A DNA stretch of 64,000 nucleotides from Burkholderiales bacterium. Lineage in GTDB: Bacteria > Pseudomonadota > Gammaproteobacteria > Burkholderiales > Burkholderiaceae_C. Below are positions 1 to 64,000 of the stretch, piece by piece. The DNA is taken from the NCBI GenBank assembly GCA_017307855.1, contig JAFKGD010000009.1, forward strand, positions 1 through 64,000, given 5' to 3'. The position numbers were made by a program, and so were the translations under genes. Under the pieces are notes generated by a model. That model ran no database searches. It saw only the letters and a list, made by a program, of their open reading frames with translations, and was not told where the DNA came from. Each line of letters begins with the position of its first letter. Position 1 is the stretch's first letter.

Positions 1-269
1 TCGGTGGCCACGATCACGGTGACGGGCGCGGCGCGCGTCTTGTCCAGGTTGCCCGGCGAGAGCGCGGGCAGCAGGCGCGCGCGCGATTCGGGTGTCTTCA
101 GGAAGACGTAGCGCGTGGGCTGCGTGTTCATCGACGTGGGGCCGAAGCGTGCCAGCTCGTACACCTCGCGCAGCAGCGCATCGGGCACGGGCTTGTCGAT
201 GAAGCCGTTGGCGGTGCGGGCGGTGCGGAAGATGCTGTCGAGGGCGGCGGCGTCGATGGGCTGGCTCAT
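1..269 (-). CDS. RutE-type nitroreductase / malonic semialdehyde reductase, 3' end outside window
   Basis: About 89 N-terminal codons are present; the rest lies left of the window. The start MSQPIDAAALDSIF followed by a segment with GPTSMNTQPTR and later LSPGNLDKTR-APVT resembles the N-terminal half of the RutE/HadB flavin nitroreductase family. Members reduce malonic semialdehyde or nitro and quinone groups with NAD(P)H and FMN. The ATG overlaps the stop of the upstream Dabb gene in an ATGA junction, so it is the last visible cistron of the operon starting at 3512. The true substrate is not shown; in a hydroxyquinol-type cluster an aromatic or quinone intermediate is possible (inference). 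Confidence 0.75.
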   Translation of the reverse strand, partial: MSQPIDAAALDSIFRTARTANGFIDKPVPDALLREVYELARFGPTSMNTQPTRYVFLKTPESRARLLPALSPGNLDKTRAAPVTVIVAT

Positions 270-589
270 GGCTGGATTCCTTGGTTTGATTCGGTCGTGT
301 AGTCCACCTGGTGGCGGGCGATGCGCAGGCCTTCGAGCTCGGCGCGCACGCGCAGGTGCTCGGGGTGGCTGGCGTAGCCGTCCAGCGCCTGCTGGTCGGT
401 GAATTCGGAGTAGAGGACCACGTCGCAGGCGTAGTCGACGCGGCTGGTGTCCACGCCGACTTCCAGGTGCAGCAGGCCGGGGATGCGGCCGCGCACGGTT
501 TCGAAGGCGTGCTTGAGGCGCTGCGCGGCGTCGGCCTTCTCGGCCGGCGTCTCGCCCAGCAGGTTCCACATGACGATGTGCTTGATCAT
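266..589 (-). CDS. Dabb-domain (stress-responsive alpha/beta barrel) protein
   Basis: 107 aa. The N-terminus MIKHIVMWNL and the internal pattern L-HLEVGVD followed by D-VVLYSEF and YASHPEH are diagnostic of the Dabb fold (dimeric alpha/beta barrel). The ATG at 589 was chosen over an upstream ATG because the family starts exactly at MIKHI. The stop overlaps the RutE-like start by 4 bases (ATGA), implying translational coupling. Dabb proteins in aromatic clusters are small cofactor-free enzymes or dimeric partners; the role here is unknown. It is fourth in the dioxygenase operon, after the YCII gene. Confidence 0.85.
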   Translation of the reverse strand: MIKHIVMWNLLGETPAEKADAAQRLKHAFETVRGRIPGLLHLEVGVDTSRVDYACDVVLYSEFTDQQALDGYASHPEHLRVRAELEGLRIARHQVDYTTESNQGIQP

Positions 590-605
590 GCGTGCGCCTT
601 TTGCT

Positions 606-917
606 TCACTGTGCCGGCGCCGGCGGGAAGCCGGCCTTCTGCGGCCACAGGTTCTCGAACGCATGCACGTGCACATGGGCGTAAAGGCCGGCGCGCGTGA
701 AGGGCTCGTCGGCCAGCCAGGCGCGGGCCTGTTCCAGCGATCCGAAGTCGATGGCCAGCAGGCTGCCGACCATGGTGCGGCCGTCCTCGCCCAGCAGCGG
801 ACCGGCGAAAGCGATGCGGTCGGCCATCGCGGCCAGGTAATCCTTGTGCGCGGGCCGCACGGCGATGCGCACGTCGCCCAGCCGCGGGTCGTCGAGCAGG
901 TGGAAGACGTAGATCAT
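606..917 (-). CDS. YCII-related domain protein
   Basis: 103 aa. The sequence has the YciI/YCII ferredoxin-like layout: an N-terminal beta strand (MIYVFHLLDD), RPAHKDYL with the conserved His, GPLLGEDG, and a C-terminal segment ending in ENLWPQ. The start ATG overlaps the dioxygenase stop (ATGA at 914-917), so the two are translationally coupled. YCII proteins (TftG-like) in chloroaromatic and hydroxyquinol clusters handle dechlorination or muconate/maleylacetate intermediates. That role fits the neighbour at 914-1789 but is inferred from context only. Confidence 0.85.
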   Translation of the reverse strand: MIYVFHLLDDPRLGDVRIAVRPAHKDYLAAMADRIAFAGPLLGEDGRTMVGSLLAIDFGSLEQARAWLADEPFTRAGLYAHVHVHAFENLWPQKAGFPPAPAQ

Positions 918-1789
918 GCGGCCGCCTTCGCGGCAGCCGCGCCCTGGCGCCGCCCGGCCGGGCGCTCGGGCGCGAGCACGAAGTCGAACTCGAGCAGGTA
1001 GCTGCCGTCGGCCTGCTGCTTCCAGTCGGCCACCAGCGACTGCCGCACGCCGAACACGGCGTCGGAGTCGAGGTACGGATCGCCGTCGCGGAACACGTGG
1101 GTGACCAGGCGCTCGTAGCCCGGCGCCGTGATCATGAAATGCAGGTGCGCGGGGCGCCACGGATGCCGCTTGGTGGCGCGCAGCAAATCGCCCACGGGTC
1201 CGTCGTGCGGAATGGGATAGGCCTCGGCACGGATGGTGCGGAAGTGGAAGCGCCCGTCGGGGCCCGCATGCAGCACGCCCCGCGCGCGGTGCTCGCCCTG
1301 TCCTTCGTATTGCACGTCGTAGTTGCCGTCGGCATCGGCCTGCCAGACCTCGATGGTGGCGCCGGGAACGGCCTCGCCCTCCAGCCCGCGCACGCTGCCG
1401 CGCACGATGCAGGGCTCGCCCGGCGCGCCGTTGGCCACGTCTTCGCCGTGTTCGTAATGCGGCGCGTTCTCGACATGGAAGGGCCCGAAGACGGTGGCCT
1501 CGGTGCAGCCCTGCGGCTTGTCGTTGTTCATGGCCACGGTGAGCATCGAGAGCCCCAGCGTGTCCGACAGCAGGATGAATTCCTGCCGCTTGTCGTCGGT
1601 CTTGTGGCCGCAGGCGGTGAGGAACTCGATGCCCTTGAACCACTCGTCCTCGGTCAGCCGCACTTCCCGCGCGAACGCGTGCAGGTGCTGCACCAGGCTG
1701 GTCATGATTTCCTTCAGGCGCGGATCGGGTGTCTGCGCCAGACGGCCGAGCACGGCCTGGGTGATGGTGTCCTGCGTCAGGTTGCGCAT
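914..1789 (-). CDS. Intradiol ring-cleavage dioxygenase, hydroxyquinol 1,2-dioxygenase type
   Basis: 291 aa. An N-terminal helical dimerisation domain (about 1-95, including DKRQEFILLSDTLGLSML, typical of hydroxyquinol rather than protocatechuate enzymes) is followed by the beta-sandwich catalytic domain. The expected non-haem Fe(III) ligands are visible: Tyr157 (DGNYD), Tyr191 (YPIPHDG), His215 and His217 (RPAHLHFM). Spacing matches catechol/hydroxyquinol dioxygenases. It would cleave 1,2,4-trihydroxybenzene to maleylacetate in the cytoplasm, feeding the maleylacetate reductase at 5155-6222. A catechol 1,2-dioxygenase is the main alternative. A GGGAGAA Shine-Dalgarno lies upstream of the ATG. 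Confidence 0.87.
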   Translation of the reverse strand: MRNLTQDTITQAVLGRLAQTPDPRLKEIMTSLVQHLHAFAREVRLTEDEWFKGIEFLTACGHKTDDKRQEFILLSDTLGLSMLTVAMNNDKPQGCTEATVFGPFHVENAPHYEHGEDVANGAPGEPCIVRGSVRGLEGEAVPGATIEVWQADADGNYDVQYEGQGEHRARGVLHAGPDGRFHFRTIRAEAYPIPHDGPVGDLLRATKRHPWRPAHLHFMITAPGYERLVTHVFRDGDPYLDSDAVFGVRQSLVADWKQQADGSYLLEFDFVLAPERPAGRRQGAAAAKAAA

Positions 1790-1844
1790 GTGTGGTTCTC
1801 CCTTGGAATGCGCGGCGGCTTCGTGGGGCTGCGCGCTGTCGATG

Positions 1845-2843
1845 TCACTCGGCCTTGATGCCGATGTCGCGCACGATCTTCGTCCAGCGTTCGACGTCGC
1901 GGCGCACCAGCGCATCGGCCTCGGCGCCCACCAGGGCCATCGGCGTGCCGCCGGTCTTCTCGAAGCGATCGCGCACGTCGGGCGCGGCGGCAACGGCCTG
2001 GAAGTCGGCGCGCAGGCGGGCCAGGTCGGCCGGCGGCGTGCGGGCGGGCGCGAAGTAGCCGAACCACGATTCGAGTTCGAGCGGCGCCACGCCGGTTTCG
2101 CGGATGGTGGGCACGCCGGGATGCATGGGGTTGCGCTGGGCGCCCGAGACGGCGAGCGCCTTGAGCGAGCCGTTGTCCACGTGCGGGCGTGCCGTGGGCG
2201 AGAGGTCGAAGAACACATCGACGCGGCCGCCCAGCAGGTCGGTGTAGGCCGGCTGCGCGCCACGGTAGGGCACGTGCGTGAGTTCCACGCCCGCCAGGCG
2301 CCACAGCGCGGCGGCCAGCACATGCTGGCCGGAGCCGGTGCCGCCCGAGGCGTAGTTGAGCTTGCCGGGGTTGGCTTTGGCGTGGGCGATGAGTTCCGGC
2401 AGCGTGTTGAACGGCAGATCCTTGCGGCCGATCAGCGTGTAGCTGTAGGCCACGGCCAGTCCCACCGGCGTGAAGTCGCGCAGCGGGTCGTAGGGCAGGT
2501 TGGCGTACAGGCCCGGATTGAGCGCGATGTTGGACACCGAGCCCGTGAGCAGCGTGTAGCCGTCGGCCGGCGCCTTGGCCGCCGCGTCGGTGCCCACCAC
2601 GGTGCCGGAGCCGGTGCGGTTCTCCACCACCACGGGCTGGCCCAGGCGCACGGCCATCTTCTCGGCCAGCACGCGGCCGACGAAGTCGAAGCCGCCGCCC
2701 GGCGGCTGCGGCACGATGACCTTCAGGGGCTTGTTGGGATAGCCGCCGGCTGCCGGCGCCTGCGCGATGGCGGGTGCGGCGGCCAGCAGGGCCAGGGCGC
2801 CGCCGGCGGCGGCGCGTGCGATGCGGGTTGCGATGTTTCGCAT
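1845..2843 (-). CDS. Bug/TctC-family periplasmic solute receptor
   Basis: 332 aa. A typical Sec signal peptide (RNIATRIARAAAGGALALLAA-type core, ending near AIAQA) is followed by the Bug signature YPNKPLKVIVPQPPGGG, VVENRTGSG and, later, LNYASGGTGSGQH and HVPYRG. The start at 2843 is preferred to 2867 because AGGAG lies 8 bases upstream of it. Bug proteins bind carboxylates or aromatic acids in the periplasm and work with TctAB permeases or as sensors. No permease is encoded here, so this is an orphan receptor co-transcribed with the dioxygenase. Ligand unknown. Confidence 0.9.
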   Translation of the reverse strand: MRNIATRIARAAAGGALALLAAAPAIAQAPAAGGYPNKPLKVIVPQPPGGGFDFVGRVLAEKMAVRLGQPVVVENRTGSGTVVGTDAAAKAPADGYTLLTGSVSNIALNPGLYANLPYDPLRDFTPVGLAVAYSYTLIGRKDLPFNTLPELIAHAKANPGKLNYASGGTGSGQHVLAAALWRLAGVELTHVPYRGAQPAYTDLLGGRVDVFFDLSPTARPHVDNGSLKALAVSGAQRNPMHPGVPTIRETGVAPLELESWFGYFAPARTPPADLARLRADFQAVAAAPDVRDRFEKTGGTPMALVGAEADALVRRDVERWTKIVRDIGIKAE

Positions 2844-2903
2844 GTCTTGTCTCCTCTCGTTGTTCATCTCAGGGCCGGCCCGCGCCGGTCACCACGGCAC
2901 CTC

Positions 2904-3512
2904 TCAGCGCTCCAGCGGCTTGCCGGCCAGCCAGTCGGCGCCACGCCGGTACAGGTCCTGCACGCCGGGGCCCTTGAGCATGGGCATGTCCATCTTCACC
3001 GTGTAGCCGATGCGCGTCTGGATGTAGGCGAGGTGGCGATAGCCTTCGGGGTAAGTGGCGAGCTGGGCCGCGTCGAGCTTGACGGTGGCCGACGGATCGA
3101 CCGGATCGATGCGGTCTTTTTCGTAGATGGGCTGGCGGTGCACCACGCCCCAGCGGCCCTCACGCTTCTCGATGAAGTCGTAGAAACGGCCGGTGCACAG
3201 CACGTCGCACAGCACGCCTTCGACCTCGCCGCGCTGCGAGATGGTCATCTTGGTCTGCGCGATGGCGCGATGACCCGACACGTCGATCGACGAGCCGCCC
3301 AGGAAGTGCAGGATGCTCACGCCTTTGTCCCAGCCTTCGCGCGTGACGCGGATGAAATCCTCGAACGGACCCTGGAACCAGGTGGCCATCATCACGCCAT
3401 CGTCGTGCCAGACGGTGCGGAAGCGCTCCCAGTCTCCGGCGTCGCGCCACACGGCCCAGTTCTCCACCAGTTGGCGGATGCGCCACTGCTCGGTCAGAAG
3501 TTCGTCCTGCAT
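2904..3512 (-). CDS. NTF2-like / SnoaL-type protein
   Basis: 202 aa, first gene of the leftward dioxygenase operon. The N-terminal half has the cone-shaped NTF2-like pattern: an initial helix QLVENWAVWRDAGDWERF, then FRTVWHDDGVM, and later RFYDFIEKREGRWGV. This resembles nuclear-transport-factor-2/SnoaL family members annotated near aromatic-degradation genes. A GAGGAG ribosome binding site lies 11 bases before the ATG at 3512, which was chosen over the upstream start at 3623 that would run into the LysR promoter region. It could be an isomerase, hydratase or small subunit; no catalytic residue can be assigned with confidence. Confidence 0.7.
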   Translation of the reverse strand: MQDELLTEQWRIRQLVENWAVWRDAGDWERFRTVWHDDGVMMATWFQGPFEDFIRVTREGWDKGVSILHFLGGSSIDVSGHRAIAQTKMTISQRGEVEGVLCDVLCTGRFYDFIEKREGRWGVVHRQPIYEKDRIDPVDPSATVKLDAAQLATYPEGYRHLAYIQTRIGYTVKMDMPMLKGPGVQDLYRRGADWLAGKPLER

Positions 3513-3597
3513 ATCGGGTACTGCTCCTCGGGTTATTTCTGTAACGGCCGACTGTAAAAGCCGCCCACAATTCGGCCAACATCGCGGGCGCAAATGA

Positions 3598-3616
3598 CTT
3601 TTCCGCGCAGCGAAAG
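3598..3616. promoter_or_regulatory. Candidate LysR box (T-N11-A) in the divergent lysR/operon interval
   Basis: The 116-base interval between the divergent LysR gene and the 3512 operon contains CTTT-N11-AAAG, a dyad of the LysR T-N11-A type, ending 12 bases before the regulator ATG. The position fits autoregulation and control of the leftward operon. Only four bases match in each arm, so this is suggestive. Confidence 0.35.
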
Positions 3617-3628
3617 AAAGCACGACGT

Positions 3629-4558
3629 ATGGACCGCTGGACCGAAATCGAGCTGTTCGTCCAGGTGGCCGAAACCGGCAGCCTCACACGCGCGGCCGAA
3701 GCCCTTGAACTCTCCAACGCCGCCGCCAGCCGCCATCTCACCGCGCTGGAGGCGCGGCTGGGCGCGCGCCTGGTCGAACGCAACACGCGCCGGCTGTTCC
3801 TCACCGACACCGGTCAGGAATTCTTCCATCGCGCCAAGGCCATCCTGGCCGAGCTCAAGGACGCCGAGTCGGCCGTCAACGCGGCGCAGCTCGATCCCAG
3901 CGGCGTGCTGCGCATCACGGCATCGCTGTCGTTCTCGCTGCACCACGTGGCGCCGATCCTGCGCGAGTACACGGCGCGCTATCCCAAGGTGCGCGTGCAC
4001 GTGGAAGCCGCCAACCGCTACTTCGACATCATCGACAACAACATCGACGTGGCGATCCGCAACCGCGAATACGAGCCCGATTCCAACATCACCATCCGCC
4101 GGCTGGCCGAGACGCGCCGCATCCTCACCGCCTCGCCGCGCTACCTGGCACAGCACGGTTTCCCCAAGACGCTGGACGACCTGCAACGCCACCACCTGCT
4201 GATCTACACCCACGCCAACAACCCGCAGGAGCTGCGCTTCACGCGCGAGGGCGTGTCCACCACCGTGGCGGTGCAGGGCCTGCTCGATTCGAACGACGGC
4301 CAGATCCTGCGCGCCGCCGCGCTCGACGGGCTGGGCATCCTGGTGCAGCCCACCTACATCGTCTACGACGACATCGTGGCGGGGCGCCTGGTGCCGCTGC
4401 TCGACGACTGGGACCTGCCGCGCATCACCGTGAATCTGGCGTACCCGAGCCGCAAGCACCTGTCGGCCAAGGTGCGCACGTTCATCGACTTCATCGCGGA
4501 GTATTTCGAGCGGATGGATTTCGAGCGGAAGTGGACGGCCAGGTTTTCGACTTACTGA
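3629..4558 (+). CDS. LysR-family transcriptional regulator
   Basis: 309 aa. The N-terminal winged helix-turn-helix (about 1-60) starts MDRWTEIELFVQVAETGS and contains AAASRHLTALEARLGARL, the usual LysR recognition helix region. The LysR substrate-binding fold follows, including a GVLRIT start near residue 90 and DVAIRN. It is transcribed divergently from the leftward dioxygenase operon, the classic arrangement for a regulator controlling its neighbour in response to a pathway intermediate. It lies in the CrgA/AaeR-like subgroup by general look; the inducer is unknown. Confidence 0.9.
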   Translation: MDRWTEIELFVQVAETGSLTRAAEALELSNAAASRHLTALEARLGARLVERNTRRLFLTDTGQEFFHRAKAILAELKDAESAVNAAQLDPSGVLRITASLSFSLHHVAPILREYTARYPKVRVHVEAANRYFDIIDNNIDVAIRNREYEPDSNITIRRLAETRRILTASPRYLAQHGFPKTLDDLQRHHLLIYTHANNPQELRFTREGVSTTVAVQGLLDSNDGQILRAAALDGLGILVQPTYIVYDDIVAGRLVPLLDDWDLPRITVNLAYPSRKHLSAKVRTFIDFIAEYFERMDFERKWTARFSTY

Positions 4559-4598
4559 CTTCTGTGTTCTTGGGTCGTTGCTCTCGACGGTCCGTGCG

Positions 4599-4836
4599 CT
4601 GTCGGGAGGGCGGGGCGGGGGCCGCTGTGGAGGCTTCGACTCTGGTGCCCGCTGCGCGGGTTCCCTGTGCTTCTCGCACGACGTGGCGGCTGCGATCGCT
4701 TCGCTTGTGCCGCTGAACGCGGCCCTGCGCATAAAGCGTTCTCGCCGGTCTGCTGCGCAGACTACCCACGCCGCGCTGCGATGCTCGGCACCAGAGAGGC
4801 GCCCCCACAGCGGCCCCCGCCCCACCCTCCCGACAG
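4599..4836. repeat. Inverted-repeat element, left unit (238 bp, 32-bp terminal inverted repeats)
   Basis: Bases 4599-4630 (starting CTGTCGGGAGGGCGGGGCGG) and 4805-4836 are inverted copies over 32 bases with a single mismatch. Between them lies a core that is repeated, inverted, in the unit at 4911-5129. No transposase or credible gene is inside; reading frames spanning it are shadow frames. The unit sits between the convergent 3' ends of lysR (4558) and the maleylacetate reductase (5155). Candidate roles are a MITE-like element, a REP/BIME-like element or a large bidirectional transcription stop. Confidence 0.75.
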
Positions 4837-5008
4837 AGACAGATGAGTTGCGCATGACAAGTTCGCACCATCGTTGCGCCTTGAACTGATTGCGCGACAC
4901 GCTGTGCCCACAAGGCCGGGCTGGCCTCGGTCGCCGCGCGTTTGCGACGCCGAGCAGCGCAGCGATCGAGGGGAAGTCTGCGCAGCAGACCGGCGAGAAC
5001 GCTTTATG
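4730..5008. repeat. Shared inverted core of the two elements
   Basis: Bases 4730-4763 and 4975-5008 are perfect 34-base reverse complements (the left copy begins CATAAAGCGTTCTCGCCGGT). The similarity continues imperfectly outward to about 4645-4729 and 5009-5091, including GGCGGCTGCGATCGCTTCG-like and GCCCGCTGCGCGGGT-like blocks. If transcribed or single-stranded, the whole region could fold into a cruciform hundreds of bases long. Confidence 0.8.
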
Positions 5009-5129
5009 TTCTGTTCGCGTTCAGCGAACAGGACGAAGCGATCGCAGCCGCCCTCGCTGAGCGAGCAGCACAGGGCACCCGCGCAGCGGGCGTCGCTGTC
5101 GCGCGGCGACCGAGGCCAGCCCGGCCTTG
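4911..5129. repeat. Inverted-repeat element, right unit (219 bp, perfect 29-bp terminal inverted repeats)
   Basis: Bases 4911-4939 (starting CAAGGCCGGGCTGGCCTCGG) are repeated as an exact reverse complement at 5101-5129. These terminal repeats differ in sequence from those of the left unit, yet the interior core is shared with it in opposite orientation. With the left unit it fills almost the whole 596-base gene-free gap 4559-5154. Nothing else is recognised in that gap. Confidence 0.75.
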
Positions 5130-5154
5130 CCACGCGAACGACAGAGCGATCGAC

Positions 5155-6222
5155 TCAAGCAGGCCGCCGCCCCTCCCACGCATCCTGCAACAGCGCGCGA
5201 ATCGCCCCGCGCTCCAGCGCCCGCGGATTCGGATACTGGTTCTGCATCGCGATGTCGCACGCCCGGTCCAGGTCCTCGGCCTTCATGCCGATGTCGCGCA
5301 AGGCCACCGGCGCGCCGTTCTTCTGCGCCAGATCGAACACCGCCCCCGGCGCCTCGCGGCCATCGGCCACGCTCAGCGCCCGTGCGATGCGCGCCATGGC
5401 CTGCGGCGCCGCCGCCGCGTTGTAGGCCAGCGCATGCGGCAACACCACCGTGTGCGTCTCGGCATGCGGCAGGTTGAAGCTGCCACCCAGCGTGTGGCAG
5501 AGCTTGTGATGCAGCGACATGCCCACCGTGCCCAGAACGATGCCGCACAGCCACGCGCCATAGAGCGCATCGGCGCGGGCCTGGCCATCCGCCGCATCCG
5601 CGCGGATGCCCGGCAGCGCACGGCCCAGCGCGGCGATGCCTTCCTCGGCCATCAGGTCGATGACGGGATTGCCTTCCGTCGAATACAGCCCCTCGGCCGC
5701 GTGCGCGATGGCGTTGATGCCGCTCGTCACCGACAGGCCCACCGGCAGCGACAGCGTCAGCTCGGGGTCGTAGATCACCGTGCGCGGCAGCACGCGCAGA
5801 TCACGCCCCGTCTTCTTGAGCCCGCCTTCGGTGATGCCGTAGATCGGCGTCATCTCCGAGCCCGCATACGTGGTCGGGATCGCCAGGATCGGCAGGCCCG
5901 AATCGAGCGCGATCGCCTTGCCCAGGCCCGTGGTCGATCCGCCGCCGATGGCCACGGCGCAATCGGCACCGAGCTTTGCGGCCACTTCGCGCGCCTCGCG
6001 CGCCGTCTCGATCGGCACGTGCATCACCGCGCGGTCGAAGATGCCGGCCGAGCGCGCGCCCAGCAGATCTGCCACGCGCTCGGCCGAGGCGCGCTGCTCG
6101 GGCGTGGACAGCACCAGCGCGCGCGTCGCGCCCAGTGCGGTGATCTCGTCGGCCAGCTTGGACAGCGAGCCCGCGCCGAACACCACGCGCGCAGGCAGGC
6201 CGTTGTAGGTGAATGCTCTCAT
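5155..6222 (-). CDS. Maleylacetate reductase (iron-containing alcohol dehydrogenase superfamily)
   Basis: 355 aa, the normal family length. N-terminal nucleotide-binding domain with GGGST at 93-97 and PTTYAGSEMTPIYGIT (about 116-131), the sequence that distinguishes maleylacetate reductases from other group III alcohol dehydrogenases. The metal/active-site region is SLHHKLCHTLGGSFNLPHAE (His238, 239, 243, 253, 257). It reduces maleylacetate to 3-oxoadipate with NAD(P)H, the step after hydroxyquinol ring cleavage. It is the last gene of the leftward run that begins at 14053 and is separated from the dioxygenase operon by lysR and the repeat block. Start ATG at 6222 fits the family N-terminus. 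Confidence 0.9.
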   Translation of the reverse strand: MRAFTYNGLPARVVFGAGSLSKLADEITALGATRALVLSTPEQRASAERVADLLGARSAGIFDRAVMHVPIETAREAREVAAKLGADCAVAIGGGSTTGLGKAIALDSGLPILAIPTTYAGSEMTPIYGITEGGLKKTGRDLRVLPRTVIYDPELTLSLPVGLSVTSGINAIAHAAEGLYSTEGNPVIDLMAEEGIAALGRALPGIRADAADGQARADALYGAWLCGIVLGTVGMSLHHKLCHTLGGSFNLPHAETHTVVLPHALAYNAAAAPQAMARIARALSVADGREAPGAVFDLAQKNGAPVALRDIGMKAEDLDRACDIAMQNQYPNPRALERGAIRALLQDAWEGRRPA

Positions 6223-6247
6223 CGGTTCGTTCCGTTCTTCAACGTTC

Positions 6248-7132
6248 TCATTCAAGGCGATTGTCCAGGCCGGCCGCCCGTTCGGCCGAGCGGATGATGG
6301 CCGCGTAGTCGTCGCCGCCCTCGCCGTGCGCCAGCGCATCCAGCATCAGCTGCTGCGTCATCGCCGTCTGAGGCAGCGGCACCTGCGTGTCACGGCCGGC
6401 GCCGAGGATCAGCGACAGATCCTTCATCATCTGCTCCACCGTGAAGGTGGGCGTGAAATCCCGCTCGGCCAGCTGCACCGACTTGGCCCGCACGATGGGC
6501 GAGCCCACGGCGCTGGCGCCGATCACCTGCCACATGTGGCGCCAGTCCAGCCCCCCCTTGCGGCCCAGCGTGAGCGCCTCGCCCAGCATGGCCGAGGTCT
6601 GCACGATCATCAGGTTGACCACCAGCTTCATCAGCCGCGCCTGCTCGGCCTCGCCCAGCCAGAAACATTGCGGGCCCATGCGCTGCAGGAGCGGCAGCAG
6701 CGCGTCGTAGGTTTCGCGCGGGCCCGACGCCATCACCGTGAGCTGCGCGGCTTCGGCCATCTTGTTGTTGCCCGACACGGTGCAGCGCAGGTAGCGTACG
6801 CTGGCCGCCTGCACCTGTTTCGCCACGTCGGCCGAAACCGTGGGCGACACCGTGCTCGTGTCCACCCAGGCACTTCCGGCGCGCGCATGCTGCGCCACCT
6901 GCGTGGCGACCGCGCGCAGCGCATCGTCGTGGGGCAACGACGACCAGACCACGTCTGCCGCACCGATGGCAGACGCGGCATCGCCGGTCACTTCGAGGCC
7001 GGCTGCGCGCGCCAGCGCCAGGCTGGCTGGGCTGGTGTCGCCGACCGTGACGGCATGCCCGCCCGCGCGCAGGTGCACGGCCATCGGCAGGCCCATCTTG
7101 CCGACGCCCAGGACATGGATGCGTGTCGTCAT
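6248..7132 (-). CDS. NAD(P)-dependent beta-hydroxyacid dehydrogenase (3-hydroxyisobutyrate dehydrogenase family)
   Basis: 294 aa. Rossmann motif GVGKMG at 9-14, substrate-binding CTVSGNN near 117-123, and the catalytic-lysine segment with Lys169 and Asn173 (KLVVN). The GNNK in place of the usual GG..A loop suggests a non-standard substrate. It overlaps the binding-protein gene upstream by 4 bases (ATGA at 7129-7132) and ends 25 bases before maleylacetate reductase. A second paralogue lies at 13130-14053 in the same run. Likely reduces or oxidises a hydroxyacid/semialdehyde pathway intermediate. Confidence 0.85.
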   Translation of the reverse strand: MTTRIHVLGVGKMGLPMAVHLRAGGHAVTVGDTSPASLALARAAGLEVTGDAASAIGAADVVWSSLPHDDALRAVATQVAQHARAGSAWVDTSTVSPTVSADVAKQVQAASVRYLRCTVSGNNKMAEAAQLTVMASGPRETYDALLPLLQRMGPQCFWLGEAEQARLMKLVVNLMIVQTSAMLGEALTLGRKGGLDWRHMWQVIGASAVGSPIVRAKSVQLAERDFTPTFTVEQMMKDLSLILGAGRDTQVPLPQTAMTQQLMLDALAHGEGGDDYAAIIRSAERAAGLDNRLE

Positions 7133-8046
7133 GCGTGTTCTCCCACGGCGGCGGCGTAGTGCGACAGGTCGAGAAAGCGGTCAGGCGCGGGCGGCGTGCC
7201 GCCCCACATGCCTTCCATCTCTGCGCGCAGCGCCAGCACGGCCCTGAAGCCTTCAAGGTCGAGCCGCGCGTCGGGCGCCAGGCCCGAGCCGGGCGCGACC
7301 AGGGCGGCGTAGGTGCCCTCGGCGGCGGCCGAATCGAGCTTGAATCGCTCCACCAGCAGCGCCACCATCGCCTCTCGGTTGGCGGGCGCCATCACATGGC
7401 GCTGCCCCGCAACGTAGGCGCGGATGTAGCGGCGCAGCAGGTCGCCATGGGCCTGTGCCCAGCGCCGCAGCACGAAGGCGCCGGTGGCCTGGTAGGGGCC
7501 CAGCAGTTCGTGCTGGCTGCCCAGGCTGTGCAGGCCCTGCGCACGCACGGTGAACGAGAACGGCGGATTGATCATCGCGGCAGCCAGGCTGGCATCGGCC
7601 AGCATGGCCGCGGCGCGCGGGCCCGTGCCGCCGGCCAGCTTGACCTCATAGTCGCGGCCCTGCAGCAGGCCACGGTCCTTGAGGATCTTGCGCGCAGCGA
7701 CGGCATAGGCCGTCTTCGGCGCGTCGACCGCCAGCAGCTTGCCGCGCAGGTCGTCGAAGGATCGGATCTCGGGCCGCACCATCAAGTCGTTCATGCCCGC
7801 GTCGCCGCCCAGAACGATCACCACGTCCTGCCCCGCACCCTCGACCATGGCCACGGCGTTGTCCACCGCCGCATGCGCGATCTCGAAGCGGCCCTCGGCC
7901 AGGCCCGCGCGCTGCTCGTCGGAGTTGGGCGTGTTCTGGATCTCGATGGACAGGCCCTCGCGCTCGAAGAAGCCCTGCTGTCGGGCCGCCAGCAGCGGCA
8001 GGTTGCTGGAGGTGTTGAAGACGTTGACGCGCAGGCGGTCGGTCAT
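7129..8046 (-). CDS. NMT1/SsuA-like ABC-type substrate-binding protein without a signal peptide
   Basis: 305 aa. The fold of NMT1/THI5-like and SsuA periplasmic-binding proteins is recognisable: LRVNVFNTSSNLPLLAARQQGFFEREGLSIE at the start (continuous in the protein), then DVVIVLGGDAG and DLRGKLLAVDAPKTAYA. The chain begins directly with the first beta strand (MTDRLRVNVF), so no Sec or Tat signal or lipobox is present, and no ABC permease or ATPase gene is nearby. It may therefore be a cytosolic ligand-binding or enzymatic relative. A good AGAGGAA ribosome site supports the start at 8046. Translationally coupled to the dehydrogenase downstream. Confidence 0.75.
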   Translation of the reverse strand: MTDRLRVNVFNTSSNLPLLAARQQGFFEREGLSIEIQNTPNSDEQRAGLAEGRFEIAHAAVDNAVAMVEGAGQDVVIVLGGDAGMNDLMVRPEIRSFDDLRGKLLAVDAPKTAYAVAARKILKDRGLLQGRDYEVKLAGGTGPRAAAMLADASLAAAMINPPFSFTVRAQGLHSLGSQHELLGPYQATGAFVLRRWAQAHGDLLRRYIRAYVAGQRHVMAPANREAMVALLVERFKLDSAAAEGTYAALVAPGSGLAPDARLDLEGFRAVLALRAEMEGMWGGTPPAPDRFLDLSHYAAAVGEHA

Positions 8047-8067
8047 GGGTGGTTCCTCTGCAGAAAT

Positions 8068-10137
8068 TCAGTCGGCCAGCGCGGCCTGCATCAGTGCGTC
8101 GGCGGACAGCGGCATGTCGCGCATGCGGATGCCCACGGCATCGGCAACCGCATTGGCGATGGCGGCGGCCACCGGGCCGTGCGTGGCCTCGCCCGCGCCC
8201 AGCGACGGCTGGTCGGGCCGATGCATGAGCTCGACGTGCACCTCGGGCACTTCGGAAAAGCGCAGGATCGGGTAATCCTCCCAGCTCGTGCTCAGCACGC
8301 GCGTGTCGTCGAAACGCACGGCCTCCTTGAGCACCCAGCTCACGGTCTGGATGGCGCCGCCCTCGATCTGGTTGAGCACGCCGTCGGGGTTGACCACGCA
8401 GCCCACGTCCACGGCGATCCACAGGCGCCGCACGCGCACGGCCTCGGCGGCCTCGATCTCGGCCACGGCCGCGCACCAGGCACCGCTGCCTTTGTAGCGT
8501 GCGACACCCAGGCCGAACCCCGTGCCCTCGCTGTGTTCGCGCGCATCGCGGCCGGCCCATCCCGCGTTGCGCGCGGCGGCCTGCAGCACGTCGCGGGCGC
8601 GCGGATCGTCCAGGTGGCGCAGGCGGAATTCCAGCGGATCGCATTGCGCCGCCTCTGCCAGCTCGTCCATGAACGATTCGATGGCGAACACATTGCAATG
8701 CGCGCCCAGCGAGCGCAGCGACGAGGTGCGCAGCGGCATGTCGAGCACGCGGTGGCTGAGCACGCGCGCGTCGGGCAGCGCGTAGATCGGCACGGCGTTG
8801 CGCTCGCCGCCACCGCCCGCGCCCGGTGGCGGATTGACGGCCGTGACGGCAGGGAAGGGCTCGGCCAGTTGCGTGGCGGCCAGCAGCACGGGCACGTCGC
8901 CACCACGGCCCGGCCGCATGCTGTGACCGTTCGACCAGACCTCGTGCCGCCAGTGCGCGATGCGGCCCGTGTCATCCAGCCCGGCCGAGAGGCTCACCGC
9001 CATGGCCGCGCCGAACGGCGACCAGCCCAGCTCGTCCTCGCGGCTCCAGAGCACGCGCACCGGGCGGCCGGGCACAGCGCGCGCCAGCAGCGCGGCATCC
9101 ACTGCAGCGTCGTCGGCGCCGTTGTGGCCGTAGCAGCCGGCGCCCTGTGCGTGGTGCACGGTGATGTCATCGACAGGCCGACGCAGGAGCAACGCCAGAT
9201 CGGCGCGCAGGTGGAAGATGCCTTGCGTGTGGCTCCACACCTCCACGCCTTCGTCGGTCACCGTGGCCAGCGCGCACGACGGGCCGATGGACGCATGGGC
9301 GAGATAGGGGCGCGAATAGCTAGCGCCCAGATGGCGCAGCCCGGCCGGCGGCAGCGTGTCTGCGGCGGCGCCGGAGACGACGCGCGCCTCCGAACGCGCA
9401 GCACGCAGGAAAGCCGGCAGCGCCGCGGCATCGGGCAGCGTGGCCACCTCGTCCCACTGCGCCAGGGCGGCCAGCCGGCGGGCGGCTGCGATGGCACGGT
9501 GCTCGGCATCGGCCACCACGCCGAGGTACTGGCCGTCGTGCACCACCGCCACCACGCCGGGCAACGCGCGCACGGGCGCCACGTCCACATCGCGCAGCCG
9601 CGCGCCGCGCGAGGGCGGGCGCACTGCACGGCCGTGCAGCAGGCCCGGCGGCCGCAGGTCGTGCACGAACGCGGGCTGGCCGGCGATCTTGCCGGGCAGG
9701 TCGAGCCGCGCGACGTCTCGGCCGCGCAGCGTGAGTTCTTCGGCGGCGCGAGGCCGGGCCGCGCCCAGCGCCAGCCGTCCGGCCAGCGCGCCGGCCGGCA
9801 ACTGCCAGCCGTCGGCCGCGCCAAGCTGCCCGCACAGCGCGCGCACCTCGGCGCACACCTGCCGCAATGCGGCGCCCGATTCCTGCACCGACAGGCTGCC
9901 GGCCGTGAGCCCTTCGTTGGGCCCATGCGCCGTGGAGGCCGCGGCCATGCGGATGCGCGCCACGCCGATGCCGAGTTCGTCGGCCACGATCTGCGCCAGC
10001 ACGGTGGCGATGCCCTGCCCCAGTTCCACCTTGCCGGTGCGCACCGTGAGCGTGCCATCGGCCTCGAAGGCCAGCCACCGGGACAGCAGCGGATTGGCCG
10101 CCAGGCTGGCTGGCAACGCAGGCGACGCGCCGCTCAT
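8068..10137 (-). CDS. Molybdopterin-binding large subunit of a xanthine oxidase-family hydroxylase
   Basis: 689 aa, shorter than classic xanthine dehydrogenase large chains and close to the IorB/NicB-like single-chain type. The sequence carries GKVELGQGI near the N-terminus (molybdopterin cytosine dinucleotide contact), TQGIFHLRADLA in the middle, and the C-terminal GAGEATHGPVAAAIANAVADA whose Glu is the expected catalytic base. Start ATG at 10137 overlaps the stop of the Fe-S subunit gene (ATGA). No FAD-subunit gene adjoins, so electrons probably leave by another acceptor, as in isoquinoline 1-oxidoreductase. It would hydroxylate an N-heterocycle or aldehyde; substrate unknown. Confidence 0.87.
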   Translation of the reverse strand: MSGASPALPASLAANPLLSRWLAFEADGTLTVRTGKVELGQGIATVLAQIVADELGIGVARIRMAAASTAHGPNEGLTAGSLSVQESGAALRQVCAEVRALCGQLGAADGWQLPAGALAGRLALGAARPRAAEELTLRGRDVARLDLPGKIAGQPAFVHDLRPPGLLHGRAVRPPSRGARLRDVDVAPVRALPGVVAVVHDGQYLGVVADAEHRAIAAARRLAALAQWDEVATLPDAAALPAFLRAARSEARVVSGAAADTLPPAGLRHLGASYSRPYLAHASIGPSCALATVTDEGVEVWSHTQGIFHLRADLALLLRRPVDDITVHHAQGAGCYGHNGADDAAVDAALLARAVPGRPVRVLWSREDELGWSPFGAAMAVSLSAGLDDTGRIAHWRHEVWSNGHSMRPGRGGDVPVLLAATQLAEPFPAVTAVNPPPGAGGGGERNAVPIYALPDARVLSHRVLDMPLRTSSLRSLGAHCNVFAIESFMDELAEAAQCDPLEFRLRHLDDPRARDVLQAAARNAGWAGRDAREHSEGTGFGLGVARYKGSGAWCAAVAEIEAAEAVRVRRLWIAVDVGCVVNPDGVLNQIEGGAIQTVSWVLKEAVRFDDTRVLSTSWEDYPILRFSEVPEVHVELMHRPDQPSLGAGEATHGPVAAAIANAVADAVGIRMRDMPLSADALMQAALAD

Positions 10138-10619
10138 GCAGCGATGCCCTCGCGCAGCCGTTGCGCGGCCAGCCGCACGGCGCGCACGATGCGGTTGTGC
10201 GCGCCGCAGCGGCACAGGTGGCGATCGAGCGCCGCGCGCACGGCCGCGTCGGACGGATCGGCCTCGCGCGCCAGCAGCGCCGTGGCACTGACCAGGATGC
10301 CCGACAGGCAATAGCCGCACTGCCCCGCCTGCAGGTCAATGAAGGCCTGCTGAAGCGCCGCGCCGCGCGCGTCGTGCGCCAGGCCTTCGACGGTGACGAC
10401 GGTCTTGCCCTCGGCGGCCCACAGCGGCGTGTCGCACGACGGCACCGAGGCGCCGTCGATCAGCACATGGCAGGCGCCGCACTGGTTGGCGCCGCAGCCC
10501 AGGCGCGTACCGACGAGGCCGCAGCCGTCGCGCAGCACGTGGACGAGCGACACCTCGGGCTCCGCCAGTTCGGCGGGAACCTTGTGCACTGCACCGTTCA
10601 CATCGAGCCGCACCGCCAT
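10134..10619 (-). CDS. [2Fe-2S]-binding small subunit of the molybdenum hydroxylase
   Basis: 161 aa. Two [2Fe-2S] clusters are readable: the plant-ferredoxin type Cys42, Cys47, Cys50 and Cys62 (GCGANQCGAC...C), and the helical type Cys101, Cys104, Cys136 and Cys138 (GQCGYC ... CRCG). Length and order match IorA/NicA/CoxS-like small subunits. It is followed by the large subunit with a 4-base overlap and preceded by a Bug receptor 10 bases upstream, so all three are in one transcript. Confidence 0.92.
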   Translation of the reverse strand: MAVRLDVNGAVHKVPAELAEPEVSLVHVLRDGCGLVGTRLGCGANQCGACHVLIDGASVPSCDTPLWAAEGKTVVTVEGLAHDARGAALQQAFIDLQAGQCGYCLSGILVSATALLAREADPSDAAVRAALDRHLCRCGAHNRIVRAVRLAAQRLREGIAA

Positions 10620-10629
10620 CCGTGTGCCT

Positions 10630-11586
10630 TCACTTGGCGTTCTTCATCACGGCGCCGAGGGTGTTGTACTCGTCGCGGATGTAGGCGTCGAACTGCTGCG
10701 CGCTCATGCTCATGGATTCGGCGCCGAGCTTGGCCATGCGCTCCTTCACGTCGGGCTGCGCCAGCACGTCGCGCACGTCGGCGTTGAGCTTGTCGATCAC
10801 CGGGCGCGGCGTCTTGGCGGGCGCCAGCAGGCCGGCCCAGAAGTCGAACACGAAGCCGGGCACGCCGGCCTCGGCCACGGTGGGCACGTCGGGCAGCGTG
10901 GCCGAGCGGCGGCTGCCGCTCACGGCCAGCGCGCGCATCTTGCCTTCCTTGACCTGCTGCAGCGACGACAGCATGGGCGTGAACATGAAGTCCACGCGGC
11001 CGGCGATCGTCTCGACGATGGTCTCGGGCGTACCCTTGTACGGCACGTGCTGCACGTTGACGCCGGTGACGGCACGAAACTTCTCGGCGTTGATGTGCGT
11101 GGCGCTGCCGGTGCCGGCCGAGGCGTAGTTGAGCTGGCCGGGCTTGGCCTTGGCGCCCGCGATCAGCTCCGAGACGGTCTTGTAGGGGCTGCCCTCGCCC
11201 ACCACCAGCATGTTGGGCAGAGTGGCCAGGGGGATCACGCCCGCGAAATCGGCCAGCGTGTCGTAGGGCAGGTTCTGGTAGAGCACCGGATTCACCACGT
11301 GGCCGGTGGAGACCACGATGAGCGTGTAGCCGTCGGGCTCGCTCTTGGCCACCTGGGCCGCGCCCAGCGTGCCGCCGGCGCCGGGGCGGTTTTCCACCAC
11401 CACGGGCTGGCCCCACTTGGTGCCGAGCTTCTCGCCGACGATGCGGGCCATGATGTCGGTGGCACTGCCGGCCGTGAACGGCACGACGATGCGCACCGGC
11501 TTGGTCGGATACGTCGCTGCCGGGGCCTGCGCCACGGCGAAGGTGGTGGCCAGCGCGCACGTGGCCAGGGTGATGAAACGCTTCAT
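10630..11586 (-). CDS. Bug/TctC-family periplasmic solute receptor
   Basis: 318 aa. Signal peptide MKRFITLATCALATTFAVAQA, then the Bug hallmarks YPTKPVRIVVPFTAGSATD, VVENRPGAGG, LNYASAGTGSATH and HVPYKGTPE. It probably captures the substrate (or a related acid) of the molybdenum hydroxylase whose genes follow 10 bases downstream. No TctA/TctB membrane genes accompany it. GGAGACAAGACC precedes the ATG. Confidence 0.92.
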   Translation of the reverse strand: MKRFITLATCALATTFAVAQAPAATYPTKPVRIVVPFTAGSATDIMARIVGEKLGTKWGQPVVVENRPGAGGTLGAAQVAKSEPDGYTLIVVSTGHVVNPVLYQNLPYDTLADFAGVIPLATLPNMLVVGEGSPYKTVSELIAGAKAKPGQLNYASAGTGSATHINAEKFRAVTGVNVQHVPYKGTPETIVETIAGRVDFMFTPMLSSLQQVKEGKMRALAVSGSRRSATLPDVPTVAEAGVPGFVFDFWAGLLAPAKTPRPVIDKLNADVRDVLAQPDVKERMAKLGAESMSMSAQQFDAYIRDEYNTLGAVMKNAK

Positions 11587-11735
11587 GGTCTTGTCTCCTG
11601 TAGGTGTGGGGGCCGGGACATGGGTCTGACCCCTGGCCTCTTTCTCGCTCACTCTTCGAAAACTCGCTGACTCGGTCGATCCATCCGGGTCGCCGGCCCG
11701 CAGCACGGCCGGCGACGTCTCCGCTGCCGCCGCGC

Positions 11736-13085
11736 TCAGGCCTGCAGGCCCAGCGCCTGCGTGATCTTCTGGCCGGAGGCCTCGAGTTGCCGCAGGCTGT
11801 GCTCCACGTCGCCCGCCAGCAGGCGGCCGCCGCGCTTCTTCCACTGGCCGGCCACCATCACGCTGTCGATGTTGGCCAGGCTGGTCTGCATGACCACGGT
11901 GCTCACGGGCACGTGCACCGGCCGCATGTTGATCGTGTCGGCGCGGATGACCACGAGGTCGGCCTGCTTGCCGGCCGCCAGCGTGCCGATGCGATCGAGC
12001 TGCCCCAGCATGCGCGCGCCTTCCACCGTCACCCACGACAGCGCCTCGCGCGTGGTGATGGTCGAGGTGGACGGGATCGTGCCGTGGGCCTGGCGGTGGT
12101 CGAAGTTGTCCAGGCTGCGCTGGATGCCGAGCGCGACGCGCGCCTGGCTCAGCATGTCGCCGCTCATCACGCTTTCCAGGTCCACGCCCAGCGAGGGCGC
12201 GCGGCCGTTGTCGCGCAGGCGGCCGGTGATCGGATGGCCGTGGCCCTGCGACATCTCGCTCTCGGCGGTGGCCGAGAAGCTCATGCCGAGCTGGCAGAAG
12301 CGCGCCAGCTGTTCGTCGGACAGCGCATGGCCATGCACGATGTTGATGTGCGGGCCGAGCAGCCCTTCGGCTTCCAGCCGCTCCCAGCCCTCGGGCGTGC
12401 GGGCCGGGCCGCCGCCCTGGTGCATGGAGGCGATCAGGCCCAGGTCGCGCGCCATGCGGAAGTCGTGCAGCGCGACGTCCATCGTCGAATAGTGCGGGCC
12501 CAGCACCGCCGCCTGGATCGACAGCAGCGGCTGCGCCTGATGCTCGCGGATCAGCCGTTCGATCTCGGCGCGCGGATGCGGCACTTCCCAGAACGGCAGT
12601 TGCCCGGGCTTCGGATCGGGCTTGGGCGTGCCGTGGAAGAACGCGGCCCGGATGCCCGAGCGCAGCAGGCCGTCGATGGCCGCGTCGTTGTGCGCCGGCG
12701 TCGGGTTGTTGTGGCACCAGTCGCCCAGCGTGGTGGTGCCGCAGTTGAGCTGGTTGAGCGCGCCCACGTAGGTGGCGATGGCCAGGTCGTCGGGCGTGAA
12801 CACCGTGGCCAGGCCCGCGTGCATGTTCTTGAAGTACTGCAGCAGCGTCCAGTTGGCGGCCACGCCGCGCAGCGCGGTCTGCCACGTGTGCATGTGCGCG
12901 TTGACCAGGCCGGGGATGACGATGCAGCCCGTGGCGTCGATCACCTCGGCATCGTCAACCGCGAGCTGCGGCGCGATCTCGGTGATGCGCTCGCCCGTCA
13001 CCAGGATGTCGGCGCGCGGCAGGTCGCCCTGCGCGTCCATGGTGATGACGGTGGCGCCGCGGATGAGCGTGCGCGCGGCGTTCAT
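11736..13085 (-). CDS. Amidohydrolase-superfamily hydrolase/deaminase (TrzA/AtzB/SsnA-like)
   Basis: 449 aa. A small beta-sandwich domain at both ends encloses a TIM barrel. The metal motif NAHMHTW is near residues 62-68, HxGGG-like MHQGGGPA and VHGHALSD follow, and SLGVDLESVMSGDM contains the barrel Asp. This is the pattern of the metal-dependent aminohydrolases (guanine/SAH deaminases, TrzN, AtzA/B) that remove amino or chloro groups from N-heterocycles. In the same run as a molybdenum hydroxylase it could deaminate or open a heterocycle (inference). A 150-base gap precedes the downstream Bug gene. Confidence 0.85.
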   Translation of the reverse strand: MNAARTLIRGATVITMDAQGDLPRADILVTGERITEIAPQLAVDDAEVIDATGCIVIPGLVNAHMHTWQTALRGVAANWTLLQYFKNMHAGLATVFTPDDLAIATYVGALNQLNCGTTTLGDWCHNNPTPAHNDAAIDGLLRSGIRAAFFHGTPKPDPKPGQLPFWEVPHPRAEIERLIREHQAQPLLSIQAAVLGPHYSTMDVALHDFRMARDLGLIASMHQGGGPARTPEGWERLEAEGLLGPHINIVHGHALSDEQLARFCQLGMSFSATAESEMSQGHGHPITGRLRDNGRAPSLGVDLESVMSGDMLSQARVALGIQRSLDNFDHRQAHGTIPSTSTITTREALSWVTVEGARMLGQLDRIGTLAAGKQADLVVIRADTINMRPVHVPVSTVVMQTSLANIDSVMVAGQWKKRGGRLLAGDVEHSLRQLEASGQKITQALGLQA

Positions 13086-13129
13086 GTCAGCGATACGCGT
13101 AGCGATGGGCTTGGGGCTTCGGCTTCATC

Positions 13130-14053
13130 TCAGGCCTCCAGTCCGTCGGAGAGCTTCAGGTTCAGCGGCTTCACTTCGAGCCCGGCATCCTTGGCCGTCT
13201 CGACCAACAGCACGGCGAAGTCGATGTCGTCGTAGCCACGGCCCACCATGCGGGCCACGGATTCGCGCGTGGCCGCGGCCGAGGGCATGGCCACGCCGTG
13301 CGCCTTGGCGGCCGACATGCCCAGGTCCATGTCCTTGAGCAGCAGCTTGGGCGTGAAAGTGACCTGCTCGAACGTCAGGTTCGACAGCACCGGCGTCTTG
13401 TAGCGCGTGTACATCGAGCCCAGCACCGAGTCGTTGATGCTCTCGAGGAACACATTGCGCGGGATGCCAGCCTTTTCGGCCAGCACGGTGATCTCGCAGA
13501 GGTTCTGGATGATCACGCCGAACATGGTGTTGTGCGCGATCTTCCAGATGCGGGCCAGCTCGCCCTCGCCCACCCACATCACCTTGCGCGCCATGGCGGC
13601 GAGATACGGCTCGGCCATCTCGTAGAGGTGCTTCGGGCCCGAGCACACGACCAGCAGCTTGCCGGCCTTGGCCACCTTGGCATTGCCCGACACCGGGGCG
13701 CAGAGGTAGGCCACGCCCAGCGATTCGAGCTTCTCGCGGATCTCGGCCGAGCCTTCCTGCGAGATCGACGAGGAATCGACCACCACCTTCGGACGCTGGC
13801 TGCCCGCCACCAGGCCGCCGGCGCCGAACAGCACTTCCTTCAGGTCGTCGGTGGTCGAGACCATGGTGAACACCACGTCGCAGCCCGAGAGCTGCTGCTT
13901 GTCGGTCGCGACGGTGGCGCCGTACTCGCGCAGGGGCTCGGCCTTGGCGGCCGTGCGGTTCCAGACGGTGGCCGCGTGGCCGGCCTTCAGCAGGCGCTTG
14001 ACCATCGCCTCGCCCATGCGGCCCAGGCCGATCCAACCGATGCTGTTGCTCAT
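13130..14053 (-). CDS. NAD(P)-dependent beta-hydroxyacid dehydrogenase (second paralogue)
   Basis: 307 aa. GLGRMG Rossmann motif at 9-14, APVSGNAKVAKAG at about 119-131, catalytic Lys171 and Asn175 (KIAHN). The enzyme belongs to the 3-hydroxyisobutyrate/6-phosphogluconate dehydrogenase-like superfamily. It heads the leftward run towards the amidohydrolase and molybdenum hydroxylase. GAGGAG lies 10 bases before the ATG. It is clearly not a close copy of the 6248-7132 enzyme, so the two probably act on different intermediates. Confidence 0.88.
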   Translation of the reverse strand: MSNSIGWIGLGRMGEAMVKRLLKAGHAATVWNRTAAKAEPLREYGATVATDKQQLSGCDVVFTMVSTTDDLKEVLFGAGGLVAGSQRPKVVVDSSSISQEGSAEIREKLESLGVAYLCAPVSGNAKVAKAGKLLVVCSGPKHLYEMAEPYLAAMARKVMWVGEGELARIWKIAHNTMFGVIIQNLCEITVLAEKAGIPRNVFLESINDSVLGSMYTRYKTPVLSNLTFEQVTFTPKLLLKDMDLGMSAAKAHGVAMPSAAATRESVARMVGRGYDDIDFAVLLVETAKDAGLEVKPLNLKLSDGLEA

Positions 14054-14231
14054 GTGTGTGTCTCCTCGTTCTCGTTCCTGCGTGAGGCAACGGGCCGCAG
14101 CAGGCCCGTGCCGGTGTGCGCCGCAGTGTGGACGAGGGTCACCGCCGATTCAACGGCCGGGGCGGAAATCAGTTTTTCCGCGAGCGCAATAAACGCCACG
14201 CCGGCGCACGATTCGCGCGCGCAGATGGAAC

Positions 14232-14263
14232 GACGCCGGGCATCCCTGCGGATGCCCGGCGTC
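14232..14263. terminator. Perfect 14-bp hairpin downstream of pcaF
   Basis: GACGCCGGGCATCC at 14232-14245 pairs without mismatch with 14250-14263 around a 4-base loop. It lies 36 bases past the pcaF stop, so it should end the pcaIJF transcript. No uridine tract follows on the minus strand, so it may act as a strong hairpin or mRNA stabiliser. Confidence 0.6.
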
Positions 14264-14298
14264 TGATGGCCTGCCAGGGGCGCGTCCCGCGCCCAGTG

Positions 14299-15510
<1,212 letters not shown>

Positions 15511-15552
15511 GCTCGGTTGTCTCGCGAATTCGTTGGAAGGATGGAGGGGACG

Positions 15553-16206
15553 TCAGGCCGCCGCGACAGGCAGGCCCAGCAGTTCGGACAGCGCCTCGCG
15601 CGTGAGGCCGGGCACGGCGTCGATCAGCACCAGGCCGGCGGGCGTGCAGGCCAGCGTGGCCAGGTCGGAGTAGATGCGCTTGACGCAACCCAGGCCCGTG
15701 AGCGGATAGCTGCACTCGGCCACCACCTTGGGCTGGCCCTGCTTGGTGAGCAGGTCCATCATCACCCAGGTCTGCTTGGCGCCGGTGGCCAGGTCCATCG
15801 CGCCGCCGACGGCAGGGATCGAGCCCGGCTCGCCCGTGCTCCAGTTGGCGAGGTCGCCCGTGGCCGACACCTGGAACGCGCCCAGCACGCAGATGTCGAG
15901 GTGGCCGCCACGCATCATCCCGAAGCTGTCGGCATGGTGGAAGTAAGCCCCGCCCGGCAGCAGCGTGACGGGCTGCTTGCCGGCGTTGATCAGGTCGTAG
16001 TCCTCATGGCCTTCGGCCGGCGCCGGTCCCATGCCCAGGATGCCGTTCTCGCTGTGCAGGATGACTTCGCGGCCGGCCGGGATATGGTTGGCCACCAGCG
16101 TGGGCTGGCCGATGCCGAGGTTGACGTAGGCGCCGTCGTGGATGTCCTGCGCCACCAGGCGCGCGAGTTCATCCTTGGTGCGGCGGGTGTAGGCGGGTGT
16201 GCTCAT
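15553..16206 (-). CDS. pcaJ: 3-oxoadipate CoA-transferase, subunit B
   Basis: 217 aa. Contains the CoA-transferase active-site segment HSENGILGMG with the catalytic Glu53, plus VNLGIGQPTLV and GGAMDLATGAK. Together with subunit A it moves CoA from succinyl-CoA to 3-oxoadipate. GAGGAG lies 9 bases before the ATG; 12 bases separate it from pcaI, so the two subunits are made from one message. Acetoacetate CoA-transferase (ScoB) is the main alternative, but pcaF next door supports the 3-oxoadipate role. Confidence 0.9.
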   Translation of the reverse strand: MSTPAYTRRTKDELARLVAQDIHDGAYVNLGIGQPTLVANHIPAGREVILHSENGILGMGPAPAEGHEDYDLINAGKQPVTLLPGGAYFHHADSFGMMRGGHLDICVLGAFQVSATGDLANWSTGEPGSIPAVGGAMDLATGAKQTWVMMDLLTKQGQPKVVAECSYPLTGLGCVKRIYSDLATLACTPAGLVLIDAVPGLTREALSELLGLPVAAA

Positions 16207-16218
16207 GTGCGTGTCTCC

Positions 16219-16920
16219 TCAGGCGGCCTTCTTGAAGCCGCCGGCCTGGGTGGCGGTGCGCTCGATCTTCACGATGCGGCTGACGTGGATGCCGGGCGTG
16301 ACCACCGCTTCGGGATCGAGCTCGCCGAGCTCGCGCAGCTCGTGCACCGTGGCCACGGTGAGCTTCGCCGCCGTGGCCATCACGGGGCCGAAGTTGCGCG
16401 CCGCCTTGCGGTAGACCAGGTTGCCCCAGCGGTCGCCCGCCTCGGCCTTGATCAGGGCCACGTCGCCGTGGATCGGGTATTCCAGCACGTAGTGGCGGCC
16501 GTTGATCTCGCGTGTTTCCTTGCCCCTGGCGAGTTCGGTACCGAACGCCGTGGGGCAGAAGAAGGCGCCGATGCCGGCGCCGGCGGCGCGGATGCGCTCG
16601 GCCAGATTACCTTGCGGCACCAGTTCGAGTTCGAGCTTGCCCGAGCGGTACAACTCGTCGAACACCCAGCTGTCGGCCTGGCGCGGGAAGCTGCAGATGA
16701 CCTTGCGCACGCGGCCGGTCTTGAGCAGCGCCGCCAGGCCGGCGTCGCCGTTGCCGGCGTTGTTGTTGACCACGGTGAGGTCCTTCGCGCCCTGCGCGAT
16801 CAGGCCGTCGATGAGTTCGCCGGGAATGCCCGAGGTGCCGAAGCCGCCGATCAGGACGGTGGAACCGTCCTTCACGTCGGCCAGCGCCTCGGCGATGGAG
16901 GCGACGATCTTGTTGATCAT
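16219..16920 (-). CDS. pcaI: 3-oxoadipate CoA-transferase, subunit A
   Basis: 233 aa. The N-terminus MINKIVASIAEALADVKDGS and GGFGTSGIPGELIDGL are characteristic of the A subunit; NNNAGNGDAGLAALL and PQGNLAERIRAAGAG follow in order. First gene of pcaIJF, divergent from the IclR-type regulator at 17045, with a 124-base interval that holds the predicted operator. Works as a heterotetramer or dimer with PcaJ in the cytoplasm. Confidence 0.9.
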   Translation of the reverse strand: MINKIVASIAEALADVKDGSTVLIGGFGTSGIPGELIDGLIAQGAKDLTVVNNNAGNGDAGLAALLKTGRVRKVICSFPRQADSWVFDELYRSGKLELELVPQGNLAERIRAAGAGIGAFFCPTAFGTELARGKETREINGRHYVLEYPIHGDVALIKAEAGDRWGNLVYRKAARNFGPVMATAAKLTVATVHELRELGELDPEAVVTPGIHVSRIVKIERTATQAGGFKKAA

Positions 16921-17000
16921 GGATAAGTCTCCGCAGAAGAGAAAGGGAAGAAAGGCCCGCGCATTCCATGCGGCGCGGTGCGGTCCGGCGATTGCCCGAT

Positions 17001-17029
17001 TTGTTCGTATTACGAACATTTGTTCTTAT
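17001..17029. promoter_or_regulatory. Candidate PcaU/PobR-type operator: three 10-bp half-sites
   Basis: TTGTTCGTAT (17001-17010) and the inverted copy TACGAACATT (17011-17020) form a palindrome. A direct copy, TTGTTCTTAT, follows at 17020-17029 with 9 of 10 matches. Operators of the IclR-family regulators PcaU and PobR are built from a palindrome plus one direct repeat, so this is probably the site of the regulator at 17045. It lies between the divergent regulator and pcaIJF. A TATAAT at 17027-17032 could be a promoter element. Confidence 0.65.
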
Positions 17030-17044
17030 AATGAATTCTAGACC

Positions 17045-17866
17045 ATGCCGCCGCGACCTCCTTCCGCCTCAATCCCCGCTACGGACGCGTCTGCCCCGCC
17101 GCGCCCGGGCGACAGTTACGTGCAATCGTTCGCACGGGGCCTGGAGGTGATCCGTTCCTTCAGCGCCGATGCACCGCGCCAGACACTCAGCGAAGTCGCG
17201 CTGCGCACGGGGCTCACCCGCGCGGGCGCGCGCCGCATCCTGCTCACGCTGCAGTCGCTGGGCTATGTGGAGAGCGACGGGCGGCTGTTCGCGCTCACGC
17301 CGCGCATCCTCGACCTGGGCTTCGCCTACCTGTCGTCGATGCCGATGTGGAACAGCGCCGAGCCCCTGATGGAAGACCTCGCGGCCACGGTGAAAGAGTC
17401 GTGCTCGGCTGCCGTGCTCGAGGGCATCGACATCGTCTACGTGCTGCGCGTGCCCACGCACAAGATCATGCGCATCAACCTGGGCGTGGGTTCGCGCCTG
17501 CCGGCCTGGTGCACGTCGATGGGCCGCCTGCTGCTGGGTGCGTTGCCCGACGATGACATCCTCGCGCGGTTGGCCGGTGCCGATCTGGTGTCGCACACGC
17601 AGCGAACCCTCACCGACCCCGAGGCGATCCTGTCGGCGATCCGGCAGGCGCGCCGACAGGGCTGGTGCCTGGTCGACCAGGAACTGGAAGAGGGATTGAT
17701 TTCGGTGGCCGCGCCAGTGACGGGGCGCGGCGGCCGCATGGTGGCGGCACTCAACATCTCGGGTCAGGCCAACCGCACCAGCGCGCGCGTGATGCGCGAC
17801 ACCATGCTGGAGCCCCTGCGCGAAACCGCCGCGGCGATTTCGGCACGCCTGACCAGCCGCGCCTAG
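17045..17866 (+). CDS. IclR-family regulator, PcaR/PcaU/PobR type
   Basis: 273 aa. After a proline-rich leader, SYVQSFARGLEVIRSF (about 25-40) is the hallmark start of the PcaR/PcaU/PobR subfamily. The winged helix-turn-helix (LSEVALRTGLTRAGARRIL) follows, then the IclR effector domain with GSRLPAWCTSMGRLLLG and EEGLISVAAPV. It should sense 3-oxoadipate or protocatechuate-like effectors and control pcaIJF, from which it is divergently transcribed. The ATG is only about a dozen bases after a TATAAT, so the 5' leader may be very short. Confidence 0.88.
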   Translation: MPPRPPSASIPATDASAPPRPGDSYVQSFARGLEVIRSFSADAPRQTLSEVALRTGLTRAGARRILLTLQSLGYVESDGRLFALTPRILDLGFAYLSSMPMWNSAEPLMEDLAATVKESCSAAVLEGIDIVYVLRVPTHKIMRINLGVGSRLPAWCTSMGRLLLGALPDDDILARLAGADLVSHTQRTLTDPEAILSAIRQARRQGWCLVDQELEEGLISVAAPVTGRGGRMVAALNISGQANRTSARVMRDTMLEPLRETAAAISARLTSRA

Positions 17867-17885
17867 GCGGCGCGGCGGCAGTGCA

Positions 17886-18107
17886 TCAGGGCTTGCGGGC
17901 GCCCACCACGAGCACCACGACGCCGGCCACGATGGCGCCGATGCTCAGCCACTGCGGAATGTTGACGGATTCGCGCTCTTTCACCGACAGCTCGACCGGG
18001 CCGAGTTGGGCCTTCTCGGTGTTCTTGGTGAAGCTGAAGCCACCGGTGAAGAAGCCGGCGAGGCCCAGAACGATGAGAACGATGCCTGCGATGCGTGTAG
18101 CTGTCAT
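17886..18107 (-). CDS. Small membrane protein (DUF3185-like)
   Basis: 73 aa. Two predicted membrane helices, RIAGIVLIVLGLAGFFTGGF near the N-terminus and IGAIVAGVVVLVVGA near the C-terminus, flank a polar loop with FTKNTEKAQLGPVEL. A perfect AGGAGG lies 6 bases before the ATG at 18107, which rules out the long upstream frame. It resembles small DUF3185-type stress membrane proteins of beta- and gammaproteobacteria. Monocistronic, convergent with the IclR gene (20-base gap). Confidence 0.8.
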   Translation of the reverse strand: MTATRIAGIVLIVLGLAGFFTGGFSFTKNTEKAQLGPVELSVKERESVNIPQWLSIGAIVAGVVVLVVGARKP

Positions 18108-18317
18108 GATTTTTCCTCCTGCACGGGTGACAAGGGACCATCTGGCCCGGAGGCCGCGCCCGGCGCGCGGTCTCCATGGGCCGCAATGTAGGAGCGGCCC
18201 CGCGCCATCCTCGTAGGACGCCGCGCCGAGGCGATGTCGCGCGACGCCGCGTCGGACGACACCCGAATGCACCCCACGCCGCCGGGGCCGCAATGGCCGT
18301 GCTACGCTGCCCGCATC

Positions 18318-18749
18318 ATGTTTTCCCCCTCGCAAGACGACGTCCGGCGCTTTTTCTGTTCGGTGCATGCCAAGCAGCAGGGCGGCGGCGCCATGGAAGC
18401 CCTGGAGACGCTGGCCGGCCTCTGGACTGCCGAACACCCCGAGTACCACGCCGACCTCGGCGACGCCGACGCGGCCGTCAAGCGCGTCTATGGCGGCGAC
18501 GACGGCCACACCAACCCCTTCCTGCACTTGTCGATGCACCTGTCGATCAGCGAGCAATGTTCCATCGACCAGCCACGTGGCATCCGCCAGGCGGTGGAAC
18601 TGCTGGCTGCGCGGCGCGGCAGCCTGCACGATGCCCACCACGAGGCCATGGAATGCCTGGGCACCATGCTGTGGGAAGCGCAGCGCGCCGGCCGCGCGCC
18701 CGACGGCCACGCCTACGTCGATTGCGTGCAGCGCCGCGCCACGCGTTGA
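18318..18749 (+). CDS. DUF1841 family protein
   Basis: 143 aa. MFSPSQDDVRRFF, HPEYHADL and NPFLHLSMHLSISEQ-SIDQP are typical of DUF1841, a conserved betaproteobacterial family of unknown function. The His-rich helix (HLSMHL, later HDAHHEAME) suggests a possible metal site. The ATG at 18318 matches the family start; the in-frame extension to 18234 is not supported. It stands alone, convergent with the aldehyde dehydrogenase. Confidence 0.82.
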   Translation: MFSPSQDDVRRFFCSVHAKQQGGGAMEALETLAGLWTAEHPEYHADLGDADAAVKRVYGGDDGHTNPFLHLSMHLSISEQCSIDQPRGIRQAVELLAARRGSLHDAHHEAMECLGTMLWEAQRAGRAPDGHAYVDCVQRRATR

Positions 18750-18767
18750 CGCCGCGCGGCCCCGGCG

Positions 18768-20183
18768 TCAGCCGAGGATGGCCTTGACTTCCAGGTACTC
18801 CTCGAGGCCGAACACGCCGAACTCGCGCCCATTGCCCGACTGCTTGTAGCCGCCGAACGGCAGGCTGCGGTCGAACACTGCCCCGTTGATGTACACGCGC
18901 CCGGCCCGGATGCGGTTGGCCACCGCGCGAGCGCGCGCCGGATCGCGCGACTGCACGAAGCCCGCCAGACCGAAGGGCGTGTCGTTGGCGATGGCGACGG
19001 CTTCGTCGTCGGAGTCGTAGCTCATGATCGAGAGCACCGGTCCGAACACCTCCTCGCGCGCGATGCGCATCTGCGGCGTCACGTCGCCGAACACCGTCGG
19101 CCGCACGTAGAACCCCTGGGCCACGTGCTCTGGCCGGCCCGGGCCGCCGGCCACCAGGGTCGCGCCCTCGTCGATGGCCGACTGGATCAGCGCCTGCACC
19201 TTGTCGTATTGCGCCCGGCTCACCAGCGGCCCCATGGTCGAGGCCGGATCCATCGGATCGCCCAGGCGGATGGCGGCGATGGCTTCGCGCGCCGCGTCGA
19301 AGGCCGCCTCGCGCTGCGCGCGAGGCACCAGCATGCGTGTGGGCGACTGGCAGTTCTGCCCGGCGTTGGTGTTGCAGGCGTGCACGCCGGCGATCACCGC
19401 GGTCTTCAGGTCGGCGTCGTCCAGGATGATGTTGGGCGACTTGCCGCCCAGTTCCTGCGCCACGCGCTTGACCGAATCGGCCGCGAGCTTGGCCACCTTC
19501 ACTCCCGCCGCCGTCGAGCCGGTGAACGACACCATGTCGATGTCGGGATGCGAGGCGATGGCCTCGCCCACCGTGGGGCCGTCGCCGTTGACGAGGTTGA
19601 ATACGCCCGCAGGCAGGCCGGCCTGGTGCACGACTTCGGCGAACAGCAGGGCGGAAAGCGGCGCGATCTCGCTGGGCTTGAGCACCACGGTGCAGCCGGC
19701 GGCCAGCGCCGGTGCCACCTTCGATGCCACCTGGTTGAGTGGCCAGTTCCACGGCGTGATGAGCCCGCACACGCCGATGGGCTCGCGCCGGATCAGGCCC
19801 GGGCCCATGCGCTCCTCGAACGGAAAATCGGCCAGCACACGCACCACTTCCTCGAAATGGAACAGCGCCACCGTGGCCTGCCGCTCGGTGGAGAACGTGA
19901 TGGGTGAACCCATCTCCTGCGTCATCGTGCGCGCCAGTTCGGGCAGGCGTGCGCGAAAGCCTTCGATGATCCGGTGCAGCCAGCCCAGGCGCTGCGCCAC
20001 GGTGGTCTGCGAGTACGCCTGGAAGGCACGGCGCGCAGCGGTGACGGCGCGGTCCACGTCGTCGCGCGAGCCCATGGAGATGCGCGCAAAAGGCTGCTCC
20101 GTCGCCGGGTTGATGACGTCGAGCGCAGACGGCGCAGCGGGCTCGACCCACGCACCGTCGATGTAGAACTTCAGCTTGTCCAT
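18768..20183 (-). CDS. Aldehyde dehydrogenase (NAD(P)+)
   Basis: 471 aa, typical length. Nucleotide-binding PWNWPLNQVASK (about 144-155) and FTGSTAAGVKV (220-230), general base Glu244 (QELGGKSP) and catalytic Cys278 (NAGQNCQSPTRM) are all present. The PFGGYKQSGNGRE near the C-terminus is standard for the superfamily. It oxidises an aldehyde to its acid in the cytoplasm. It is divergent from the Bug-MaoC-ligase operon across a 285-base interval with repeated operator-like sites, so both may answer to the same signal. Confidence 0.9.
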   Translation of the reverse strand: MDKLKFYIDGAWVEPAAPSALDVINPATEQPFARISMGSRDDVDRAVTAARRAFQAYSQTTVAQRLGWLHRIIEGFRARLPELARTMTQEMGSPITFSTERQATVALFHFEEVVRVLADFPFEERMGPGLIRREPIGVCGLITPWNWPLNQVASKVAPALAAGCTVVLKPSEIAPLSALLFAEVVHQAGLPAGVFNLVNGDGPTVGEAIASHPDIDMVSFTGSTAAGVKVAKLAADSVKRVAQELGGKSPNIILDDADLKTAVIAGVHACNTNAGQNCQSPTRMLVPRAQREAAFDAAREAIAAIRLGDPMDPASTMGPLVSRAQYDKVQALIQSAIDEGATLVAGGPGRPEHVAQGFYVRPTVFGDVTPQMRIAREEVFGPVLSIMSYDSDDEAVAIANDTPFGLAGFVQSRDPARARAVANRIRAGRVYINGAVFDRSLPFGGYKQSGNGREFGVFGLEEYLEVKAILG

Positions 20184-20290
20184 TGTCTCCACCAGGGAAG
20201 TTGTCGTGTCGTGTCCGCCCGCGCCCTTGCGCCATCGCGGCTCGCCCATCTTGCGCTTGCGCCCAGGAACGCACCAACGGCTTTTTTCCG

Positions 20291-20399
20291 ACTTTTCACA
20301 CGGAGAAAACATGACCCCTGCGGAGCGTCCGCCGGCCTTAACGCGCCCCACCGGGCGAACGCGTTGCGGCACTGCACCACTTTTCAGCAATTGAAAAGT
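20291..20399. promoter_or_regulatory. Three ACTTTTCA boxes in a divergent promoter region
   Basis: ACTTTTCA occurs at 20291-20298 and 20379-20386, and inverted (TGAAAAGT) at 20392-20399. The last two form a clean dyad with a 5-base spacer. Wider copies (CTTTTTTCCGACTTTTCA at 20281-20298 and the inverted TGAAAAGTCCGAAAAAGG from 20392) also pair. The 285-base interval 20184-20468 contains no gene. A regulator binding site for the flanking aldehyde dehydrogenase and ligase operon is likely; no regulator gene is adjacent. Confidence 0.5.
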
Positions 20400-20468
20400 C
20401 CGAAAAAGGCGGTTGTATGCGCGCGGGTTCCTGACCAGACTGCATGCACAACTACCTTGGAGACAACC

Positions 20469-21446
20469 ATGAAGATCGGCACCTTTCCGCGCGCCATCGG
20501 CCTGGCGCTGGGGCTTTGCCTCGCGCAGGCCGCCGTGCACGCCCAGTCGGACTGGCCCAACAAGCCCGTGCGCATCGTGGCCTCGTTCGCGCCGGGCGGC
20601 AGCTCCGACCTGGTGGCACGCCAGATCGCGCAGCACCTGAGCACGCGCTACGGACAGCAGTTCGTGGTGGAGAACCGCGCGGGCGCGGGCGGCAACATCG
20701 GCGTCGACTTCGTGGCCAAGGCCCCGCCCGACGGCTACATCCTGGGCCTGGCCACCTCGGGGCCGCTGGCCAACAACAAGTCGCTCTACAACCCCATGCC
20801 GTTCGACGCCGAGAAGGATCTCTCGCCGATCGCGCTGGTGGGCGAAATCCCGCTGGTGATCGCGGTCAATCCCTCCGTGAAGGCGAACACGCTCGCCGAG
20901 TTCGTGGCGCAGAGCAAGTCGGCGCCCAACGCGCTGTCGGTCGGCAACCCGGGCAACGGCACCATCGGCCACCTGGCCACCGAATACCTGCGCATCAACA
21001 GCAGCGCCAAGCTGCAATCGGTGCCGTACAAGGGCGATTCGCCCGCGATGACGGATGCCATCAGCGGCTCGGTCGACGGCGTGTCGGCGCCCGTGACCTC
21101 GCTGGTCGCCAACATCCAGGGCAACAAGCTCAAGGCGCTGGCCGTGACGGCCAAGGCGCGCTCGGCCAGCCTGCCCAACGTGCCCACGGCCGCCGAACAG
21201 GGCATCCCGCTCGAAGCCACGGTGTGGAGCGCCATGGTGGGCCCGGCCGGCCTGCCCAAGTCCATCGTCGACTCGCTCAACAGCGAGATCAACAAGTACA
21301 CCAGTTCGGCCGAAGGCAAGGCCAAGCTGGCTTCGCTGGGCATGACGCCGCTGGCGGGCACGCCGGCGCAGCTCAACGAGCTGATGGTGACCGAAGCCGC
21401 CAAGTGGAAGAAGGTCGTCGAGGCCGCGAAGATCTCGATGCAATGA
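20469..21446 (+). CDS. Bug/TctC-family periplasmic solute receptor
   Basis: 325 aa. Signal peptide ending at VHAQS, then WPNKPVRIVASFAPGGSSD, VVENRAGAGGN, DGYILGLATSG and SVPYKGDSPAMTD. First gene of a rightward operon; its stop overlaps the MaoC start in an ATGA junction. The receptor probably binds the organic acid later activated by the acyl-CoA ligase at 22449. No membrane permease genes are nearby. Confidence 0.92.
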   Translation: MKIGTFPRAIGLALGLCLAQAAVHAQSDWPNKPVRIVASFAPGGSSDLVARQIAQHLSTRYGQQFVVENRAGAGGNIGVDFVAKAPPDGYILGLATSGPLANNKSLYNPMPFDAEKDLSPIALVGEIPLVIAVNPSVKANTLAEFVAQSKSAPNALSVGNPGNGTIGHLATEYLRINSSAKLQSVPYKGDSPAMTDAISGSVDGVSAPVTSLVANIQGNKLKALAVTAKARSASLPNVPTAAEQGIPLEATVWSAMVGPAGLPKSIVDSLNSEINKYTSSAEGKAKLASLGMTPLAGTPAQLNELMVTEAAKWKKVVEAAKISMQ

Positions 21447-21943
21447 CGGCAGCCTTCCCGCCATCGGACGACAACGCGCAGCGCGTGCGCTACCTCGAGG
21501 ATTTCGTCGTGGGCGAGCGCTGGATCAGCGCCCCCACGCCGGTGAGCGCCGAGGAGATCATCGCCTTCGCGCGCGCCAACGATCCGCAGCCCATGCACAC
21601 CGATCCCGAATGGGCAGCCACCGGGCCCTTCAAGGGGCTGATCGCCAGCGGCTGGCAGATCGCGGCGCTGTCGATGCGCGTGTTCGTGCAGTCGGGTGGC
21701 TATGGCCGCACGCCGGTGGTGGGCATGGGCATCGACGAGCTGCGCTGGCGCAAGCCGGTGCGCGCCGGCGATGTACTCACGGTGGAGCGCGAAGTCACGG
21801 CCGTCGAGCGTTCTCAGTCGCGGCCCGATCAGGGCACGATCCGCACGCAAGTGACCGTGCGCAACCAGGACGGTGACGCCGTGATGACGCTCTCCACGCT
21901 CGGCCGCGTGCCCGCGCGTCCCGACGGCGGCGCCGCGTCCTGA
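21443..21943 (+). CDS. MaoC-like (hotdog) dehydratase, first copy
   Basis: 166 aa. A single hotdog domain with the hydratase motif region FARANDPQPMHTDPEWA and GLIASGWQIAALSMR. The catalytic Asp/His pair of the R-specific enoyl-CoA hydratase motif is retained in NDPQPMH. It starts inside the Bug stop codon, so it is translationally coupled. Likely hydrates or dehydrates an acyl-CoA made by the ligase in this operon. Paired with a second MaoC protein 57 bases downstream, perhaps as a heterodimer. Confidence 0.85.
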   Translation: MTAAFPPSDDNAQRVRYLEDFVVGERWISAPTPVSAEEIIAFARANDPQPMHTDPEWAATGPFKGLIASGWQIAALSMRVFVQSGGYGRTPVVGMGIDELRWRKPVRAGDVLTVEREVTAVERSQSRPDQGTIRTQVTVRNQDGDAVMTLSTLGRVPARPDGGAAS

Positions 21944-22000
21944 GCGGCAGCGGCAACCCGCCGCCGCCGGCCTTTTTTCCCTTTCAGTCAAGCGAGTTCC

Positions 22001-22459
22001 ATGGTCATCCTCGAGCAACCCCGAGACATCACTGCCTGGGTCGGGCGGGAGATCGGCGTCAGCGACTGGCTGACGATCGATCAGGAGCGGATCAGCACCT
22101 TCGCACGCATCACGGGCGACGATTTCTGGATCCATGTCGACACCGAGCGCGCAGCGCGCGAGATGCCGGGCGGGCGCACGATCGCGCACGGCTTCCTCAC
22201 GCTATCGCTCATCCCCTACCTCGTGCGCTCGGTCTACGCCATCCGCCGGCGCGGCAAGGGGCTGAACTACGGCTCCAACCGCGTGCGCTACGTCAGCCCC
22301 GTGCCGGTGGATTCGCGCGTGCGGCTGCGACAGACGATCAAGGCGGCCGATCCCGTCGAGGGCGGCATGCGCATCACGTCGGATTGCGTGATCGAGATCG
22401 AAGGCCAGCCCAAGCCGGCCGTGGTGGCCGAATTCCTGATGGTGGTCTATGACGAATGA
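22001..22459 (+). CDS. MaoC-like (hotdog) dehydratase, second copy
   Basis: 152 aa. Motif region FARITGDDFWIHVDTERA matches the MaoC/hydratase 2 signature (GDxxxIH), followed by TIAHGFLTLSLIPYL and LNYGSNRVRYVSPVPV. It is only distantly similar to the first copy. The 3' end overlaps the acyl-CoA ligase start by 11 bases. Two unlike MaoC subunits side by side suggest a heteromeric hydratase. Confidence 0.85.
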   Translation: MVILEQPRDITAWVGREIGVSDWLTIDQERISTFARITGDDFWIHVDTERAAREMPGGRTIAHGFLTLSLIPYLVRSVYAIRRRGKGLNYGSNRVRYVSPVPVDSRVRLRQTIKAADPVEGGMRITSDCVIEIEGQPKPAVVAEFLMVVYDE

Positions 22460-24062
22460 ACCCACGGCCGCCCCGGGCGCGCCGGCCTTCGAGCCGTTTC
22501 CCGACCTGATCCGCCGGCACGCGCAGGCGCGTGGCGATCAACCGGCCTTTGTCATCGACGGCAACGCGATGACGTGGCGACAACTGGCGACGGACCTGGG
22601 CTGCGTGGCCTCGGCCTGTCGCGCCGTACCGCTCGCCGAAGGCGACACGGTGGCGCTGTTCGCCTCCATGGCGCCCGAGGTGATCGCCACCTTCTTCGGC
22701 GTGGTCGACGCCGCCGCATGCATCGTGCCGCTGGCCACCTCGGCCACGCCGGAGTCGGTGCTGTCGATGCTGCGCGACTGCCGCGCCAGGGTGCTGGTGG
22801 CGACGGCCGACGTACATGCCTTGCTCGCGCCGATCGAAGTCACCCTGCGCGCGGAGTTCGCTGGCCGGTTGATCGCCATCGGCTTCGAAGCACCGGGCTG
22901 GACCGCATGGAACGCCTGGACACAAGCCCCCGCCGCAGTCGATGCGCGCGTGGCGCTGGCACCCGATCAGGACTTCAACATCATCTACAGCTCCGGCACC
23001 ACGGGCACGCCCAAGGGCATCCTCCACCGGCACGGCATGCGCCACCGGCAGGCGGCGCGGCGCAGCTTCGGCCTGGACACGAACAGCGTGATGCTGCTGT
23101 CGACGCCGATCTACTCCAACACCACGCTGCAGCCCATGCTGGCGACGTTGGCCGCGGGTGGCACCTGCGTGCTGATGAAAAAATTCAGCGCCGCCGGCTT
23201 CCTGGCGCTGTGCCAGCGGCACCGCGTGACGCACACGATGCTGGTGCCCGTGCAGTACCAGCGCATCCTCGACCATCCGGACTTCGCCGCCTCGGATCTT
23301 TCGTCCTTCGTGATGAAGCAGAGCACGGGCGCGCCGCTGGACGCCGGCCTGAAGCAGCGCATCGTCCAGGCCTGGCCCGGCACGCTGCGAGAGATCTACG
23401 GCATGACCGAGGGCGGAGTGTCGTGCGTGCTCGACGTCAACCAGCATCCGGACAAACTCGACACCGTGGGCCGACCGCCGCCGGACCACGACCTGCGCAT
23501 CGTCGACGACGAGGGCCGCGAGCTCGGGCCGGGCGAGACTGGCGAGATCGTCGGCCGCTCTCCCTACATGATGGCCGGCTACTACGGCCGGCCCGAAGCC
23601 ACGCAGGATTTCTACTGGCGCGATGCCGAAGGCAACGTGTTCCACCGCAGTGGCGACATCGGCCGCTTCGACGCCGACGGGTTCCTGCGCCTGCTCGACC
23701 GCAAGAAGGACATGATCATCTCGGGTGGCTTCAACATCTACGCGGCAGACCTCGAGTCCATCCTTGCCGCGCACCCCGCCGTGCGCGAGGCCACCGTGAT
23801 CGGCGTGCCCAGCGCGCAATGGGGCGAGACGCCGCTGGCCATCGTCGTGCCCGTGCAGGGCAGCGACGTCACCCCGCAGCAACTGCTCGAATGGACCAAC
23901 GCCCAGGTCGGCCGGACGCAGCGGCTGTCGGCGGTGGAATTGCGCGGCGAGATCCCGCGTTCGGCGCTGGGCAAGGTGCTCAAGCGCGAGCTGCGGCAAC
24001 CCTACTGGGACAGCGGCGCCGCCGCCGCGGCCCCCTCGGACACGACAGGAGCACATCGATGA
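22449..24062 (+). CDS. AMP-forming acyl-CoA synthetase (ANL superfamily)
   Basis: 537 aa. AMP-binding loop YSSGTTGTPKG at 180-190, EIYGMTEGG, hinge-region RKKDMIISGGFNIY and C-terminal acetyl-lysine site Lys509 (RSALGKVLKREL) are all in the expected order. It activates an organic acid to its CoA thioester with ATP. The acid is not predictable from sequence; benzoate, cinnamate or branched acids are options. The gene overlaps both neighbours (11 bases upstream, ATGA to the SDR downstream), so it is central to this operon. Confidence 0.9.
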   Translation: MTNEPTAAPGAPAFEPFPDLIRRHAQARGDQPAFVIDGNAMTWRQLATDLGCVASACRAVPLAEGDTVALFASMAPEVIATFFGVVDAAACIVPLATSATPESVLSMLRDCRARVLVATADVHALLAPIEVTLRAEFAGRLIAIGFEAPGWTAWNAWTQAPAAVDARVALAPDQDFNIIYSSGTTGTPKGILHRHGMRHRQAARRSFGLDTNSVMLLSTPIYSNTTLQPMLATLAAGGTCVLMKKFSAAGFLALCQRHRVTHTMLVPVQYQRILDHPDFAASDLSSFVMKQSTGAPLDAGLKQRIVQAWPGTLREIYGMTEGGVSCVLDVNQHPDKLDTVGRPPPDHDLRIVDDEGRELGPGETGEIVGRSPYMMAGYYGRPEATQDFYWRDAEGNVFHRSGDIGRFDADGFLRLLDRKKDMIISGGFNIYAADLESILAAHPAVREATVIGVPSAQWGETPLAIVVPVQGSDVTPQQLLEWTNAQVGRTQRLSAVELRGEIPRSALGKVLKRELRQPYWDSGAAAAAPSDTTGAHR

Positions 24063-24850
24063 GGCAATCCACGAACGAGCTGGCCGGCCAGGTGGCCTGG
24101 GTGCACGGTGCCTACGGCGCCGTGGGACTGGCGATCGCGCAGGAGCTGGTGCGCGCCGGCGCCCGGGTCGTGCTTTCGGGCCGCGACCCTGCCGCCACGA
24201 AGGACGCCGCGGCGCAGTGCGGCGATGCATCGCAAGCCGAGGCGCTGGCGGTCGACATCACGCGCGACGAAGCGGTGTACGCCGCGGCCGAGCAGATCGG
24301 ACAGCGTCACGGCCGCATCGACATCCTGGTGAATTCGGCGGGCGTGAACCCCTCGAAGCGGCACTTCCGCGATCTCTCGGTGCAAGACTGGAAGAACACC
24401 GTCGACGTCAACCTCTCGGGCATGTTCTACACCTGCCAGGCCACGCTGCGCGGCATGCGCGAACGCAAGAGCGGCGTCATCGTCAACATCTCGTCCTGGA
24501 CGGGCCGCTTCGCCGCGTACTTCGGCGGCCCGGCCTACACATCCACCAAACGCGCGACGCTGGCGCTGACCGAAATGATCAACATGGAGGAGTGCATCCA
24601 CGGCATCCGCGCGACATCCATCGCGCCCGCGGGCATCGACACCCCCATCCTCAACAAGCGGGCCAAGCCGCCCACGCCCGAAGTGCGTGCCGCGCTGCTC
24701 AAGCCACAGGACCTCGCCGACATGACGCGCTACATCGCCGGCCTGCCGCCGCACGTGTGCATCAACGAGGTCCTCATGAGCCCCACGCTCAACAGCAACT
24801 ACCTGGGCGAGTTCGAGACGCAGAAGCGGCCGCCCGCCGCATCGGCATGA
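24059..24850 (+). CDS. Short-chain dehydrogenase/reductase
   Basis: 263 aa. The cofactor loop reads GAYGAVG (17-23) rather than the classical TGxxxGxG, NSAG at 92-95 is intact, and catalytic Ser146, Tyr160 and Lys164 (YTSTK) are present. An NADP preference is suggested by SGRDP after beta-2. It would oxidise or reduce a hydroxy- or ketoacyl-CoA formed by the MaoC proteins. Overlaps the ligase by an ATGA junction and the nitroreductase by 4 bases. Confidence 0.88.
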   Translation: MRQSTNELAGQVAWVHGAYGAVGLAIAQELVRAGARVVLSGRDPAATKDAAAQCGDASQAEALAVDITRDEAVYAAAEQIGQRHGRIDILVNSAGVNPSKRHFRDLSVQDWKNTVDVNLSGMFYTCQATLRGMRERKSGVIVNISSWTGRFAAYFGGPAYTSTKRATLALTEMINMEECIHGIRATSIAPAGIDTPILNKRAKPPTPEVRAALLKPQDLADMTRYIAGLPPHVCINEVLMSPTLNSNYLGEFETQKRPPAASA

Positions 24851-25608
24851 CGGCACCCGAACTGCCCGACACGGCGGCCGACCTGCTGCGCCGGCTGCAG
24901 GCGCGCGGCGCGGTGCGCGACTTCCGGCCCGACCCGGTGCCCGAGGCCTGGCTTGACGCCCTGCTGGCCGCCGGCCAGCGCGCGCCCACCTCATCCAATC
25001 TCCAGGCCTGCAGCGTGATCGTGGTGCGCGATGCGCAATTGCGAGAACAGCTGGCGACGCTGGCCAGCAACCAGCGGCACGTGGTCGACTGCCCGGTGTT
25101 CCTGGTGTTCTGCGCCGACCTCTCGCGCGTCGCGCTGGCCTGCGAGGCACAGGGCGCGGCGATGGACGACACGCTGGAACTGGGCCTCGTGGCCAGCATC
25201 GATGCCGCGCTGGTGGCCATGACACTGGCGGCGGCGGCCGAGACCATGGGCCTGGCGAGCGTCTTCATCGGCGCGTTGCGCAACCACCCGGGGGACGTGG
25301 CCAGGCTGCTGGGCCTGCCGCAGCGGGCGTTCGCGGCCTTCGGCCTGTGCCTGGGCTGGCCCCGCACGCCGCCCGTACCCAAGCCACGCCTGCCCCGCGC
25401 CGCTTTCGTGCACGAAGACAGGTACGACAGCAGCGCGAGCGAGGCCGCGCTGGCGGACTACGACCGCCAACTGGCCCTCCACTACCGAGCACGGGGCAAG
25501 GAGACCACCGACGACTCGTGGAGCCGGACCACGGGCCGCAAGTTCTCGGTGGGGCGCCGCCGCGCGCTCAGAGCCGAGCTGGCGGCGCTCGGCCTCAAGA
25601 TGGAGTGA
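24847..25608 (+). CDS. NfsA-type FMN nitroreductase
   Basis: 253 aa. FMN-contact segments RAVRDFRPDPVP-like start, RAPTSSNLQACS, SIDAALVAMTLAAAAETMGL and GLCLGWP, and a C-terminal TGRKFSVGRR, are typical of the NfsA/NADPH-dependent flavin reductase group. Last gene of the operon, followed by a bidirectional terminator. In a CoA-thioester pathway it may act as an enoate or quinone reductase (inference). Confidence 0.87.
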   Translation: MTAPELPDTAADLLRRLQARGAVRDFRPDPVPEAWLDALLAAGQRAPTSSNLQACSVIVVRDAQLREQLATLASNQRHVVDCPVFLVFCADLSRVALACEAQGAAMDDTLELGLVASIDAALVAMTLAAAAETMGLASVFIGALRNHPGDVARLLGLPQRAFAAFGLCLGWPRTPPVPKPRLPRAAFVHEDRYDSSASEAALADYDRQLALHYRARGKETTDDSWSRTTGRKFSVGRRRALRAELAALGLKME

Positions 25609-25624
25609 GGCCCGGTCAATGAAA

Positions 25625-25644
25625 AAGCCGCCCGGGGGCGGCTT
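25625..25644. terminator. Bidirectional intrinsic terminator
   Basis: AAGCCGCC pairs with GGCGGCTT around a 4-base loop, with A-rich and T-rich flanks on both sides. It sits in the 62-base gap between the convergent nitroreductase and cytochrome c4 genes and can stop both transcripts. Confidence 0.85.
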
Positions 25645-25670
25645 CTTTTCTGCAGGGGCAGGCCCCAAGC

Positions 25671-26345
25671 TCAGCGGCGCAACGGGCCGACCGGGCTCTG
25701 CGGCACGATCTTCAGGTCGCCCGGCAGCGAGCCCAGGTAGTTGGCCATGGCCTTGAGCTCGGCGTTGGAGAACTGCTTGGCCACGCCGGCCATCACGCCA
25801 TTGGAACGGCCCACCATCTGGTTGCCCTCGGTCTTGTAGGCCTTGAGCGCGACGAAGAGATAGTCGGCGTTCTGGCCGGCGATCTTGGGCGTCATCGGGT
25901 CGACGGGCTTGGCGAAGTTGGCGCCGTGGCAGGACACGCACAGGCCCTTCTGCAGCAGCGCGCCCACGGCGGCCGACGGCTCGCGTGCGGTGGCCGGCAA
26001 TTCGACCGGCTTGTCGGCGCCGTGCTGGGCATAGTAGGCGGCGACGTCGGCGATGTCCTGCTCGGTCAGCGAATCGGCGATGCCGCGCATGGTCGGGTGC
26101 TTGCGGTCACCCTTCTTGTAGGCATTGAGCGCGGCCGCGATGTACGGCGCACTCTGGCCCGAGATCTTGGGCACCTTGTACACCTCGGGAAAGGTGGCCT
26201 GGTAGCCCTGGATGCCGTGGCAGCCAATGCACATGGCAATTTTGGTCTGGCCAGCCGCCACGTCTCCGGTGACGGGCTGGGCTTGCGCCACGCCGGTCGC
26301 AAGAGCGACAGCGAGGCCATACATCGTGGTCAACAACTTGTTCAT
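25671..26345 (-). CDS. Dihaem cytochrome c4-type protein
   Basis: 224 aa. Signal peptide (cleaved near VAQAQ), then two cytochrome c domains with haem sites Cys39-Cys42-His43 (CIGCH) and Cys136-Cys139-His140 (CVSCH). Axial methionines are expected from PTMRGIAD and NGVMAG. Such periplasmic c4 proteins pass electrons from the bc1 complex to oxidases. ATG at 26345 is preferred; the upstream in-frame extension lacks a signal peptide. Divergent from the MoxR gene. Confidence 0.88.
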   Translation of the reverse strand: MNKLLTTMYGLAVALATGVAQAQPVTGDVAAGQTKIAMCIGCHGIQGYQATFPEVYKVPKISGQSAPYIAAALNAYKKGDRKHPTMRGIADSLTEQDIADVAAYYAQHGADKPVELPATAREPSAAVGALLQKGLCVSCHGANFAKPVDPMTPKIAGQNADYLFVALKAYKTEGNQMVGRSNGVMAGVAKQFSNAELKAMANYLGSLPGDLKIVPQSPVGPLRR

Positions 26346-26436
26346 TTTGCGCGCACAATCCGGTGAGTGTTTCACACTTGGAATCAACCTTCGATTATAT
26401 GGGCCGCCGCAGGGAGGTCCGCCATCCGTAACTTCC

Positions 26437-27279
26437 ATGAAATTTACAGGCTCCGAGAACTACGTCGCCACGCGTGACCTGATGCTGGCCGTGAACGCCG
26501 CCATCACGCTCAAGCGCCCGCTGCTGGTCAAGGGCGAGCCCGGCACCGGCAAGACCATGCTGGCCGAGGAAGTCTCCACCGCCCTGGGCCTGCCGCTGCT
26601 GCAGTGGCACATCAAGTCCACCACCAAGGCGCAGCAGGGCCTGTACGAATACGACGCGGTGAGCCGGCTGCGCGATTCGCAACTGGGCGACGAGAAGGTC
26701 AAGGACATCCAGAACTACATCGTGAAGGGCGTGCTGTGGCAGGCCTTCACGGCCGACCAGCCCGTGGCGCTGCTGATCGACGAAATCGACAAGGCCGACA
26801 TCGAATTCCCCAATGACCTGCTGCGCGAACTCGACCGCATGGAGTTCTACTGCTACGAGACACGCGAGCTGATCCGCGCGAAGCACCGGCCGCTGGTGTT
26901 CATCACCTCCAACAACGAGAAAGAGCTGCCCGACGCCTTCCTGCGCCGCTGCTTCTTCCACTACATCAAGTTCCCCGAAGCCGAGACGATGAAGCAGATC
27001 GTTGCGGTGCACTTCCCCACGCTCAAGCAGGATCTGCTGGCCGCCGCGCTCAAGACGTTCTACGACGTGCGCAACCTCCCCGGCCTCAAGAAGAAGCCTT
27101 CCACGTCGGAACTGCTCGACTGGCTGAAGCTGCTGGTGGCCGAGGACATTCCGCTGGCCGCGCTGCAGAGCGGCGACGACAAGGTCGCGATCCCGCCGCT
27201 GGTGGGCGCGCTGCTCAAGAACGAGCAGGACACCACGCTGTTCGAGAAGCTGGTGTTCATGCAGCGCAACAACCGCTGA
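26437..27279 (+). CDS. MoxR-family AAA+ ATPase
   Basis: 280 aa. Walker A GEPGTGKT at 33-40, Walker B LLIDEID at 112-118, sensor 1 FITSNNEKELPDAFLRRC. MoxR ATPases act as chaperones with von Willebrand-A partners to mature metalloenzymes or other complexes. The VWA partner is encoded at 28336 in the same direction. The ATG at 26437 starts at the family N-terminus; the longer frame overlaps the cytochrome promoter. Its link here to carbon monoxide dehydrogenase-type enzymes is not shown. Confidence 0.9.
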   Translation: MKFTGSENYVATRDLMLAVNAAITLKRPLLVKGEPGTGKTMLAEEVSTALGLPLLQWHIKSTTKAQQGLYEYDAVSRLRDSQLGDEKVKDIQNYIVKGVLWQAFTADQPVALLIDEIDKADIEFPNDLLRELDRMEFYCYETRELIRAKHRPLVFITSNNEKELPDAFLRRCFFHYIKFPEAETMKQIVAVHFPTLKQDLLAAALKTFYDVRNLPGLKKKPSTSELLDWLKLLVAEDIPLAALQSGDDKVAIPPLVGALLKNEQDTTLFEKLVFMQRNNR

Positions 27280-27286
27280 GGCGCGC

Positions 27287-27586
27287 ATGGCCCGCAAGCC
27301 CCGTCCGCAAACGCCGGCGCCCGCCACCGCCACGAAGCCCACCTCGCCTTCGCCCCACTCCAACCGCCAGCTGCTGGTACTGGGCGTGGCCCAGGCCGTG
27401 GGCTTCTTCGCCGGCGCGGTGCTGGGCCGCGGCCTGGGCATGCTGCTGGGGCTCGATGCCTTCGCGCCCGAGGGCTACAGCGGCCGCGCCATCGCCGGCA
27501 TCGCGCTGATCGGCCTGGGCGGCGGCGCGGGCGTGCAGGCGGCCCGCCTGTGGTACATCCGCCGCCACGGTGATCCGAAGGTCTGA
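27287..27586 (+). CDS. Small membrane protein between MoxR and GNAT genes
   Basis: 99 aa. A basic, Pro/Ser/Thr-rich N-terminus is followed by two membrane-spanning stretches (VLGVAQAVGFFAGAVLGRGLG and IAGIALIGLGGGAGVQAA). Starts 8 bases after the MoxR stop, so it is co-transcribed. No family recognised. Confidence 0.7.
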   Translation: MARKPRPQTPAPATATKPTSPSPHSNRQLLVLGVAQAVGFFAGAVLGRGLGMLLGLDAFAPEGYSGRAIAGIALIGLGGGAGVQAARLWYIRRHGDPKV

Positions 27587-27626
27587 GCCGCCCGCTTCCC
27601 AGTTCTCACGCGTCCCGGAGTCCTTC

Positions 27627-28238
27627 ATGGCGTTCATCGATCCCGTCACGCTCACCGGCCGCCATCACGTGGTGCTCGAGCCCCTGGGCCGCGAGCACGA
27701 GGCCGACCTGCTCGAGGCCGCGCGCGACGGCGAGCTCTGGAAGCTCTGGTACACCAGCGTCGCCTCGGCCGACAGCGTGGTCGATTACATGCAGACCGCC
27801 CTGCGCATGCAGAAGGAACAGGGGGCCCTTCCCTTCGTGGTGCGGCGCAAGTCCGACGGCCACATCGTCGGCTCCACGCGCTTCTTCAACGTCGATGCGA
27901 AGAACCGCCGCGTCGAGATCGGCTACACGTGGTACAGCCGCTCGGCCCAGCGCACCGGCATCAATACCGAAGCCAAGCTCATCATGCTCAAGCATGCGTT
28001 CGAGCAGCTCGACTGCATCGCGGTGGAGTTCCGCACGCACTGGTTCAATTTCCAGAGCCGCGCCGCCATCGCGCGGCTGGGCGCGCGCCAGGACGGCGTG
28101 CTACGCAACCACCAGATCGCCCCCAACGGCACGCTGCGCGACACCGTGGTGTTCAGCATCATCCAGAGCGAATGGCCCACGGTGCTGGCGCACCTGCGCT
28201 CGCTGCTCGACCGCCACCCGCCCGGAAGCACGGCGTAA
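27627..28238 (+). CDS. GNAT-family N-acetyltransferase (RimJ/RimL-like)
   Basis: 203 aa. The acetyl-CoA binding core is visible as RRVEIGYTWYSRSAQRTGINTEAK, VEFRTHWFNFQSRAAIARLGARQDG, and a C-terminal RDTVVFSII. The ATG at 27627 follows CCCGGAG closely. It may acetylate a protein N-terminus or an amine. It lies between the small membrane protein and the VWA gene. Confidence 0.85.
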   Translation: MAFIDPVTLTGRHHVVLEPLGREHEADLLEAARDGELWKLWYTSVASADSVVDYMQTALRMQKEQGALPFVVRRKSDGHIVGSTRFFNVDAKNRRVEIGYTWYSRSAQRTGINTEAKLIMLKHAFEQLDCIAVEFRTHWFNFQSRAAIARLGARQDGVLRNHQIAPNGTLRDTVVFSIIQSEWPTVLAHLRSLLDRHPPGSTA

Positions 28239-28335
28239 GCAAAGGATTCCATCCGGGACAGCGGCCAGCGCCCTTCCGATAATCGGCGGCTGACCCGCGC
28301 CACCGCCTCCCACGACCGACGCCCAGGAGCACTGC

Positions 28336-29538
28336 ATGCTGATCGACTTCTTCTACGCCCTGCGTTCGGCCCGCCTGCCCGTGTCGGCGAAGGAATACCT
28401 GTCGCTTCTCGAGGCGCTCGAAGCCGGCGTGGTCGGCCCGGCCAGCCAGGACCCTGAGGGTGACGGCTGGAGCGTGGACGACTTCTACTATCTCTCGCGC
28501 ACGGCGCTGGTCAAGGACGAGAAGCACTTCGACAAGTTCGACCGCGCGTTCTCCGCTTACTTCAAGGGCGTGCAGGCGCAGGCGGATTTCACCAAGGACG
28601 TGCCACTCGAATGGCTGCGCAAGGCGCTCGAAGCCGATCTCTCGCCCGAGGAGAAGGCCCGCATCGAGGCCATGGGCTGGGACGAGCTCATGGAAACGCT
28701 GAAGAAGCGCTTCGAGGAACAGAAGGAACGCCATGAAGGGGGCAGCAAGTGGATCGGCACCGGCGGCACCAGCCCGTTCGGCGCGCACGGGTTCAATCCG
28801 CGCGGCATCCGCATCGGCCAGGACAAGGGCCGCAACAAGAGCGCCGTGAAGGTGTGGGACCAGCGGGCCTACAAGGACTACGACGACAACCAGGAGCTGG
28901 GCACGCGCAACATCAAGGTGGCGCTGCGCCGCCTGCGCAAGTTCGCGCGCGAGGGGAACGATCTCGAACTGGACTTGCCCGACACCATCCGGTCCACCGC
29001 CGCCAACGCCGGCTGGCTCGACATCCGCATGGTGCCCGAGCGCCACAACAACGTGAAGGTGCTGCTGCTCATGGACGTGGGCGGCACCATGGACGAGCAC
29101 ATCCAGCGCGTGGAAGAACTCTTTTCCGCGGCCAAGAGCGAGTTCAAGCACCTGGAGTTCTATTACTTCCACAACTGCGTGTACGACTTCGTCTGGAAGA
29201 ACAACCGGCGCCGCTTCGCCGAGAAGTTCGCCACCTGGGACATCCTGCGCAAGTACAACAAGGACTACAAGCTGATCTTCGTGGGCGACGCCACGATGAG
29301 CCCTTACGAGATCCTGCAGCCCGGCGGCAGCGTCGAATACAACAACGAGGAAGCCGGCGCCGAATGGCTGCAGCGCCTCACGCACACCTTTCCGCGCTTC
29401 GCCTGGATCAACCCCGAGCCGCAGGGCGTGTGGCAGTACCGCCAGAGCATCGGCGTGATCCAGCAGCTGATGAGCCAGCGCATGTACCCGCTCACGCTGA
29501 GGGGGCTTGAAGACGCGATGCGCATGCTCTCGAAGTAG
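28336..29538 (+). CDS. VWA-domain CoxE-like protein
   Basis: 400 aa. The N-terminal part has the CoxE-like helical domain (LIDFFYALRSARLPVSAKEY). The C-terminal von Willebrand A domain carries LLMDVGGTMDEH, a degenerate metal-ion-dependent adhesion site (DxGGT for DxSxS). Paired with the MoxR ATPase at 26437. Such pairs insert metal or assemble enzyme complexes. Twelve bases separate it from tamA. Confidence 0.87.
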   Translation: MLIDFFYALRSARLPVSAKEYLSLLEALEAGVVGPASQDPEGDGWSVDDFYYLSRTALVKDEKHFDKFDRAFSAYFKGVQAQADFTKDVPLEWLRKALEADLSPEEKARIEAMGWDELMETLKKRFEEQKERHEGGSKWIGTGGTSPFGAHGFNPRGIRIGQDKGRNKSAVKVWDQRAYKDYDDNQELGTRNIKVALRRLRKFAREGNDLELDLPDTIRSTAANAGWLDIRMVPERHNNVKVLLLMDVGGTMDEHIQRVEELFSAAKSEFKHLEFYYFHNCVYDFVWKNNRRRFAEKFATWDILRKYNKDYKLIFVGDATMSPYEILQPGGSVEYNNEEAGAEWLQRLTHTFPRFAWINPEPQGVWQYRQSIGVIQQLMSQRMYPLTLRGLEDAMRMLSK

Positions 29539-29550
29539 GATGCCCGTCTG

Positions 29551-31461
29551 ATGCGTCTGTGTGCCTCGCCCACGCGCGCGGCGGCTGGCGCGGCCCTTCT
29601 GGCCGGCGCCCTTCTGCTCACCGGTTGTTCCCTCTTTCCGCGCGAGGCCACGGTGGTGGATGCCGACGCGCCCCCACCCGCCGCCGCCCTGGAAGCCACG
29701 CCCCAGGGTGCCGTCGGCACGCGCAGTGCCACGCCCGAGGCCATGGCCTTCGACATCGACGTGCGGGCACCCGAGCCGGCACGCGCGCTGCTGGCCACCC
29801 ACCTCGAACTCAACCGCTTCCGCGCGGTGACCGACCTGGACGAAGCCGAACTCGCGCGCCTGATCGAGCTGGCCGACCGCGACGCGCGCAACCTGCTGGG
29901 CACGCTGGGCTACTTCAATCCGCTGGTGGATATCCATCGCGAAGGCGCCGTGGGCCAGCGGCCCACCATCGTGGTCGTCGTCACACCCGGCGAGCAGACG
30001 CGCGTCACGGGCGTGGACATCCGCTTCGCGGGCGACATCGCCACGTCCACCGACCCCGCCGCCCAGGCGCAGCGCGACGAGCTGCGGCGCCTGTGGTCCC
30101 TGCCCGTGGGCCGCCCGTTCACACAGGACGACTGGGACAGCGCCAAGACCCAGGCCACGCGGCGGCTCACCGAAAAGCGCTACCCCGCCGGCCGCATCAC
30201 GGCAACGCGCGCCGAGGTGAATGCCGACAACAACGGCGCGCAGCTCGGCCTGACGGCCGAATCCGGCCCGCTCTTCAGGCTAGGCGCCATGCAGGTCACG
30301 GGCATGCAGCGCTACGACCCGGACATCGTGCCGCGGCTGGCGCGCCTGCCGGCCGGCTCGGTGTACGACCAGTCCGAACTGGTCGAGGCGCAGCAGAGGC
30401 TGTCGTCCAGCGGCTACTTCGATTCGGCCTACATCTTCATCGACCCGGAGGGTGACGCCGAGGCCGCTCCTGTGCAGGTGAACGTGCGCGAGGCGCCGCT
30501 CAAGCGCGTGGTGCTGGGGGTAGGCCTGACCACGGACAGCGGCCCGCGCGCCTCCATCGAGCACACGCACAACCGCGTGCCCTACATCGGCTGGCGCGTG
30601 ACCAACAAGCTGCAGCTCGAACGCAAGCAACCGCACATCCAGACCGACTGGCTCGCGCCGCCCGACGACGACAGCTGGCGCTGGGGCGTGCTGGGCCGCG
30701 CCGAGCGCCTCGACGACGACGAACTGATCACCCAGACCCAGCGCCTGCGCGTGGGACGCAGCCGCAACGAAGACAACATCGACCGCAACATCTACCTGCA
30801 ATACGACCGCGCCAGCGTGAGGGCGGCCGGCGGGGTGGACGTGTCGTCGCAGGACGCAGGCGATGGCTCCGCGCTGACCGCCAACTACGTGTGGACAGGC
30901 CGCTACTTCGACAACAACCTCAATCCATCCAGCGGATTCGGGCTGGGCCTGGAGCTGGGCGCCGGCATCACGCTCGGCACCGAGAAGAAGCCGTTCACCC
31001 GTGTGGTCGGCCGCTGGCTGGGCATCCGCCCGCTGGGCACCGATCGTGGCCGACTGGCCATGCGGGCCGAGGCCGGCGGGGTCTTCGCCGACGAGGCGGC
31101 ACGCATTCCTTCCACCCAGCAATTCCGCACCGGCGGCGACAGCACGGTACGCGGCTACGCCTACCGCTCGATCGGCATCCCGCTCGATGGCGGGCTCACC
31201 GGCCCGGGCCGCTACATGATCAACGGCAGCATCGAATGGCAGCGCCCGCTGCGCCGCAACGGCATGGCCACCGAGTTCGATCACACCGTGTTTCTCGACG
31301 GCGGTGCCGTGGCCGACAAGCCCGGCGCGCTCAAGCCCGTTTTCGGCGTGGGCACCGGCGTGCGCTGGCGCAGCCCGGTGGGCCCGCTGCAGGCCGACAT
31401 CGCCTACGGGCTGGAGGCGAAGAAATTCCGCCTGCATCTCTCGGTGGGGTTCGTCTTCTGA
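29551..31461 (+). CDS. tamA: TamA, outer-membrane Omp85/BamA-family subunit of the translocation and assembly module
   Basis: 636 aa. N-terminal export signal, then POTRA-like domains up to about residue 310 and a C-terminal 16-stranded barrel (GGDSTVRGYAYRSIG, then ending FRLHLSVGFVF). The C-terminal Phe is usual for outer-membrane insertion. Unusual: the signal contains the lipobox LLTGC with Cys26, so the protein may be lipid-anchored as well. Works with TamB to insert barrel proteins. Stop overlaps the TamB start by one base. Confidence 0.9.
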   Translation: MRLCASPTRAAAGAALLAGALLLTGCSLFPREATVVDADAPPPAAALEATPQGAVGTRSATPEAMAFDIDVRAPEPARALLATHLELNRFRAVTDLDEAELARLIELADRDARNLLGTLGYFNPLVDIHREGAVGQRPTIVVVVTPGEQTRVTGVDIRFAGDIATSTDPAAQAQRDELRRLWSLPVGRPFTQDDWDSAKTQATRRLTEKRYPAGRITATRAEVNADNNGAQLGLTAESGPLFRLGAMQVTGMQRYDPDIVPRLARLPAGSVYDQSELVEAQQRLSSSGYFDSAYIFIDPEGDAEAAPVQVNVREAPLKRVVLGVGLTTDSGPRASIEHTHNRVPYIGWRVTNKLQLERKQPHIQTDWLAPPDDDSWRWGVLGRAERLDDDELITQTQRLRVGRSRNEDNIDRNIYLQYDRASVRAAGGVDVSSQDAGDGSALTANYVWTGRYFDNNLNPSSGFGLGLELGAGITLGTEKKPFTRVVGRWLGIRPLGTDRGRLAMRAEAGGVFADEAARIPSTQQFRTGGDSTVRGYAYRSIGIPLDGGLTGPGRYMINGSIEWQRPLRRNGMATEFDHTVFLDGGAVADKPGALKPVFGVGTGVRWRSPVGPLQADIAYGLEAKKFRLHLSVGFVF

Positions 31462-34400
31462 TGGCCGCCGTGCCCGCCACCCGCACACCCGCCGGCATCG
31501 GCAGCCGCGCCTGGGCGCTGCGCGTGCTGGTGCGCGTGCTGCGCGGCCTGGCTTGGTTGCTCGGCCTGGCGGTGATCGCGCTGGTGCTGCTCACGGCCGG
31601 CCTCTGGTGGTGGTCGGGGCAGGACGGATCGCTGGCCACGGCGCTGCGGCTGGCCGCGCGCTACACGCCGGTCCAGGTGGAAGACGTGCAGGGCCCGCTG
31701 CGTGGCGATGGCCGCATCGCGCGGCTGGCGTGGCAACAGGACGGCCTGGCGGTGCACGCCGAGGGTGTGCAGATCGCCTGGCAGCCGCTCGGCCTGCTGC
31801 TGGGCCAGTTCCAGCTCGACCGCCTGGCCGCAGCTTCGATCTCCATCGACGACGCCCGCCCGCCCGGCAACGAACCCGCCGCCGCCCCCGCCTCGCTCGG
31901 GCTGCCGCTGCGCGTGTCGGTGGGCAACATCGCCATCGGCCGCGTGGCCTACAACGCCGATGCCTTCGAGGCCGGGCCGATCGAGGGCGACTACGGCTTC
32001 GACGGCCTCTACCACGCGCTGACGCTGCGGCAGCTGCAGATCGCCCAGGGCCGCTATGCGGGCAATCTGCGCCTGGGGGCCTACGCATCGATGCCGCTCA
32101 CCCTGCGCGCCACAGGCGAAGTGCAGACCGAGATTCCGGGTGGCGGCGCGCTGCCGGTCTTCATCGAAGCGCAGGCCAGTGGGCCGCTGGCGATGCTCGA
32201 CATCGAAGCCCAGTTGCGAACCGCTCCCGCAGCGGGCGCCGCGCCTGCCGCTGCGGCCTCCGCGCCAGCGGCGAGCCCGCCCGCGACGCCCACCGCCGCC
32301 GCGCCACAGGCGCGCCTGCAGGCCCGTGTGCTGCCATTCGCTGCACAGCCCGTGCAGCAGGCGCAGGCCGAATTCCAGCAACTCGACCTGGCCGCGCTGT
32401 GGCCCGGTGCGCCCCGCACGCGGCTGTCGGGCGACGCGCACCTGCGGCCCGAGGGCGGGCGCAACGACGCGTGGACGCTCGCCGCGACCATCGACAACTC
32501 CGAGCCCGGCCCGATCGACCGCCAGCGCGTGCCGCTCTCACGGCTGGAGGCCGAGGGCGAATGGCGCAGCGGTGTGGCGCTGGTTCGCTCGCTGGCAGCC
32601 CAGGTCGCTGGCGGCGAGCTCACCGCCCAGGGCGAATGGACCGACGCCGCCACCAGCCGCTGGACTTTGCAGGCCCGTGCGCGCGGCATCGACCCTGGAC
32701 AGATCAGCAGCCAGCTGGCCGCGCAGCCGCTGGACGGCCAGGCCAGCGCGCACGGCCAGGGCCAGGACATCGATTTCGATGCCGCCGTCACCGCAGCGGC
32801 CGGCACGCGCGTGACCGCACCCGCGCGCCGCGTGCGCGGCAGCACGGTGGACCTGCGTCCGTTGCGGCTGCAGGACGCGTCGGCCAAAGGGCGCTGGACG
32901 GGCAGCCAGCTCACGCTGCAAACGCTGCGCGTGAGGGCCAACGATGCGCGGCTTGATGCCACGCGTGTCGTCGTGCCCGTGCCCTTGGCCGGCGCTTCGG
33001 GCCGCGTGGATTTCAGCGCGCCGGGCCTTGCGCTGTCGGCCGATGGCGAGATGCGCGAGACGCGCGGCGCCGGCACGCTCGACCTGGCGGCCACCGACAC
33101 CGCGCTGGCACTCGCCTGGCTGCGCCAGTTGCCCGGCCTGGGCGACCTGGCGGCGGGCCTCGAAGCGCGCGGCAATGCACGGCTGCGCGGCAGCTGGCAG
33201 GGCGGCTGGCGCGATCCGGCCATCGACGCGCGCCTGACGGCCCCCACGCTGGACATCGACCTGGGCCCCGAGCCCGCCGACGACTGGCAACTGCGCGATG
33301 CCGAGGTCGCCTTGCAGGGCCGCATCGCCCAGGCGCAACTGGCCGTTCGCGCGCGTGCGGCACAAGGTGCACGCAAGCTCGACGTGCGGCTGGGCGGCCA
33401 GGTGGGCCAGCCCGGCTACAGCGCCGCGCGCCCGCCCGATTGGTCGCGCGCCGCGTGGCAGGCACGCATCGCCGAGCTGAATGCGGCGCTGGAAGACCCG
33501 GCCGTGGGTGGGGGCGCGTGGCGCGTGGCGACGCGCTCGCCCGTCATGATCGACTGGACACCGGCCTCGCCGACCACACGCCTGGCCGTCAGCGCCGGCG
33601 AAGCCGTGCTGACCGCACCGGCCCCGCGCCGCCCCGCCGCGCAGGTGGCCGACACGCCAGCCGTGGCGACACCGGCCACCCCCAGCAGTGCGACCATCGC
33701 CTGGGAACCCGTTCGCTGGCGACCGGGTGAGCTGGTCACCGCGGGCCGCATCCGCGGCCTGCCGATGGCATGGCTCGAGCCGTTCGCCGGCGAGCAGATG
33801 GCCGACCTCGGCCTGTCGGGCACGCTGGTGTTCGACGGCAGCTGGGATGCCTTGGTGGGCGACACGCTGCGCCTGCAGGCCAGCGTGGCGCGCAGCGCGG
33901 GCGACATCAGTGTGCGTGCCGAAGGCGCGGGCGGTGGCAGCACCCGCTTGGCCGCCGGCGTGCGCGAGGCGCGCCTGGACGTGCGCAACGAAGGCGAGCG
34001 CCTGGCCGCCACGCTGCGCTGGGACAGCGAGCGCGCCGGCACCGCCAGCGGCCAGTTGGCCACCACACTCGCGCGCAGCGCCGACGGCGCCTGGCAATGG
34101 GCCGAAGACGCGCCGCTGCAGGGCCGGCTGACCGCGCAGTTGCCGCGCATCGGCGTGTGGTCGATGCTGGCGCCGCCCGGCTGGCGGCTGCGCGGCTCGC
34201 TCGCCACCGACGTGGTGATCGCAGGCACGCGGGGCGCCCCTTCGCTCACCGGCAGCCTGCAGGCCGACGATCTGGCGCTGCGCTCGGTGGTCGATGGCAT
34301 CGAGTTCGGCAACGGCCGCCTGCGCGCGCGTCTGGCCGGCACACGGCTGGTGGTCGACGAGTTCACGCTCGAAGGCGCGGGCGAGCGCGGCGAAGGCGGC

Positions 34401-35450
34401 ACGCTCACCGCGCGCGGCGAAGGCGGCTGGATCGACGGCAAGCTGCAGGCGCGCCTGCAGGCTCAGGTGAACCGGCTGCGCGCCAGCATCCGCACCGATC
34501 GCCAGGTCACCGTGTCGGGCCAGCTCACGGCCGGCATGGACGGCGGCTCGGGCGAGCTGCGTGGCTCGCTCACCGTCGACCGCGCGCTGATCGTGCTGCC
34601 CGAGGAAAGCAAGCCCGAGCTGGGCAGCGACGTGATCGTGGTGCGCGGCGGCACCGGCGCAGCTGGCGCCACCGCACCCGCGCAAACCTCGGCCCGTGCC
34701 GATGCCGCCACCACCGACGCGCGCACGCTGGCGCTGGACGTCAAGCTCGACCTGGGCAACGAGTTCCGCGTGCAGGGAATGGGCATCGACACGCGCGTGC
34801 GCGGTGCGCTCGACATCACTGGCAGTACGCTGGCCAACCCGCGCGTCAACGGCACGGTGCGCACCTTCGGCGGCCAGTACCGCGCCTACGGCCAACGGCT
34901 GGACGTGGCGCAGGGCGTGCTGATCTTCAACGGCCCGCCGGCCAATCCCACGCTCGACGTGCTGGCGCTGCGCGCCAACATGCTCAGCGACCAGAAGGTG
35001 GGCGTGCAGATCACCGGCACCGCGTTGCTGCCGCGCATCCGCCTCTACGCCTCGCCCGACATGCCCGACGCCGAAAAACTCTCGTGGCTGGTGCTGGGAC
35101 GCTCGTCCGCCTCGGGCGGCGCCGAGGCCGCGCTGCTGCAACAGGCCGCGCTGGCACTGCTGGGCAGCCGTGGCGGCGGCGGCATGTCGGGCGGGCTCGC
35201 ATCGGCGCTGGGCCTCGATGAACTCTCGGTGCGCGGATCGAGCACCAACGAATCGGGCACCACCACCCAGGGTGCCATCACGCTGGGCAAACGCTTCTCG
35301 CGCAATTTCTACGCCGCCTACGAGCGCAGCCTGTCGGGCGCGCTGGGCACGCTCTACGTCTTCTACGACCTCTCTCGCCGCTGGACGGTACGCGCGCAGA
35401 CCGGCGAGCAAAGCGCGGTGGACCTGATCTTCACACTGTCGTACGACTGA
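31461..35450 (+). CDS. tamB: TamB, inner-membrane anchored periplasmic translocation subunit (DUF490)
   Basis: 1329 aa. A single N-terminal membrane helix near residues 25-48 (LRGLAWLLGLAVIALVLLT) is followed by long beta-helical repeats and the C-terminal TamB/DUF490 domain. The latter includes AKLSWLVLGRSS-like EKLSWLVLGRSS and ends with the barrel-like FTLSYD. It spans the periplasm and hands substrates or lipids to TamA. ATG at 31461 overlaps the tamA TGA. Confidence 0.92.
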   Translation: MAAVPATRTPAGIGSRAWALRVLVRVLRGLAWLLGLAVIALVLLTAGLWWWSGQDGSLATALRLAARYTPVQVEDVQGPLRGDGRIARLAWQQDGLAVHAEGVQIAWQPLGLLLGQFQLDRLAAASISIDDARPPGNEPAAAPASLGLPLRVSVGNIAIGRVAYNADAFEAGPIEGDYGFDGLYHALTLRQLQIAQGRYAGNLRLGAYASMPLTLRATGEVQTEIPGGGALPVFIEAQASGPLAMLDIEAQLRTAPAAGAAPAAAASAPAASPPATPTAAAPQARLQARVLPFAAQPVQQAQAEFQQLDLAALWPGAPRTRLSGDAHLRPEGGRNDAWTLAATIDNSEPGPIDRQRVPLSRLEAEGEWRSGVALVRSLAAQVAGGELTAQGEWTDAATSRWTLQARARGIDPGQISSQLAAQPLDGQASAHGQGQDIDFDAAVTAAAGTRVTAPARRVRGSTVDLRPLRLQDASAKGRWTGSQLTLQTLRVRANDARLDATRVVVPVPLAGASGRVDFSAPGLALSADGEMRETRGAGTLDLAATDTALALAWLRQLPGLGDLAAGLEARGNARLRGSWQGGWRDPAIDARLTAPTLDIDLGPEPADDWQLRDAEVALQGRIAQAQLAVRARAAQGARKLDVRLGGQVGQPGYSAARPPDWSRAAWQARIAELNAALEDPAVGGGAWRVATRSPVMIDWTPASPTTRLAVSAGEAVLTAPAPRRPAAQVADTPAVATPATPSSATIAWEPVRWRPGELVTAGRIRGLPMAWLEPFAGEQMADLGLSGTLVFDGSWDALVGDTLRLQASVARSAGDISVRAEGAGGGSTRLAAGVREARLDVRNEGERLAATLRWDSERAGTASGQLATTLARSADGAWQWAEDAPLQGRLTAQLPRIGVWSMLAPPGWRLRGSLATDVVIAGTRGAPSLTGSLQADDLALRSVVDGIEFGNGRLRARLAGTRLVVDEFTLEGAGERGEGGTLTARGEGGWIDGKLQARLQAQVNRLRASIRTDRQVTVSGQLTAGMDGGSGELRGSLTVDRALIVLPEESKPELGSDVIVVRGGTGAAGATAPAQTSARADAATTDARTLALDVKLDLGNEFRVQGMGIDTRVRGALDITGSTLANPRVNGTVRTFGGQYRAYGQRLDVAQGVLIFNGPPANPTLDVLALRANMLSDQKVGVQITGTALLPRIRLYASPDMPDAEKLSWLVLGRSSASGGAEAALLQQAALALLGSRGGGGMSGGLASALGLDELSVRGSSTNESGTTTQGAITLGKRFSRNFYAAYERSLSGALGTLYVFYDLSRRWTVRAQTGEQSAVDLIFTLSYD

Positions 35451-35496
35451 CTGCGGGGCGCGCCGCATGCGCCCGCCTACAATGGCGGCCGGTCCG

Positions 35497-35571
35497 CTCC
35501 CTGTAGTTCAATGGATAGAACGAGTGCCTCCTAAGCGCTAGATACAGGTTCGATTCCTGTCGGGGGGACCA
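35497..35571 (+). tRNA. tRNA-Arg (CCT anticodon), prophage attachment gene
   Basis: A 75-base cloverleaf with an acceptor stem CTCCCTG/CGGGGGG (two G-U pairs), D stem GTTC/GAAC, anticodon stem AGTGC/GCGCT, anticodon CCT at 35530-35532, T arm ACAGG-TTCGATT-CCTGT and an encoded CCA. The integrase begins 112 bases past the 3' end. The T arm and acceptor half are the probable attL core. Confidence 0.9.
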
Positions 35572-35650
35572 CTTGCAAACATCTCGGGGAAACAGCGACA
35601 TTTCCACGCCGGAACCGCCAGAGAGCGACGCGGAGCGACTACGATAGCTC

Positions 35651-35682
35651 CCCGCACAACTGCCCGCACAGGTTCCCGCACA
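35651..35682. repeat. Three CCCGCACA direct repeats with 12-base period upstream of integrase
   Basis: CCCGCACA occurs at 35651, 35663 and 35675, exactly 12 bases apart, ending one base before the integrase ATG. The same DNA could be read in frame as repeated PAQ units, but a TAG lies directly before it. Probable integrase or excisionase arm-type or autoregulatory sites. Confidence 0.6.
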
Positions 35683-35683
35683 G

Positions 35684-36607
35684 ATGGCCTACATCCGAAA
35701 GTACCGCGACAAGTGGCGCGCGGAAGTGGAGAAGCATGGCCACCGCGCATCTTTCGTCGCCGAGACGAAGCGAGAGGCCCAGGCCTGGGCGCTCAAGAAG
35801 GAGGCCGAGCTGGAGGCATTGAAGGGCTCCGGCGGCAAGACCTTGGGTGATGCGGTATCGCACTACCTCAAGACGGTGAGCGTCACCAAGAGCAGGCCGG
35901 AGTGGGAGGAGCGACGCTTCGACGAGTTCATGCGCCACTTCGGCGAGGACTGCCGCCTGGTCGACATCACGTCGGAGCGCATCGGCCAGTGGCGCGACAA
36001 GCGGCTTGAGACGGTGGTGGGAAACACGGTACTCCGTGAGGCCAACCTGTTCCGCAATCTGTTCACCGTGGCCGCCGACGAGTGGCGGTGGATCGACCGC
36101 AATCCGTTCAAGGGGGTGCGCCTGCCAGAGCAAGGACAGGCCCGCCATCAACTGTGGCGCTGGCAGTTGATCAAGAGGGTGCTGCGCGCCCCGCGGGACA
36201 AGAAGACGGCCGAGGTGATCAGGGCCTTCCACATTGCCCTGCACACGGGCCGGCGCCTATCCGAGATCCTGGAGGGTGAGTACGACCCGCGGCGCAAGGT
36301 CTGGATGCTGGAGAAGACCAAGACTACAGGCCGAATCGAGTTTCCCGTGCCTCGTCGAGCGCAGCGCCTGCTGCCGGTGAAATTCACGGTTGGCGCGAAC
36401 GAGGCAAGCGCGCTGTTCTCTCGGCTCACCAGACAGCTGCTGATCGAGGGCCTGACCTTTCACGACACGCGAGCCACAGCCATCACGCTGCTGTCGCGCC
36501 GGGTTGATGTCATGACGCTGGCCCGCATCAGCGGGCACCGAGACATCAACATCCTGCAAAACACCTACTACCGGGAAACGGCCGAGCAGATTGCAGCCCG
36601 GGTGTGA
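35684..36607 (+). CDS. int: Tyrosine recombinase (phage integrase)
   Basis: 307 aa. N-terminal arm and SAM-like DNA-binding parts (about 1-150) precede the catalytic domain. Catalytic residues: Arg191 (TGRRLSE), Lys near 212-214, His260 and Arg263 (HDTRAT), His285 (ISGHRD) and a Tyr at 295/296 (NTYYRE). It inserts and excises the prophage at tRNA-Arg. It reads away from the tRNA and is convergent with Rz1. No Shine-Dalgarno is seen; the repeats occupy that place. Confidence 0.92.
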   Translation: MAYIRKYRDKWRAEVEKHGHRASFVAETKREAQAWALKKEAELEALKGSGGKTLGDAVSHYLKTVSVTKSRPEWEERRFDEFMRHFGEDCRLVDITSERIGQWRDKRLETVVGNTVLREANLFRNLFTVAADEWRWIDRNPFKGVRLPEQGQARHQLWRWQLIKRVLRAPRDKKTAEVIRAFHIALHTGRRLSEILEGEYDPRRKVWMLEKTKTTGRIEFPVPRRAQRLLPVKFTVGANEASALFSRLTRQLLIEGLTFHDTRATAITLLSRRVDVMTLARISGHRDINILQNTYYRETAEQIAARV

Positions 36608-36613
36608 TGAGCC

Positions 36614-36862
36614 TCAGCGCGGCCAGGATTCGACCAGCGCCTGACGCTTTGACCTCTCGCAGCCGTAGGCGCCGATCCATGCGACCGTCCATTCCGCGAG
36701 CCCCTGAGCGGTGACTCCGGCCGTCAGGGGTTCAGGGGTTGCGCACCCCGTTACCAGCGCCACAGGAGGCGGGTCGATCCGCGCGGGCGCATTCGGCGAC
36801 GTCGTTGAGCAAGCTGATAGCAGCAGCAGGGACGAGGCAAGCAGCAAGGGGCGCAGCAGCAT
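36614..36862 (-). CDS. Rz1: Rz1-like outer-membrane spanin lipoprotein
   Basis: 82 aa. Short signal with a lipobox LLLSACS, then a proline-containing segment (IDPPPVALVTGC) and a C-terminal region beyond the end of Rz. It begins inside Rz in a different frame (overlap 36732-36862). This is the classic embedded o-spanin layout, but it extends 118 bases past the Rz stop. It joins Rz to fuse inner and outer membranes at lysis. Confidence 0.85.
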   Translation of the reverse strand: MLLRPLLLASSLLLLSACSTTSPNAPARIDPPPVALVTGCATPEPLTAGVTAQGLAEWTVAWIGAYGCERSKRQALVESWPR

Positions 36863-37106
36863 GGCGAACCTCCGTGATGGTCTTGGTGATGAATCGGTCG
36901 CGGTAGACGGTCTGGACGACCTGCTTTTCTTCGGCCTGGCGCGCCCGACCTCGGTTGCCTTCGCGCTGCAGCTCGGCCGCCGCCTGGTATTCCTGCTGGG
37001 CGCGCTGGTAGCCCGCGGCGTCGGCCTTGACCTGGATGCGCCACACACCGGCGCCCATCAGGCCCAGCACGATCAGCAGCGCGGCGATGCGGGCGGTGAG
37101 GCTCAC
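36732..37106 (-). CDS. Rz: Rz-like inner-membrane spanin
   Basis: 124 aa with a GTG start at 37106 that overlaps the endolysin stop (GTGA). An N-terminal membrane anchor (RIAALLIVLGLMGAGVW) is followed by a coiled coil (RAQQEYQAAAELQREGNRGRAR) and RFITKTITEVRH. This is the i-spanin pattern. Part of the holin-endolysin-Rz-Rz1 lysis cassette. Confidence 0.85.
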   Translation of the reverse strand: MSLTARIAALLIVLGLMGAGVWRIQVKADAAGYQRAQQEYQAAAELQREGNRGRARQAEEKQVVQTVYRDRFITKTITEVRHAAAPLAACLVPAAAISLLNDVAECARADRPASCGAGNGVRNP

Positions 37107-37573
37107 GACAGCGCCTCTCGAGCCTGCAGGTACAGCGCCGGCCAGGTGCGTGCATGAGGCTTTCCCGGACGCCAGTTGCGCAGGTAATACGCCCACGCCC
37201 CGTCAACATCGTCCAGCGCCGGCAGCGGGCGCGGATCCGTCAACAGCAGCAGACGCGCGAATCCGGCGGCCAGGATGTCGTCCAGCGGCAGCGCGCCATA
37301 GACTGCGGCTTCGTTGGCTCCCACGCCCTGTGCAGCGCAGAGCTTCGCTGCGCGCGCGACGCTGGTGTGGTGGGTCAGCACACCCCGCACACCTCCGCCC
37401 TTCTCGAACTGCCAGAATCCCACGGCCGGGCCGCCGATCTGCCGGCGGTGCTCGAAGCGGGATTCCTGCAGGCCGATGGCCAGCAGCATGAGGTCGGACT
37501 GCGGCGTGCGTGCGATGCCCAGGATCTGCTGGGCCGGCGCCACCATGTCATCGAGAACGGTCTGCAGGTTCAT
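37103..37573 (-). CDS. Putative endolysin (lysozyme/transglycosylase-like)
   Basis: 156 aa. LLAIGLQESRFEHRRQIGG with Glu37, followed by AVGFWQFEKGGG, resembles the lytic-transglycosylase/goose-lysozyme catalytic region (E-S-x-F ... G-x-x-Q-F). No signal peptide, so release needs the holin. It lies between the holin and Rz with 4-base overlaps on both sides, the standard position for an endolysin. The fold assignment is by pattern only. Confidence 0.6.
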   Translation of the reverse strand: MNLQTVLDDMVAPAQQILGIARTPQSDLMLLAIGLQESRFEHRRQIGGPAVGFWQFEKGGGVRGVLTHHTSVARAAKLCAAQGVGANEAAVYGALPLDDILAAGFARLLLLTDPRPLPALDDVDGAWAYYLRNWRPGKPHARTWPALYLQAREALS

Positions 37574-37998
37574 GTCGAGCTCCCATCAGCCTTGCGCAGC
37601 TCGGCAGGCTCGGTGATGCCGAAACGCTTGGCAACCGACCGCTTCGCCATGCGTTCCATCCAGGCGATGCCAGAGCCCCCGGCGTGCCCCGCCAGCCCAG
37701 CAGCCGCAGCGGTGATCAGGGGACTCATGTTGAATGACTCGCAGGCCCAGAAGGTGATGAGCCCGGCGAAGGCGGAGACGGCCAGCTCGCCGACCAGCGC
37801 GGTGAAGGAAAGCATGTTGGCATCGCCGCGCCGAACAGCCATGTACCAGCGGGCGAATCCGCCCAGCAGCGAGATGCCCAAGATCACCCCGTACTCGCGC
37901 AGGCTGTACGACAGCGGGGCGCGGATGTCCTGGGCGTGTGCGCCCACCGGCAGGAGCATGTAAAGCGCCAATAGCGCGGAGGTGATGGCGTGGTTCAC
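37570..37998 (-). CDS. Putative holin
   Basis: 142 aa, GTG start at 37998 with GGAGGG ahead of it. An N-terminal hydrophobic stretch that ends VGAHAQ may be a signal-like segment. Two further membrane spans follow (YGVILGISLLGGFARWY and VGELAVSAFAGLITFWACES), and the C-terminus is basic. Position upstream of the endolysin supports a holin. It overlaps both neighbours by 4 bases. Confidence 0.7.
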   Translation of the reverse strand: MNHAITSALLALYMLLPVGAHAQDIRAPLSYSLREYGVILGISLLGGFARWYMAVRRGDANMLSFTALVGELAVSAFAGLITFWACESFNMSPLITAAAAGLAGHAGGSGIAWMERMAKRSVAKRFGITEPAELRKADGSST

Positions 37999-38399
37999 TG
38001 GATACCCTCCGCGATGTCGAACAGTTGCTCCAGGTCCAGCCCGATCTCGCCGGCCAGCAGCATGACGGTCGGGTTGTCGCTGCGTACCTCGGCGGCGTAC
38101 TCCCATTCGATCTTGGCGGCCGACTTCTGCGGCTCGGGCAGCATGCCGATGGCCGTCTCCACGTCGTCGAGCAGGCCCATGGACAGCAGCGCGAGCCTGG
38201 CTTGGCGCATGCTGACCACGCGCACGGTTGTCGGCTGATCCGATCGAGCTTCGGCCAGTTCGTCGTCCGTCATCAGCACGCCTTCGGAAGGCTGTTCGGA
38301 GGCGTCTGCGACTACAACCCGATCGCCTACGCGCCAAGCGCGCTGCTCGACTCCGACAACCTCGCCTGTTTCCGCGTTGATCTCAATTCGTTGCAGCAT
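37995..38399 (-). CDS. Phage protein of unknown function downstream of the tail fibre
   Basis: 134 aa. An acidic protein with TDDELAEARSDQPTTVRVVS and EIGLDLEQLFDIAEGIQ; the N-terminus MLQRIEINAETGEV looks like a small beta domain. It lies between tail fibre and holin and overlaps the holin start (GTGA). The position suggests a fibre accessory or chaperone, but no family is recognised. Confidence 0.6.
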   Translation of the reverse strand: MLQRIEINAETGEVVGVEQRAWRVGDRVVVADASEQPSEGVLMTDDELAEARSDQPTTVRVVSMRQARLALLSMGLLDDVETAIGMLPEPQKSAAKIEWEYAAEVRSDNPTVMLLAGEIGLDLEQLFDIAEGIQ

Positions 38400-38404
38400 G
38401 GCGT

Positions 38405-39649
38405 TCACCAATAGGCGTAGTTGAAGGAACCCGCGTCGAAGGTATCTACCCCGCCTACCGTCGTAAGCCGGAAGGCATTCATGGCGCTGGACGGAAGGGT
38501 TTTCGTGCAGCCGCTGACCCAAGTCGTTCCAGCGCCAAGGTAGAAGACATGCGACCTCATGATCCAGATGTTGGACACCGCGTCGATCAGGTCACAGGTG
38601 ATGATTCCACCGAGCGTCAGCGTTGGCCCCGAGCCGCTAGCGATGAGAGAAAGCCCCGACGCATCGGAAGCGACGGACGTTACGGAAGACACGGACACCG
38701 TAGATGCAGCTCCTGAATAGCCGCTGATTCGAATCCCTCCTGAGTCGCCGATGCGAGCCAGCAGAGCTGACGATCCATTAGTTGAAAGCAGGTTGAACTG
38801 AAATTCAAAATGCGTCATCCAGCTTGGCAGACTGGACACATCCACCGCAGTAGCGGCCGGCAGCGATGTGTAGGTGCCACGAACAACATACCCCTTGCGA
38901 ATTGCATCGACGGTGACCGCCTTGGTCGCATTTGTCCCCGTGATCATTTCGGTCGATGTCGCCAGCGGCACGACGCCTTGCGCTGATGTGCTTGCCGGCG
39001 CAGCAAAGGCAGAGACGGCCGCCGCGTCCAGTTCTTCGATGGCGCCAGTTCCTGCCGTTGTGCGCCCGAGCATCCGCGCGGTAGCTTGCGTCAGGCCGGA
39101 TGTGGTGATTGGACCAAGCGCAACGGCCCCAACTGCAGGCGAAATCTGAAATCTCGTCCCGTCATAAGTGATGGTGTACGCGGCCCCCGCAACGATGTCG
39201 CCTGCAGCAAGCGCAATAGTGCCGTTTTTGGTGATCGCCTTGGCGCCCAGGCTGTTGATGTTCAACGTCGCAGCACCAGTGTTCGTGCCGGCCGCCACGA
39301 ATCGGAAGGCCTGTCCAGCCGCGTAGGCGGCCAGCGTCGGTGTGACGATAGATCCGGTGATCGTGTCCGTCCCGGCCACTCCCGTGATGTAGGTGGCTCC
39401 GCCGTCTTGGACCTGCCCGAAGTTCAGCGAATCAGTTCGCGCCGAACCCGCACCCAAGTTGGTGAACTTGTAGGCCCCCATGGGCATGTTCGCCGTAGGG
39501 GGCGCAGTTCCGTCGCGCGGCCACCGCACGGTCATGGCAGCGGCGAGGTCGTTGAGGGTGTTGTTGGCCCACGCGGATGAAATCGTTGTCCCGGTCACAA
39601 CCGGATTGCCCGGCGTGTATAGGGTGTACGTGCCTGAACTGGACGGCAT
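38405..39649 (-). CDS. Tail fibre protein
   Basis: 414 aa. The N-terminal 60 residues (MPSSSGTYTLYTPGNPVVTG, WANNTLNDLAAAMT) resemble virion-anchoring regions of short-tailed phages. Low-complexity Ala/Gly/Thr repeats form the shaft, and the C-terminal NAFRLTTVGGVDTFDAGSFN is a common tip motif. No variable repeat with a template copy was found. A strong CAGGAG precedes the ATG. It is separated from the upstream ejection genes by a terminator. Confidence 0.8.
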   Translation of the reverse strand: MPSSSGTYTLYTPGNPVVTGTTISSAWANNTLNDLAAAMTVRWPRDGTAPPTANMPMGAYKFTNLGAGSARTDSLNFGQVQDGGATYITGVAGTDTITGSIVTPTLAAYAAGQAFRFVAAGTNTGAATLNINSLGAKAITKNGTIALAAGDIVAGAAYTITYDGTRFQISPAVGAVALGPITTSGLTQATARMLGRTTAGTGAIEELDAAAVSAFAAPASTSAQGVVPLATSTEMITGTNATKAVTVDAIRKGYVVRGTYTSLPAATAVDVSSLPSWMTHFEFQFNLLSTNGSSALLARIGDSGGIRISGYSGAASTVSVSSVTSVASDASGLSLIASGSGPTLTLGGIITCDLIDAVSNIWIMRSHVFYLGAGTTWVSGCTKTLPSSAMNAFRLTTVGGVDTFDAGSFNYAYW

Positions 39650-39669
39650 TGGGGCTCCTGGAAAAGAAA

Positions 39670-39694
39670 AAGCCCACCGGGTTAGGGTGGGCTT
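39670..39694 (-). terminator. Hairpin terminator upstream of the tail fibre gene
   Basis: AAGCCCACC (39670-39678) pairs with GGTGGGCTT (39686-39694); on the minus strand the stem is followed by a T-rich run. It lies between the 586-aa protein and the tail fibre gene. Confidence 0.75.
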
Positions 39695-39705
39695 AGAATT
39701 CGGCG

Positions 39706-39798
39706 ATGGAATTCATCGACGTGATGATTTGGAAAGCTGCTGCCGTTGTTGTGGCGGCATTCTTCTACGGCATCTATGTGGGTCTTACTGGACGCTGA
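39706..39798 (+). CDS. Possible 30-aa membrane micro-protein, opposite strand
   Basis: ATG at 39706 opens a 30-codon frame (MEFIDVMIWK, then AAAVVVAAFFYGIYVGLTGR) with one predicted membrane span. It is the only rightward frame in the late region and overlaps the 3' end of the gene at 39785 by 14 bases. No convincing ribosome site is visible. It is a plausible small phage protein, not certain. Confidence 0.35.
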   Translation: MEFIDVMIWKAAAVVVAAFFYGIYVGLTGR

Positions 39799-41545
39799 TC
39801 ACAGGTGCGGTGAGTGGCAGACTGCGCTTGAGCGCCTCTGCGAGCGCTGAGGGCGGAACGGTACTAGGGTTGACCAGTCGATTCGCAAGTGCTGCATTCT
39901 GGAGGGCCTTCTCTGCCGCAATGCCCACCGGGATGGCCCCAACAACCGCAGGCAACCCCCCCGTGCCCATCAGAGCGGCGCCGATAGCCGTGTTCTGAAT
40001 CGCGGCGCGGGCAGACCCCCCCGTTTGGGGCGTGCGGTCTACCAAAAATCTAGAGCCGATCTGGGAAAGGTCCGCCAGCGGTGCGTTGGTCAGATTCCCA
40101 TACGACTTGTTGACTGCGTTGGGAAGAAGCGCCGCAGGCACGTCGCCAGCCGATCGACCGGCGACTCCCAACTCTGCGCTGCGAAGCAGGGGCTCAACGG
40201 TCTTGAACGCTTTGTACTGCGCACGGTTGGTGGTGAGCGCGGCCCTGTCCGCCTCGCTGACGCTGCGGTTGAAGGCGGAAATGATGGTTTGCCGCAGATC
40301 GCTAAGCTCGTTCTTCAGACCTGCGGAGCCCTCCGCACGCCGCCTCAGATACTGCTGGAACTTGTTCGCCGACTCCCCTGCGATCTGCAAATTGCCGTCA
40401 GCTCCCGGCGTCATCTTCGAGTAAATGTCTTGGATCTCTGCGCGTAGAGACGCCCCCTCATTCTTGGGAAGTTTTGCCGCGACCGACTCCAATTCCTGCA
40501 TCTTGCCCAACATCGACGGATCAACCTGCAGAGCGTTGTTGTTCCAGATCCGATCAAACTCCGAGCCCATCCGCGCCTTGGCCGTGTCTAGCACTTCCAG
40601 AGTGAGCTTCTTTTCTGGTACACCAAAAGTCTTGCCAACAGCTTGATTAAAGGCAGCTTGCTGCGCCTCCCGACCGGACTGCGCAACGCTCCCAGTGATG
40701 GGGGCATCGCGCAGAATGGACCGTGCGGACTGAACCGCCTTGCTTTCAGAGATGTCCCCAATGCCAACTGGGATTCCGTAGTCTGAGGCTTTCTGGGCAA
40801 CAGCGCGTGTTTCCGCGCTCGGCCTAAGCGCCGCGCCCAGAGCCTTGCCTGCCAAGCCTGCACCCTGAGCGGCTACAGGAAGGGCGGCACCCACTATGGC
40901 CCCTGTTCCGGCCTCTTCCGGGCTGATCAGGCCAGCAGTTGCGCCGCCTGAAATGCCGCCCCCCAAAACGCGGGTGGCCAAACCTGCAATTCCCGTCTGC
41001 CCAGCATTCGACATCCCGCCAGTTCGAAGCGCTTCAACAAGAGGCTGGACTTTTGACGCCGCTTGCGTTCCGGCACTCGCGCCGGCCAAACTCTTGGCCA
41101 AGGCGCCGCCAATGCCTGCGGTTCCCGAGAACTCGCCAGCAAGCTTGCCGCCTGCATAGGCGCCCGACTTTGTGTCGATGCCCCGATCCCCAAAGAACTG
41201 GTCCATTGAGGTTCGGCGTTCGGCGTTCTCTTGGGCGGACTCAAATGGCCTGGCCACTGTTGCGCCGATTGATCCCGCGCCACGAACCAATCCGGCCCCG
41301 GCGTTGGCCGCGCTCTGACCATTGTCGCCGCCTCGCGTAATGCCAACAGATGGCATGAACATCTGAGCAATCTGAGCCGCATTCGATAGCCCCAAATCAA
41401 TCAGCCCCGGCTTTTGAGGTGCAGCATTAGCCGTTGGAGCCACGGCGACGCCCATGCGCTGCCGCACAACGCGCTGAATGACGTCCTGACCAGTCCCCTC
41501 CGGGAACTCCAGAACGGTGCCATCTGGAAGTTCTGCTTCGATCAT
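39785..41545 (-). CDS. Probable internal virion / DNA-ejection protein
   Basis: 586 aa. An N-terminal Glu/Pro segment (AELPDGTVLEFPEGTGQD) is followed by very Gly/Ala-rich helices (GAGLVRGAGSIGATVAR), typical of podovirus ejection proteins. Long amphipathic stretches and low complexity fit an extended, partly unfolded chain. It is one of three large proteins (39785, 41542, 42864) in the position of P22-type ejection genes. Confidence 0.6.
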   Translation of the reverse strand: MIEAELPDGTVLEFPEGTGQDVIQRVVRQRMGVAVAPTANAAPQKPGLIDLGLSNAAQIAQMFMPSVGITRGGDNGQSAANAGAGLVRGAGSIGATVARPFESAQENAERRTSMDQFFGDRGIDTKSGAYAGGKLAGEFSGTAGIGGALAKSLAGASAGTQAASKVQPLVEALRTGGMSNAGQTGIAGLATRVLGGGISGGATAGLISPEEAGTGAIVGAALPVAAQGAGLAGKALGAALRPSAETRAVAQKASDYGIPVGIGDISESKAVQSARSILRDAPITGSVAQSGREAQQAAFNQAVGKTFGVPEKKLTLEVLDTAKARMGSEFDRIWNNNALQVDPSMLGKMQELESVAAKLPKNEGASLRAEIQDIYSKMTPGADGNLQIAGESANKFQQYLRRRAEGSAGLKNELSDLRQTIISAFNRSVSEADRAALTTNRAQYKAFKTVEPLLRSAELGVAGRSAGDVPAALLPNAVNKSYGNLTNAPLADLSQIGSRFLVDRTPQTGGSARAAIQNTAIGAALMGTGGLPAVVGAIPVGIAAEKALQNAALANRLVNPSTVPPSALAEALKRSLPLTAPVISVQ

Positions 41546-42864
41546 GGCAACACATTCCCCTGAGCATCAAATCGCAGCCGCTTGGGCGCGGCATTAGACG
41601 GCGCCGCCGTGACGCCGCCTTGGGCCTTCTTCGCGCGCTCCACGCCCAGACGAACAATGTCCTGGAAATCCCTGGCGGCCTTCTCAAACTCCTTCTGACT
41701 GGAAGACGCATTCATGCGCGAGATAGCATCCGTCGCCTTCTTTCCTTCGACCTCCGTGATCTGACCACCACCGCGAAGGTTCTGATACGCCTGCATGAAC
41801 TGCTCGCCCTTGAGTTGATCAAGCCGAACATCGAAATCCTTTGCATTGGTTCCGGGGATGTTCTGCATTCCAAGCATTCGAGGCATGCCAACGGCCGTCT
41901 TGAAGCCCGGAGAGGCCAGAAGATCATCGACAAGCTTGATGGTTTGCTCACCTTGAGCGACGGCCTTGGGTGCGCCGATACGTTCTTCGGTCGTCGCTTT
42001 TGCCTCTACCTGAGCGCCACTTTTGGCTCCGGCGATTCGGCCTTGCAGCGACGGGTCTGCTTGGGCCCCCACGATGGCTTGCCCATCCGAACCAACAACC
42101 GGCTCGATCTTCCCGGTTCTTGCGTTGAAAGCCATCACGCCATTGGCCGTCTGAAGGGGCTGGAAGTAAGGCTGGGAGCTGGCGCCGGCCTCGCGGCGCA
42201 GTTGGGCCATTTCTCGCTGGAAGGCTTGCTGTGCTTCCATCATTTGCTGCCGCGACGCATTCTGCGCGGCCATTTGATCCATGCGCAGCTGATGGGCCAT
42301 TTGGGCTTGTTCCATCCGGGCCTGATTCTGAGCAGCCATCTGCTCACGCTGGAAATCGCGCTGTGTTGCGCGCTCGGCCTGCCGCGCTTCCATCTCCGGG
42401 ATCTGCGCAAAGCCCTGAAGTCCAAACTGCTGAAGGGCCGGATTACGGGCGCTCAATGCCGCAGCATAGGCTTTGCGCATGTCGGCGGGCTGTGCGGCGA
42501 CCTGCACCGGCGACATTGCGTTGCCCTCGTCGTCGTTAGGTGTTGCCGGTTGAATCGTTCGCCCAGGGGTGCCAGTAAGCAACCCAGTTACGGAATTAAG
42601 ATCCGCCTGGTCTTGCTCTCGCAGCTTTTCGCCATAAGCCCGTTGCTGCTCATCGGCGCGCTTGTCCGTCATGTTCGCCACGACAGGAGACAGTGCCTTG
42701 GCGAGCTGCTGGGTCCAGTGCGGGGCGACATAGACGCCGCCGACGTTCTGGCCTTGCAGGGGCTGTGCGCCCTGCTGGCGCAACTGCATCGCGAGCGCGC
42801 GCTGGCGCTCGATCTGCTGCTGCTCCACGTCGGGCTGTGCCCATCCGATTCCTGCTTGAGCCAT
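41542..42864 (-). CDS. Probable internal virion / ejection protein, Gln-rich coiled coil
   Basis: 440 aa with ATG at 42864. Residues about 150-230 form a Gln/Ala/Met-rich helix (RDFQREQMAAQNQARMEQAQ) likely to be a coiled coil. It overlaps the upstream gene by one base (TGATG) and the downstream gene by four. An extra leading TTG codon at 42867 is not needed. Probably injected or packaged with DNA. Confidence 0.6.
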   Translation of the reverse strand: MAQAGIGWAQPDVEQQQIERQRALAMQLRQQGAQPLQGQNVGGVYVAPHWTQQLAKALSPVVANMTDKRADEQQRAYGEKLREQDQADLNSVTGLLTGTPGRTIQPATPNDDEGNAMSPVQVAAQPADMRKAYAAALSARNPALQQFGLQGFAQIPEMEARQAERATQRDFQREQMAAQNQARMEQAQMAHQLRMDQMAAQNASRQQMMEAQQAFQREMAQLRREAGASSQPYFQPLQTANGVMAFNARTGKIEPVVGSDGQAIVGAQADPSLQGRIAGAKSGAQVEAKATTEERIGAPKAVAQGEQTIKLVDDLLASPGFKTAVGMPRMLGMQNIPGTNAKDFDVRLDQLKGEQFMQAYQNLRGGGQITEVEGKKATDAISRMNASSSQKEFEKAARDFQDIVRLGVERAKKAQGGVTAAPSNAAPKRLRFDAQGNVLP

Positions 42865-43847
42865 CAAAGCACCTCGTAACGGACCATGTAGTAACCGCTC
42901 TCATGGAGCATCACCGCATCGGGACGGGTAGCCATCACCTCTTGCGCCATCACGCCGACTTCACGCCGACCGAATTTCTCGTACTCGTAGAGGTTGTGCC
43001 CCTTGTATGAGCCGATCTTGCGGATGTCGCGTTTCAGGCGGCGGTCGGAGAACAGACCCGCCTGAATGCCCAGCCCAGCAAGATTTGTCAGGCCGCCAAA
43101 TAGCCCCCCGGCTTGGGCGTTGTTTGCGCTCGCAGCGTTGAGGGCGGCGTTGTAGCCTTGAGAGGTGGCGCCGAGCATGTCAGGCCCACCCGTGTACTGC
43201 TGTTGGGCCGAGTTGCCGAACGTCGGATTGGTGACTTGGGAGCCCGTGCGAATGGCGGACAGCTCGTTAAGCGGTGCGTTGCGGTTGGCGAATCCCTGCT
43301 GGTACTGCTGCCCCTGCTGCTGCATGCCAAGGTTGATGCCCTGCAATGCGGCTTGGCTCGATGCGTCGTTGAACTGCTGACCCTGCGATTCCTTGGCTGC
43401 TTTCCATGCATCAGAGCCAACGGTGATGCCCTGATTCGCGAGCTGCGTGTCCAGCGATGCCGCTTGGCGATCCATCTGCGGCTGCAGCCGCTTCATGATC
43501 AGCTCTTGCGCGTTGTTGGTGGCCTGCGTGGGGTCGTAGACGCCCGGCATCGGCGCGCCCAGAGAATCGCCCACGCGCTGCGTCGCCGAGTCCTGCAGAT
43601 TGGCCAGCCCCTGCGATGTCTTGTTCTGCTGGTTGAACAGGGCTTGCTGTTCAGGAGAAAGCGCGACGTTGGCCGACCATTTGTCTTGGTCGTTGGGATC
43701 CTGGCTGTACGTCAGGTTGCCATAGGGCGTGTTGTAGTCAACACGGTTCGCCTTGGTCGTGAGGCGAGCGTTTTCCAAGTTGCCTGCGGCCGTTTCGCGT
43801 GCTGCCCCGGCGTAATCAGGTGCGGGAGGTGCCGAACTCTTGCCCAT
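42864..43847 (-). CDS. Virion protein with C-terminal S74 intramolecular-chaperone domain
   Basis: 327 aa. The long Gln/Asn-rich middle (QQGQQYQQGFANRNAPLNEL) resembles ejection or tail proteins. The C-terminal 60 residues (DRRLKRDIRKIGSYKG, then EVGVMAQEVMATRPDAV) match the S74/ICA autoprocessing domain that trimerises and then clips itself from tailspikes and related proteins. Catalytic residues of S74 (Ser-Lys dyad) are plausibly in SDRRLKRDI. It starts next to the GNAT gene. Confidence 0.8.
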   Translation of the reverse strand: MGKSSAPPAPDYAGAARETAAGNLENARLTTKANRVDYNTPYGNLTYSQDPNDQDKWSANVALSPEQQALFNQQNKTSQGLANLQDSATQRVGDSLGAPMPGVYDPTQATNNAQELIMKRLQPQMDRQAASLDTQLANQGITVGSDAWKAAKESQGQQFNDASSQAALQGINLGMQQQGQQYQQGFANRNAPLNELSAIRTGSQVTNPTFGNSAQQQYTGGPDMLGATSQGYNAALNAASANNAQAGGLFGGLTNLAGLGIQAGLFSDRRLKRDIRKIGSYKGHNLYEYEKFGRREVGVMAQEVMATRPDAVMLHESGYYMVRYEVL

Positions 43848-43848
43848 G

Positions 43849-44256
43849 TCAGTCCTTTATCCAGCGACATTGCTGCCGCGTCATGCTGTAGATCAGTAGG
43901 TCTCCTTCGGGGCCAGCGTCGGTCACGACGTGCTCTAGATGGAAGCCGATGTTTTCGTCGAAGCGGATTGCTTCGTGGTTGGTTGAGTCAACAAGACCAA
44001 TGATCTTGTTCACCCGCCATTGATTGAATGGAAGGTCGAAGGCCATCAGGAGGAACGCTTTGTTCATCCAGCTTTTTGAGCCGTCCGAGGCCACATGCAT
44101 TTGCACGCTGCGACCATTGAATGAGTCGTACAAGACCGCCGCCGCCAACTCGCCATTGCGATGAAGGCCGATAGCTTGGCCCGATCCGGAGAAATACTTT
44201 CCGCCCGTGCGGCCAGCCACCCATGGCCCCAACCGTTCCACGTCGAAAGTGATCAC
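43849..44256 (-). CDS. GNAT-like acetyltransferase encoded among virion genes
   Basis: 135 aa. Secondary-structure pattern of a small GNAT: GLHRNGELAAAVLYDSF, then KAFLLMAFDLPFNQWRVNKIIGLVDSTNHEAIRFDENIGF, with the usual acetyl-CoA loop around the NH. Similar proteins are often seen in podovirus structural clusters. Its substrate is unknown; it overlaps the 508-aa gene start by 4 bases. Confidence 0.75.
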   Translation of the reverse strand: MITFDVERLGPWVAGRTGGKYFSGSGQAIGLHRNGELAAAVLYDSFNGRSVQMHVASDGSKSWMNKAFLLMAFDLPFNQWRVNKIIGLVDSTNHEAIRFDENIGFHLEHVVTDAGPEGDLLIYSMTRQQCRWIKD

Positions 44257-45779
44257 ACGAACCCCCGTCCCAGCTCATACACGTAGTCCGTGGACTGCCA
44301 ACGAAGTTGAGAACTTGGCGTTGAGCCCTTGATGTGCAGCGCAGCGCAATACCCCACGCCACCCACCGTCTGCCAGTCCTTTCGGATGGTCAGATCTCCC
44401 GCCCACACTCCAGAGTCCCAGGTGGACACATCCCACACTGCAGTATTTACGGGAGCAAAAGACGGGACGCCCGTAGGCGCCGTCTGGTCGAAATCGAGGT
44501 TGAGTCCCAGCAAAATTCCGATGGCCGGGTTGTCGGTGGAAACAATCGGCCGCGCCATCGTGTAGCGCTTGAGGTTCATCCCCCCGTGGTACTGAAAAGA
44601 CGTCAGCGCTTCAAAATTGATGTCAGCGCCGGAGTCGCTGGTCCCCGTCCACGCTTGCACCACTTTCCCGTTCGTGCCGAAAAACAGATTCGTCCCCATC
44701 CGGGTGAACGTCGAGGCATCCCAGCCGGTGAAGCGGCACCACGAATCGTTGATGGTGAACATGACGAACTGCTGCGCACCACCCGTGATCGGGACGTTGA
44801 TGATCAGCAGGTTTTCGTCGGGATAGATTTGCGTCTCCCAACCGAAATTCGTTCCGTAGATGCTCGTGGCCTGAGTGACCGCGGACTGGATCTTGTCGGT
44901 AATGCTCACATTGGTCGTCACGCGCGACGAAGCCAGCGCTTTGGACATCGGTAGCAAGCCGTCTTTGGAGATGATCAGCAGATCGGATGCGTACTGCGTG
45001 ATGCACCGACGCCCCACCGGCTGTCCTACCGTGTAGACGCCCTTCAGCGCCCATTTCGTCGGGTCGGTCGGGTCCGTCCCCTGGTAGACCGCGATCTGAC
45101 CTTCGGACGAGATGAAAACCGCGTGGTCATCCATCCCCGATCCCGAATCGATGGTCCACGTACCCATCGCCATCAGGTAGCCGCCCATGCTGAAGAGAGG
45201 GGCCAGGTCGTAGGAAGCCGCCGGACCGCCGTTTGAATCAACCGGCAGATACCACACCCGGAAACTGTCCCGCTCCACGAACCACAGCCGGCGCTGAAAC
45301 ACGTTCACGCTGATGAGCGTCGAGGTCGTCACGCCCGTGATCGCTGGGACGGACGCTCCAGTCACCGTCACCCATGCTGACCCATCCCACAGGCGCGGAG
45401 AGTCCGCCCCATTGACCATCCAGAGGAACTTTCCCCCCGTGGTTGCGTAATTGGCCGTCTGGAACTTGGTGTTGGAGAACCCGGTCTGAACAGGGGCGCC
45501 TACAGCTCCGGCAGAGGTCACGTCGTAAATACTTCCGGCGCACCCGGCGAACATCTGGTTTGAGCCGTCCGCCTTGCTGTACACGGCGAGTGTTTCAACG
45601 ACGCCAGGAAGTCCTGTTGCGTAGTCCGCCGAGCCCGACCGCAGAACCACCTGTGTGGTCATGGGGATCATGTTGTCCATGATCACCGCGTCTTTCGGGC
45701 TCATGGACGCAAGACCATCCCGCGCGTTCCACCCCCCGACCGGGGCAGGCGCGGTCTTAATAGACGCTACACGCGGCAT
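44253..45779 (-). CDS. Tail/packaged-DNA stabilisation protein (P22 gp10-like)
   Basis: 508 aa. The N-terminal motif PVGGWNARDGLASM and DAVIMDNMIPMTTQV, with a run of WD-like blades, match gp10-type stabilisation proteins of P22-like phages that close the portal below the head-tail joint. It is placed between the head-tail adaptor (45779) and the GNAT gene. A one-base overlap links it to the adaptor. Confidence 0.7.
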   Translation of the reverse strand: MPRVASIKTAPAPVGGWNARDGLASMSPKDAVIMDNMIPMTTQVVLRSGSADYATGLPGVVETLAVYSKADGSNQMFAGCAGSIYDVTSAGAVGAPVQTGFSNTKFQTANYATTGGKFLWMVNGADSPRLWDGSAWVTVTGASVPAITGVTTSTLISVNVFQRRLWFVERDSFRVWYLPVDSNGGPAASYDLAPLFSMGGYLMAMGTWTIDSGSGMDDHAVFISSEGQIAVYQGTDPTDPTKWALKGVYTVGQPVGRRCITQYASDLLIISKDGLLPMSKALASSRVTTNVSITDKIQSAVTQATSIYGTNFGWETQIYPDENLLIINVPITGGAQQFVMFTINDSWCRFTGWDASTFTRMGTNLFFGTNGKVVQAWTGTSDSGADINFEALTSFQYHGGMNLKRYTMARPIVSTDNPAIGILLGLNLDFDQTAPTGVPSFAPVNTAVWDVSTWDSGVWAGDLTIRKDWQTVGGVGYCAALHIKGSTPSSQLRWQSTDYVYELGRGFV

Positions 45780-46483
45780 CAGGTGCCCCAGCTACCGGCC
45801 GGTACGTAAACGCCGGGGTAGATGTCATAGGCCACCATCCCACCGTTGAGAACCGGCTTTGCCGCGTCTCGGCCGATCAGGTTCGTGACGTACTGGTCAT
45901 AGGCGCGGCCGTCGATCTCGAAGTCAAACCCCTTCATCTGCTTCCAGCGCCAGATAAGCCCGAGGGTCATGGCTTCTTCATCAAGCAGCGTCGTGTCACT
46001 GTCTGCAAGGAACGACGATTGCCCTGTCCCACCAGAACTCTGCGCCCAATTGACGGATACGTATTCAAAGTAGCAGTTCTGCCCGGCAGCGGGGACGGGG
46101 ACAAACTTGATGTCGCCATCCACAATCCGGTACTGGTTCCACGGGCCCTGCATGAACATGGCCTTTTGCTGCTGCCAGATCTGCGGGGCCAAGGGGCCGA
46201 ACACAGGGCGGCGGAGATCGCGATTCCAGATCGTGTCGTTGATGACGAACTTGCACCCCGGTGCGATGGTCGCCATCGAACCCTGAATCTCCGTTGCCAC
46301 GGTGACGAACGACGTCTCGACCGTGAGCGCTTGCCAGTTGGTCCTGGCCGCAAGGGCGATGCCTTCCGCGTTCAGCAGCGCCAGCAACTGCAGCACTTGC
46401 GGGTCAACAGAAGTGGCTACAGCGGTCGGCGAGGAAATCCCCAGACGCAATGCCGCTTGCTGAACGATGGAAAGCGCGCTCAT
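45779..46483 (-). CDS. Probable head-to-tail adaptor (P22 gp4-like)
   Basis: 234 aa. Helical N-terminus (IVQQAALRLGISSPTAVATS) followed by WQALTVETSF and a conserved aromatic end. It precedes the gp10-like gene, the place of tail accessory protein gp4. The assignment rests on order and general similarity. Confidence 0.6.
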   Translation of the reverse strand: MSALSIVQQAALRLGISSPTAVATSVDPQVLQLLALLNAEGIALAARTNWQALTVETSFVTVATEIQGSMATIAPGCKFVINDTIWNRDLRRPVFGPLAPQIWQQQKAMFMQGPWNQYRIVDGDIKFVPVPAAGQNCYFEYVSVNWAQSSGGTGQSSFLADSDTTLLDEEAMTLGLIWRWKQMKGFDFEIDGRAYDQYVTNLIGRDAAKPVLNGGMVAYDIYPGVYVPAGSWGT

Positions 46484-47082
46484 CAGGCCGCCTCGACTTC
46501 CTTGGGCTTGCGTCCACGCTTCGCCGGCTCCTTGAAGCCATCGGCCAGCATGCGCTCCATCTTGGCCTCAAGATCGGAGATCTTCTGGCGCAAAGCCGCG
46601 TTCTCCTGCGCCACGTCGCCCTTCGTCTCCAGCAGCTTCTGGGCCTTGATCTTCAGGCCACGGCCACCCATGCCCATGCGGGAAATGGCTTCTTCGTTCG
46701 CCTCGGCCAGATCCTCGATGCTGAAGATCTTCACGGACTCGGCCTGCGCAATTTCAGCCTTGGTGAAAGCGAGCGATGCACGCAGGGGCGTGCCTTCGGT
46801 GGTCATTTCTTCACCTGCCTTGTACTGCTCGAAAGCGGCCTTGACCTTGGCATGCCACTGCTCATACTCGGCTGCAGCTTGGTCGAATGCGCCGCGCACC
46901 ATGGCTTTTTCTTTCAGCTCGAGCAGCCACTGCTCGGCGTCTTTCACCACCACGTCTTTGCCACCTGCAGGCGTGACATGGGCGAAATAGACGTTCTTGC
47001 GCATGATGTGGCCGTCTTCGTCACGCGTTTCCTTGACTTCGGTTTCGAAGCGGATGTGGGGCATACGAACTTGCTGAAGCAT
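46483..47082 (-). CDS. Conserved phage structural-region protein with C-terminal coiled coil
   Basis: 199 aa. N-terminus MLQQVRMPHIRFET, then a Lys/Glu-rich helix (EQWLLELKEKAMVRGAFD) and a C-terminal coiled coil with ENAALRQKISDLEAKMERM, ending GRKPKE. It is found with the head-tail genes; function unknown. A terminator (47146) lies 64 bases upstream of its start, and AAAGGAAT forms its ribosome site. Confidence 0.6.
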   Translation of the reverse strand: MLQQVRMPHIRFETEVKETRDEDGHIMRKNVYFAHVTPAGGKDVVVKDAEQWLLELKEKAMVRGAFDQAAAEYEQWHAKVKAAFEQYKAGEEMTTEGTPLRASLAFTKAEIAQAESVKIFSIEDLAEANEEAISRMGMGGRGLKIKAQKLLETKGDVAQENAALRQKISDLEAKMERMLADGFKEPAKRGRKPKEVEAA

Positions 47083-47145
47083 GGAATTCCTTTCGAGGTT
47101 GCTCGGTGGGCTCGGAATGAACCCACTGAGAAACCCCCAAAGAAA

Positions 47146-47162
47146 AAGGCCACGAAGGCCTT
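47146..47162 (-). terminator. Hairpin terminator after the 258-aa head gene
   Basis: AAGGCC (47146-47151) pairs with GGCCTT (47157-47162); on the minus strand a T5 tract follows. It lies in the 102-base gap 47083-47184, just past the stop of the gene at 47185. Confidence 0.75.
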
Positions 47163-47184
47163 GTTTCTTGAGGGGTCGGAGCGA

Positions 47185-47961
47185 TCAGGTGATCGCGCCT
47201 TGGGCGAACGGGCGGTTGAACGTCGCCACGTTCCAGTAGCGGGTGCCGTCGTTGTACGTACCCGTCACGGAAGTGGAGCCCGTCGCCGTGGCGTTCTGGG
47301 CCGTCGTCGTGCCGGTTTGCACCATGCCGACCACCGTGCCGTCCACGGAGATGGAGCCCACCACCGTAGAGGCCGGGATGCCCGTCCCAGACAGGGCCAT
47401 ACCGACAAACCAGCCGTCGGAGTTGGTCACGCGCAGGAACGAGGAACCGTTCTGGGTCTGCGTGTTGGCCTTCACCACCGTGGTCGTCGCGGCGATCTGA
47501 ACGCGAGCGTTCAGGATCTGCTTGCCTGCCGCGTTTGCACCAGCCGTGCCCGCCGCAGTGATGCCGAAAGCCGTGTTGGCGGCCACCGACGCACCGGAAA
47601 GCACCGGACCGCGACCGGCAATCTGGAACCACGCGTACTGCACGTAGGCCGCATTGCTCGGCACGTCCGACAGGCTGAACGCAAGGGACTGCCCCAGGTT
47701 CGCCGTGTTGGGCACGGCGTTGTAGGAGTTGTCCGCCTGCAGGGTCGAGATCGCGCCCACACGAACCGCCGTCGAGGTCGGGATCGAAAGCCGGATGGCC
47801 TCGACACCGCCCCAATACGGGTCGATGAATTGAGCGATGGTGCCCACGGGGATCAGCGGCACATAGCCACTGGTGGCGGTGGCGACTTCCACGCCGTTGG
47901 CAAACGAGTTGCTCAGGGCCTGGTTGCCGATGTATGTATTGAGAGAAGCAGCAGCAGTCAT
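47185..47961 (-). CDS. Probable capsid decoration / minor head protein
   Basis: 258 aa. Lacks charged helices and is rich in Ser, Thr, Ala and Gly (GNQALSNSFANGVEVATATS, then VGSISVDGTVVGMVQTGTTT), as in decoration or minor head proteins. It directly follows the major capsid gene (21-base gap) and precedes a terminator. No specific family is recognised. Confidence 0.55.
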   Translation of the reverse strand: MTAAASLNTYIGNQALSNSFANGVEVATATSGYVPLIPVGTIAQFIDPYWGGVEAIRLSIPTSTAVRVGAISTLQADNSYNAVPNTANLGQSLAFSLSDVPSNAAYVQYAWFQIAGRGPVLSGASVAANTAFGITAAGTAGANAAGKQILNARVQIAATTTVVKANTQTQNGSSFLRVTNSDGWFVGMALSGTGIPASTVVGSISVDGTVVGMVQTGTTTAQNATATGSTSVTGTYNDGTRYWNVATFNRPFAQGAIT

Positions 47962-47982
47962 GATTCTTCCTTTCCTCTGCTG

Positions 47983-48966
47983 TTAGGCCTTCATCACGCC
48001 TTGCAGGAAGCGCGCGGAGCACACCAGGTTCCCTTGGAAGAGAACCGGGATCACCACGGCGTCCTGGTTGACGGAGCGCAGTTCGTCCATCATGGTCATG
48101 TTGGCATCGCGGTGCGCCACCATGTCCAGATAGTCGGTGTTGATGAAGTAGGCGTGTTGGCCCGGGATGCCGCCCGACGAGTCGAAGAACACGTCGGCGG
48201 TCTTGTACTTCATCGAAACCATGCCGCCCTGGCCGTTGTCAGCCGGCGCATAGCGCTTGAGGCTGGTCTGCGACTGCTCGTAGAACGAGAAGTAGTCGTC
48301 AGACATGACGATCATGTCGGGCATGTCGGTGCCGCGAGTCAGCTTGATCCACAGGGGAAGCATCAGCGACTCGATGGTCGTCGCGCTCACCGTGATGGAC
48401 GAGCCGCCCTGCAGCGGTGCTGCAGCGGACTGCACGATGTTGGCCCAGAAAGCCCACGATGCCGCATTGATGCCGCCCACCGTGCCAAGGCCCGTATCAG
48501 CGATGATCGCTTGCAGGCCATTGATCTGGTTGGCAGCGGTGCCATCGGAGTAAACGTCCACCGACAGACCATTGGCCATCGAACGCATGGCGTTCTTGAC
48601 CTTGGCTTTGGTGAAGTTCACGATCCGGTCAGCCCCGGCGTTCGTGCGGATTTCCAGACCCGAAGCGGCCACGTTCACCGCGACTTGACGCCACGGGTAT
48701 TCGGCCGCCGACAGCACATCCACGGCGTTGATGTTCAGCACATCGAAGCCGGAATAGCGCTGGTAGGTGGAGTTCGCTTGGTAGTCGAGCGGCTGCACGA
48801 TGGTGAGGCCGCCATCCTCGACACGGGTGCGACCCTTTTCCGTCAGGCGACGGAACAGAGCGTTGTGACGGGAAACGTTGTCCGCAACCTCTTTCGAGTG
48901 ATTGCGGTAGGTGGTCGAGGCAAGCTCGGACCACGCAGTGATGATGCTGGTGCCCGGAGAGGCCAT
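47983..48966 (-). CDS. Major capsid protein
   Basis: 327 aa. A full-length HK97-like coat protein by general pattern: a short N-terminal arm (no long scaffold domain), then AEYPWRQVAVNVAASGLEIR, DMPDMIVMSDDYFSFYEQSQ and the C-terminal VIPVLFQGNLVCSARFLQG. Similar proteins are found in BPP-1/Bcep-like podoviruses. A separate scaffold gene lies just upstream. High expression is suggested by its place between scaffold and terminator. Confidence 0.82.
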   Translation of the reverse strand: MASPGTSIITAWSELASTTYRNHSKEVADNVSRHNALFRRLTEKGRTRVEDGGLTIVQPLDYQANSTYQRYSGFDVLNINAVDVLSAAEYPWRQVAVNVAASGLEIRTNAGADRIVNFTKAKVKNAMRSMANGLSVDVYSDGTAANQINGLQAIIADTGLGTVGGINAASWAFWANIVQSAAAPLQGGSSITVSATTIESLMLPLWIKLTRGTDMPDMIVMSDDYFSFYEQSQTSLKRYAPADNGQGGMVSMKYKTADVFFDSSGGIPGQHAYFINTDYLDMVAHRDANMTMMDELRSVNQDAVVIPVLFQGNLVCSARFLQGVMKA

Positions 48967-48980
48967 TTTTCAGGTTCCTT

Positions 48981-50003
48981 TTAAGATCGAATGAGCCCGA
49001 GCCTTTCGGCTTCTGCTCGAATGGATTCGTCCATGGTTTGTTTGGCACCTGCTGCACTCACGACACCCCGTGAGGGGACGTTCACAGCAGCCGCCTTACG
49101 CGCCTGGTCGGCTTTCCGCTGAGCTTCCTTGCGTGCCGCTTCCTGCTGTTGAGCAAGGAGGGTTGCGCGGGTCTGCGGGTTCGCATAGACCGCTTGGTCG
49201 TATGCGTCTTGGAGGTCCTTGGCTGCCCCGGCTTGTAGAAGCGCGGACATGTGGGCACGAACAACCTCGAAATGCTCGTGCCCCGGCTCAGCAGCGAATC
49301 GCTCAATCTCGGTGTTGACCGCTTGACTCGATTGCTGCTCGCGTGCCTGTTTTGCTTCACGCAGCTCGTTCTCCAAGTCGTACATGCGCTGTTGGAGCGC
49401 TGCTGCGTTGGGGTCGAACTCTTGCGTGAGGTCAATTCCATAGTCCCTCGCAAGCGCCATGAACCGCTGTGCTTTCACAGCAGGGGGTGCAGTGCGAAGG
49501 AGGTTGTCAATCTTCAGCAGTTCGGCAATCGCCACGTCGGGCGTGACGCCAAACTTGTTGATCGTCTCCATGTACGGAGCGACCACGGATTCAAACTTGC
49601 GGCCTAGCTCGGCCTTGGCCTTGTAGCCTTCCAGCCCCTTGTGCATGTCGCCCTCACGGCGCAGAACCTCATCCTTCACCGCAGCTGGCAGCGCCTCGAA
49701 CAAAGCCGCGGCCTCTTTCTTCCACGAAGACGGGGCCTTGCTCGTCGGCTCTTGGGGCTGGTCCTGGGTGCCTGGCTCTTCGGTCGTCACCTCAGGCTTC
49801 GGCGCCGCGGTGATCGCGGGCTTTTCCTCGCCGCCCTGCTCTTGCGTCTCTGGAGCCGGTTCACGCTTGGCGAACTTGCCCGTGTGATCCCTTGCAACCG
49901 TCTCCGCAGGCTCCTGCAGGTTCTGCGAAATGTCCTTCCACGCATCAGCAATCGTGCTGTCCATGGAAGTGGTTTGGTTTTCCTGAGTTGTCAGGTCGTC
50001 CAT
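48981..50003 (-). CDS. Capsid scaffolding protein
   Basis: 340 aa. A disordered, Glu/Pro/Thr-rich first third (EPAPETQEQGGEEKPAI) is followed by an Ala/Glu/Gln coiled coil (QQRMYDLENELREAKQAREQ) and a basic C-terminus (AQRKADQARKAA). This is the usual composition of scaffolds. Precedes the coat gene by 14 bases, the standard order. Confidence 0.75.
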   Translation of the reverse strand: MDDLTTQENQTTSMDSTIADAWKDISQNLQEPAETVARDHTGKFAKREPAPETQEQGGEEKPAITAAPKPEVTTEEPGTQDQPQEPTSKAPSSWKKEAAALFEALPAAVKDEVLRREGDMHKGLEGYKAKAELGRKFESVVAPYMETINKFGVTPDVAIAELLKIDNLLRTAPPAVKAQRFMALARDYGIDLTQEFDPNAAALQQRMYDLENELREAKQAREQQSSQAVNTEIERFAAEPGHEHFEVVRAHMSALLQAGAAKDLQDAYDQAVYANPQTRATLLAQQQEAARKEAQRKADQARKAAAVNVPSRGVVSAAGAKQTMDESIRAEAERLGLIRS

Positions 50004-50018
50004 TGAGGCTCCAGAAAT

Positions 50019-50042
50019 GAAAAAACCGCCTCAAGGGCGGTT
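50019..50042 (-). terminator. Hairpin terminator upstream of the scaffold gene
   Basis: AACCGCC (50024-50030) pairs with GGCGGTT (50036-50042) with a 5-base loop; minus-strand transcripts then meet a T6 run. It separates the 128-aa gene (50065) from the scaffold gene. Confidence 0.8.
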
Positions 50043-50064
50043 CGGGGTTGCAGAACTTGTGCGG

Positions 50065-50451
50065 TCAGCTCAAGGCTTGACGTGTCGATTCAGGCGCCGT
50101 CTGCCACGCCTCAACGGCGATCTTCTCGGCCAGCTTGTCAAGGTCGGCGTCCATCTTATGTTCGCGGACTGCCGCCTCCTTCTTCTCCTGCTCCAGCCCC
50201 TCCCAAGGACGGCAGTTGTTGCGGGCCAGATCATCCCGACGCTGCGAAGGCGTATCGATCCACTTCCCGGTCACGGGTGACTGGTACGAGGGCATGACGT
50301 ACACCGCCGCAGAACGCTGCGGGACGGCGTGCATCATGATTTTTTGCGCCCAGCCCTGCTCGGGATCGTCGTAGTAGCGGCCATTGATCTCCAGCCAGCG
50401 CATCTTGTCCTGCTCTGTGAATCCCAAGCGCTTTTCAAGCTCACTCAGCAC
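50065..50451 (-). CDS. Small conserved phage protein after the portal
   Basis: 128 aa. Charged and helical; LGFTEQDKMRWLEINGRYYDDPE and MPSYQSPVTGKWIDTPSQRRDDL stand out, the second with a possible metal- or nucleic-acid-binding CRPWEGL end. Overlaps the portal gene by 11 bases. No function known. Confidence 0.6.
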   Translation of the reverse strand: MLSELEKRLGFTEQDKMRWLEINGRYYDDPEQGWAQKIMMHAVPQRSAAVYVMPSYQSPVTGKWIDTPSQRRDDLARNNCRPWEGLEQEKKEAAVREHKMDADLDKLAEKIAVEAWQTAPESTRQALS

Positions 50452-52585
50452 TGGTCGGCTCCGGCTTGTTGGCGGCTGCGATCTCGGCGCTCGCGACCTT
50501 GCCTTCGTTGTTGACGTGGGCCACCTCGATGGCGGTGTCCTTCTTGATCTGCGCCAGGATCACCTGAAGCTGCCTGTCCTGATCGGCCTTGTACGCTTCC
50601 AACTGACGTGTGAACACAACTTCCTGCTGGGCCTTCACAAGCTCACCCTGCATGCGTTCGCGCTCGATCTGCGCATCGCTCTGGGCTCGCTGCATTTCCA
50701 GTTGCTGCGAGTGCGCCAATGCCGCCTGATCCATCTGCTTCTTGTGCTCCAGCGCTTGCTGGTCTAGTTGTTGCTTGGCCTGAAGCTTTGCCTGCTCCGC
50801 TTGGGCTTGTGCAGCGCCCGGATCGGGCGGCGGCGTCGGTTCTTTCATCTGCTCGAGCGCATCCTCGACCGCAGTCCCGAGCTTGGAGCGCCGGACGATG
50901 GCCAGCATCACTTCCTTGACCGCATCCACCGGCATGGCACCAGACATCACAGCAGGCGCAGCGCCCTGAATCCACTGCGTCACGCCCTGCAGAACCTGCT
51001 GCAGCCCCTGCATGTCGTCCTGAATCGTCGCGGCGATCATTGAATCGGTTTCGACATCAACCTTGAACGTGCGCGTTGCATCGTCACGCAACACTTCCAT
51101 CACCTGATCCATGAAGACAGCCGGCTGAGGCGGGGGCTGCTGGCCCTGCAACTGAGCCATCATGGCCTGCTGCTGGTATTCGGCCTGCGTCGGCAGGCTC
51201 AATCCCGACATCTTGCGCAGCGTTTCAGGCTGGAAGCGCTCGGCGATGATCTCCGACATGATGCGGATGATGTCCCGCACATACCGGACCACCTCGCGCT
51301 GCAGATTTCCTACCCGCTGGCCGCCCCACTGCGATTTGAGCTGCTGGGCTCCAAGCGTTTCGTTCGGATCGCTCACCCCGCGCATCACGTCGCCGATGCC
51401 CGAGATCTCGTAGATCACCTGTTTCGTGGCTTCACGCTGCTGGTACAGGATCTGGAGGGCCTTTGCAGCGCTCTCCATCGGCATCATCCAGATGGCCTTC
51501 TCCAGGCCCCCCATCTGCGCCCACTTGGCCGCCTCTTGCGCCGGGACGAGATCGTTGTCATCGGCCCGCATCAACTCGGCCAGCTCGCCGAGCGTCGAGT
51601 CATAGATGCCGCGCACCTTCAGCGCATCGATGATCTTGTTGATGCGCGTAGAAATGCGGTTCAGTTCCTCGGCCTGCTCCTTGTACTGCTCATACAGAGC
51701 AACAGGGTCGAGGCAGGAACTGTCCTGAATCGCGTACAGCGGTCGGGGGATGGGGAAAAACTCGCCCAGCCCCAGCGGGTCGTCCATCTCCTGCAAAGGT
51801 TCGTCCTTGTAGGACTTCGCGATGAAATAGACCTTGCGCTCTTCCTTGTCCCAGATCTCCCAGACCTCAGCAGTCTGGAACAGCGGAGCGAGATCCTCTT
51901 CCTTCTTCAGTTCGTCGTCCGCAGGCTCGTCCAGCGTGACTTTCTCGAACTTGTCGCCGAACTTGCGCACGCCGTCGGCGCGATTGAAGCGGTGGCGGAA
52001 TGCGATCCAGGACACCTCGCCCCATGTCTTGCCCGGACCGTGGCGGAAATCGTCCCATTGGACGTGCTCAACCACGCACTGCTCCCACGCGAGTTCTTCC
52101 TGATCGCCCTCCATCGACTCATGGGCGGGGTCTTCGTCGGCCTCATCTGGAACGGGCGTGCCCACCTGGACGAGGCTGGGGACGTAGCGCACCCGGCCAA
52201 TTCCCCGGCCAGGCAAAAGCATGTCCAACACATCCTGCTTGATGTTGTGGACGAAAGGCTCCGTGTCCGTCTGGAACGCCAGGCACCGCTCCAGATACTG
52301 CGAGGCCCATTTGCCCACAAGATCGGCGTCCTTGAAGCGACGGCGCACGTTGGGAACGGGCGGGCTGTTGAAGACCGCGGGCGCGAGCGTTTCAGTGTTG
52401 GACCACAGGATGTTGAAGCTGTTTTTCCTGCGCCCCTTCCCCCGGTACTGGTCCCACACTTTCTTGCCGACCTGACGGAAATCCTTGTCCCGCTTCTCGG
52501 CAAGGGACAATTCCATCAGCCAGCGGCGGACCAGACCCTTCTTGCCGGGCCCGAAATCCTGCTCGCGCTCGTAAGTCTCGGCCAT
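50441..52585 (-). CDS. Portal protein
   Basis: 714 aa, as expected for podovirus portals with a barrel. Segments: the N-terminal wing (RRWLMELSLAEKRDKDFRQV), the stem region (FNILWSNTETLAPAVFN), IISTRINKIIDALK-like ISTRINKIIDALKV, and QVIYEISGIGDVMRG. Residues from about 560 on form an extremely long Gln/Lys coiled coil (QAEQAKLQAKQQLDQQALEH). The portal ring is the gate for DNA packaging. One-base overlap with the gene at 52585. Confidence 0.88.
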   Translation of the reverse strand: MAETYEREQDFGPGKKGLVRRWLMELSLAEKRDKDFRQVGKKVWDQYRGKGRRKNSFNILWSNTETLAPAVFNSPPVPNVRRRFKDADLVGKWASQYLERCLAFQTDTEPFVHNIKQDVLDMLLPGRGIGRVRYVPSLVQVGTPVPDEADEDPAHESMEGDQEELAWEQCVVEHVQWDDFRHGPGKTWGEVSWIAFRHRFNRADGVRKFGDKFEKVTLDEPADDELKKEEDLAPLFQTAEVWEIWDKEERKVYFIAKSYKDEPLQEMDDPLGLGEFFPIPRPLYAIQDSSCLDPVALYEQYKEQAEELNRISTRINKIIDALKVRGIYDSTLGELAELMRADDNDLVPAQEAAKWAQMGGLEKAIWMMPMESAAKALQILYQQREATKQVIYEISGIGDVMRGVSDPNETLGAQQLKSQWGGQRVGNLQREVVRYVRDIIRIMSEIIAERFQPETLRKMSGLSLPTQAEYQQQAMMAQLQGQQPPPQPAVFMDQVMEVLRDDATRTFKVDVETDSMIAATIQDDMQGLQQVLQGVTQWIQGAAPAVMSGAMPVDAVKEVMLAIVRRSKLGTAVEDALEQMKEPTPPPDPGAAQAQAEQAKLQAKQQLDQQALEHKKQMDQAALAHSQQLEMQRAQSDAQIERERMQGELVKAQQEVVFTRQLEAYKADQDRQLQVILAQIKKDTAIEVAHVNNEGKVASAEIAAANKPEPTSAE

Positions 52586-52827
52586 CAGTACAGAGCCGTG
52601 ATGAGTGTGGCCGTGCTGGCCGCCATGACGCGCCCGTTGTTCCCGAGGTCAATCGGGAACAACGCACCAATCGGCACAGCGTTGAGCGTGAAGGTCGTCG
52701 CCCCGCCGTCGGCAGACAGGACAAGGTTGCCCGACCCGCCTACATACAGGGCGCGGCACGAAACGGCCGTCGTATCGCTCGGGGTGACAGGATCGCCGTC
52801 GCTGTAGGTCGCAAAGTTCAGTTGCAT
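52585..52827 (-). CDS. 80-aa spike-like protein (GTA RCAP_rcc01079-like pattern)
   Basis: 80 aa. A compact beta protein with SDTTAVSCRALYVGGSGNLVLSADGG, a valine/threonine core, and a C-terminal TATLITALY. This DTT...ARALYVG...G-V-A-GG...P-G...LP-V...A..TA-.I-ALY layout matches the spike base family described from gene transfer agents. It is placed between large terminase and portal. Unusually small for a structural gene of this region. Confidence 0.6.
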   Translation of the reverse strand: MQLNFATYSDGDPVTPSDTTAVSCRALYVGGSGNLVLSADGGATTFTLNAVPIGALFPIDLGNNGRVMAASTATLITALY

Positions 52828-52829
52828 GG

Positions 52830-54158
52830 CTACTCCGTCTCCAGACGCTTTCTGCGCTGGCGTTTGATCAGGTCGTTGATGGAGACTTGCGTCTCGAATT
52901 TGGCCGGTTGATCGGCCTTCTTGGGCTGGGCTTCGCGCCAAGCAATCGCCATTTCACGGAAGGCGTCAGCCGGATGGCTCGTCCAGTCGTGCAGGGGCTT
53001 GTCCCGAAAAATCTTCTTGTCGTCGTCCCACTCGCGGCGATAAAGCTTCAGTGCTTCTATCCCTTCGTGGCATTTCTTGCGGTCGATCCAGACGCGCGGC
53101 ATCATCATCCGGGCCGCCTGAATGCCATCCTGCACGCTCAGCATCGGAACGATCAGGCTCGTGTAGCCAAAACTCTCAAACTGCTCCTGCGTGCTCTTCC
53201 CGCCAGATGCGAAGGTCTTTGCCGCAGCGTCATGCGGGAGCCAGAGGTAGGGTAACTTGCCCAGCTTCGCGTAGTTGTAGCCGCGAGCGTTGAGCATCTT
53301 TGCGTAGTACTCGACACCTTCTCCATTGGCCGCGAAGTAGTCGATAACCCGCACCTCACCGCGCACCATCTGCCAGAACCAGACGGCTGTATCGTCCGAG
53401 TAGCCGATGTCCCAAGCAGTGAAAACAGGCAAGCCTGGGTCGTAGGGGACATCCGTGATGCGCCCTTCTTCCTCAGCCTTGGCAATGTCCTTGGCGTAGT
53501 ACGCGCCAGCAACAGCCGCCTCGAACGAGCACTCGAATTCCTGCTCGTACTGGTCGTCCGTCATCCCTCGCCGGGCGTCTTCCAGTTCAACCGGGTCAAT
53601 CAGGCCCGAAGCACTCGCCCGCAGCCGAAGCTTGAACCACGCGGGATTGTCCTGCGCACCCTGCCACGCCGTGTAGAACTCGTTATGCCCCTTCGGGGTC
53701 CCGATGAACACGGCCCAACCCTTCCGGTCAGCGAGCATAGGCCGCACAATCTCGCCCCACACGCTTGAGCGCATGTCCGCGAACTCATCGAGGATCACGC
53801 CATCAAGGTAGAGCCCGCGCAACCGGTCGGGGTTGTCCGCCCCATACAGCCGGATCCGCGCACCGTTGGGCAAATCCGCCCGCAACTCTGACTCGTTGTA
53901 CTGAACACCAGGGATGTCCGCCGTCAACTGCTTGACGTACATCCAGGCGATGTCCTTGGCCTGGTTGTATTGGGGCGCCACATAAGCGTATCGAGCGTCT
54001 GACTTCTTGGTGAACAACGCCGACAGGACCAACTCAGCAACACAGGCGACCGTCTTACCCGCCCGGCGATGGCAAACCAGAATCGCCCACCGTTCAGCGC
54101 GGTTGTGGAAATCAATAAACGGCTGGCGAGGTGCGTATCCGTTGATCCCGCGCGTCAT
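52830..54158 (-). CDS. terL: Terminase large subunit
   Basis: 442 aa. ATPase domain: Walker A-like CHRRAGKT (29-36), Walker B VILDEFAD (121-128), motif III GTPKG. Nuclease domain: Asp250 (TAWDIGYSDDTA) and the C-terminal DWTSHPADAFR. The motor packages concatemeric DNA into heads. Follows the small subunit by a 4-base overlap. Related to the P22/phiKMV-distant podovirus group by general sequence. Confidence 0.9.
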   Translation of the reverse strand: MTRGINGYAPRQPFIDFHNRAERWAILVCHRRAGKTVACVAELVLSALFTKKSDARYAYVAPQYNQAKDIAWMYVKQLTADIPGVQYNESELRADLPNGARIRLYGADNPDRLRGLYLDGVILDEFADMRSSVWGEIVRPMLADRKGWAVFIGTPKGHNEFYTAWQGAQDNPAWFKLRLRASASGLIDPVELEDARRGMTDDQYEQEFECSFEAAVAGAYYAKDIAKAEEEGRITDVPYDPGLPVFTAWDIGYSDDTAVWFWQMVRGEVRVIDYFAANGEGVEYYAKMLNARGYNYAKLGKLPYLWLPHDAAAKTFASGGKSTQEQFESFGYTSLIVPMLSVQDGIQAARMMMPRVWIDRKKCHEGIEALKLYRREWDDDKKIFRDKPLHDWTSHPADAFREMAIAWREAQPKKADQPAKFETQVSINDLIKRQRRKRLETE

Positions 54159-54517
54159 TTATTCCGTTGCTCGATAGCCTGTTGGAGCCACGGGGCAGAA
54201 ACCTCAAACTTCATCGCGCCGCCGTTTTCGCCAACGTGCTCAGTCCGAGCCAGCTTGGGTGCAGCAAACTCAGCCAGCTTCGCCAGTAGATCCAGCGCCT
54301 TCTCTGGGGCCGGCGCAACGGCCTTTACGCCCCCACTCTCAGGGATGCCCTCAGCAACTTGCTTGAGCCAGATGGCGACGTTGCCCCGGTTCTCGTCCAA
54401 AAGGGCTTGCACGGTAGCCCTGAACTCAACCGTGGCCTTGTTTGGCGTACCAGGGGGGCGACCGGGGCCCGGTTTCTTCCCTTTTTTAAATTCTGTAGCC
54501 GCGCCCATGATCACCAT
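54155..54517 (-). CDS. Terminase small subunit
   Basis: 120 aa. Basic N-terminus GKKPGPGRPPGTPNKATVEFR, typical of small terminases with a DNA-binding start, followed by helical LDLLAKLAEFAAPKLA. Overlaps terL by ATGA. The start may be the internal ATG at 54508; neither has a strong ribosome site. Confidence 0.72.
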   Translation of the reverse strand: MVIMGAATEFKKGKKPGPGRPPGTPNKATVEFRATVQALLDENRGNVAIWLKQVAEGIPESGGVKAVAPAPEKALDLLAKLAEFAAPKLARTEHVGENGGAMKFEVSAPWLQQAIEQRNK

Positions 54518-54566
54518 TTGCCGTAGTGGGGTTGCCCATTACCAGCTCCTTGCGTTGAAAGTGGGG

Positions 54567-54785
54567 TCAGCTCACCCCGAGAGCCGCACGAATGGCGGTG
54601 TTCTTTTGAGCGTCACTGTTGGCGGTGACCACATCGACCCAGCGGCCACGCCCGCGGCCCGTGACCTGGCCCACGACGAAGTACGAGCTGGTCAGGCCAT
54701 CAGGCGTATCGACTCGGCGCTCGATCTGGATGCCTGCACCCGTTGCATCCGGGTCGAGCAGGGCTTGGAGTGCTGGATCAGGCAT
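54567..54785 (-). CDS. Small phage protein
   Basis: 72 aa: IERRVDTPDGLTSSYFVVGQ and RGRWVDVVTANSD suggest a small beta domain. Located between the terminase genes and a terminator that follows the tRNAs. Function unknown. Confidence 0.55.
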   Translation of the reverse strand: MPDPALQALLDPDATGAGIQIERRVDTPDGLTSSYFVVGQVTGRGRGRWVDVVTANSDAQKNTAIRAALGVS

Positions 54786-54802
54786 GGCTGTCCTTTGAAA
54801 TG

Positions 54803-54834
54803 AAAAAGCCCGCTCAGTGCGAACACTGGCGGGC
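54803..54834 (-). terminator. Strong hairpin terminator downstream of the phage tRNAs
   Basis: GCCCGCTCAGTG (54808-54819) pairs, with one bulge, with CACTGGCGGGC (up to 54834); the minus strand then runs into a T5 tract. It would stop tRNA transcripts and anything from the early region. Confidence 0.85.
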
Positions 54835-54879
54835 AAGAGGCTTCGGCAACTGCTTGCGTTCAGCCTTGGAGGAGACAAG

Positions 54880-54955
54880 TGGAGCGTCCCGAGGGAATCG
54901 AACCCTGCTCAGCGAGGCTTGGAAGGCCTGCGACACGTCCCGCGTGCTGGAACGC
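54880..54955 (-). tRNA. Divergent tRNA-Gly (TCC) gene
   Basis: A 76-base cloverleaf: acceptor GCGTTCC/GGGACGC with T as discriminator and encoded CCA; anticodon loop CTTCCAA (anticodon 54921-54923); T loop TTCGATT. Odd points: C-C mismatches at the base of the anticodon and T stems, A for the usual U8, C for G10, and a short D loop. The 3' half matches tRNA-Gly(TCC) well. A decayed or specialised phage tRNA. Confidence 0.65.
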
Positions 54956-54961
54956 TTGAAT

Positions 54962-55039
54962 TGGTTGCGCCGGCCCGAGTCGAACGGGCGACCTGCAGGT
55001 TATGAGCCTGCCGAACTACCACCGCTGTTCTACGGCGCA
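54962..55039 (-). tRNA. tRNA-Met (CAT anticodon) gene
   Basis: 78 bases: acceptor TGCGCCG/CGGCGCA, D stem GAAC/GTTC, anticodon stem GCAGG/CCTGC with loop CTCATAA (anticodon at 55002-55004), T stem GCCCG/CGGGC with loop TTCGACT, A discriminator and encoded CCA. No C1-A72 mismatch, so not an initiator. A tRNA-Ile(CAT) precursor for lysidine is an alternative. Confidence 0.85.
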
Positions 55040-55044
55040 GAAAC

Positions 55045-55070
55045 GAGAAAGCCCTCCATTGCAGAGGGCT
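55045..55070 (-). terminator. Hairpin between the Q-like gene and the tRNAs
   Basis: AGCCCTC (55050-55056) pairs with GAGGGCT (55064-55070), followed on the minus strand by TTTCTC. A weak to moderate terminator in front of the tRNA pair. Bases 55071-55189 hold no gene; a CAACTG/CAGTTG dyad overlaps the Q-like stop. Confidence 0.6.
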
Positions 55071-55189
55071 CAGTCTCTGAGCTTTACCGGCAGCGCCGCC
55101 ATCCGTCATGGATGGGCGACTCCTATGCGTTTACGCTCAGTCGTTGGGGCCGCACGATACACGAAGTTTCGTAGCCGCACAACTGTTTT

Positions 55190-55579
55190 TTATCCAGTTG
55201 TTTTCGGGAGAAGGTTCAGCATCATCTGCCGGCCATCCCGGACGTAGAGAGCCAGGCCGGCCATGGTGCAGCCGAGCTTCTGGCACTGGGCGCTGGGGGA
55301 GCCGCGGCGCACATAGCACCAGTTCAGAGCCGCCCGGTGCTGTTTGGGGAGATTGGCCAGCGTCTTGGCGACGACCTGAGCATCCCTGCCATCAATCGGC
55401 GATCCGGCCTCAGTCCGCTCCCAGTGCTGATCTGGGCGGTACAGCCTGAACATCGGGGAGACGGTCGATCCGCCACGGCCGAAGCACCAGCGAGCCCAGT
55501 TTTCGAGCCGGCGGTGGACTTCTTCGTGCTTGGGCTCCACAGCGTGGAAATCGATCTGGTGTTTGACGCGCATCAGCAT
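55190..55579 (-). CDS. Putative late-gene regulator (Q antiterminator-like)
   Basis: 129 aa. RDAQVVAKTLANLPKQHRAALNWCYVRR followed by GCTMAGLALYVRDGRQMM resembles the C-terminal helix-turn-helix of phage Q/sigma-region-4-like late regulators. AAGGAGAGGG precedes the ATG. It is the last early-side gene before the tRNAs and terminase, where Q genes normally lie. Assignment is tentative. Confidence 0.45.
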   Translation of the reverse strand: MLMRVKHQIDFHAVEPKHEEVHRRLENWARWCFGRGGSTVSPMFRLYRPDQHWERTEAGSPIDGRDAQVVAKTLANLPKQHRAALNWCYVRRGSPSAQCQKLGCTMAGLALYVRDGRQMMLNLLPKTTG

Positions 55580-55592
55580 GCCCTCTCCTTCT

Positions 55593-55865
55593 TCATCTGG
55601 CGCACAGCGCCGCTACGGTGTTGTTCAGGACTGCCAACTCATCCAGACGCATCACGTCCCAGATCCGCTTCTGCCCGTGAATCCCGTTGTGCGCGCCACG
55701 ATGGCAATCCGGGCACAGGGGCACGGAGGTGAACCACTCGCCCTGGCGCAGCTCGTGAGCCTCTGACGGACCGCCAGCGCCACAGACACCGCACGGCATC
55801 CCTTTGATGCGCTCGATGTGCGCGCGCTCGGCTGTCGTCGGCTTGGCCTTGTTCTTGCTATGCAT
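55593..55865 (-). CDS. HNH/Ref-like zinc-binding nuclease
   Basis: 90 aa. Zinc ligands Cys25 and Cys28 (CGVC), Cys51 and Cys54 (CPDC), with catalytic-type His37 (EAHEL), His55 and His59. This is the layout of Ref/HNH-type small phage nucleases that aid recombination. Overlaps the RusA gene by 8 bases. Start ATG at 55865 fits the family length. Confidence 0.72.
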   Translation of the reverse strand: MHSKNKAKPTTAERAHIERIKGMPCGVCGAGGPSEAHELRQGEWFTSVPLCPDCHRGAHNGIHGQKRIWDVMRLDELAVLNNTVAALCAR

Positions 55866-56223
55866 GGCCGATCTCCAGAACCACCCTGCCCGGCTTCTCG
55901 CCGAACTCCCGGCGCACCGTGACCGGCTCGAAATGCTGGTCATCCACACCCAGCGCCAAGGAGACACCATCGAGCATGGATTTGCAGGCGGCCAGCAGGT
56001 TGTCTCGGTCGCGCGGCCGGCGGTCAGGCTGCACGAACGTGATGGACAGCGGCAGCGTGCCCCGGGGTGGGGTGTAACCCGCCTGCCGCATGGCCTGCAG
56101 AGCCAGGATGCGCGCGTCGGCCTTCTGGACGGCCTTCAGGCTGCTGGTGGCGGCCCAATGCATGCCCTTGGAGCGGTTGGGGTTGAGCCGAGAGTCCGGC
56201 CATGGGAGCTCGACGCGCAGCAT
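55858..56223 (-). CDS. rusA: RusA-like Holliday junction resolvase
   Basis: 121 aa. RusA family pattern: N-terminal ELPWPDSRLNPNR, then Asp72 and Asp74 (RDRDN), Lys81 and Asp85 (KSMLD), and Asp94/Asp95 (GVDDQ). These acidic residues bind metal for symmetric cleavage of four-way junctions formed in phage recombination. Together with the Ref-like nuclease it forms a recombination pair. Confidence 0.85.
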   Translation of the reverse strand: MLRVELPWPDSRLNPNRSKGMHWAATSSLKAVQKADARILALQAMRQAGYTPPRGTLPLSITFVQPDRRPRDRDNLLAACKSMLDGVSLALGVDDQHFEPVTVRREFGEKPGRVVLEIGHA

Positions 56224-56233
56224 CAGGCCGCGA

Positions 56234-56509
56234 TCAGAACTGCCAAGTGGCCGCCTTGACCGCCCACATCTGGCCGGTCTGCAGCTCGGTAATCGCCACG
56301 GAGTACATGCGGATCTGGTCCGCCGTCGCGGATTCAGCGCTGCGCAGAGCGTGCAGGCGATCAATGGCCAGCGCGAAATCGCGCTTGATGAACTCGACGG
56401 TCTTGTTGCCGCTGGGGTTAAAGCTGAGGCCCACGGCCTTCTCGCCAAAAGTCAATTCTCGTTGCGCGGGCTCGCTCTCGCCTTGGTATGTATTGCTGTC
56501 GTCGTTCAC
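56234..56509 (-). CDS. Candidate Acb2/Tad1 hairpin-domain protein (anti-CBASS / anti-Thoeris type)
   Basis: 91 aa, GTG start with AGGAG 5 bases upstream. Two conserved helical segments: LTFGEKAVGLSFNPSGNK (about 19-36) and IRMYSVAITELQTGQMWAVK (about 66-85) followed by AATW. This double-helix pattern is widespread in phages and, to my knowledge, is classed with the Acb2/Tad1 hairpin domain, whose members bind cyclic oligonucleotide or gcADPR signals and block CBASS or Thoeris immunity. The first 20 residues are low in similarity. It lies 10 bases before rusA in the early operon, suitable for early expression. Activity is inferred, not shown. Confidence 0.6.
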   Translation of the reverse strand: MNDDSNTYQGESEPAQRELTFGEKAVGLSFNPSGNKTVEFIKRDFALAIDRLHALRSAESATADQIRMYSVAITELQTGQMWAVKAATWQF

Positions 56510-56559
56510 TTGCTTCTCCTAAATGGCCGCCCGAAGCGCGGGGCGGCTTCGCGTTTCGG

Positions 56560-57012
56560 TCAGGCCCACCCCTCCACGATCATGTCCATGAGCCGGTCGG
56601 CCGTGGCCCGGTCCATCTGCGGCAGGATGAACTGCAGCACGGCATCAATGGCGGCGCTGTAGAAGGCGTCAAATGCCTCCTGATCCATGGCCTCGTAGCT
56701 GATGGACTTGGGCACCTGGATGAGCTCGCCCGTGCGGGGGTCAATCGCCGGCTCAACGTGGCCGACACACAACTTGATGGCCACCAGCGCTTTTTCGACG
56801 GTGGGGTAGACCTCGCTGTTCTCGGTGACGAGCTGCAGCAGGGCGAACATCTTGCGGTGATGGGCGCCGTTGCGCGGGCTGCTCCACTCGAAGCGCAGCC
56901 ATTTGCCCGGCTTCATGGTCTCGAGCTTGCGCTTGAACTTGGCCCATGCTTCCTGATCGGCCGGGGTGGAGCCGCGCAGGCCAGCCGGGGTGCGGATCAG
57001 GACGGCTTTCAT
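56560..57012 (-). CDS. DUF1367-like phage protein
   Basis: 150 aa. SSPRNGAHHRKMFALLQLVTENSE and EPAIDPRTGELIQVPKSISY followed by FDAFYSAAIDAVLQF are typical of DUF1367, a phage recombination-region family of unknown function. The His-His near 51-52 could bind metal. Overlaps the 74-aa gene upstream by ATGA. Confidence 0.8.
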   Translation of the reverse strand: MKAVLIRTPAGLRGSTPADQEAWAKFKRKLETMKPGKWLRFEWSSPRNGAHHRKMFALLQLVTENSEVYPTVEKALVAIKLCVGHVEPAIDPRTGELIQVPKSISYEAMDQEAFDAFYSAAIDAVLQFILPQMDRATADRLMDMIVEGWA

Positions 57013-57233
57013 CCCGGCACCTGTCCATGGAAATACGCCATCGGCAGCGGCTCCAGATGCGCGGCGTCTGCCTGCAACCTGGCTCCGAGCCAGCCGTCCC
57101 GGATCTCGGCCACCCGGACGTTCTCGCCAGACTCCAGCGCGATCACCTTGGTGCCGGCGTAGTCGTAGGCGTGGCCTTGCTGGGCGACGGTGCTGCCATT
57201 GCCTCGCGCAGCCTCTCGGACATCCCAACCCAT
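57009..57233 (-). CDS. 74-aa phage protein overlapping its upstream neighbour
   Basis: 74 aa. A small beta-type sequence (YDYAGTKVIALESGENVRVA, then EIRDGWLGARLQ). Its stop overlaps the DUF1367 start (ATGA), a strong sign it is translated. The first 91 bases overlap the 68-aa gene (57143-57349) in another frame. Weak ribosome site. Function unknown. Confidence 0.6.
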   Translation of the reverse strand: MGWDVREAARGNGSTVAQQGHAYDYAGTKVIALESGENVRVAEIRDGWLGARLQADAAHLEPLPMAYFHGQVPG

Positions 57234-57349
57234 CGGCCACTGCCGCACGCCTCCAGCTCCTTGGCTCGGTGCCAGGCGTGAGCCTTCGCCCCGGGGATGC
57301 GCGCCATGCGCACCAGGTGCTGTAGCTGGATGTCGAATGGGTCGGTCAT
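57143..57349 (-). CDS. 68-aa phage protein
   Basis: 68 aa; DPFDIQLQHLVRMARIPGAK and HRAKELEACGSGRW. Starts in an ATGA overlap with the gene upstream (57346) and has AAGGG ahead of the ATG. Ser/Thr/Pro-rich end may be unstructured. No family recognised. Confidence 0.6.
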   Translation of the reverse strand: MTDPFDIQLQHLVRMARIPGAKAHAWHRAKELEACGSGRWVGMSERLREAMAAPSPSKATPTTTPAPR

Positions 57350-57525
57350 GCATTGCGGGCCCTTTCGAGGTTCGCCAGCAGGCGCGAATTGGCGCGGCGC
57401 TTCGCTGCGGCCAGACCAAGAGTCCGCGTTGGCAGGATCGCGCGCGCACGCTCCGCGATCAGTGGATGCACAGGAACGCCGCGGCGGATGTCGGCGTCGA
57501 TGAGGCGGGCTTCTTCTTGGGTCAT
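57346..57525 (-). CDS. 59-aa basic phage protein
   Basis: 59 aa: MTQEEARLIDADIRRGVPVH, then LAAAKRRANSRLLANLERAR. A basic C-terminal helix suggests nucleic-acid contact. ATGA overlaps on both sides. Unknown function. Confidence 0.55.
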   Translation of the reverse strand: MTQEEARLIDADIRRGVPVHPLIAERARAILPTRTLGLAAAKRRANSRLLANLERARNA

Positions 57526-57656
57526 GCAACGGGCTCCCCAAGGGTGCGCAGCGCCCACGTCACGGCCTGCCGCGAGTGATTCAGGCCGGCGCGCACGTCG
57601 TCGAGGATCTTGTGTGCGCGCAGCTTCGTCGGGTCGGTGGTGAAGTGCGCGGTCAT
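57522..57656 (-). CDS. 44-aa phage protein
   Basis: 44 aa: TDPTKLRAHKILDDVRAGLN and HSRQAVTWALRTLG, probably two helices. Coupled by ATGA overlaps to its neighbours at 57653 and 57525, so translation is likely. Unknown function. Confidence 0.55.
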   Translation of the reverse strand: MTAHFTTDPTKLRAHKILDDVRAGLNHSRQAVTWALRTLGEPVA

Positions 57657-58303
57657 GCGGCGATCCTCGGCTGCAGGTTGTCGATCGCCAGCACTTCGAC
57701 CGGCCGATACGTGATGGCGGTCTTGCCGGCCACGTTGCCACCCTGGTACACGGCGCGGCATTTCGCCTCGTCGCCGATGAGAGCGGGGCGCGGCAGCTTG
57801 AGGCCCTTCTTCTCGTACTCGCTGTCAGGCGAACGGTCCCCGGCGAGTCGGCGCGGGTACTCGAACTGCCCCCGGCCCGTGTACGCCTTGTGCGACAGGC
57901 AGAAGCGGTGCTGCAGGTGGCTCAGCTCCTTGATGTCGGTCCGGCATACCTTCGGCCAGCCGCCCAGGTCTTCGATGCAGGCGTGGATGGCTGGGTCGTC
58001 GAAGATCACATCGGTGTAGGCGTCGACGCTCGACATGGCCTCCAGTGCCTTGCCCCAAGCCAGCTGAGCGCGGTCGGTATGCGTGCCCTGCAGGATGCGC
58101 ACGATGTCGGCGACCTTCGGCGCGAACTGGCCGTGCTCGGGGTCGGTGGCGTGAGCGGTCATGGCCTTCTGCACCTGCTCGAGCGTGAAGGGCTGGCATG
58201 CCTGCACCCAGACCTGCAGCGTGAACTCGCTCACCGGCTGGCGGTAGTACGCGAGTGCGTCCGTGACCAGCGCGACCAGCGCCGGCTTGTCAGTGGCCTG
58301 CAT
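57653..58303 (-). CDS. DUF6475-like replication-region protein
   Basis: 216 aa. VALVTDALAYYRQPVSEFTL, QFAPKVADIVRILQGTHTDR and VIFDDPAIHACIEDLGGWPKV match the DUF6475 domain of phage replication modules, probably an ATPase-loader or DnaC-like accessory. It follows the O-like gene with a 14-base overlap. Function not proven. Confidence 0.75.
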   Translation of the reverse strand: MQATDKPALVALVTDALAYYRQPVSEFTLQVWVQACQPFTLEQVQKAMTAHATDPEHGQFAPKVADIVRILQGTHTDRAQLAWGKALEAMSSVDAYTDVIFDDPAIHACIEDLGGWPKVCRTDIKELSHLQHRFCLSHKAYTGRGQFEYPRRLAGDRSPDSEYEKKGLKLPRPALIGDEAKCRAVYQGGNVAGKTAITYRPVEVLAIDNLQPRIAA

Positions 58304-59069
58304 GGGCGGCCTCCTTCTCGAGGAATCGCGCAGCGACAGCGCGGTTGGATGCCTCCAGCGCTTCCTGCGCGTTCGGCTTGGTCTTGGCGCCACCAGGCGG
58401 CAGCGCGGCGGCCAGCCACTCGAGTGGCTGGAGCGGCTTGGCACGGATGCACTCGCGCAGCACGCCGATCACCGCCTCGTCGCCGTGCGCCTTCCGCAGC
58501 CCGCCCAGGAAGGACCGGGCCTGCTTGTCGGCGGTGCCAGCGCTCGTCAGCAGCGGCACGCCGTAGCCGAAGATGATCTCGTCCGGGGTCAGCGGCGCCT
58601 TGGCGCCCGTACCGTCAGGTACGGAAGACTCTTCTCTTCTCTTCTCTTCTCTGGTCACGTTTTCGTCACGCTGGTTGCGTGACATAGACGAGACACCATC
58701 GTGACCATCGGCGTGACCGGTAGAGGACGCACGCTGCTTTTGCTTGCGATTCGCGCCCAACGCGCGGGATTTGGCCGTATCTCCGTTGTGCAGGGCGAAG
58801 TTGGGGAAGTTGACGCCGTCGTCGCCGATCTCGAGCCAGCCTACAGCAACCATCGCTTCCGCGAAGCCGTCACGCTGAACCTTGCGATTGATCCACGCTG
58901 CTGTCACGCCGTGAGCGTGACCATCGCGTGACTGAACATCAGCCCAGCTCCACAGCGCGTGGAGCCGCCCGACCACGGAGAACTCGTCCATGCCCAGCGC
59001 CGCGGCCATGCCGATCACCGCCGGATCGTCCGGCAGACTCACACGCATCTTGATCCAGTCGCCGGCCAT
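58290..59069 (-). CDS. Phage replication initiator-like (winged-helix) protein
   Basis: 259 aa. N-terminal winged-helix region (SLPDDPAVIGMAAALGMDEF, then VVGRLHALWSWADVQSRDG) followed by VTAAWINRKV, VGWLEIGDDG and a basic, flexible middle (NRKQKQRAS). Typical of O-like initiators or DnaD-type loaders. TGATG overlap with the gene upstream. Confidence 0.75.
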   Translation of the reverse strand: MAGDWIKMRVSLPDDPAVIGMAAALGMDEFSVVGRLHALWSWADVQSRDGHAHGVTAAWINRKVQRDGFAEAMVAVGWLEIGDDGVNFPNFALHNGDTAKSRALGANRKQKQRASSTGHADGHDGVSSMSRNQRDENVTREEKRREESSVPDGTGAKAPLTPDEIIFGYGVPLLTSAGTADKQARSFLGGLRKAHGDEAVIGVLRECIRAKPLQPLEWLAAALPPGGAKTKPNAQEALEASNRAVAARFLEKEAAHAGH

Positions 59070-59389
59070 CAGACCACCAGCGCCCAAAGCTTGCCGCCGC
59101 TGGTCCCATGCCCACGCTTGCGGGGCAGGTCCGAGCGAAGGCAGCGGATGAGGTTCTTGCGCGACAGGCTGTGGAAGATGCCGCCGAATGCTCGATCGTC
59201 CTTGGCGTGGGCGCCGTGAGCGCGGGCGACCTCGACAAGATCCTCCCCGGCCGTTGCGCCGTTGTCGCGGAGGTGCCGCAGGATGGCGGTCTTGGCCACC
59301 TCGGCGAAGTCGGGCGAGCGGTCCAGTGCGGCCAGCAGAGAGAGCTGCATGCCGGCCTGGCCGGCGGCTTGGGCTTGCTGGAGGTTCAT
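59069..59389 (-). CDS. 106-aa early protein
   Basis: 106 aa. A winged-helix-like run: AKTAILRHLRDNGATAGEDL and GIFHSLSRKNLIRCL. The C-terminal KRGHGTSGGKLWAL resembles a DNA-contact tail. A small DNA-binding role is plausible (inference). ATGA overlap with the preceding gene. Confidence 0.55.
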   Translation of the reverse strand: MNLQQAQAAGQAGMQLSLLAALDRSPDFAEVAKTAILRHLRDNGATAGEDLVEVARAHGAHAKDDRAFGGIFHSLSRKNLIRCLRSDLPRKRGHGTSGGKLWALVV

Positions 59390-59763
59390 TGCGGCCTGAT
59401 CTCCAGCTTCTTCTCTTCGATCTCGACGAAGGTCCAGCCGGCCTTCTCGGCCAGCGACTTGCACTCACGCGCGGCGGACTCGAGTTCGTAGGGCTTGGAG
59501 CGCACGGGCTTCTTCTTGAAGGTCATGCGCCAGTGCTCCAGGTCGAACTCAGGCGGCAGCTTCGCGAGCCCTTCGCTCCGAGCCGTGCGGGCGGCAGCTT
59601 CGCGAGCCCTTCGCGCTTCTTCTTCTGCGCCGGGCGGGATGCCGATCACGCGCCAACCGTTGTGAAAGCTGACCGGGTCTTTCGCCGGTCTCTTGAGCTT
59701 TTTGGAGGCGCCGGCAATGCTGACCGGGTCGCCGTGGACGTTGACGAAGTTGAGGGCGCTCAT
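59386..59763 (-). CDS. 125-aa early protein with an internal out-of-frame duplication
   Basis: 125 aa. The middle (AEEEARRAREAAARTARSEG) is encoded by one of two perfect 25-base repeats (59552-59576, 59590-59614), 38 bases apart, so the copies read in different frames. The rest includes WRVIGIPPG and FKKKPVRSKPYE. Unknown function. Overlaps both neighbours by 4 bases. Confidence 0.55.
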   Translation of the reverse strand: MSALNFVNVHGDPVSIAGASKKLKRPAKDPVSFHNGWRVIGIPPGAEEEARRAREAAARTARSEGLAKLPPEFDLEHWRMTFKKKPVRSKPYELESAARECKSLAEKAGWTFVEIEEKKLEIRPQ

Positions 59764-60128
59764 GCTGGTGCTCCGAGTACCCGGCGAAGGGCTGCGTTTT
59801 CCTCGCGAAGAAGCCGGTTTTCTCGCTCGGTCGTCGTCTCCTGACGGCGGACGCTGTAAAGGTCGTAGCCCCGCTGGTGCAACATCCACAGGACCGGGGC
59901 GTCATTGCCGCAGCGATCCATCAACTCGGTGAACTTGGCCCACTGCACGCCCTCGGTGCCCGACTGCCAGCGCGAGAACTGGGCCTTGTCGACCTTGAGT
60001 TCCTGCTGCAGCGACTTGTCGAGAGCGAAGCCGCCCAGCTCGGCGCACAGTTCAATGGCGCCGCCCAGAGATTGCTTGCGCATCACCTCTTCGGGACGGA
60101 CGGGGACGGGGATTGCGAGTTGGTTCAC
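59760..60128 (-). CDS. Early regulator-like helix-turn-helix protein
   Basis: 122 aa from a GTG at 60128. After VPVRPEEVMRKQSLGGAIELC, a helix-turn-helix (LQQELKVDKAQFSRWQSGTE) is followed by CGNDAPVLWMLHQRGYDL and a C-terminal helix. Related proteins in betaproteobacterial phages take the place of CII. A TTG 12 bases upstream is an alternative start. Transcribed behind the Cro-like gene. Confidence 0.7.
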   Translation of the reverse strand: MNQLAIPVPVRPEEVMRKQSLGGAIELCAELGGFALDKSLQQELKVDKAQFSRWQSGTEGVQWAKFTELMDRCGNDAPVLWMLHQRGYDLYSVRRQETTTERENRLLREENAALRRVLGAPA

Positions 60129-60259
60129 GTTGGTGCTCAAGAAGGTTGAGAGCTGTTGCGGACCTTGGCGGGGCAAATAAAAAGAGGATTCAGGCCATGG
60201 AACAAGAGCCGAATCCGTGGGTACAGGTGGTGGATGCGCTGCCGGCGTGGATGCGGGCG

Positions 60260-60523
60260 TCAGGCCGGCGCGGTGGCGTCGACGGTGCCGGCCTGCATGC
60301 GCAGGACATCCCAAGCGACATCGGGGCGAAGGTCTTCGCAGCGGACCTGACCGTTTGTGACGCGCTCGATGGCGGGGCAGTGCTCGGCGGGAACGCGGGT
60401 CTTTACCCACGACTGCACTGTCTGGTAGCGTTCGATGTCGAGCTTTCGGGCTGCAGCCACAGGGCCGCCAAGCAGATCGACGGCTCTCGCTGCCGCCTGC
60501 TGGGAGTTGAATTTCTTGGGCAT
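60260..60523 (-). CDS. Cro/YdaS-like regulator
   Basis: 87 aa. AARAVDLLGGPVAAARKLDI, YQTVQSWVKTRVPAEHCPAI and RCEDLRPDVAWDVL match YdaS/Cro-like phage regulators. AAGG lies 6 bases before the ATG. First gene of the leftward early operon, divergent from cI with the operator between them. Confidence 0.82.
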   Translation of the reverse strand: MPKKFNSQQAAARAVDLLGGPVAAARKLDIERYQTVQSWVKTRVPAEHCPAIERVTNGQVRCEDLRPDVAWDVLRMQAGTVDATAPA

Positions 60524-60534
60524 GCTTACCTTTG

Positions 60535-60565
60535 CAAGAAGTTCTAGTAATGCTAGATGATCTTG
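60535..60565. promoter_or_regulatory. cI/cro operator: inverted pair of CTAG-N4-TCTTG half-sites
   Basis: CAAGA-AGTT-CTAG (60535-60547) and CTAG-ATGA-TCTTG (60553-60565) face each other around position 60550, a 31-base dyad. Between Cro and CI, it is the natural operator. Each half-site is 13 bases and their starts are 18 bases apart. Confidence 0.7.
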
Positions 60566-60578
60566 TATTGGCTGGCAA
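60550..60578 (-). promoter_or_regulatory. Predicted sigma-70 promoter of the cro/early operon
   Basis: On the minus strand, TTGCCA (60578-60573), a 17-base spacer and TAGCAT (60555-60550) form a -35/-10 pair. The -10 lies on the centre of the CI operator, so CI binding should shut it off. Confidence 0.55.
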
Positions 60579-60603
60579 GGGGCCACATGAAAAACTTGCG
60601 CGC

Positions 60604-61263
60604 ATGTCAATTCATGAGCAGATCCGCGCAAAACGACTGGCCAAAGGCTGGTCGATGGAAACGCTTGCCGCAGAGGTGAGCAAGGCGGAGGGCATGGAGA
60701 AGCCCCTGTCTTGGCAGACTGTCCAGCAGTGGGAGGCCGGGAAATCGGCTCCTAAACGAAGCAGGCTCGAAACCGTAGCTACGCTACTGGAAACCACGCT
60801 GGGCGCCCTGATGGAAGAGTCATCCTCAAATGTCGCGGCCGCTCCGGCGCTAGCTACTTCGCGTTACATTCCGGTCGTGGGACACGTTAAGGCCGGCCCG
60901 GATGGCTTTCTGGAAGAGATGGACTACCCGACCGGCCACGGCGAGGGGTCTGTTGAGTATTGGGCGCGCGATCCGTCTGCCTACGCTCTGAGGGTCAAAG
61001 GCGACTCGATGCACCCCCGTTATCGTGCTGGCGAGTTCATCGTTGTGACGCCCAGCATTGAGGCTCAGCCGGGTCGCGACGTGGTGGTGAAGCTCAAGGA
61101 CGGCCGCAAGCTGCTCAAGCAGCTCAATTGGATTCGTGGCGGCGAAGCGCAGCTACTGAGCATCAATGACGGCTATGCGCCCAACACGCTGGACATGGCC
61201 GAGATCGACTCTATTCACCGGGTGGCAGGCAGTGTGCCGCCGGATGCTTTTCAGAACGACTAG
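60604..61263 (+). CDS. cI: CI-like repressor (LexA/S24 family)
   Basis: 219 aa. N-terminal helix-turn-helix (HEQIRAKRLAKGWSMETLA, SWQTVQQWEAGKSAP) and C-terminal S24 domain. The autocleavage site is probably Ala97-Gly98 (HVKAGPD), with Ser135 (GDSMHP) and Lys172 (KLLKQL) as the dyad, so RecA-stimulated cleavage and SOS induction are expected. Start at 60604 is the first helix; a longer frame begins inside the operator and is less likely. Ribosome site is weak, as in many CI genes. Confidence 0.87.
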   Translation: MSIHEQIRAKRLAKGWSMETLAAEVSKAEGMEKPLSWQTVQQWEAGKSAPKRSRLETVATLLETTLGALMEESSSNVAAAPALATSRYIPVVGHVKAGPDGFLEEMDYPTGHGEGSVEYWARDPSAYALRVKGDSMHPRYRAGEFIVVTPSIEAQPGRDVVVKLKDGRKLLKQLNWIRGGEAQLLSINDGYAPNTLDMAEIDSIHRVAGSVPPDAFQND

Positions 61264-61272
61264 GAGGGGAAG

Positions 61273-61845
61273 ATGGCACTGCAGAAATGCCACGAATGTG
61301 GCGCCCAGGTGAGCAGCGAGGCGAAAGCGTGCCCGAGCTGTGGAGCGAAGCCCAAAAAGTCAGTCGGACTAGTGGGCATCATCGTCGCCGGCATCTTCGG
61401 CATCATCATTTTCAACGCCGCGAGCGGTTCGGGCGGTAGCTCGTCCAGTGCTACCGCATCTGCGCGACCGGCCACGCCTCCCCCTATTCAGCGCAGCCCC
61501 GAGGTACAGAAGGAGATCGCCCGGCTGCGCGCGGTGGAGTTCAACGCCTTCTGTTCGCGCGAGCTGTCTAAGGTGAAAAAGCTGCCGGCGCAGTGGCCAC
61601 AACCATGGGGAGAGGCAATGCTGGTTGTTATGGCCGACTACGGGGTCACGCAAACCCACCTCGACCACATCAAGACGGGATCTGCCGTGGTGGGAATGAG
61701 CCCTTGCGGCGGCATCGCGAGCTGGGGGCGGCCGGAGAGCATCAACCGTACCACGACCAGCTCCACTGTTCGCGAGCAATGGGTCTACAACCTGCGGAGC
61801 TACCTGTATTTCACGAACGACAAGCTGACGTCGATCCAGAACTGA
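61273..61845 (+). CDS. Zinc-ribbon, membrane-anchored accessory protein
   Basis: 190 aa. An N-terminal zinc ribbon (CHECGAQVSSEAKACPSCGAK, four Cys) is followed by a membrane helix (SVGLVGIIVAGIFGIIIFNA), a Ser/Pro linker and a C-terminal domain ending LRSYLYFTNDKLTSIQN. The last part resembles SmpA/OmlA-type folds. AGGAGGGG precedes the ATG, and it lies 9 bases after cI, so it is probably made in the lysogen. Possible lysogenic-conversion or exclusion role (inference). Confidence 0.65.
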   Translation: MALQKCHECGAQVSSEAKACPSCGAKPKKSVGLVGIIVAGIFGIIIFNAASGSGGSSSSATASARPATPPPIQRSPEVQKEIARLRAVEFNAFCSRELSKVKKLPAQWPQPWGEAMLVVMADYGVTQTHLDHIKTGSAVVGMSPCGGIASWGRPESINRTTTSSTVREQWVYNLRSYLYFTNDKLTSIQN

Positions 61846-61931
61846 TCCGCGCCGAGAAGCTCAAGGCTTGACCCCCTCTGCCCTACTCTGCCTGTCGTCG
61901 TCATAGTGAATTGTCCAAGCCCTCACTACCC

Positions 61932-62195
61932 ATGCCGAACACAGTCACCCCGATAGAAACCCGCAATGTGGGGAGATGGTCCCTCGCGTTCTCCCACATG
62001 AATGACTTCGACGGCGCCCCGTTGGGTGTTCTGGTCGAGCTCAGCAAGGATGGCCGGTCGTGTGGCCGCCTTTCAGGCTCAGCCCGCGGCGGGGATCCGG
62101 TGGCGGTCGAGCGCCTGTTCGCCAGGGCGGCGGAGTGGATCCGGGAGTATGAGCAGCGTCCGCACTCGGGACATACGGGCTTCGGGGAGTTGTAG
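61932..62195 (+). CDS. 87-aa accessory protein
   Basis: 87 aa. GRWSLAFSHMNDFDGAPLGV and VERLFARAAEWIREYEQRP; a small alpha/beta protein. The start is uncertain (TTG at 61911 is in frame). Located 86 bases after the zinc-ribbon gene. No family recognised. Confidence 0.5.
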   Translation: MPNTVTPIETRNVGRWSLAFSHMNDFDGAPLGVLVELSKDGRSCGRLSGSARGGDPVAVERLFARAAEWIREYEQRPHSGHTGFGEL

Positions 62196-62259
62196 GGCCT
62201 GAGGAAGCTGAGGGAGCGGGCTGGGAGGCAGGCGGGGTGATCCTGCCGGGCCCGGCGAC

Positions 62260-62637
62260 CTAACTCTTGGTGACGAACTTCCCGATCAGCGCCGTGACAG
62301 GCACGCTGACAACCGCGATGGCTACCGCCGTGTGACCGAGTATTGCCAAGTAGACGGCAGCGGCTATAGCAACCAGCGTGATGACACCGCCAAGTATCTT
62401 GCCGCCGATGACATCAGCGACTTCGGCTCTGAAGGACCTCCGATCCATCGCAATCCGGTGCGCCTGTTCAACCTCAACGAGCTTCATGATGCGCTCGGCC
62501 CCATCAGGGATGATGTCGTTGAATTGGCTGAGTGCGCCAGGCGGCGGGAGGGGCCCAGACCACTCCGCCGATACAAGGGAGCCTGCCCGAGGTGGGCTAG
62601 CTGGATTCGCGGGTGCTGGCGGCGGCTTTTTTGCCAT
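62260..62637 (-). CDS. DUF2335-like membrane protein
   Basis: 125 aa. WSGPLPPPGALSQFNDIIPD, AERIMKLVEVEQAHR and two C-terminal membrane spans (ILGGVITLVAIAAAVYLAIL, then AVAIAVVSVPVTALIG) match DUF2335. Such proteins occur in phage and plasmid accessory regions; function unknown. It overlaps the secreted-like protein upstream by 41 bases. Confidence 0.78.
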   Translation of the reverse strand: MAKKPPPAPANPASPPRAGSLVSAEWSGPLPPPGALSQFNDIIPDGAERIMKLVEVEQAHRIAMDRRSFRAEVADVIGGKILGGVITLVAIAAAVYLAILGHTAVAIAVVSVPVTALIGKFVTKS

Positions 62638-62803
62638 TCTCGCGCTTCATCACCAAGCGGAAGCTGTCCCCCACACGATTCACGTCGCCCCGGATCCGAT
62701 CAAGATCAGATCCCGCGACCCGCGTGAAATCATGCGCGCCAATCAGTGTCGCCGGCAAGGCCACGCCCGCAAGGATGGCCGAGAGCAGTGATTTTCTGCG
62801 CAT
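62597..62803 (-). CDS. 68-aa protein with a signal-like N-terminus
   Basis: 68 aa. MRRKSLLSAILAGVALPATL is a signal or anchor; the rest is charged (RIRGDVNRVGDSFRLVMKRE). AAGGAG 7 bases before the ATG supports the start. Probably coupled to the DUF2335 gene. Function unknown. Confidence 0.6.
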   Translation of the reverse strand: MRRKSLLSAILAGVALPATLIGAHDFTRVAGSDLDRIRGDVNRVGDSFRLVMKRENGKKAAASTRESS

Positions 62804-62903
62804 CGTTTTTCTCCTTGATCGTGTTGCTTTTACTGCGGCAAATTTTCGCATTGGTCTGAGAGTATCCCACAGCGTTTGTTTACGTATACGCGGAATAGTC
62901 TGA

Positions 62904-62933
62904 TTTCTGGACTTCTATTGTGGTTTCCAGAAA
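62904..62933. repeat. Inverted repeat in an AT-richer interval
   Basis: TTTCTGGA (62904-62911) and TCCAGAAA (62926-62933) are perfect complements with a 14-base spacer. They lie in the 224-base, more AT-rich gap 62804-63027 between divergent genes. A regulator site or transcript hairpin is possible; no promoter is certain. Confidence 0.5.
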
Positions 62934-63027
62934 TGATCTTGGTGTTGCGTATTCTGATTGCCGTGAGATTCTGTGGTTCCCGTTGCGACTGTACTACCGT
63001 GATGATTTTGCAATTGATTGCACGCCG

Positions 63028-63273
63028 ATGCCCAGCAAACCCACCCTCTCCGCCCGCCAGCTCCAGGCCCTGATCCGTGAGCGGATAGACGCCTATCCGG
63101 ACCTGGCCGGGAAGCCATCGGACGTAGACCAGGGCGTGGCCTGGATGGACCCTCGCGGCACAGGCGGGCCGAACTGGACTGTCCCCCGACGCTCAGATCC
63201 TGACCGCTACAGCGTGACCGTGGCCAGGATCATCAGGGACGTGCAGCGAGAGTACGACCTGGATACGGACTGA
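63028..63273 (+). CDS. 81-aa accessory protein
   Basis: 81 aa. MPSKPTLSARQLQALIRERI then DVDQGVAWMDPRGTGGPNWT, and a C-terminal helix (YSVTVARIIRDVQREYDLD). No clear ribosome site; the ATG at 63028 gives the best N-terminus. No function recognised. Confidence 0.5.
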   Translation: MPSKPTLSARQLQALIRERIDAYPDLAGKPSDVDQGVAWMDPRGTGGPNWTVPRRSDPDRYSVTVARIIRDVQREYDLDTD

Positions 63274-63292
63274 TCCGACCACCCCCCACCAC

Positions 63293-63313
63293 GCCGCCTC
63301 CGGGCGGCTTTTT
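63293..63313 (+). terminator. Intrinsic terminator
   Basis: GCCGCC (63293-63298) pairs with GGCGGC (63303-63308), followed by a T5 run. It ends the transcript of the 81-aa gene and overlaps the stop of the gene at 63313 on the other strand. Confidence 0.8.
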
Positions 63314-63537
63314 CATTGCCCTGGCGCGGGCGGCTTCTTCGGTAGCTGCAGCAGCGCGAGCCACAGGCCAACTGCCACCCCGGCAAGATCCAGCGGCGCG
63401 TAGGCCAGCTGGCCCAGAGCGACAGCAACGACCGACATCACCGCTGCGGTGATCAGCACAGCCTTCTTCGTCGGCCAGAGCTGACCGGCTATGAGCACCG
63501 GCAGCCCGTGGGCCAGCGCATAGAGCAAAGCGAACAT
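63313..63537 (-). CDS. Small membrane protein
   Basis: 74 aa with about three hydrophobic stretches (MFALLYALAHGLPVLIAGQ, ITAAVMSVVAVALGQLA, then LDLAGVAVGLWLALL). GGAGG lies 6 bases before the ATG at 63537; the TTG at 63543 is not favoured. Reminiscent of small phage membrane or exclusion proteins. Function unknown. Confidence 0.65.
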   Translation of the reverse strand: MFALLYALAHGLPVLIAGQLWPTKKAVLITAAVMSVVAVALGQLAYAPLDLAGVAVGLWLALLQLPKKPPAPGQ

Positions 63538-63670
63538 TCCCAACCTCCAGTGTGTGCAGTGAGTGTGCGCCTGCAGGAGTCGCGGGGCAATGAGGTAGTT
63601 CGTTTGCTGTTCGCGAATGGCGGATGACCGTTAATGACCGACTGGTCATAAAAAACACAAGAATTTCTCG

Positions 63671-63709
63671 CTAGTTTTTCTTGCATTACTAGATTGTCTT
63701 GTGCACAAT
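63671..63709 (+). promoter_or_regulatory. Second CI-type operator and promoter for the 63757 gene
   Basis: CTAG-TTTT-TCTTG (63671-63683) and CTAG-ATTG-TCTTG (63689-63701) are direct copies of the cI/cro half-site, 18 bases apart. A -35 TTGCAT (63681-63686), 17-base spacer and -10 CACAAT (63704-63709) overlap them. The block GCATTACTAG at 63683-63692 is also present (inverted) at the cro promoter. Confidence 0.65.
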
Positions 63710-63756
63710 TCCCTCCATGCGCTCCACCCCGGAGCCAGTACATGGAAGGAAGAGGA

Positions 63757-64000
63757 ATGGACCACGGACTGCTGAATGTCCCGCTCGCGAAGCGAGGTGA
63801 CATTGACGCCCAGCTCGACGCCTACAGGGCTGAGCAAGCCCGCGTTGCGAATCGCACACGCAAGGCCGCAGCCCAAGCAACCGCCGAACTTCGCACGACG
63901 GCAAAGGCACTCGTCAAATCGATGAGTGATGAGCGGATTGCAGAGTTGGCTCAGAAGCTCAAGAGCACTCCCGCGCAGGTTCGCCGGCTCCTGATGAGCA
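63757..64000 (+). CDS. Phage early protein, cut by the window edge
   Basis: At least 81 codons from ATG 63757. MDHGLLNVPLAKRGDIDAQL then a Lys/Ala/Arg-rich helix (YRAEQARVANRTRKAAAQ). GGAAGAGG precedes the ATG. The start resembles a widespread phage protein of unknown function. Its promoter carries the CI-type operator, so it is probably silent in the lysogen. Confidence 0.7.
   Translation, partial: MDHGLLNVPLAKRGDIDAQLDAYRAEQARVANRTRKAAAQATAELRTTAKALVKSMSDERIAELAQKLKSTPAQVRRLLMS

What the first reader, a model, noticed from the sequence alone, without database searches (positions are those of the whole stretch)
56234..56509. Candidate anti-defence protein of the Acb2/Tad1 type in the early operon
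The 91-aa product has the two helical blocks GEKAVGLSFNPSG and AITELQTGQMWAVKA that I associate with the Acb2/Tad1 hairpin domain. Acb2 sequesters CBASS cyclic oligonucleotides and Tad1 sequesters Thoeris gcADPR signals. It is transcribed early, next to recombination genes, from a GTG with a strong AGGAG. The ligand cannot be told from sequence.
Basis: partly seen in the sequence, partly recalled or inferred. Interest (0 to 1): 0.7.

Follow-up and report, generated by a model that had tools for sequence, protein, structure and literature searches.

The report
Phage Acb2-type immune-signal sponge
A dormant virus in this bacterium carries a small helical protein of a known family that soaks up the alarm molecules of bacterial anti-virus defences, and the same cell carries a defence whose alarm molecule is a likely target.

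Summary
The gene is real (window 56234-56509, MINUS strand, GTG start, AGGAG six bases upstream, 91 aa). Its protein passes the curated cut-off of Pfam PF24729 Acb2_Tad1_hairpin (E 7.9e-8) and hits PHROG 717, which PMC10097602 names as the PHROG holding homologues of T4 Vs.4/Acb2. The AlphaFold2 model (pLDDT 90.6) is a short helix plus a two-helix hairpin; its only viral-library matches at E <= 0.001 are two 'Acb2/Tad1 hairpin' proteins. Foldseek against the PDB was uninformative. A 31-row profile matches the PaP2-Acb2 and T4-Vs.4 families; 0 of 200 shuffles reached either score. It lacks Tad1's beta domain, so it is Acb2-type. New context: the same genome encodes a complete type III CBASS (TRIP13, HORMA, CD-NTase, NucC), its CD-NTase and NucC 297/300 and 240/241 identical to PDB chains 6p8u and 6q1h. 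NucC responds to cA3, a reported Acb2 ligand, so cA3 is the first ligand to test. A TIR-caspase pair is also present. Carriers are not enriched for CD-NTases (3 of 23 against 7 of 100). New member of a known kind; no binding was tested.

The parts
56234..56509 (-). Acb2-type hairpin (sponge) gene, 91 aa, GTG start at 56509, AGGAG Shine-Dalgarno at 56516-56520
56435..56449 (-). codons of residues 21-25 (FGEKA), the short N-terminal helix of the model, part of the motif RELTFGEKAxGxxFNP
   Evidence: (helix 21-25)
56405..56434 (-). codons of residues 26-35, loop holding F30 (aligned with ligand-stacking Y8 of T4 Vs.4, low confidence) and P32
   Evidence: Y8 role from PMC10097602 passages
56342..56404 (-). 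codons of residues 36-56, first hairpin helix; K42 aligned with K23 of Vs.4
56246..56323 (-). codons of residues 63-88, second hairpin helix; R67, A72, T74, G79, A83, K85, T88
56560..57027 (-). upstream neighbour: NinB/Orf homologous recombination mediator
   Evidence: phrog_319 E 1.2e-27
55861..56226 (-). downstream neighbour: RusA-like Holliday junction resolvase
   Evidence: phrog_34 E 6.1e-17
55593..55862 (-). small phage gene, possibly HNH
   Evidence: phrog_1588 (unknown function) E 1.5e-13, weak HNH families from E 0.0037
60260..60631 (-). transcriptional repressor at the head of the leftward block (called Cro-like here by its position)
   Evidence: phrog_35 E 1.3e-13
60532..61263 (+). 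CI-like repressor with S24 peptidase domain
35684..36607 (+). prophage integrase beside tRNA-Arg 35497-35571
   Evidence: phrog_1 E 9.1e-32
52830..54158 (-). terminase large subunit of the same prophage
   Evidence: phrog_2 E 4.5e-45

Best explanation
The gene encodes an Acb2-type sponge: a small helical-hairpin protein that assembles (by analogy, into a hexamer) and sequesters cyclic oligonucleotide alarm signals without degrading them, so that defence effectors stay off while the phage replicates after entry or induction. In the cell sequenced here the most likely relevant signal is cA3, made by the CD-NTase of the cell's own type III CBASS (TRIP13, HORMA, CD-NTase, NucC) and read by the DNA-destroying effector NucC; cyclic dinucleotides are likely further ligands. 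Shown by computation: the gene, family membership, hairpin fold, conservation of residues that align with cGAMP contacts of Vs.4, and a complete CBASS operon in the same genome. Inferred: hexamer, binding, cA3 as a ligand, that this CD-NTase makes cA3, and timing of expression. My probability is about 0.85 for a nucleotide-signal sponge of Acb2 type and about 0.5 for cA3 as a physiologically relevant ligand here.
For: PF24729 Acb2_Tad1_hairpin E 7.9e-8, 32.8 bits over the cut-off of 27, the family that T4 Vs.4/Acb2 hits at 7.1e-20; 26 of the 31 aligned members, query included, hit it at E <= 0.01. PHROG 717 E 1.7e-5, named as the PHROG with Vs.4 homologues in PMC10097602 (passages). Profile-profile: alignment A1 (query plus 30 relatives) against 57 PaP2-Acb2 relatives score 40.8, E 1.5e-7; against 17 Vs.4 relatives score 30.8, E 2.3e-5; 0 of 200 column-shuffled profiles reached either score (maxima 22.7 and 22.4), reversed profiles 13.3 and 10.6. 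Model pLDDT 90.6, short helix plus hairpin, as a review describes the Acb2 protomer (PMC12043709 passages). The only BFVD matches at E <= 0.001 are two 'Acb2/Tad1 hairpin domain-containing' proteins. Of five Vs.4 cGAMP contacts (Y8, H11, K23, R79, F82) the aligned residues F30, K42, K85, T88 are invariant in 31 of 31 rows; S33 varies. Hexamer-interface positions A66, A73, A77 of Vs.4 align with A72, G79, A83 (alignment; the fourth interface residue, L29, was not checked). The same genome holds TRIP13 E 3.2e-155, HORMA 9.2e-88, Cyclase 2.4e-152, NucC 1.5e-114 in a row on one strand. CD-NTase 297/300 and NucC 240/241 identical to PDB chains 6p8u and 6q1h. Reviews state that NucC is activated by cAAA and that Acb2 binds cA3 and inhibits NucC.
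Against: Direct sequence similarity to solved Acb2 chains is weak: single-sequence phmmer found none, and the profile hit Vs.4 only at E 0.17, behind a chance match to a designed TIM barrel at 0.0022. Foldseek against the PDB gave nothing at E <= 0.001 and Acb2 is not among the 50 rows shown of 71. The confident local profile alignments cover only 49 and 26 columns; forced global alignments score less (29.9 and 17.4). The aligned contacts are changed, not identical (Y8 to F, H11 to S, R79 to K, F82 to T with W next to it). The N-terminal part is insecure: F30 faces Y8 in the Vs.4 alignments, but in the PaP2 alignments F30 falls in a gap and does not face Y11. The motif RELTFGEKA is absent from Vs.4 and PaP2 Acb2, so ligand preference may differ. 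Carriers of relatives are not enriched for a CD-NTase: 3 of 23 over the cut-off against 7 of 100 relatives, own genome included. One host having CBASS could be coincidence, and since prophage and CBASS coexist in a lysogen the sponge need not act on this CBASS.
Confidence: 0.82

Rival explanations
1. It is an Acb2-type sponge, but its main targets are cyclic dinucleotides of other hosts' CBASS, and the cA3 CBASS in this cell is incidental.
For: Four of the five positions aligned with the cGAMP pocket of Vs.4 are invariant; no enrichment of CD-NTases among carriers; the phage's host range is unknown.
Against: A review reports that Acb2 binds cyclic trinucleotides more tightly than dinucleotides, at separate sites; R67 and T74 line up with R67 and T74 of PaP2 Acb2 and are common in both families (26 and 25 of 31 rows; 51 and 52 of 57 rows).
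Confidence: 0.35
2. It is a Thoeris sponge (Tad1-like function), aimed at cADPR isomers made by TIR enzymes such as the TIR next to a caspase-like protease in this genome.
For: The same Pfam hairpin family covers Tad1 by name; Tad1 7uav appears in the Foldseek list (ranks 24 and 38, E 6.4 and 7.6; not significant); a ThsB_TIR gene followed by a Peptidase_C14 gene is present, the gene pair of type IV Thoeris as described in PMC12847820 (passages).
Against: [quoted passage not shown] this protein has no strand and residues 1-20 are mostly of low confidence.
Confidence: 0.1
3. It is a hairpin protein of the same superfamily that has lost or changed function (for example a scaffold or regulator next to recombination genes).
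For: The hairpin is a simple fold; the strongly conserved motif RELTFGEKA is absent from characterised Acb2; relatives lie in varied places (near terminase genes in two of four annotated phages looked at).
Against: Invariant K42, K85, F30, T88 match ligand-contact positions of Vs.4 (hypergeometric P 0.009, resting on an alignment that is weak at F30).
Confidence: 0.1

Closest known systems
Acb2 of Pseudomonas phage PaP2 (p26, PDB 8h2j; name from the legend seen in PMC11722364)
   Same: Hairpin family, about 90 aa, QTG-Q-M / QTG-M-M segment, R67, T74, G79 in register; profile-profile E 1.5e-7
   Different: No recognisable single-sequence similarity; N-terminal motif RELTFGEKAxGxxFNP in place of KIKGYRDLSQEE; K85 for R85; F30 does not align with Y11
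Vs.4 / Acb2 of phage T4 (PDB 7uq2)
   Same: Same Pfam family and PHROG 717; short helix, aromatic-x-Pro loop, K, hairpin, MWA-x-(K/R)-A end
   Different: Profile hit to 7uq2 only E 0.17; F30 for Y8, S33 for H11, T88/W89 for F82
Tad1 (PDB 7uav)
   Same: Its helical hairpin is, by the name of the Pfam family, of the same kind; no Tad1 sequence was compared here
   Different: Tad1 has an N-terminal beta sheet that this protein lacks
Hypothetical proteins of Pasteurella phage Pmp11, phage DSL-LC05, Enterobacter phage EcP1, Flavobacterium phage FCL-2
   Same: 40.6-57.5% identity over 75-82% of the query; RusA within 3 kb in Pmp11 and FCL-2, terminase genes within 3 kb in Pmp11 and DSL-LC05
   Different: Other phages and hosts; annotated only as hypothetical

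Membership tests
Acb2 (anti-CBASS 2 sponge) | Sequence membership in the Acb2/Tad1 hairpin family over the curated cut-off | tested here: met
   PF24729 32.8 bits against cut-off 27, E 7.9e-8, profile positions 18-57 of 58
[quoted passage not shown]
   Model helices 21-25, 36-56, 63-88, pLDDT 90.6; protomer description in PMC12043709 passages
Acb2 (anti-CBASS 2 sponge) | Residues that contact cyclic dinucleotides in Vs.4 (Y8, H11, K23, R79, F82) | tested here: inconclusive
   Aligned residues F30, S33, K42, K85, T88; one of five identical (K), four of five invariant in 31 rows; N-terminal alignment weak and not repeated by the PaP2 alignment
Acb2 (anti-CBASS 2 sponge) | Homo-hexamer | not testable with these tools
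   Only single chains can be predicted; small residues at A72, G79, A83 fit the interface positions A66, A73, A77 of Vs.4
Acb2 (anti-CBASS 2 sponge) | Tight reversible binding of cyclic di- or trinucleotides and rescue from CBASS | not testable with these tools
   Needs purified protein and plating assays
Tad1 (Thoeris anti-defence 1) | N-terminal beta sheet in front of the helical hairpin | tested here: not met
   No strand in the model; residues 1-20 mostly low confidence
Type III CBASS (host genome, context) | CD-NTase with HORMA, TRIP13 ATPase and effector side by side | tested here: met
   Cyclase 2.4e-152, HORMA 9.2e-88, TRIP13 3.2e-155, NucC 1.5e-114; bacHORMA_2 3.8e-92, SMODS 1.4e-21
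Type IV Thoeris (host genome, context) | TIR gene beside a caspase-like protease gene | tested here: met
   ThsB_TIR 1.2e-7 followed by Peptidase_C14 9.6e-19 on L104, 8798-9187 and 9187-10176
Type IV Thoeris (host genome, context) | N7-cADPR made by the TIR activates the protease | not testable with these tools
   described in PMC12847820 passages for type IV Thoeris; nothing tested here

The most novel reading that the evidence does not exclude
The branch with the motif RELTFGEKAxGxxFNP (31 rows aligned here; relatives in genomes labelled Proteobacteria, Bacteroidota genera, Saccharibacteria and Hoyosella) is a distinct branch of hairpin sponges whose altered ligand loop and aromatic end (F30, T88-W89) bind a signal not yet known for Acb2, for instance the N7-cADPR of the TIR-caspase system in this same genome, in addition to or instead of cA3.
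Probability: 0.12. Interest if true: 0.7.

Novelty: new member of a known kind. Interest (0 to 1): 0.36.

Why it matters
It adds a broad branch to the Acb2-type sponges, whose phage members are annotated as hypothetical proteins in 59 of the 60 records listed (one has no annotation; 147 matched). It also pairs one member with a near-identical copy of a CBASS whose CD-NTase and NucC have solved structures, in the same cell, so the ligand question can be tested with reagents that exist. If the branch proves to bind another signal, it would point to an unrecognised target of phage counter-defence.

Tried and rejected
One search scanned the wrong strand and found nothing; it is no evidence and was redone. 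Single-sequence search of the PDB gave only a chance match to a phosphate-binding protein (E 0.18). The profile search of the PDB put a designed TIM barrel (0.0022, several weak repeats) before Vs.4 (0.17); I rejected the barrel as chance. Foldseek against the PDB is uninformative for so small a helical model; its best row (AcrIIC4, E 0.94) was rejected as chance. NCBIfam gave no match for the query at E <= 0.1 and PADLOC none at E <= 0.01.

Tad1 was considered and set aside because the beta domain is absent. A Panoptes cyclase (mCpol) was sought in the own genome because Acb2 triggers Panoptes: none found (one control genome rang, below the cut-off). STALD (ThsA) gave none, but nothing rang in the controls, so that is no proof of absence. 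Co-occurrence of the sponge with CD-NTases was tested on 23 of the 24 loci (L100 left out) and is not enriched (at E <= 0.001 4 of 23 and 8 of 100). Conservation of the neighbours at sequence level was tested on 91 loci (L002-L069, L077-L099): 1 of 91 with NinB (opposite strand), 0 of 91 with RusA, 3 with the small HNH-like gene, 4 with the terminase; annotated RusA genes do occur within 3 kb in 2 of 4 annotated phages looked at. Promoter and terminator scans were at chance level.

Selection bias: the relatives were found by peptide patterns that include ELTFGEKA and QTGQMWAV, and my script also required FG.K, so invariance at residues 18-25 and 77-84 is partly by construction; F30, K42, K85, T88 and W89 lie outside those two patterns (K42 lies inside a third, NKTVEFIK). 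Rows dropped before alignment A1: of 71 loci, nine were left out as broken, truncated or deviant (L054, L059, L060, L065, L066, L069, L070-L072) and L040 failed the motif filter; the 62 proteins, query included, were reduced to 35 at 88% identity, and 31 were aligned (L030, L061, L064, L067 left out). For the profile comparison, 34 Vs.4 relatives were reduced to 17 and 80 PaP2 relatives to 57.

Full report
OBSERVATION. The ORF lies on the minus strand at 56234-56509 and starts with GTG. AGGAG stands six bases before it. The protein has 91 residues and contains both quoted blocks. The gene is part of a prophage: an integrase lies next to tRNA-Arg, with portal, major head protein and terminase genes on the minus strand, a CI-like repressor at 60532-61263 (+), and a repressor-family gene at 60260-60631 (-), called Cro-like here by position. 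Sixteen bases of the 3' end of the tRNA recur at contig position 72475, beyond the window, so the element is probably about 37 kb. The neighbours are NinB/Orf (upstream) and RusA (downstream). Early transcription is plausible from this order but was not shown.

FAMILY. Pfam PF24729 (Acb2/Tad1 hairpin) is hit at E 7.9e-8, over its curated cut-off; T4 Vs.4 (Acb2) hits the same model at 7.1e-20. The second line is PHROG 717, E 1.7e-5; the methods of PMC10097602 (passages) say that this PHROG contains the Vs.4 homologues. Searches found 71 loci in viral contigs, 24 in bacterial genomes including Polaromonas, Limnohabitans, Dyadobacter, Spirosoma and Novosphingobium, and 147 phage records, 142 of them Flavobacterium. 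Of the 100 genomes in the relatives search, own genome included, 3 carry the Pfam family. Of the 31 aligned members, query included, 26 hit PF24729.

FOLD. AlphaFold2 with the 31-row alignment gave pLDDT 90.6 and pTM 0.74, with helices 21-25, 36-56, 63-88. The viral library returned exactly two matches at E <= 0.001, both named Acb2/Tad1 hairpin domain-containing proteins, TM-scores by query length 0.71 and 0.64. The PDB library returned none at that level; for so small a helical hairpin this is weak evidence either way.

LINK TO CHARACTERISED ACB2. I built profiles of PaP2-Acb2 relatives (57 rows) and Vs.4 relatives (17 rows). Against the 31-row profile, local hhalign scored 40.8 (49 columns) and 30.8 (26 columns); 200 column-shuffled profiles reached at most 22.7 and 22.4. 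Forced global alignments scored 29.9 and 17.4. The two known families score 61.6 against each other, so this branch is more distant from each than they are from one another. In the extended Vs.4 alignments F30, S33, K42, K85 and T88 stand opposite the cGAMP contacts Y8, H11, K23, R79 and F82 (contacts from PMC10097602 passages, which also report that mutants at Y8 and F82 failed to inhibit CapV). Four of these five are invariant in 31 of 31 rows; with 18 invariant columns of 78, chance gives 0.009. The N-terminal part of that alignment is insecure: in the PaP2 alignment F30 falls in a gap and does not face Y11. R67 and T74 align with R67 and T74 of PaP2 Acb2. I recall, from no call, that R67 is implicated in trinucleotide binding there; the paper was not held.

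The own genome has one SMODS CD-NTase match. Its neighbourhood on contig 9 reads TRIP13, HORMA, CD-NTase, NucC on one strand, a type III CBASS. The CD-NTase is 297 of 300 identical to PDB 6p8u and NucC 240 of 241 to PDB 6q1h (my count); I recall, from no call, that these are the Pseudomonas aeruginosa proteins and that the enzyme makes cA3. The 3545-base stretch is 99.5% identical to one in a Tistrella mobilis plasmid. NucC responds to cAAA (review PMC10419184, passages); Acb2 binds cA3 and blocks NucC (review PMC12043709, passages). This makes cA3 the ligand to test first. A second candidate is a TIR gene followed by a caspase-like protease gene on contig 11, the make-up of type IV Thoeris (PMC12847820, passages). 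Against a strong reading of this context: CD-NTases pass the cut-off in 3 of 23 carrier genomes and in 7 of 100 relatives including the own genome, so carriers are not enriched.

MECHANISM. Most likely a sponge: a multimer of hairpins binds cyclic oligonucleotides at protomer interfaces and keeps them from the effector, here NucC, so that host DNA is not destroyed before phage progeny are made. Family, fold and host operon are computed; multimer, binding, ligand and timing are inferred.

NOVELTY. A new member of a known kind. The motif-bearing branch is broad; its phage members are annotated as hypothetical in 59 of 60 listed records, while two structural relatives in BFVD bear the hairpin name. 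A search of the paper library for the Pfam accession, the DUF number (recalled) or the phrase 'Acb2 Tad1' found no paper, which says only that these words are absent from that library. Papers were seen as passages (PMC12043709, PMC12657218, PMC12657230, PMC10097602, PMC10419184, PMC11722364, PMC12847820) or in search listings; none was read whole.

Noticed in passing
own genome contig 9, locus L103:7492-11036: Complete type III CBASS gene set (TRIP13, HORMA, CD-NTase, NucC), 99.5% identical over 3545 bases to a Tistrella mobilis plasmid; flanking ORFs look by eye like conjugation genes (for example L103:14457-16649), so an integrative conjugative element is possible; this was not searched.
   Followed up: partly
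own genome contig 11, locus L104:8798-10176: TIR gene (ThsB_TIR) directly followed by a caspase-like protease gene: a candidate type IV Thoeris system; flanking ORFs look by eye like integrases, not searched.
   Followed up: partly
window 54880-55039 (-): Two tRNA genes inside the prophage, tRNA-Gly (TCC) and tRNA-Met (CAT), between the terminase genes and the recombination block.
   Followed up: no
window 35497-35571 and own contig 16 position 72475: tRNA-Arg (CCT) next to the integrase; 16 bases of its 3' end recur about 37 kb away, the probable attachment repeat.
   Followed up: partly
L065 and L066: Both ends of one viral contig (84697 bases) give the same-sized stretch in opposite orientation with a frame-broken sponge gene; the contig may be a palindromic assembly artefact.
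   Followed up: no
L075 (G053:C86:5693-5788): A partial hairpin-family match inside a 469-codon open frame, possibly the domain within a longer protein.
   Followed up: no
window 62260-62637 (-): Membrane protein of the moron/host-takeover category (phrog_3996, E 7e-29) on the far side of the repressor.
   Followed up: no
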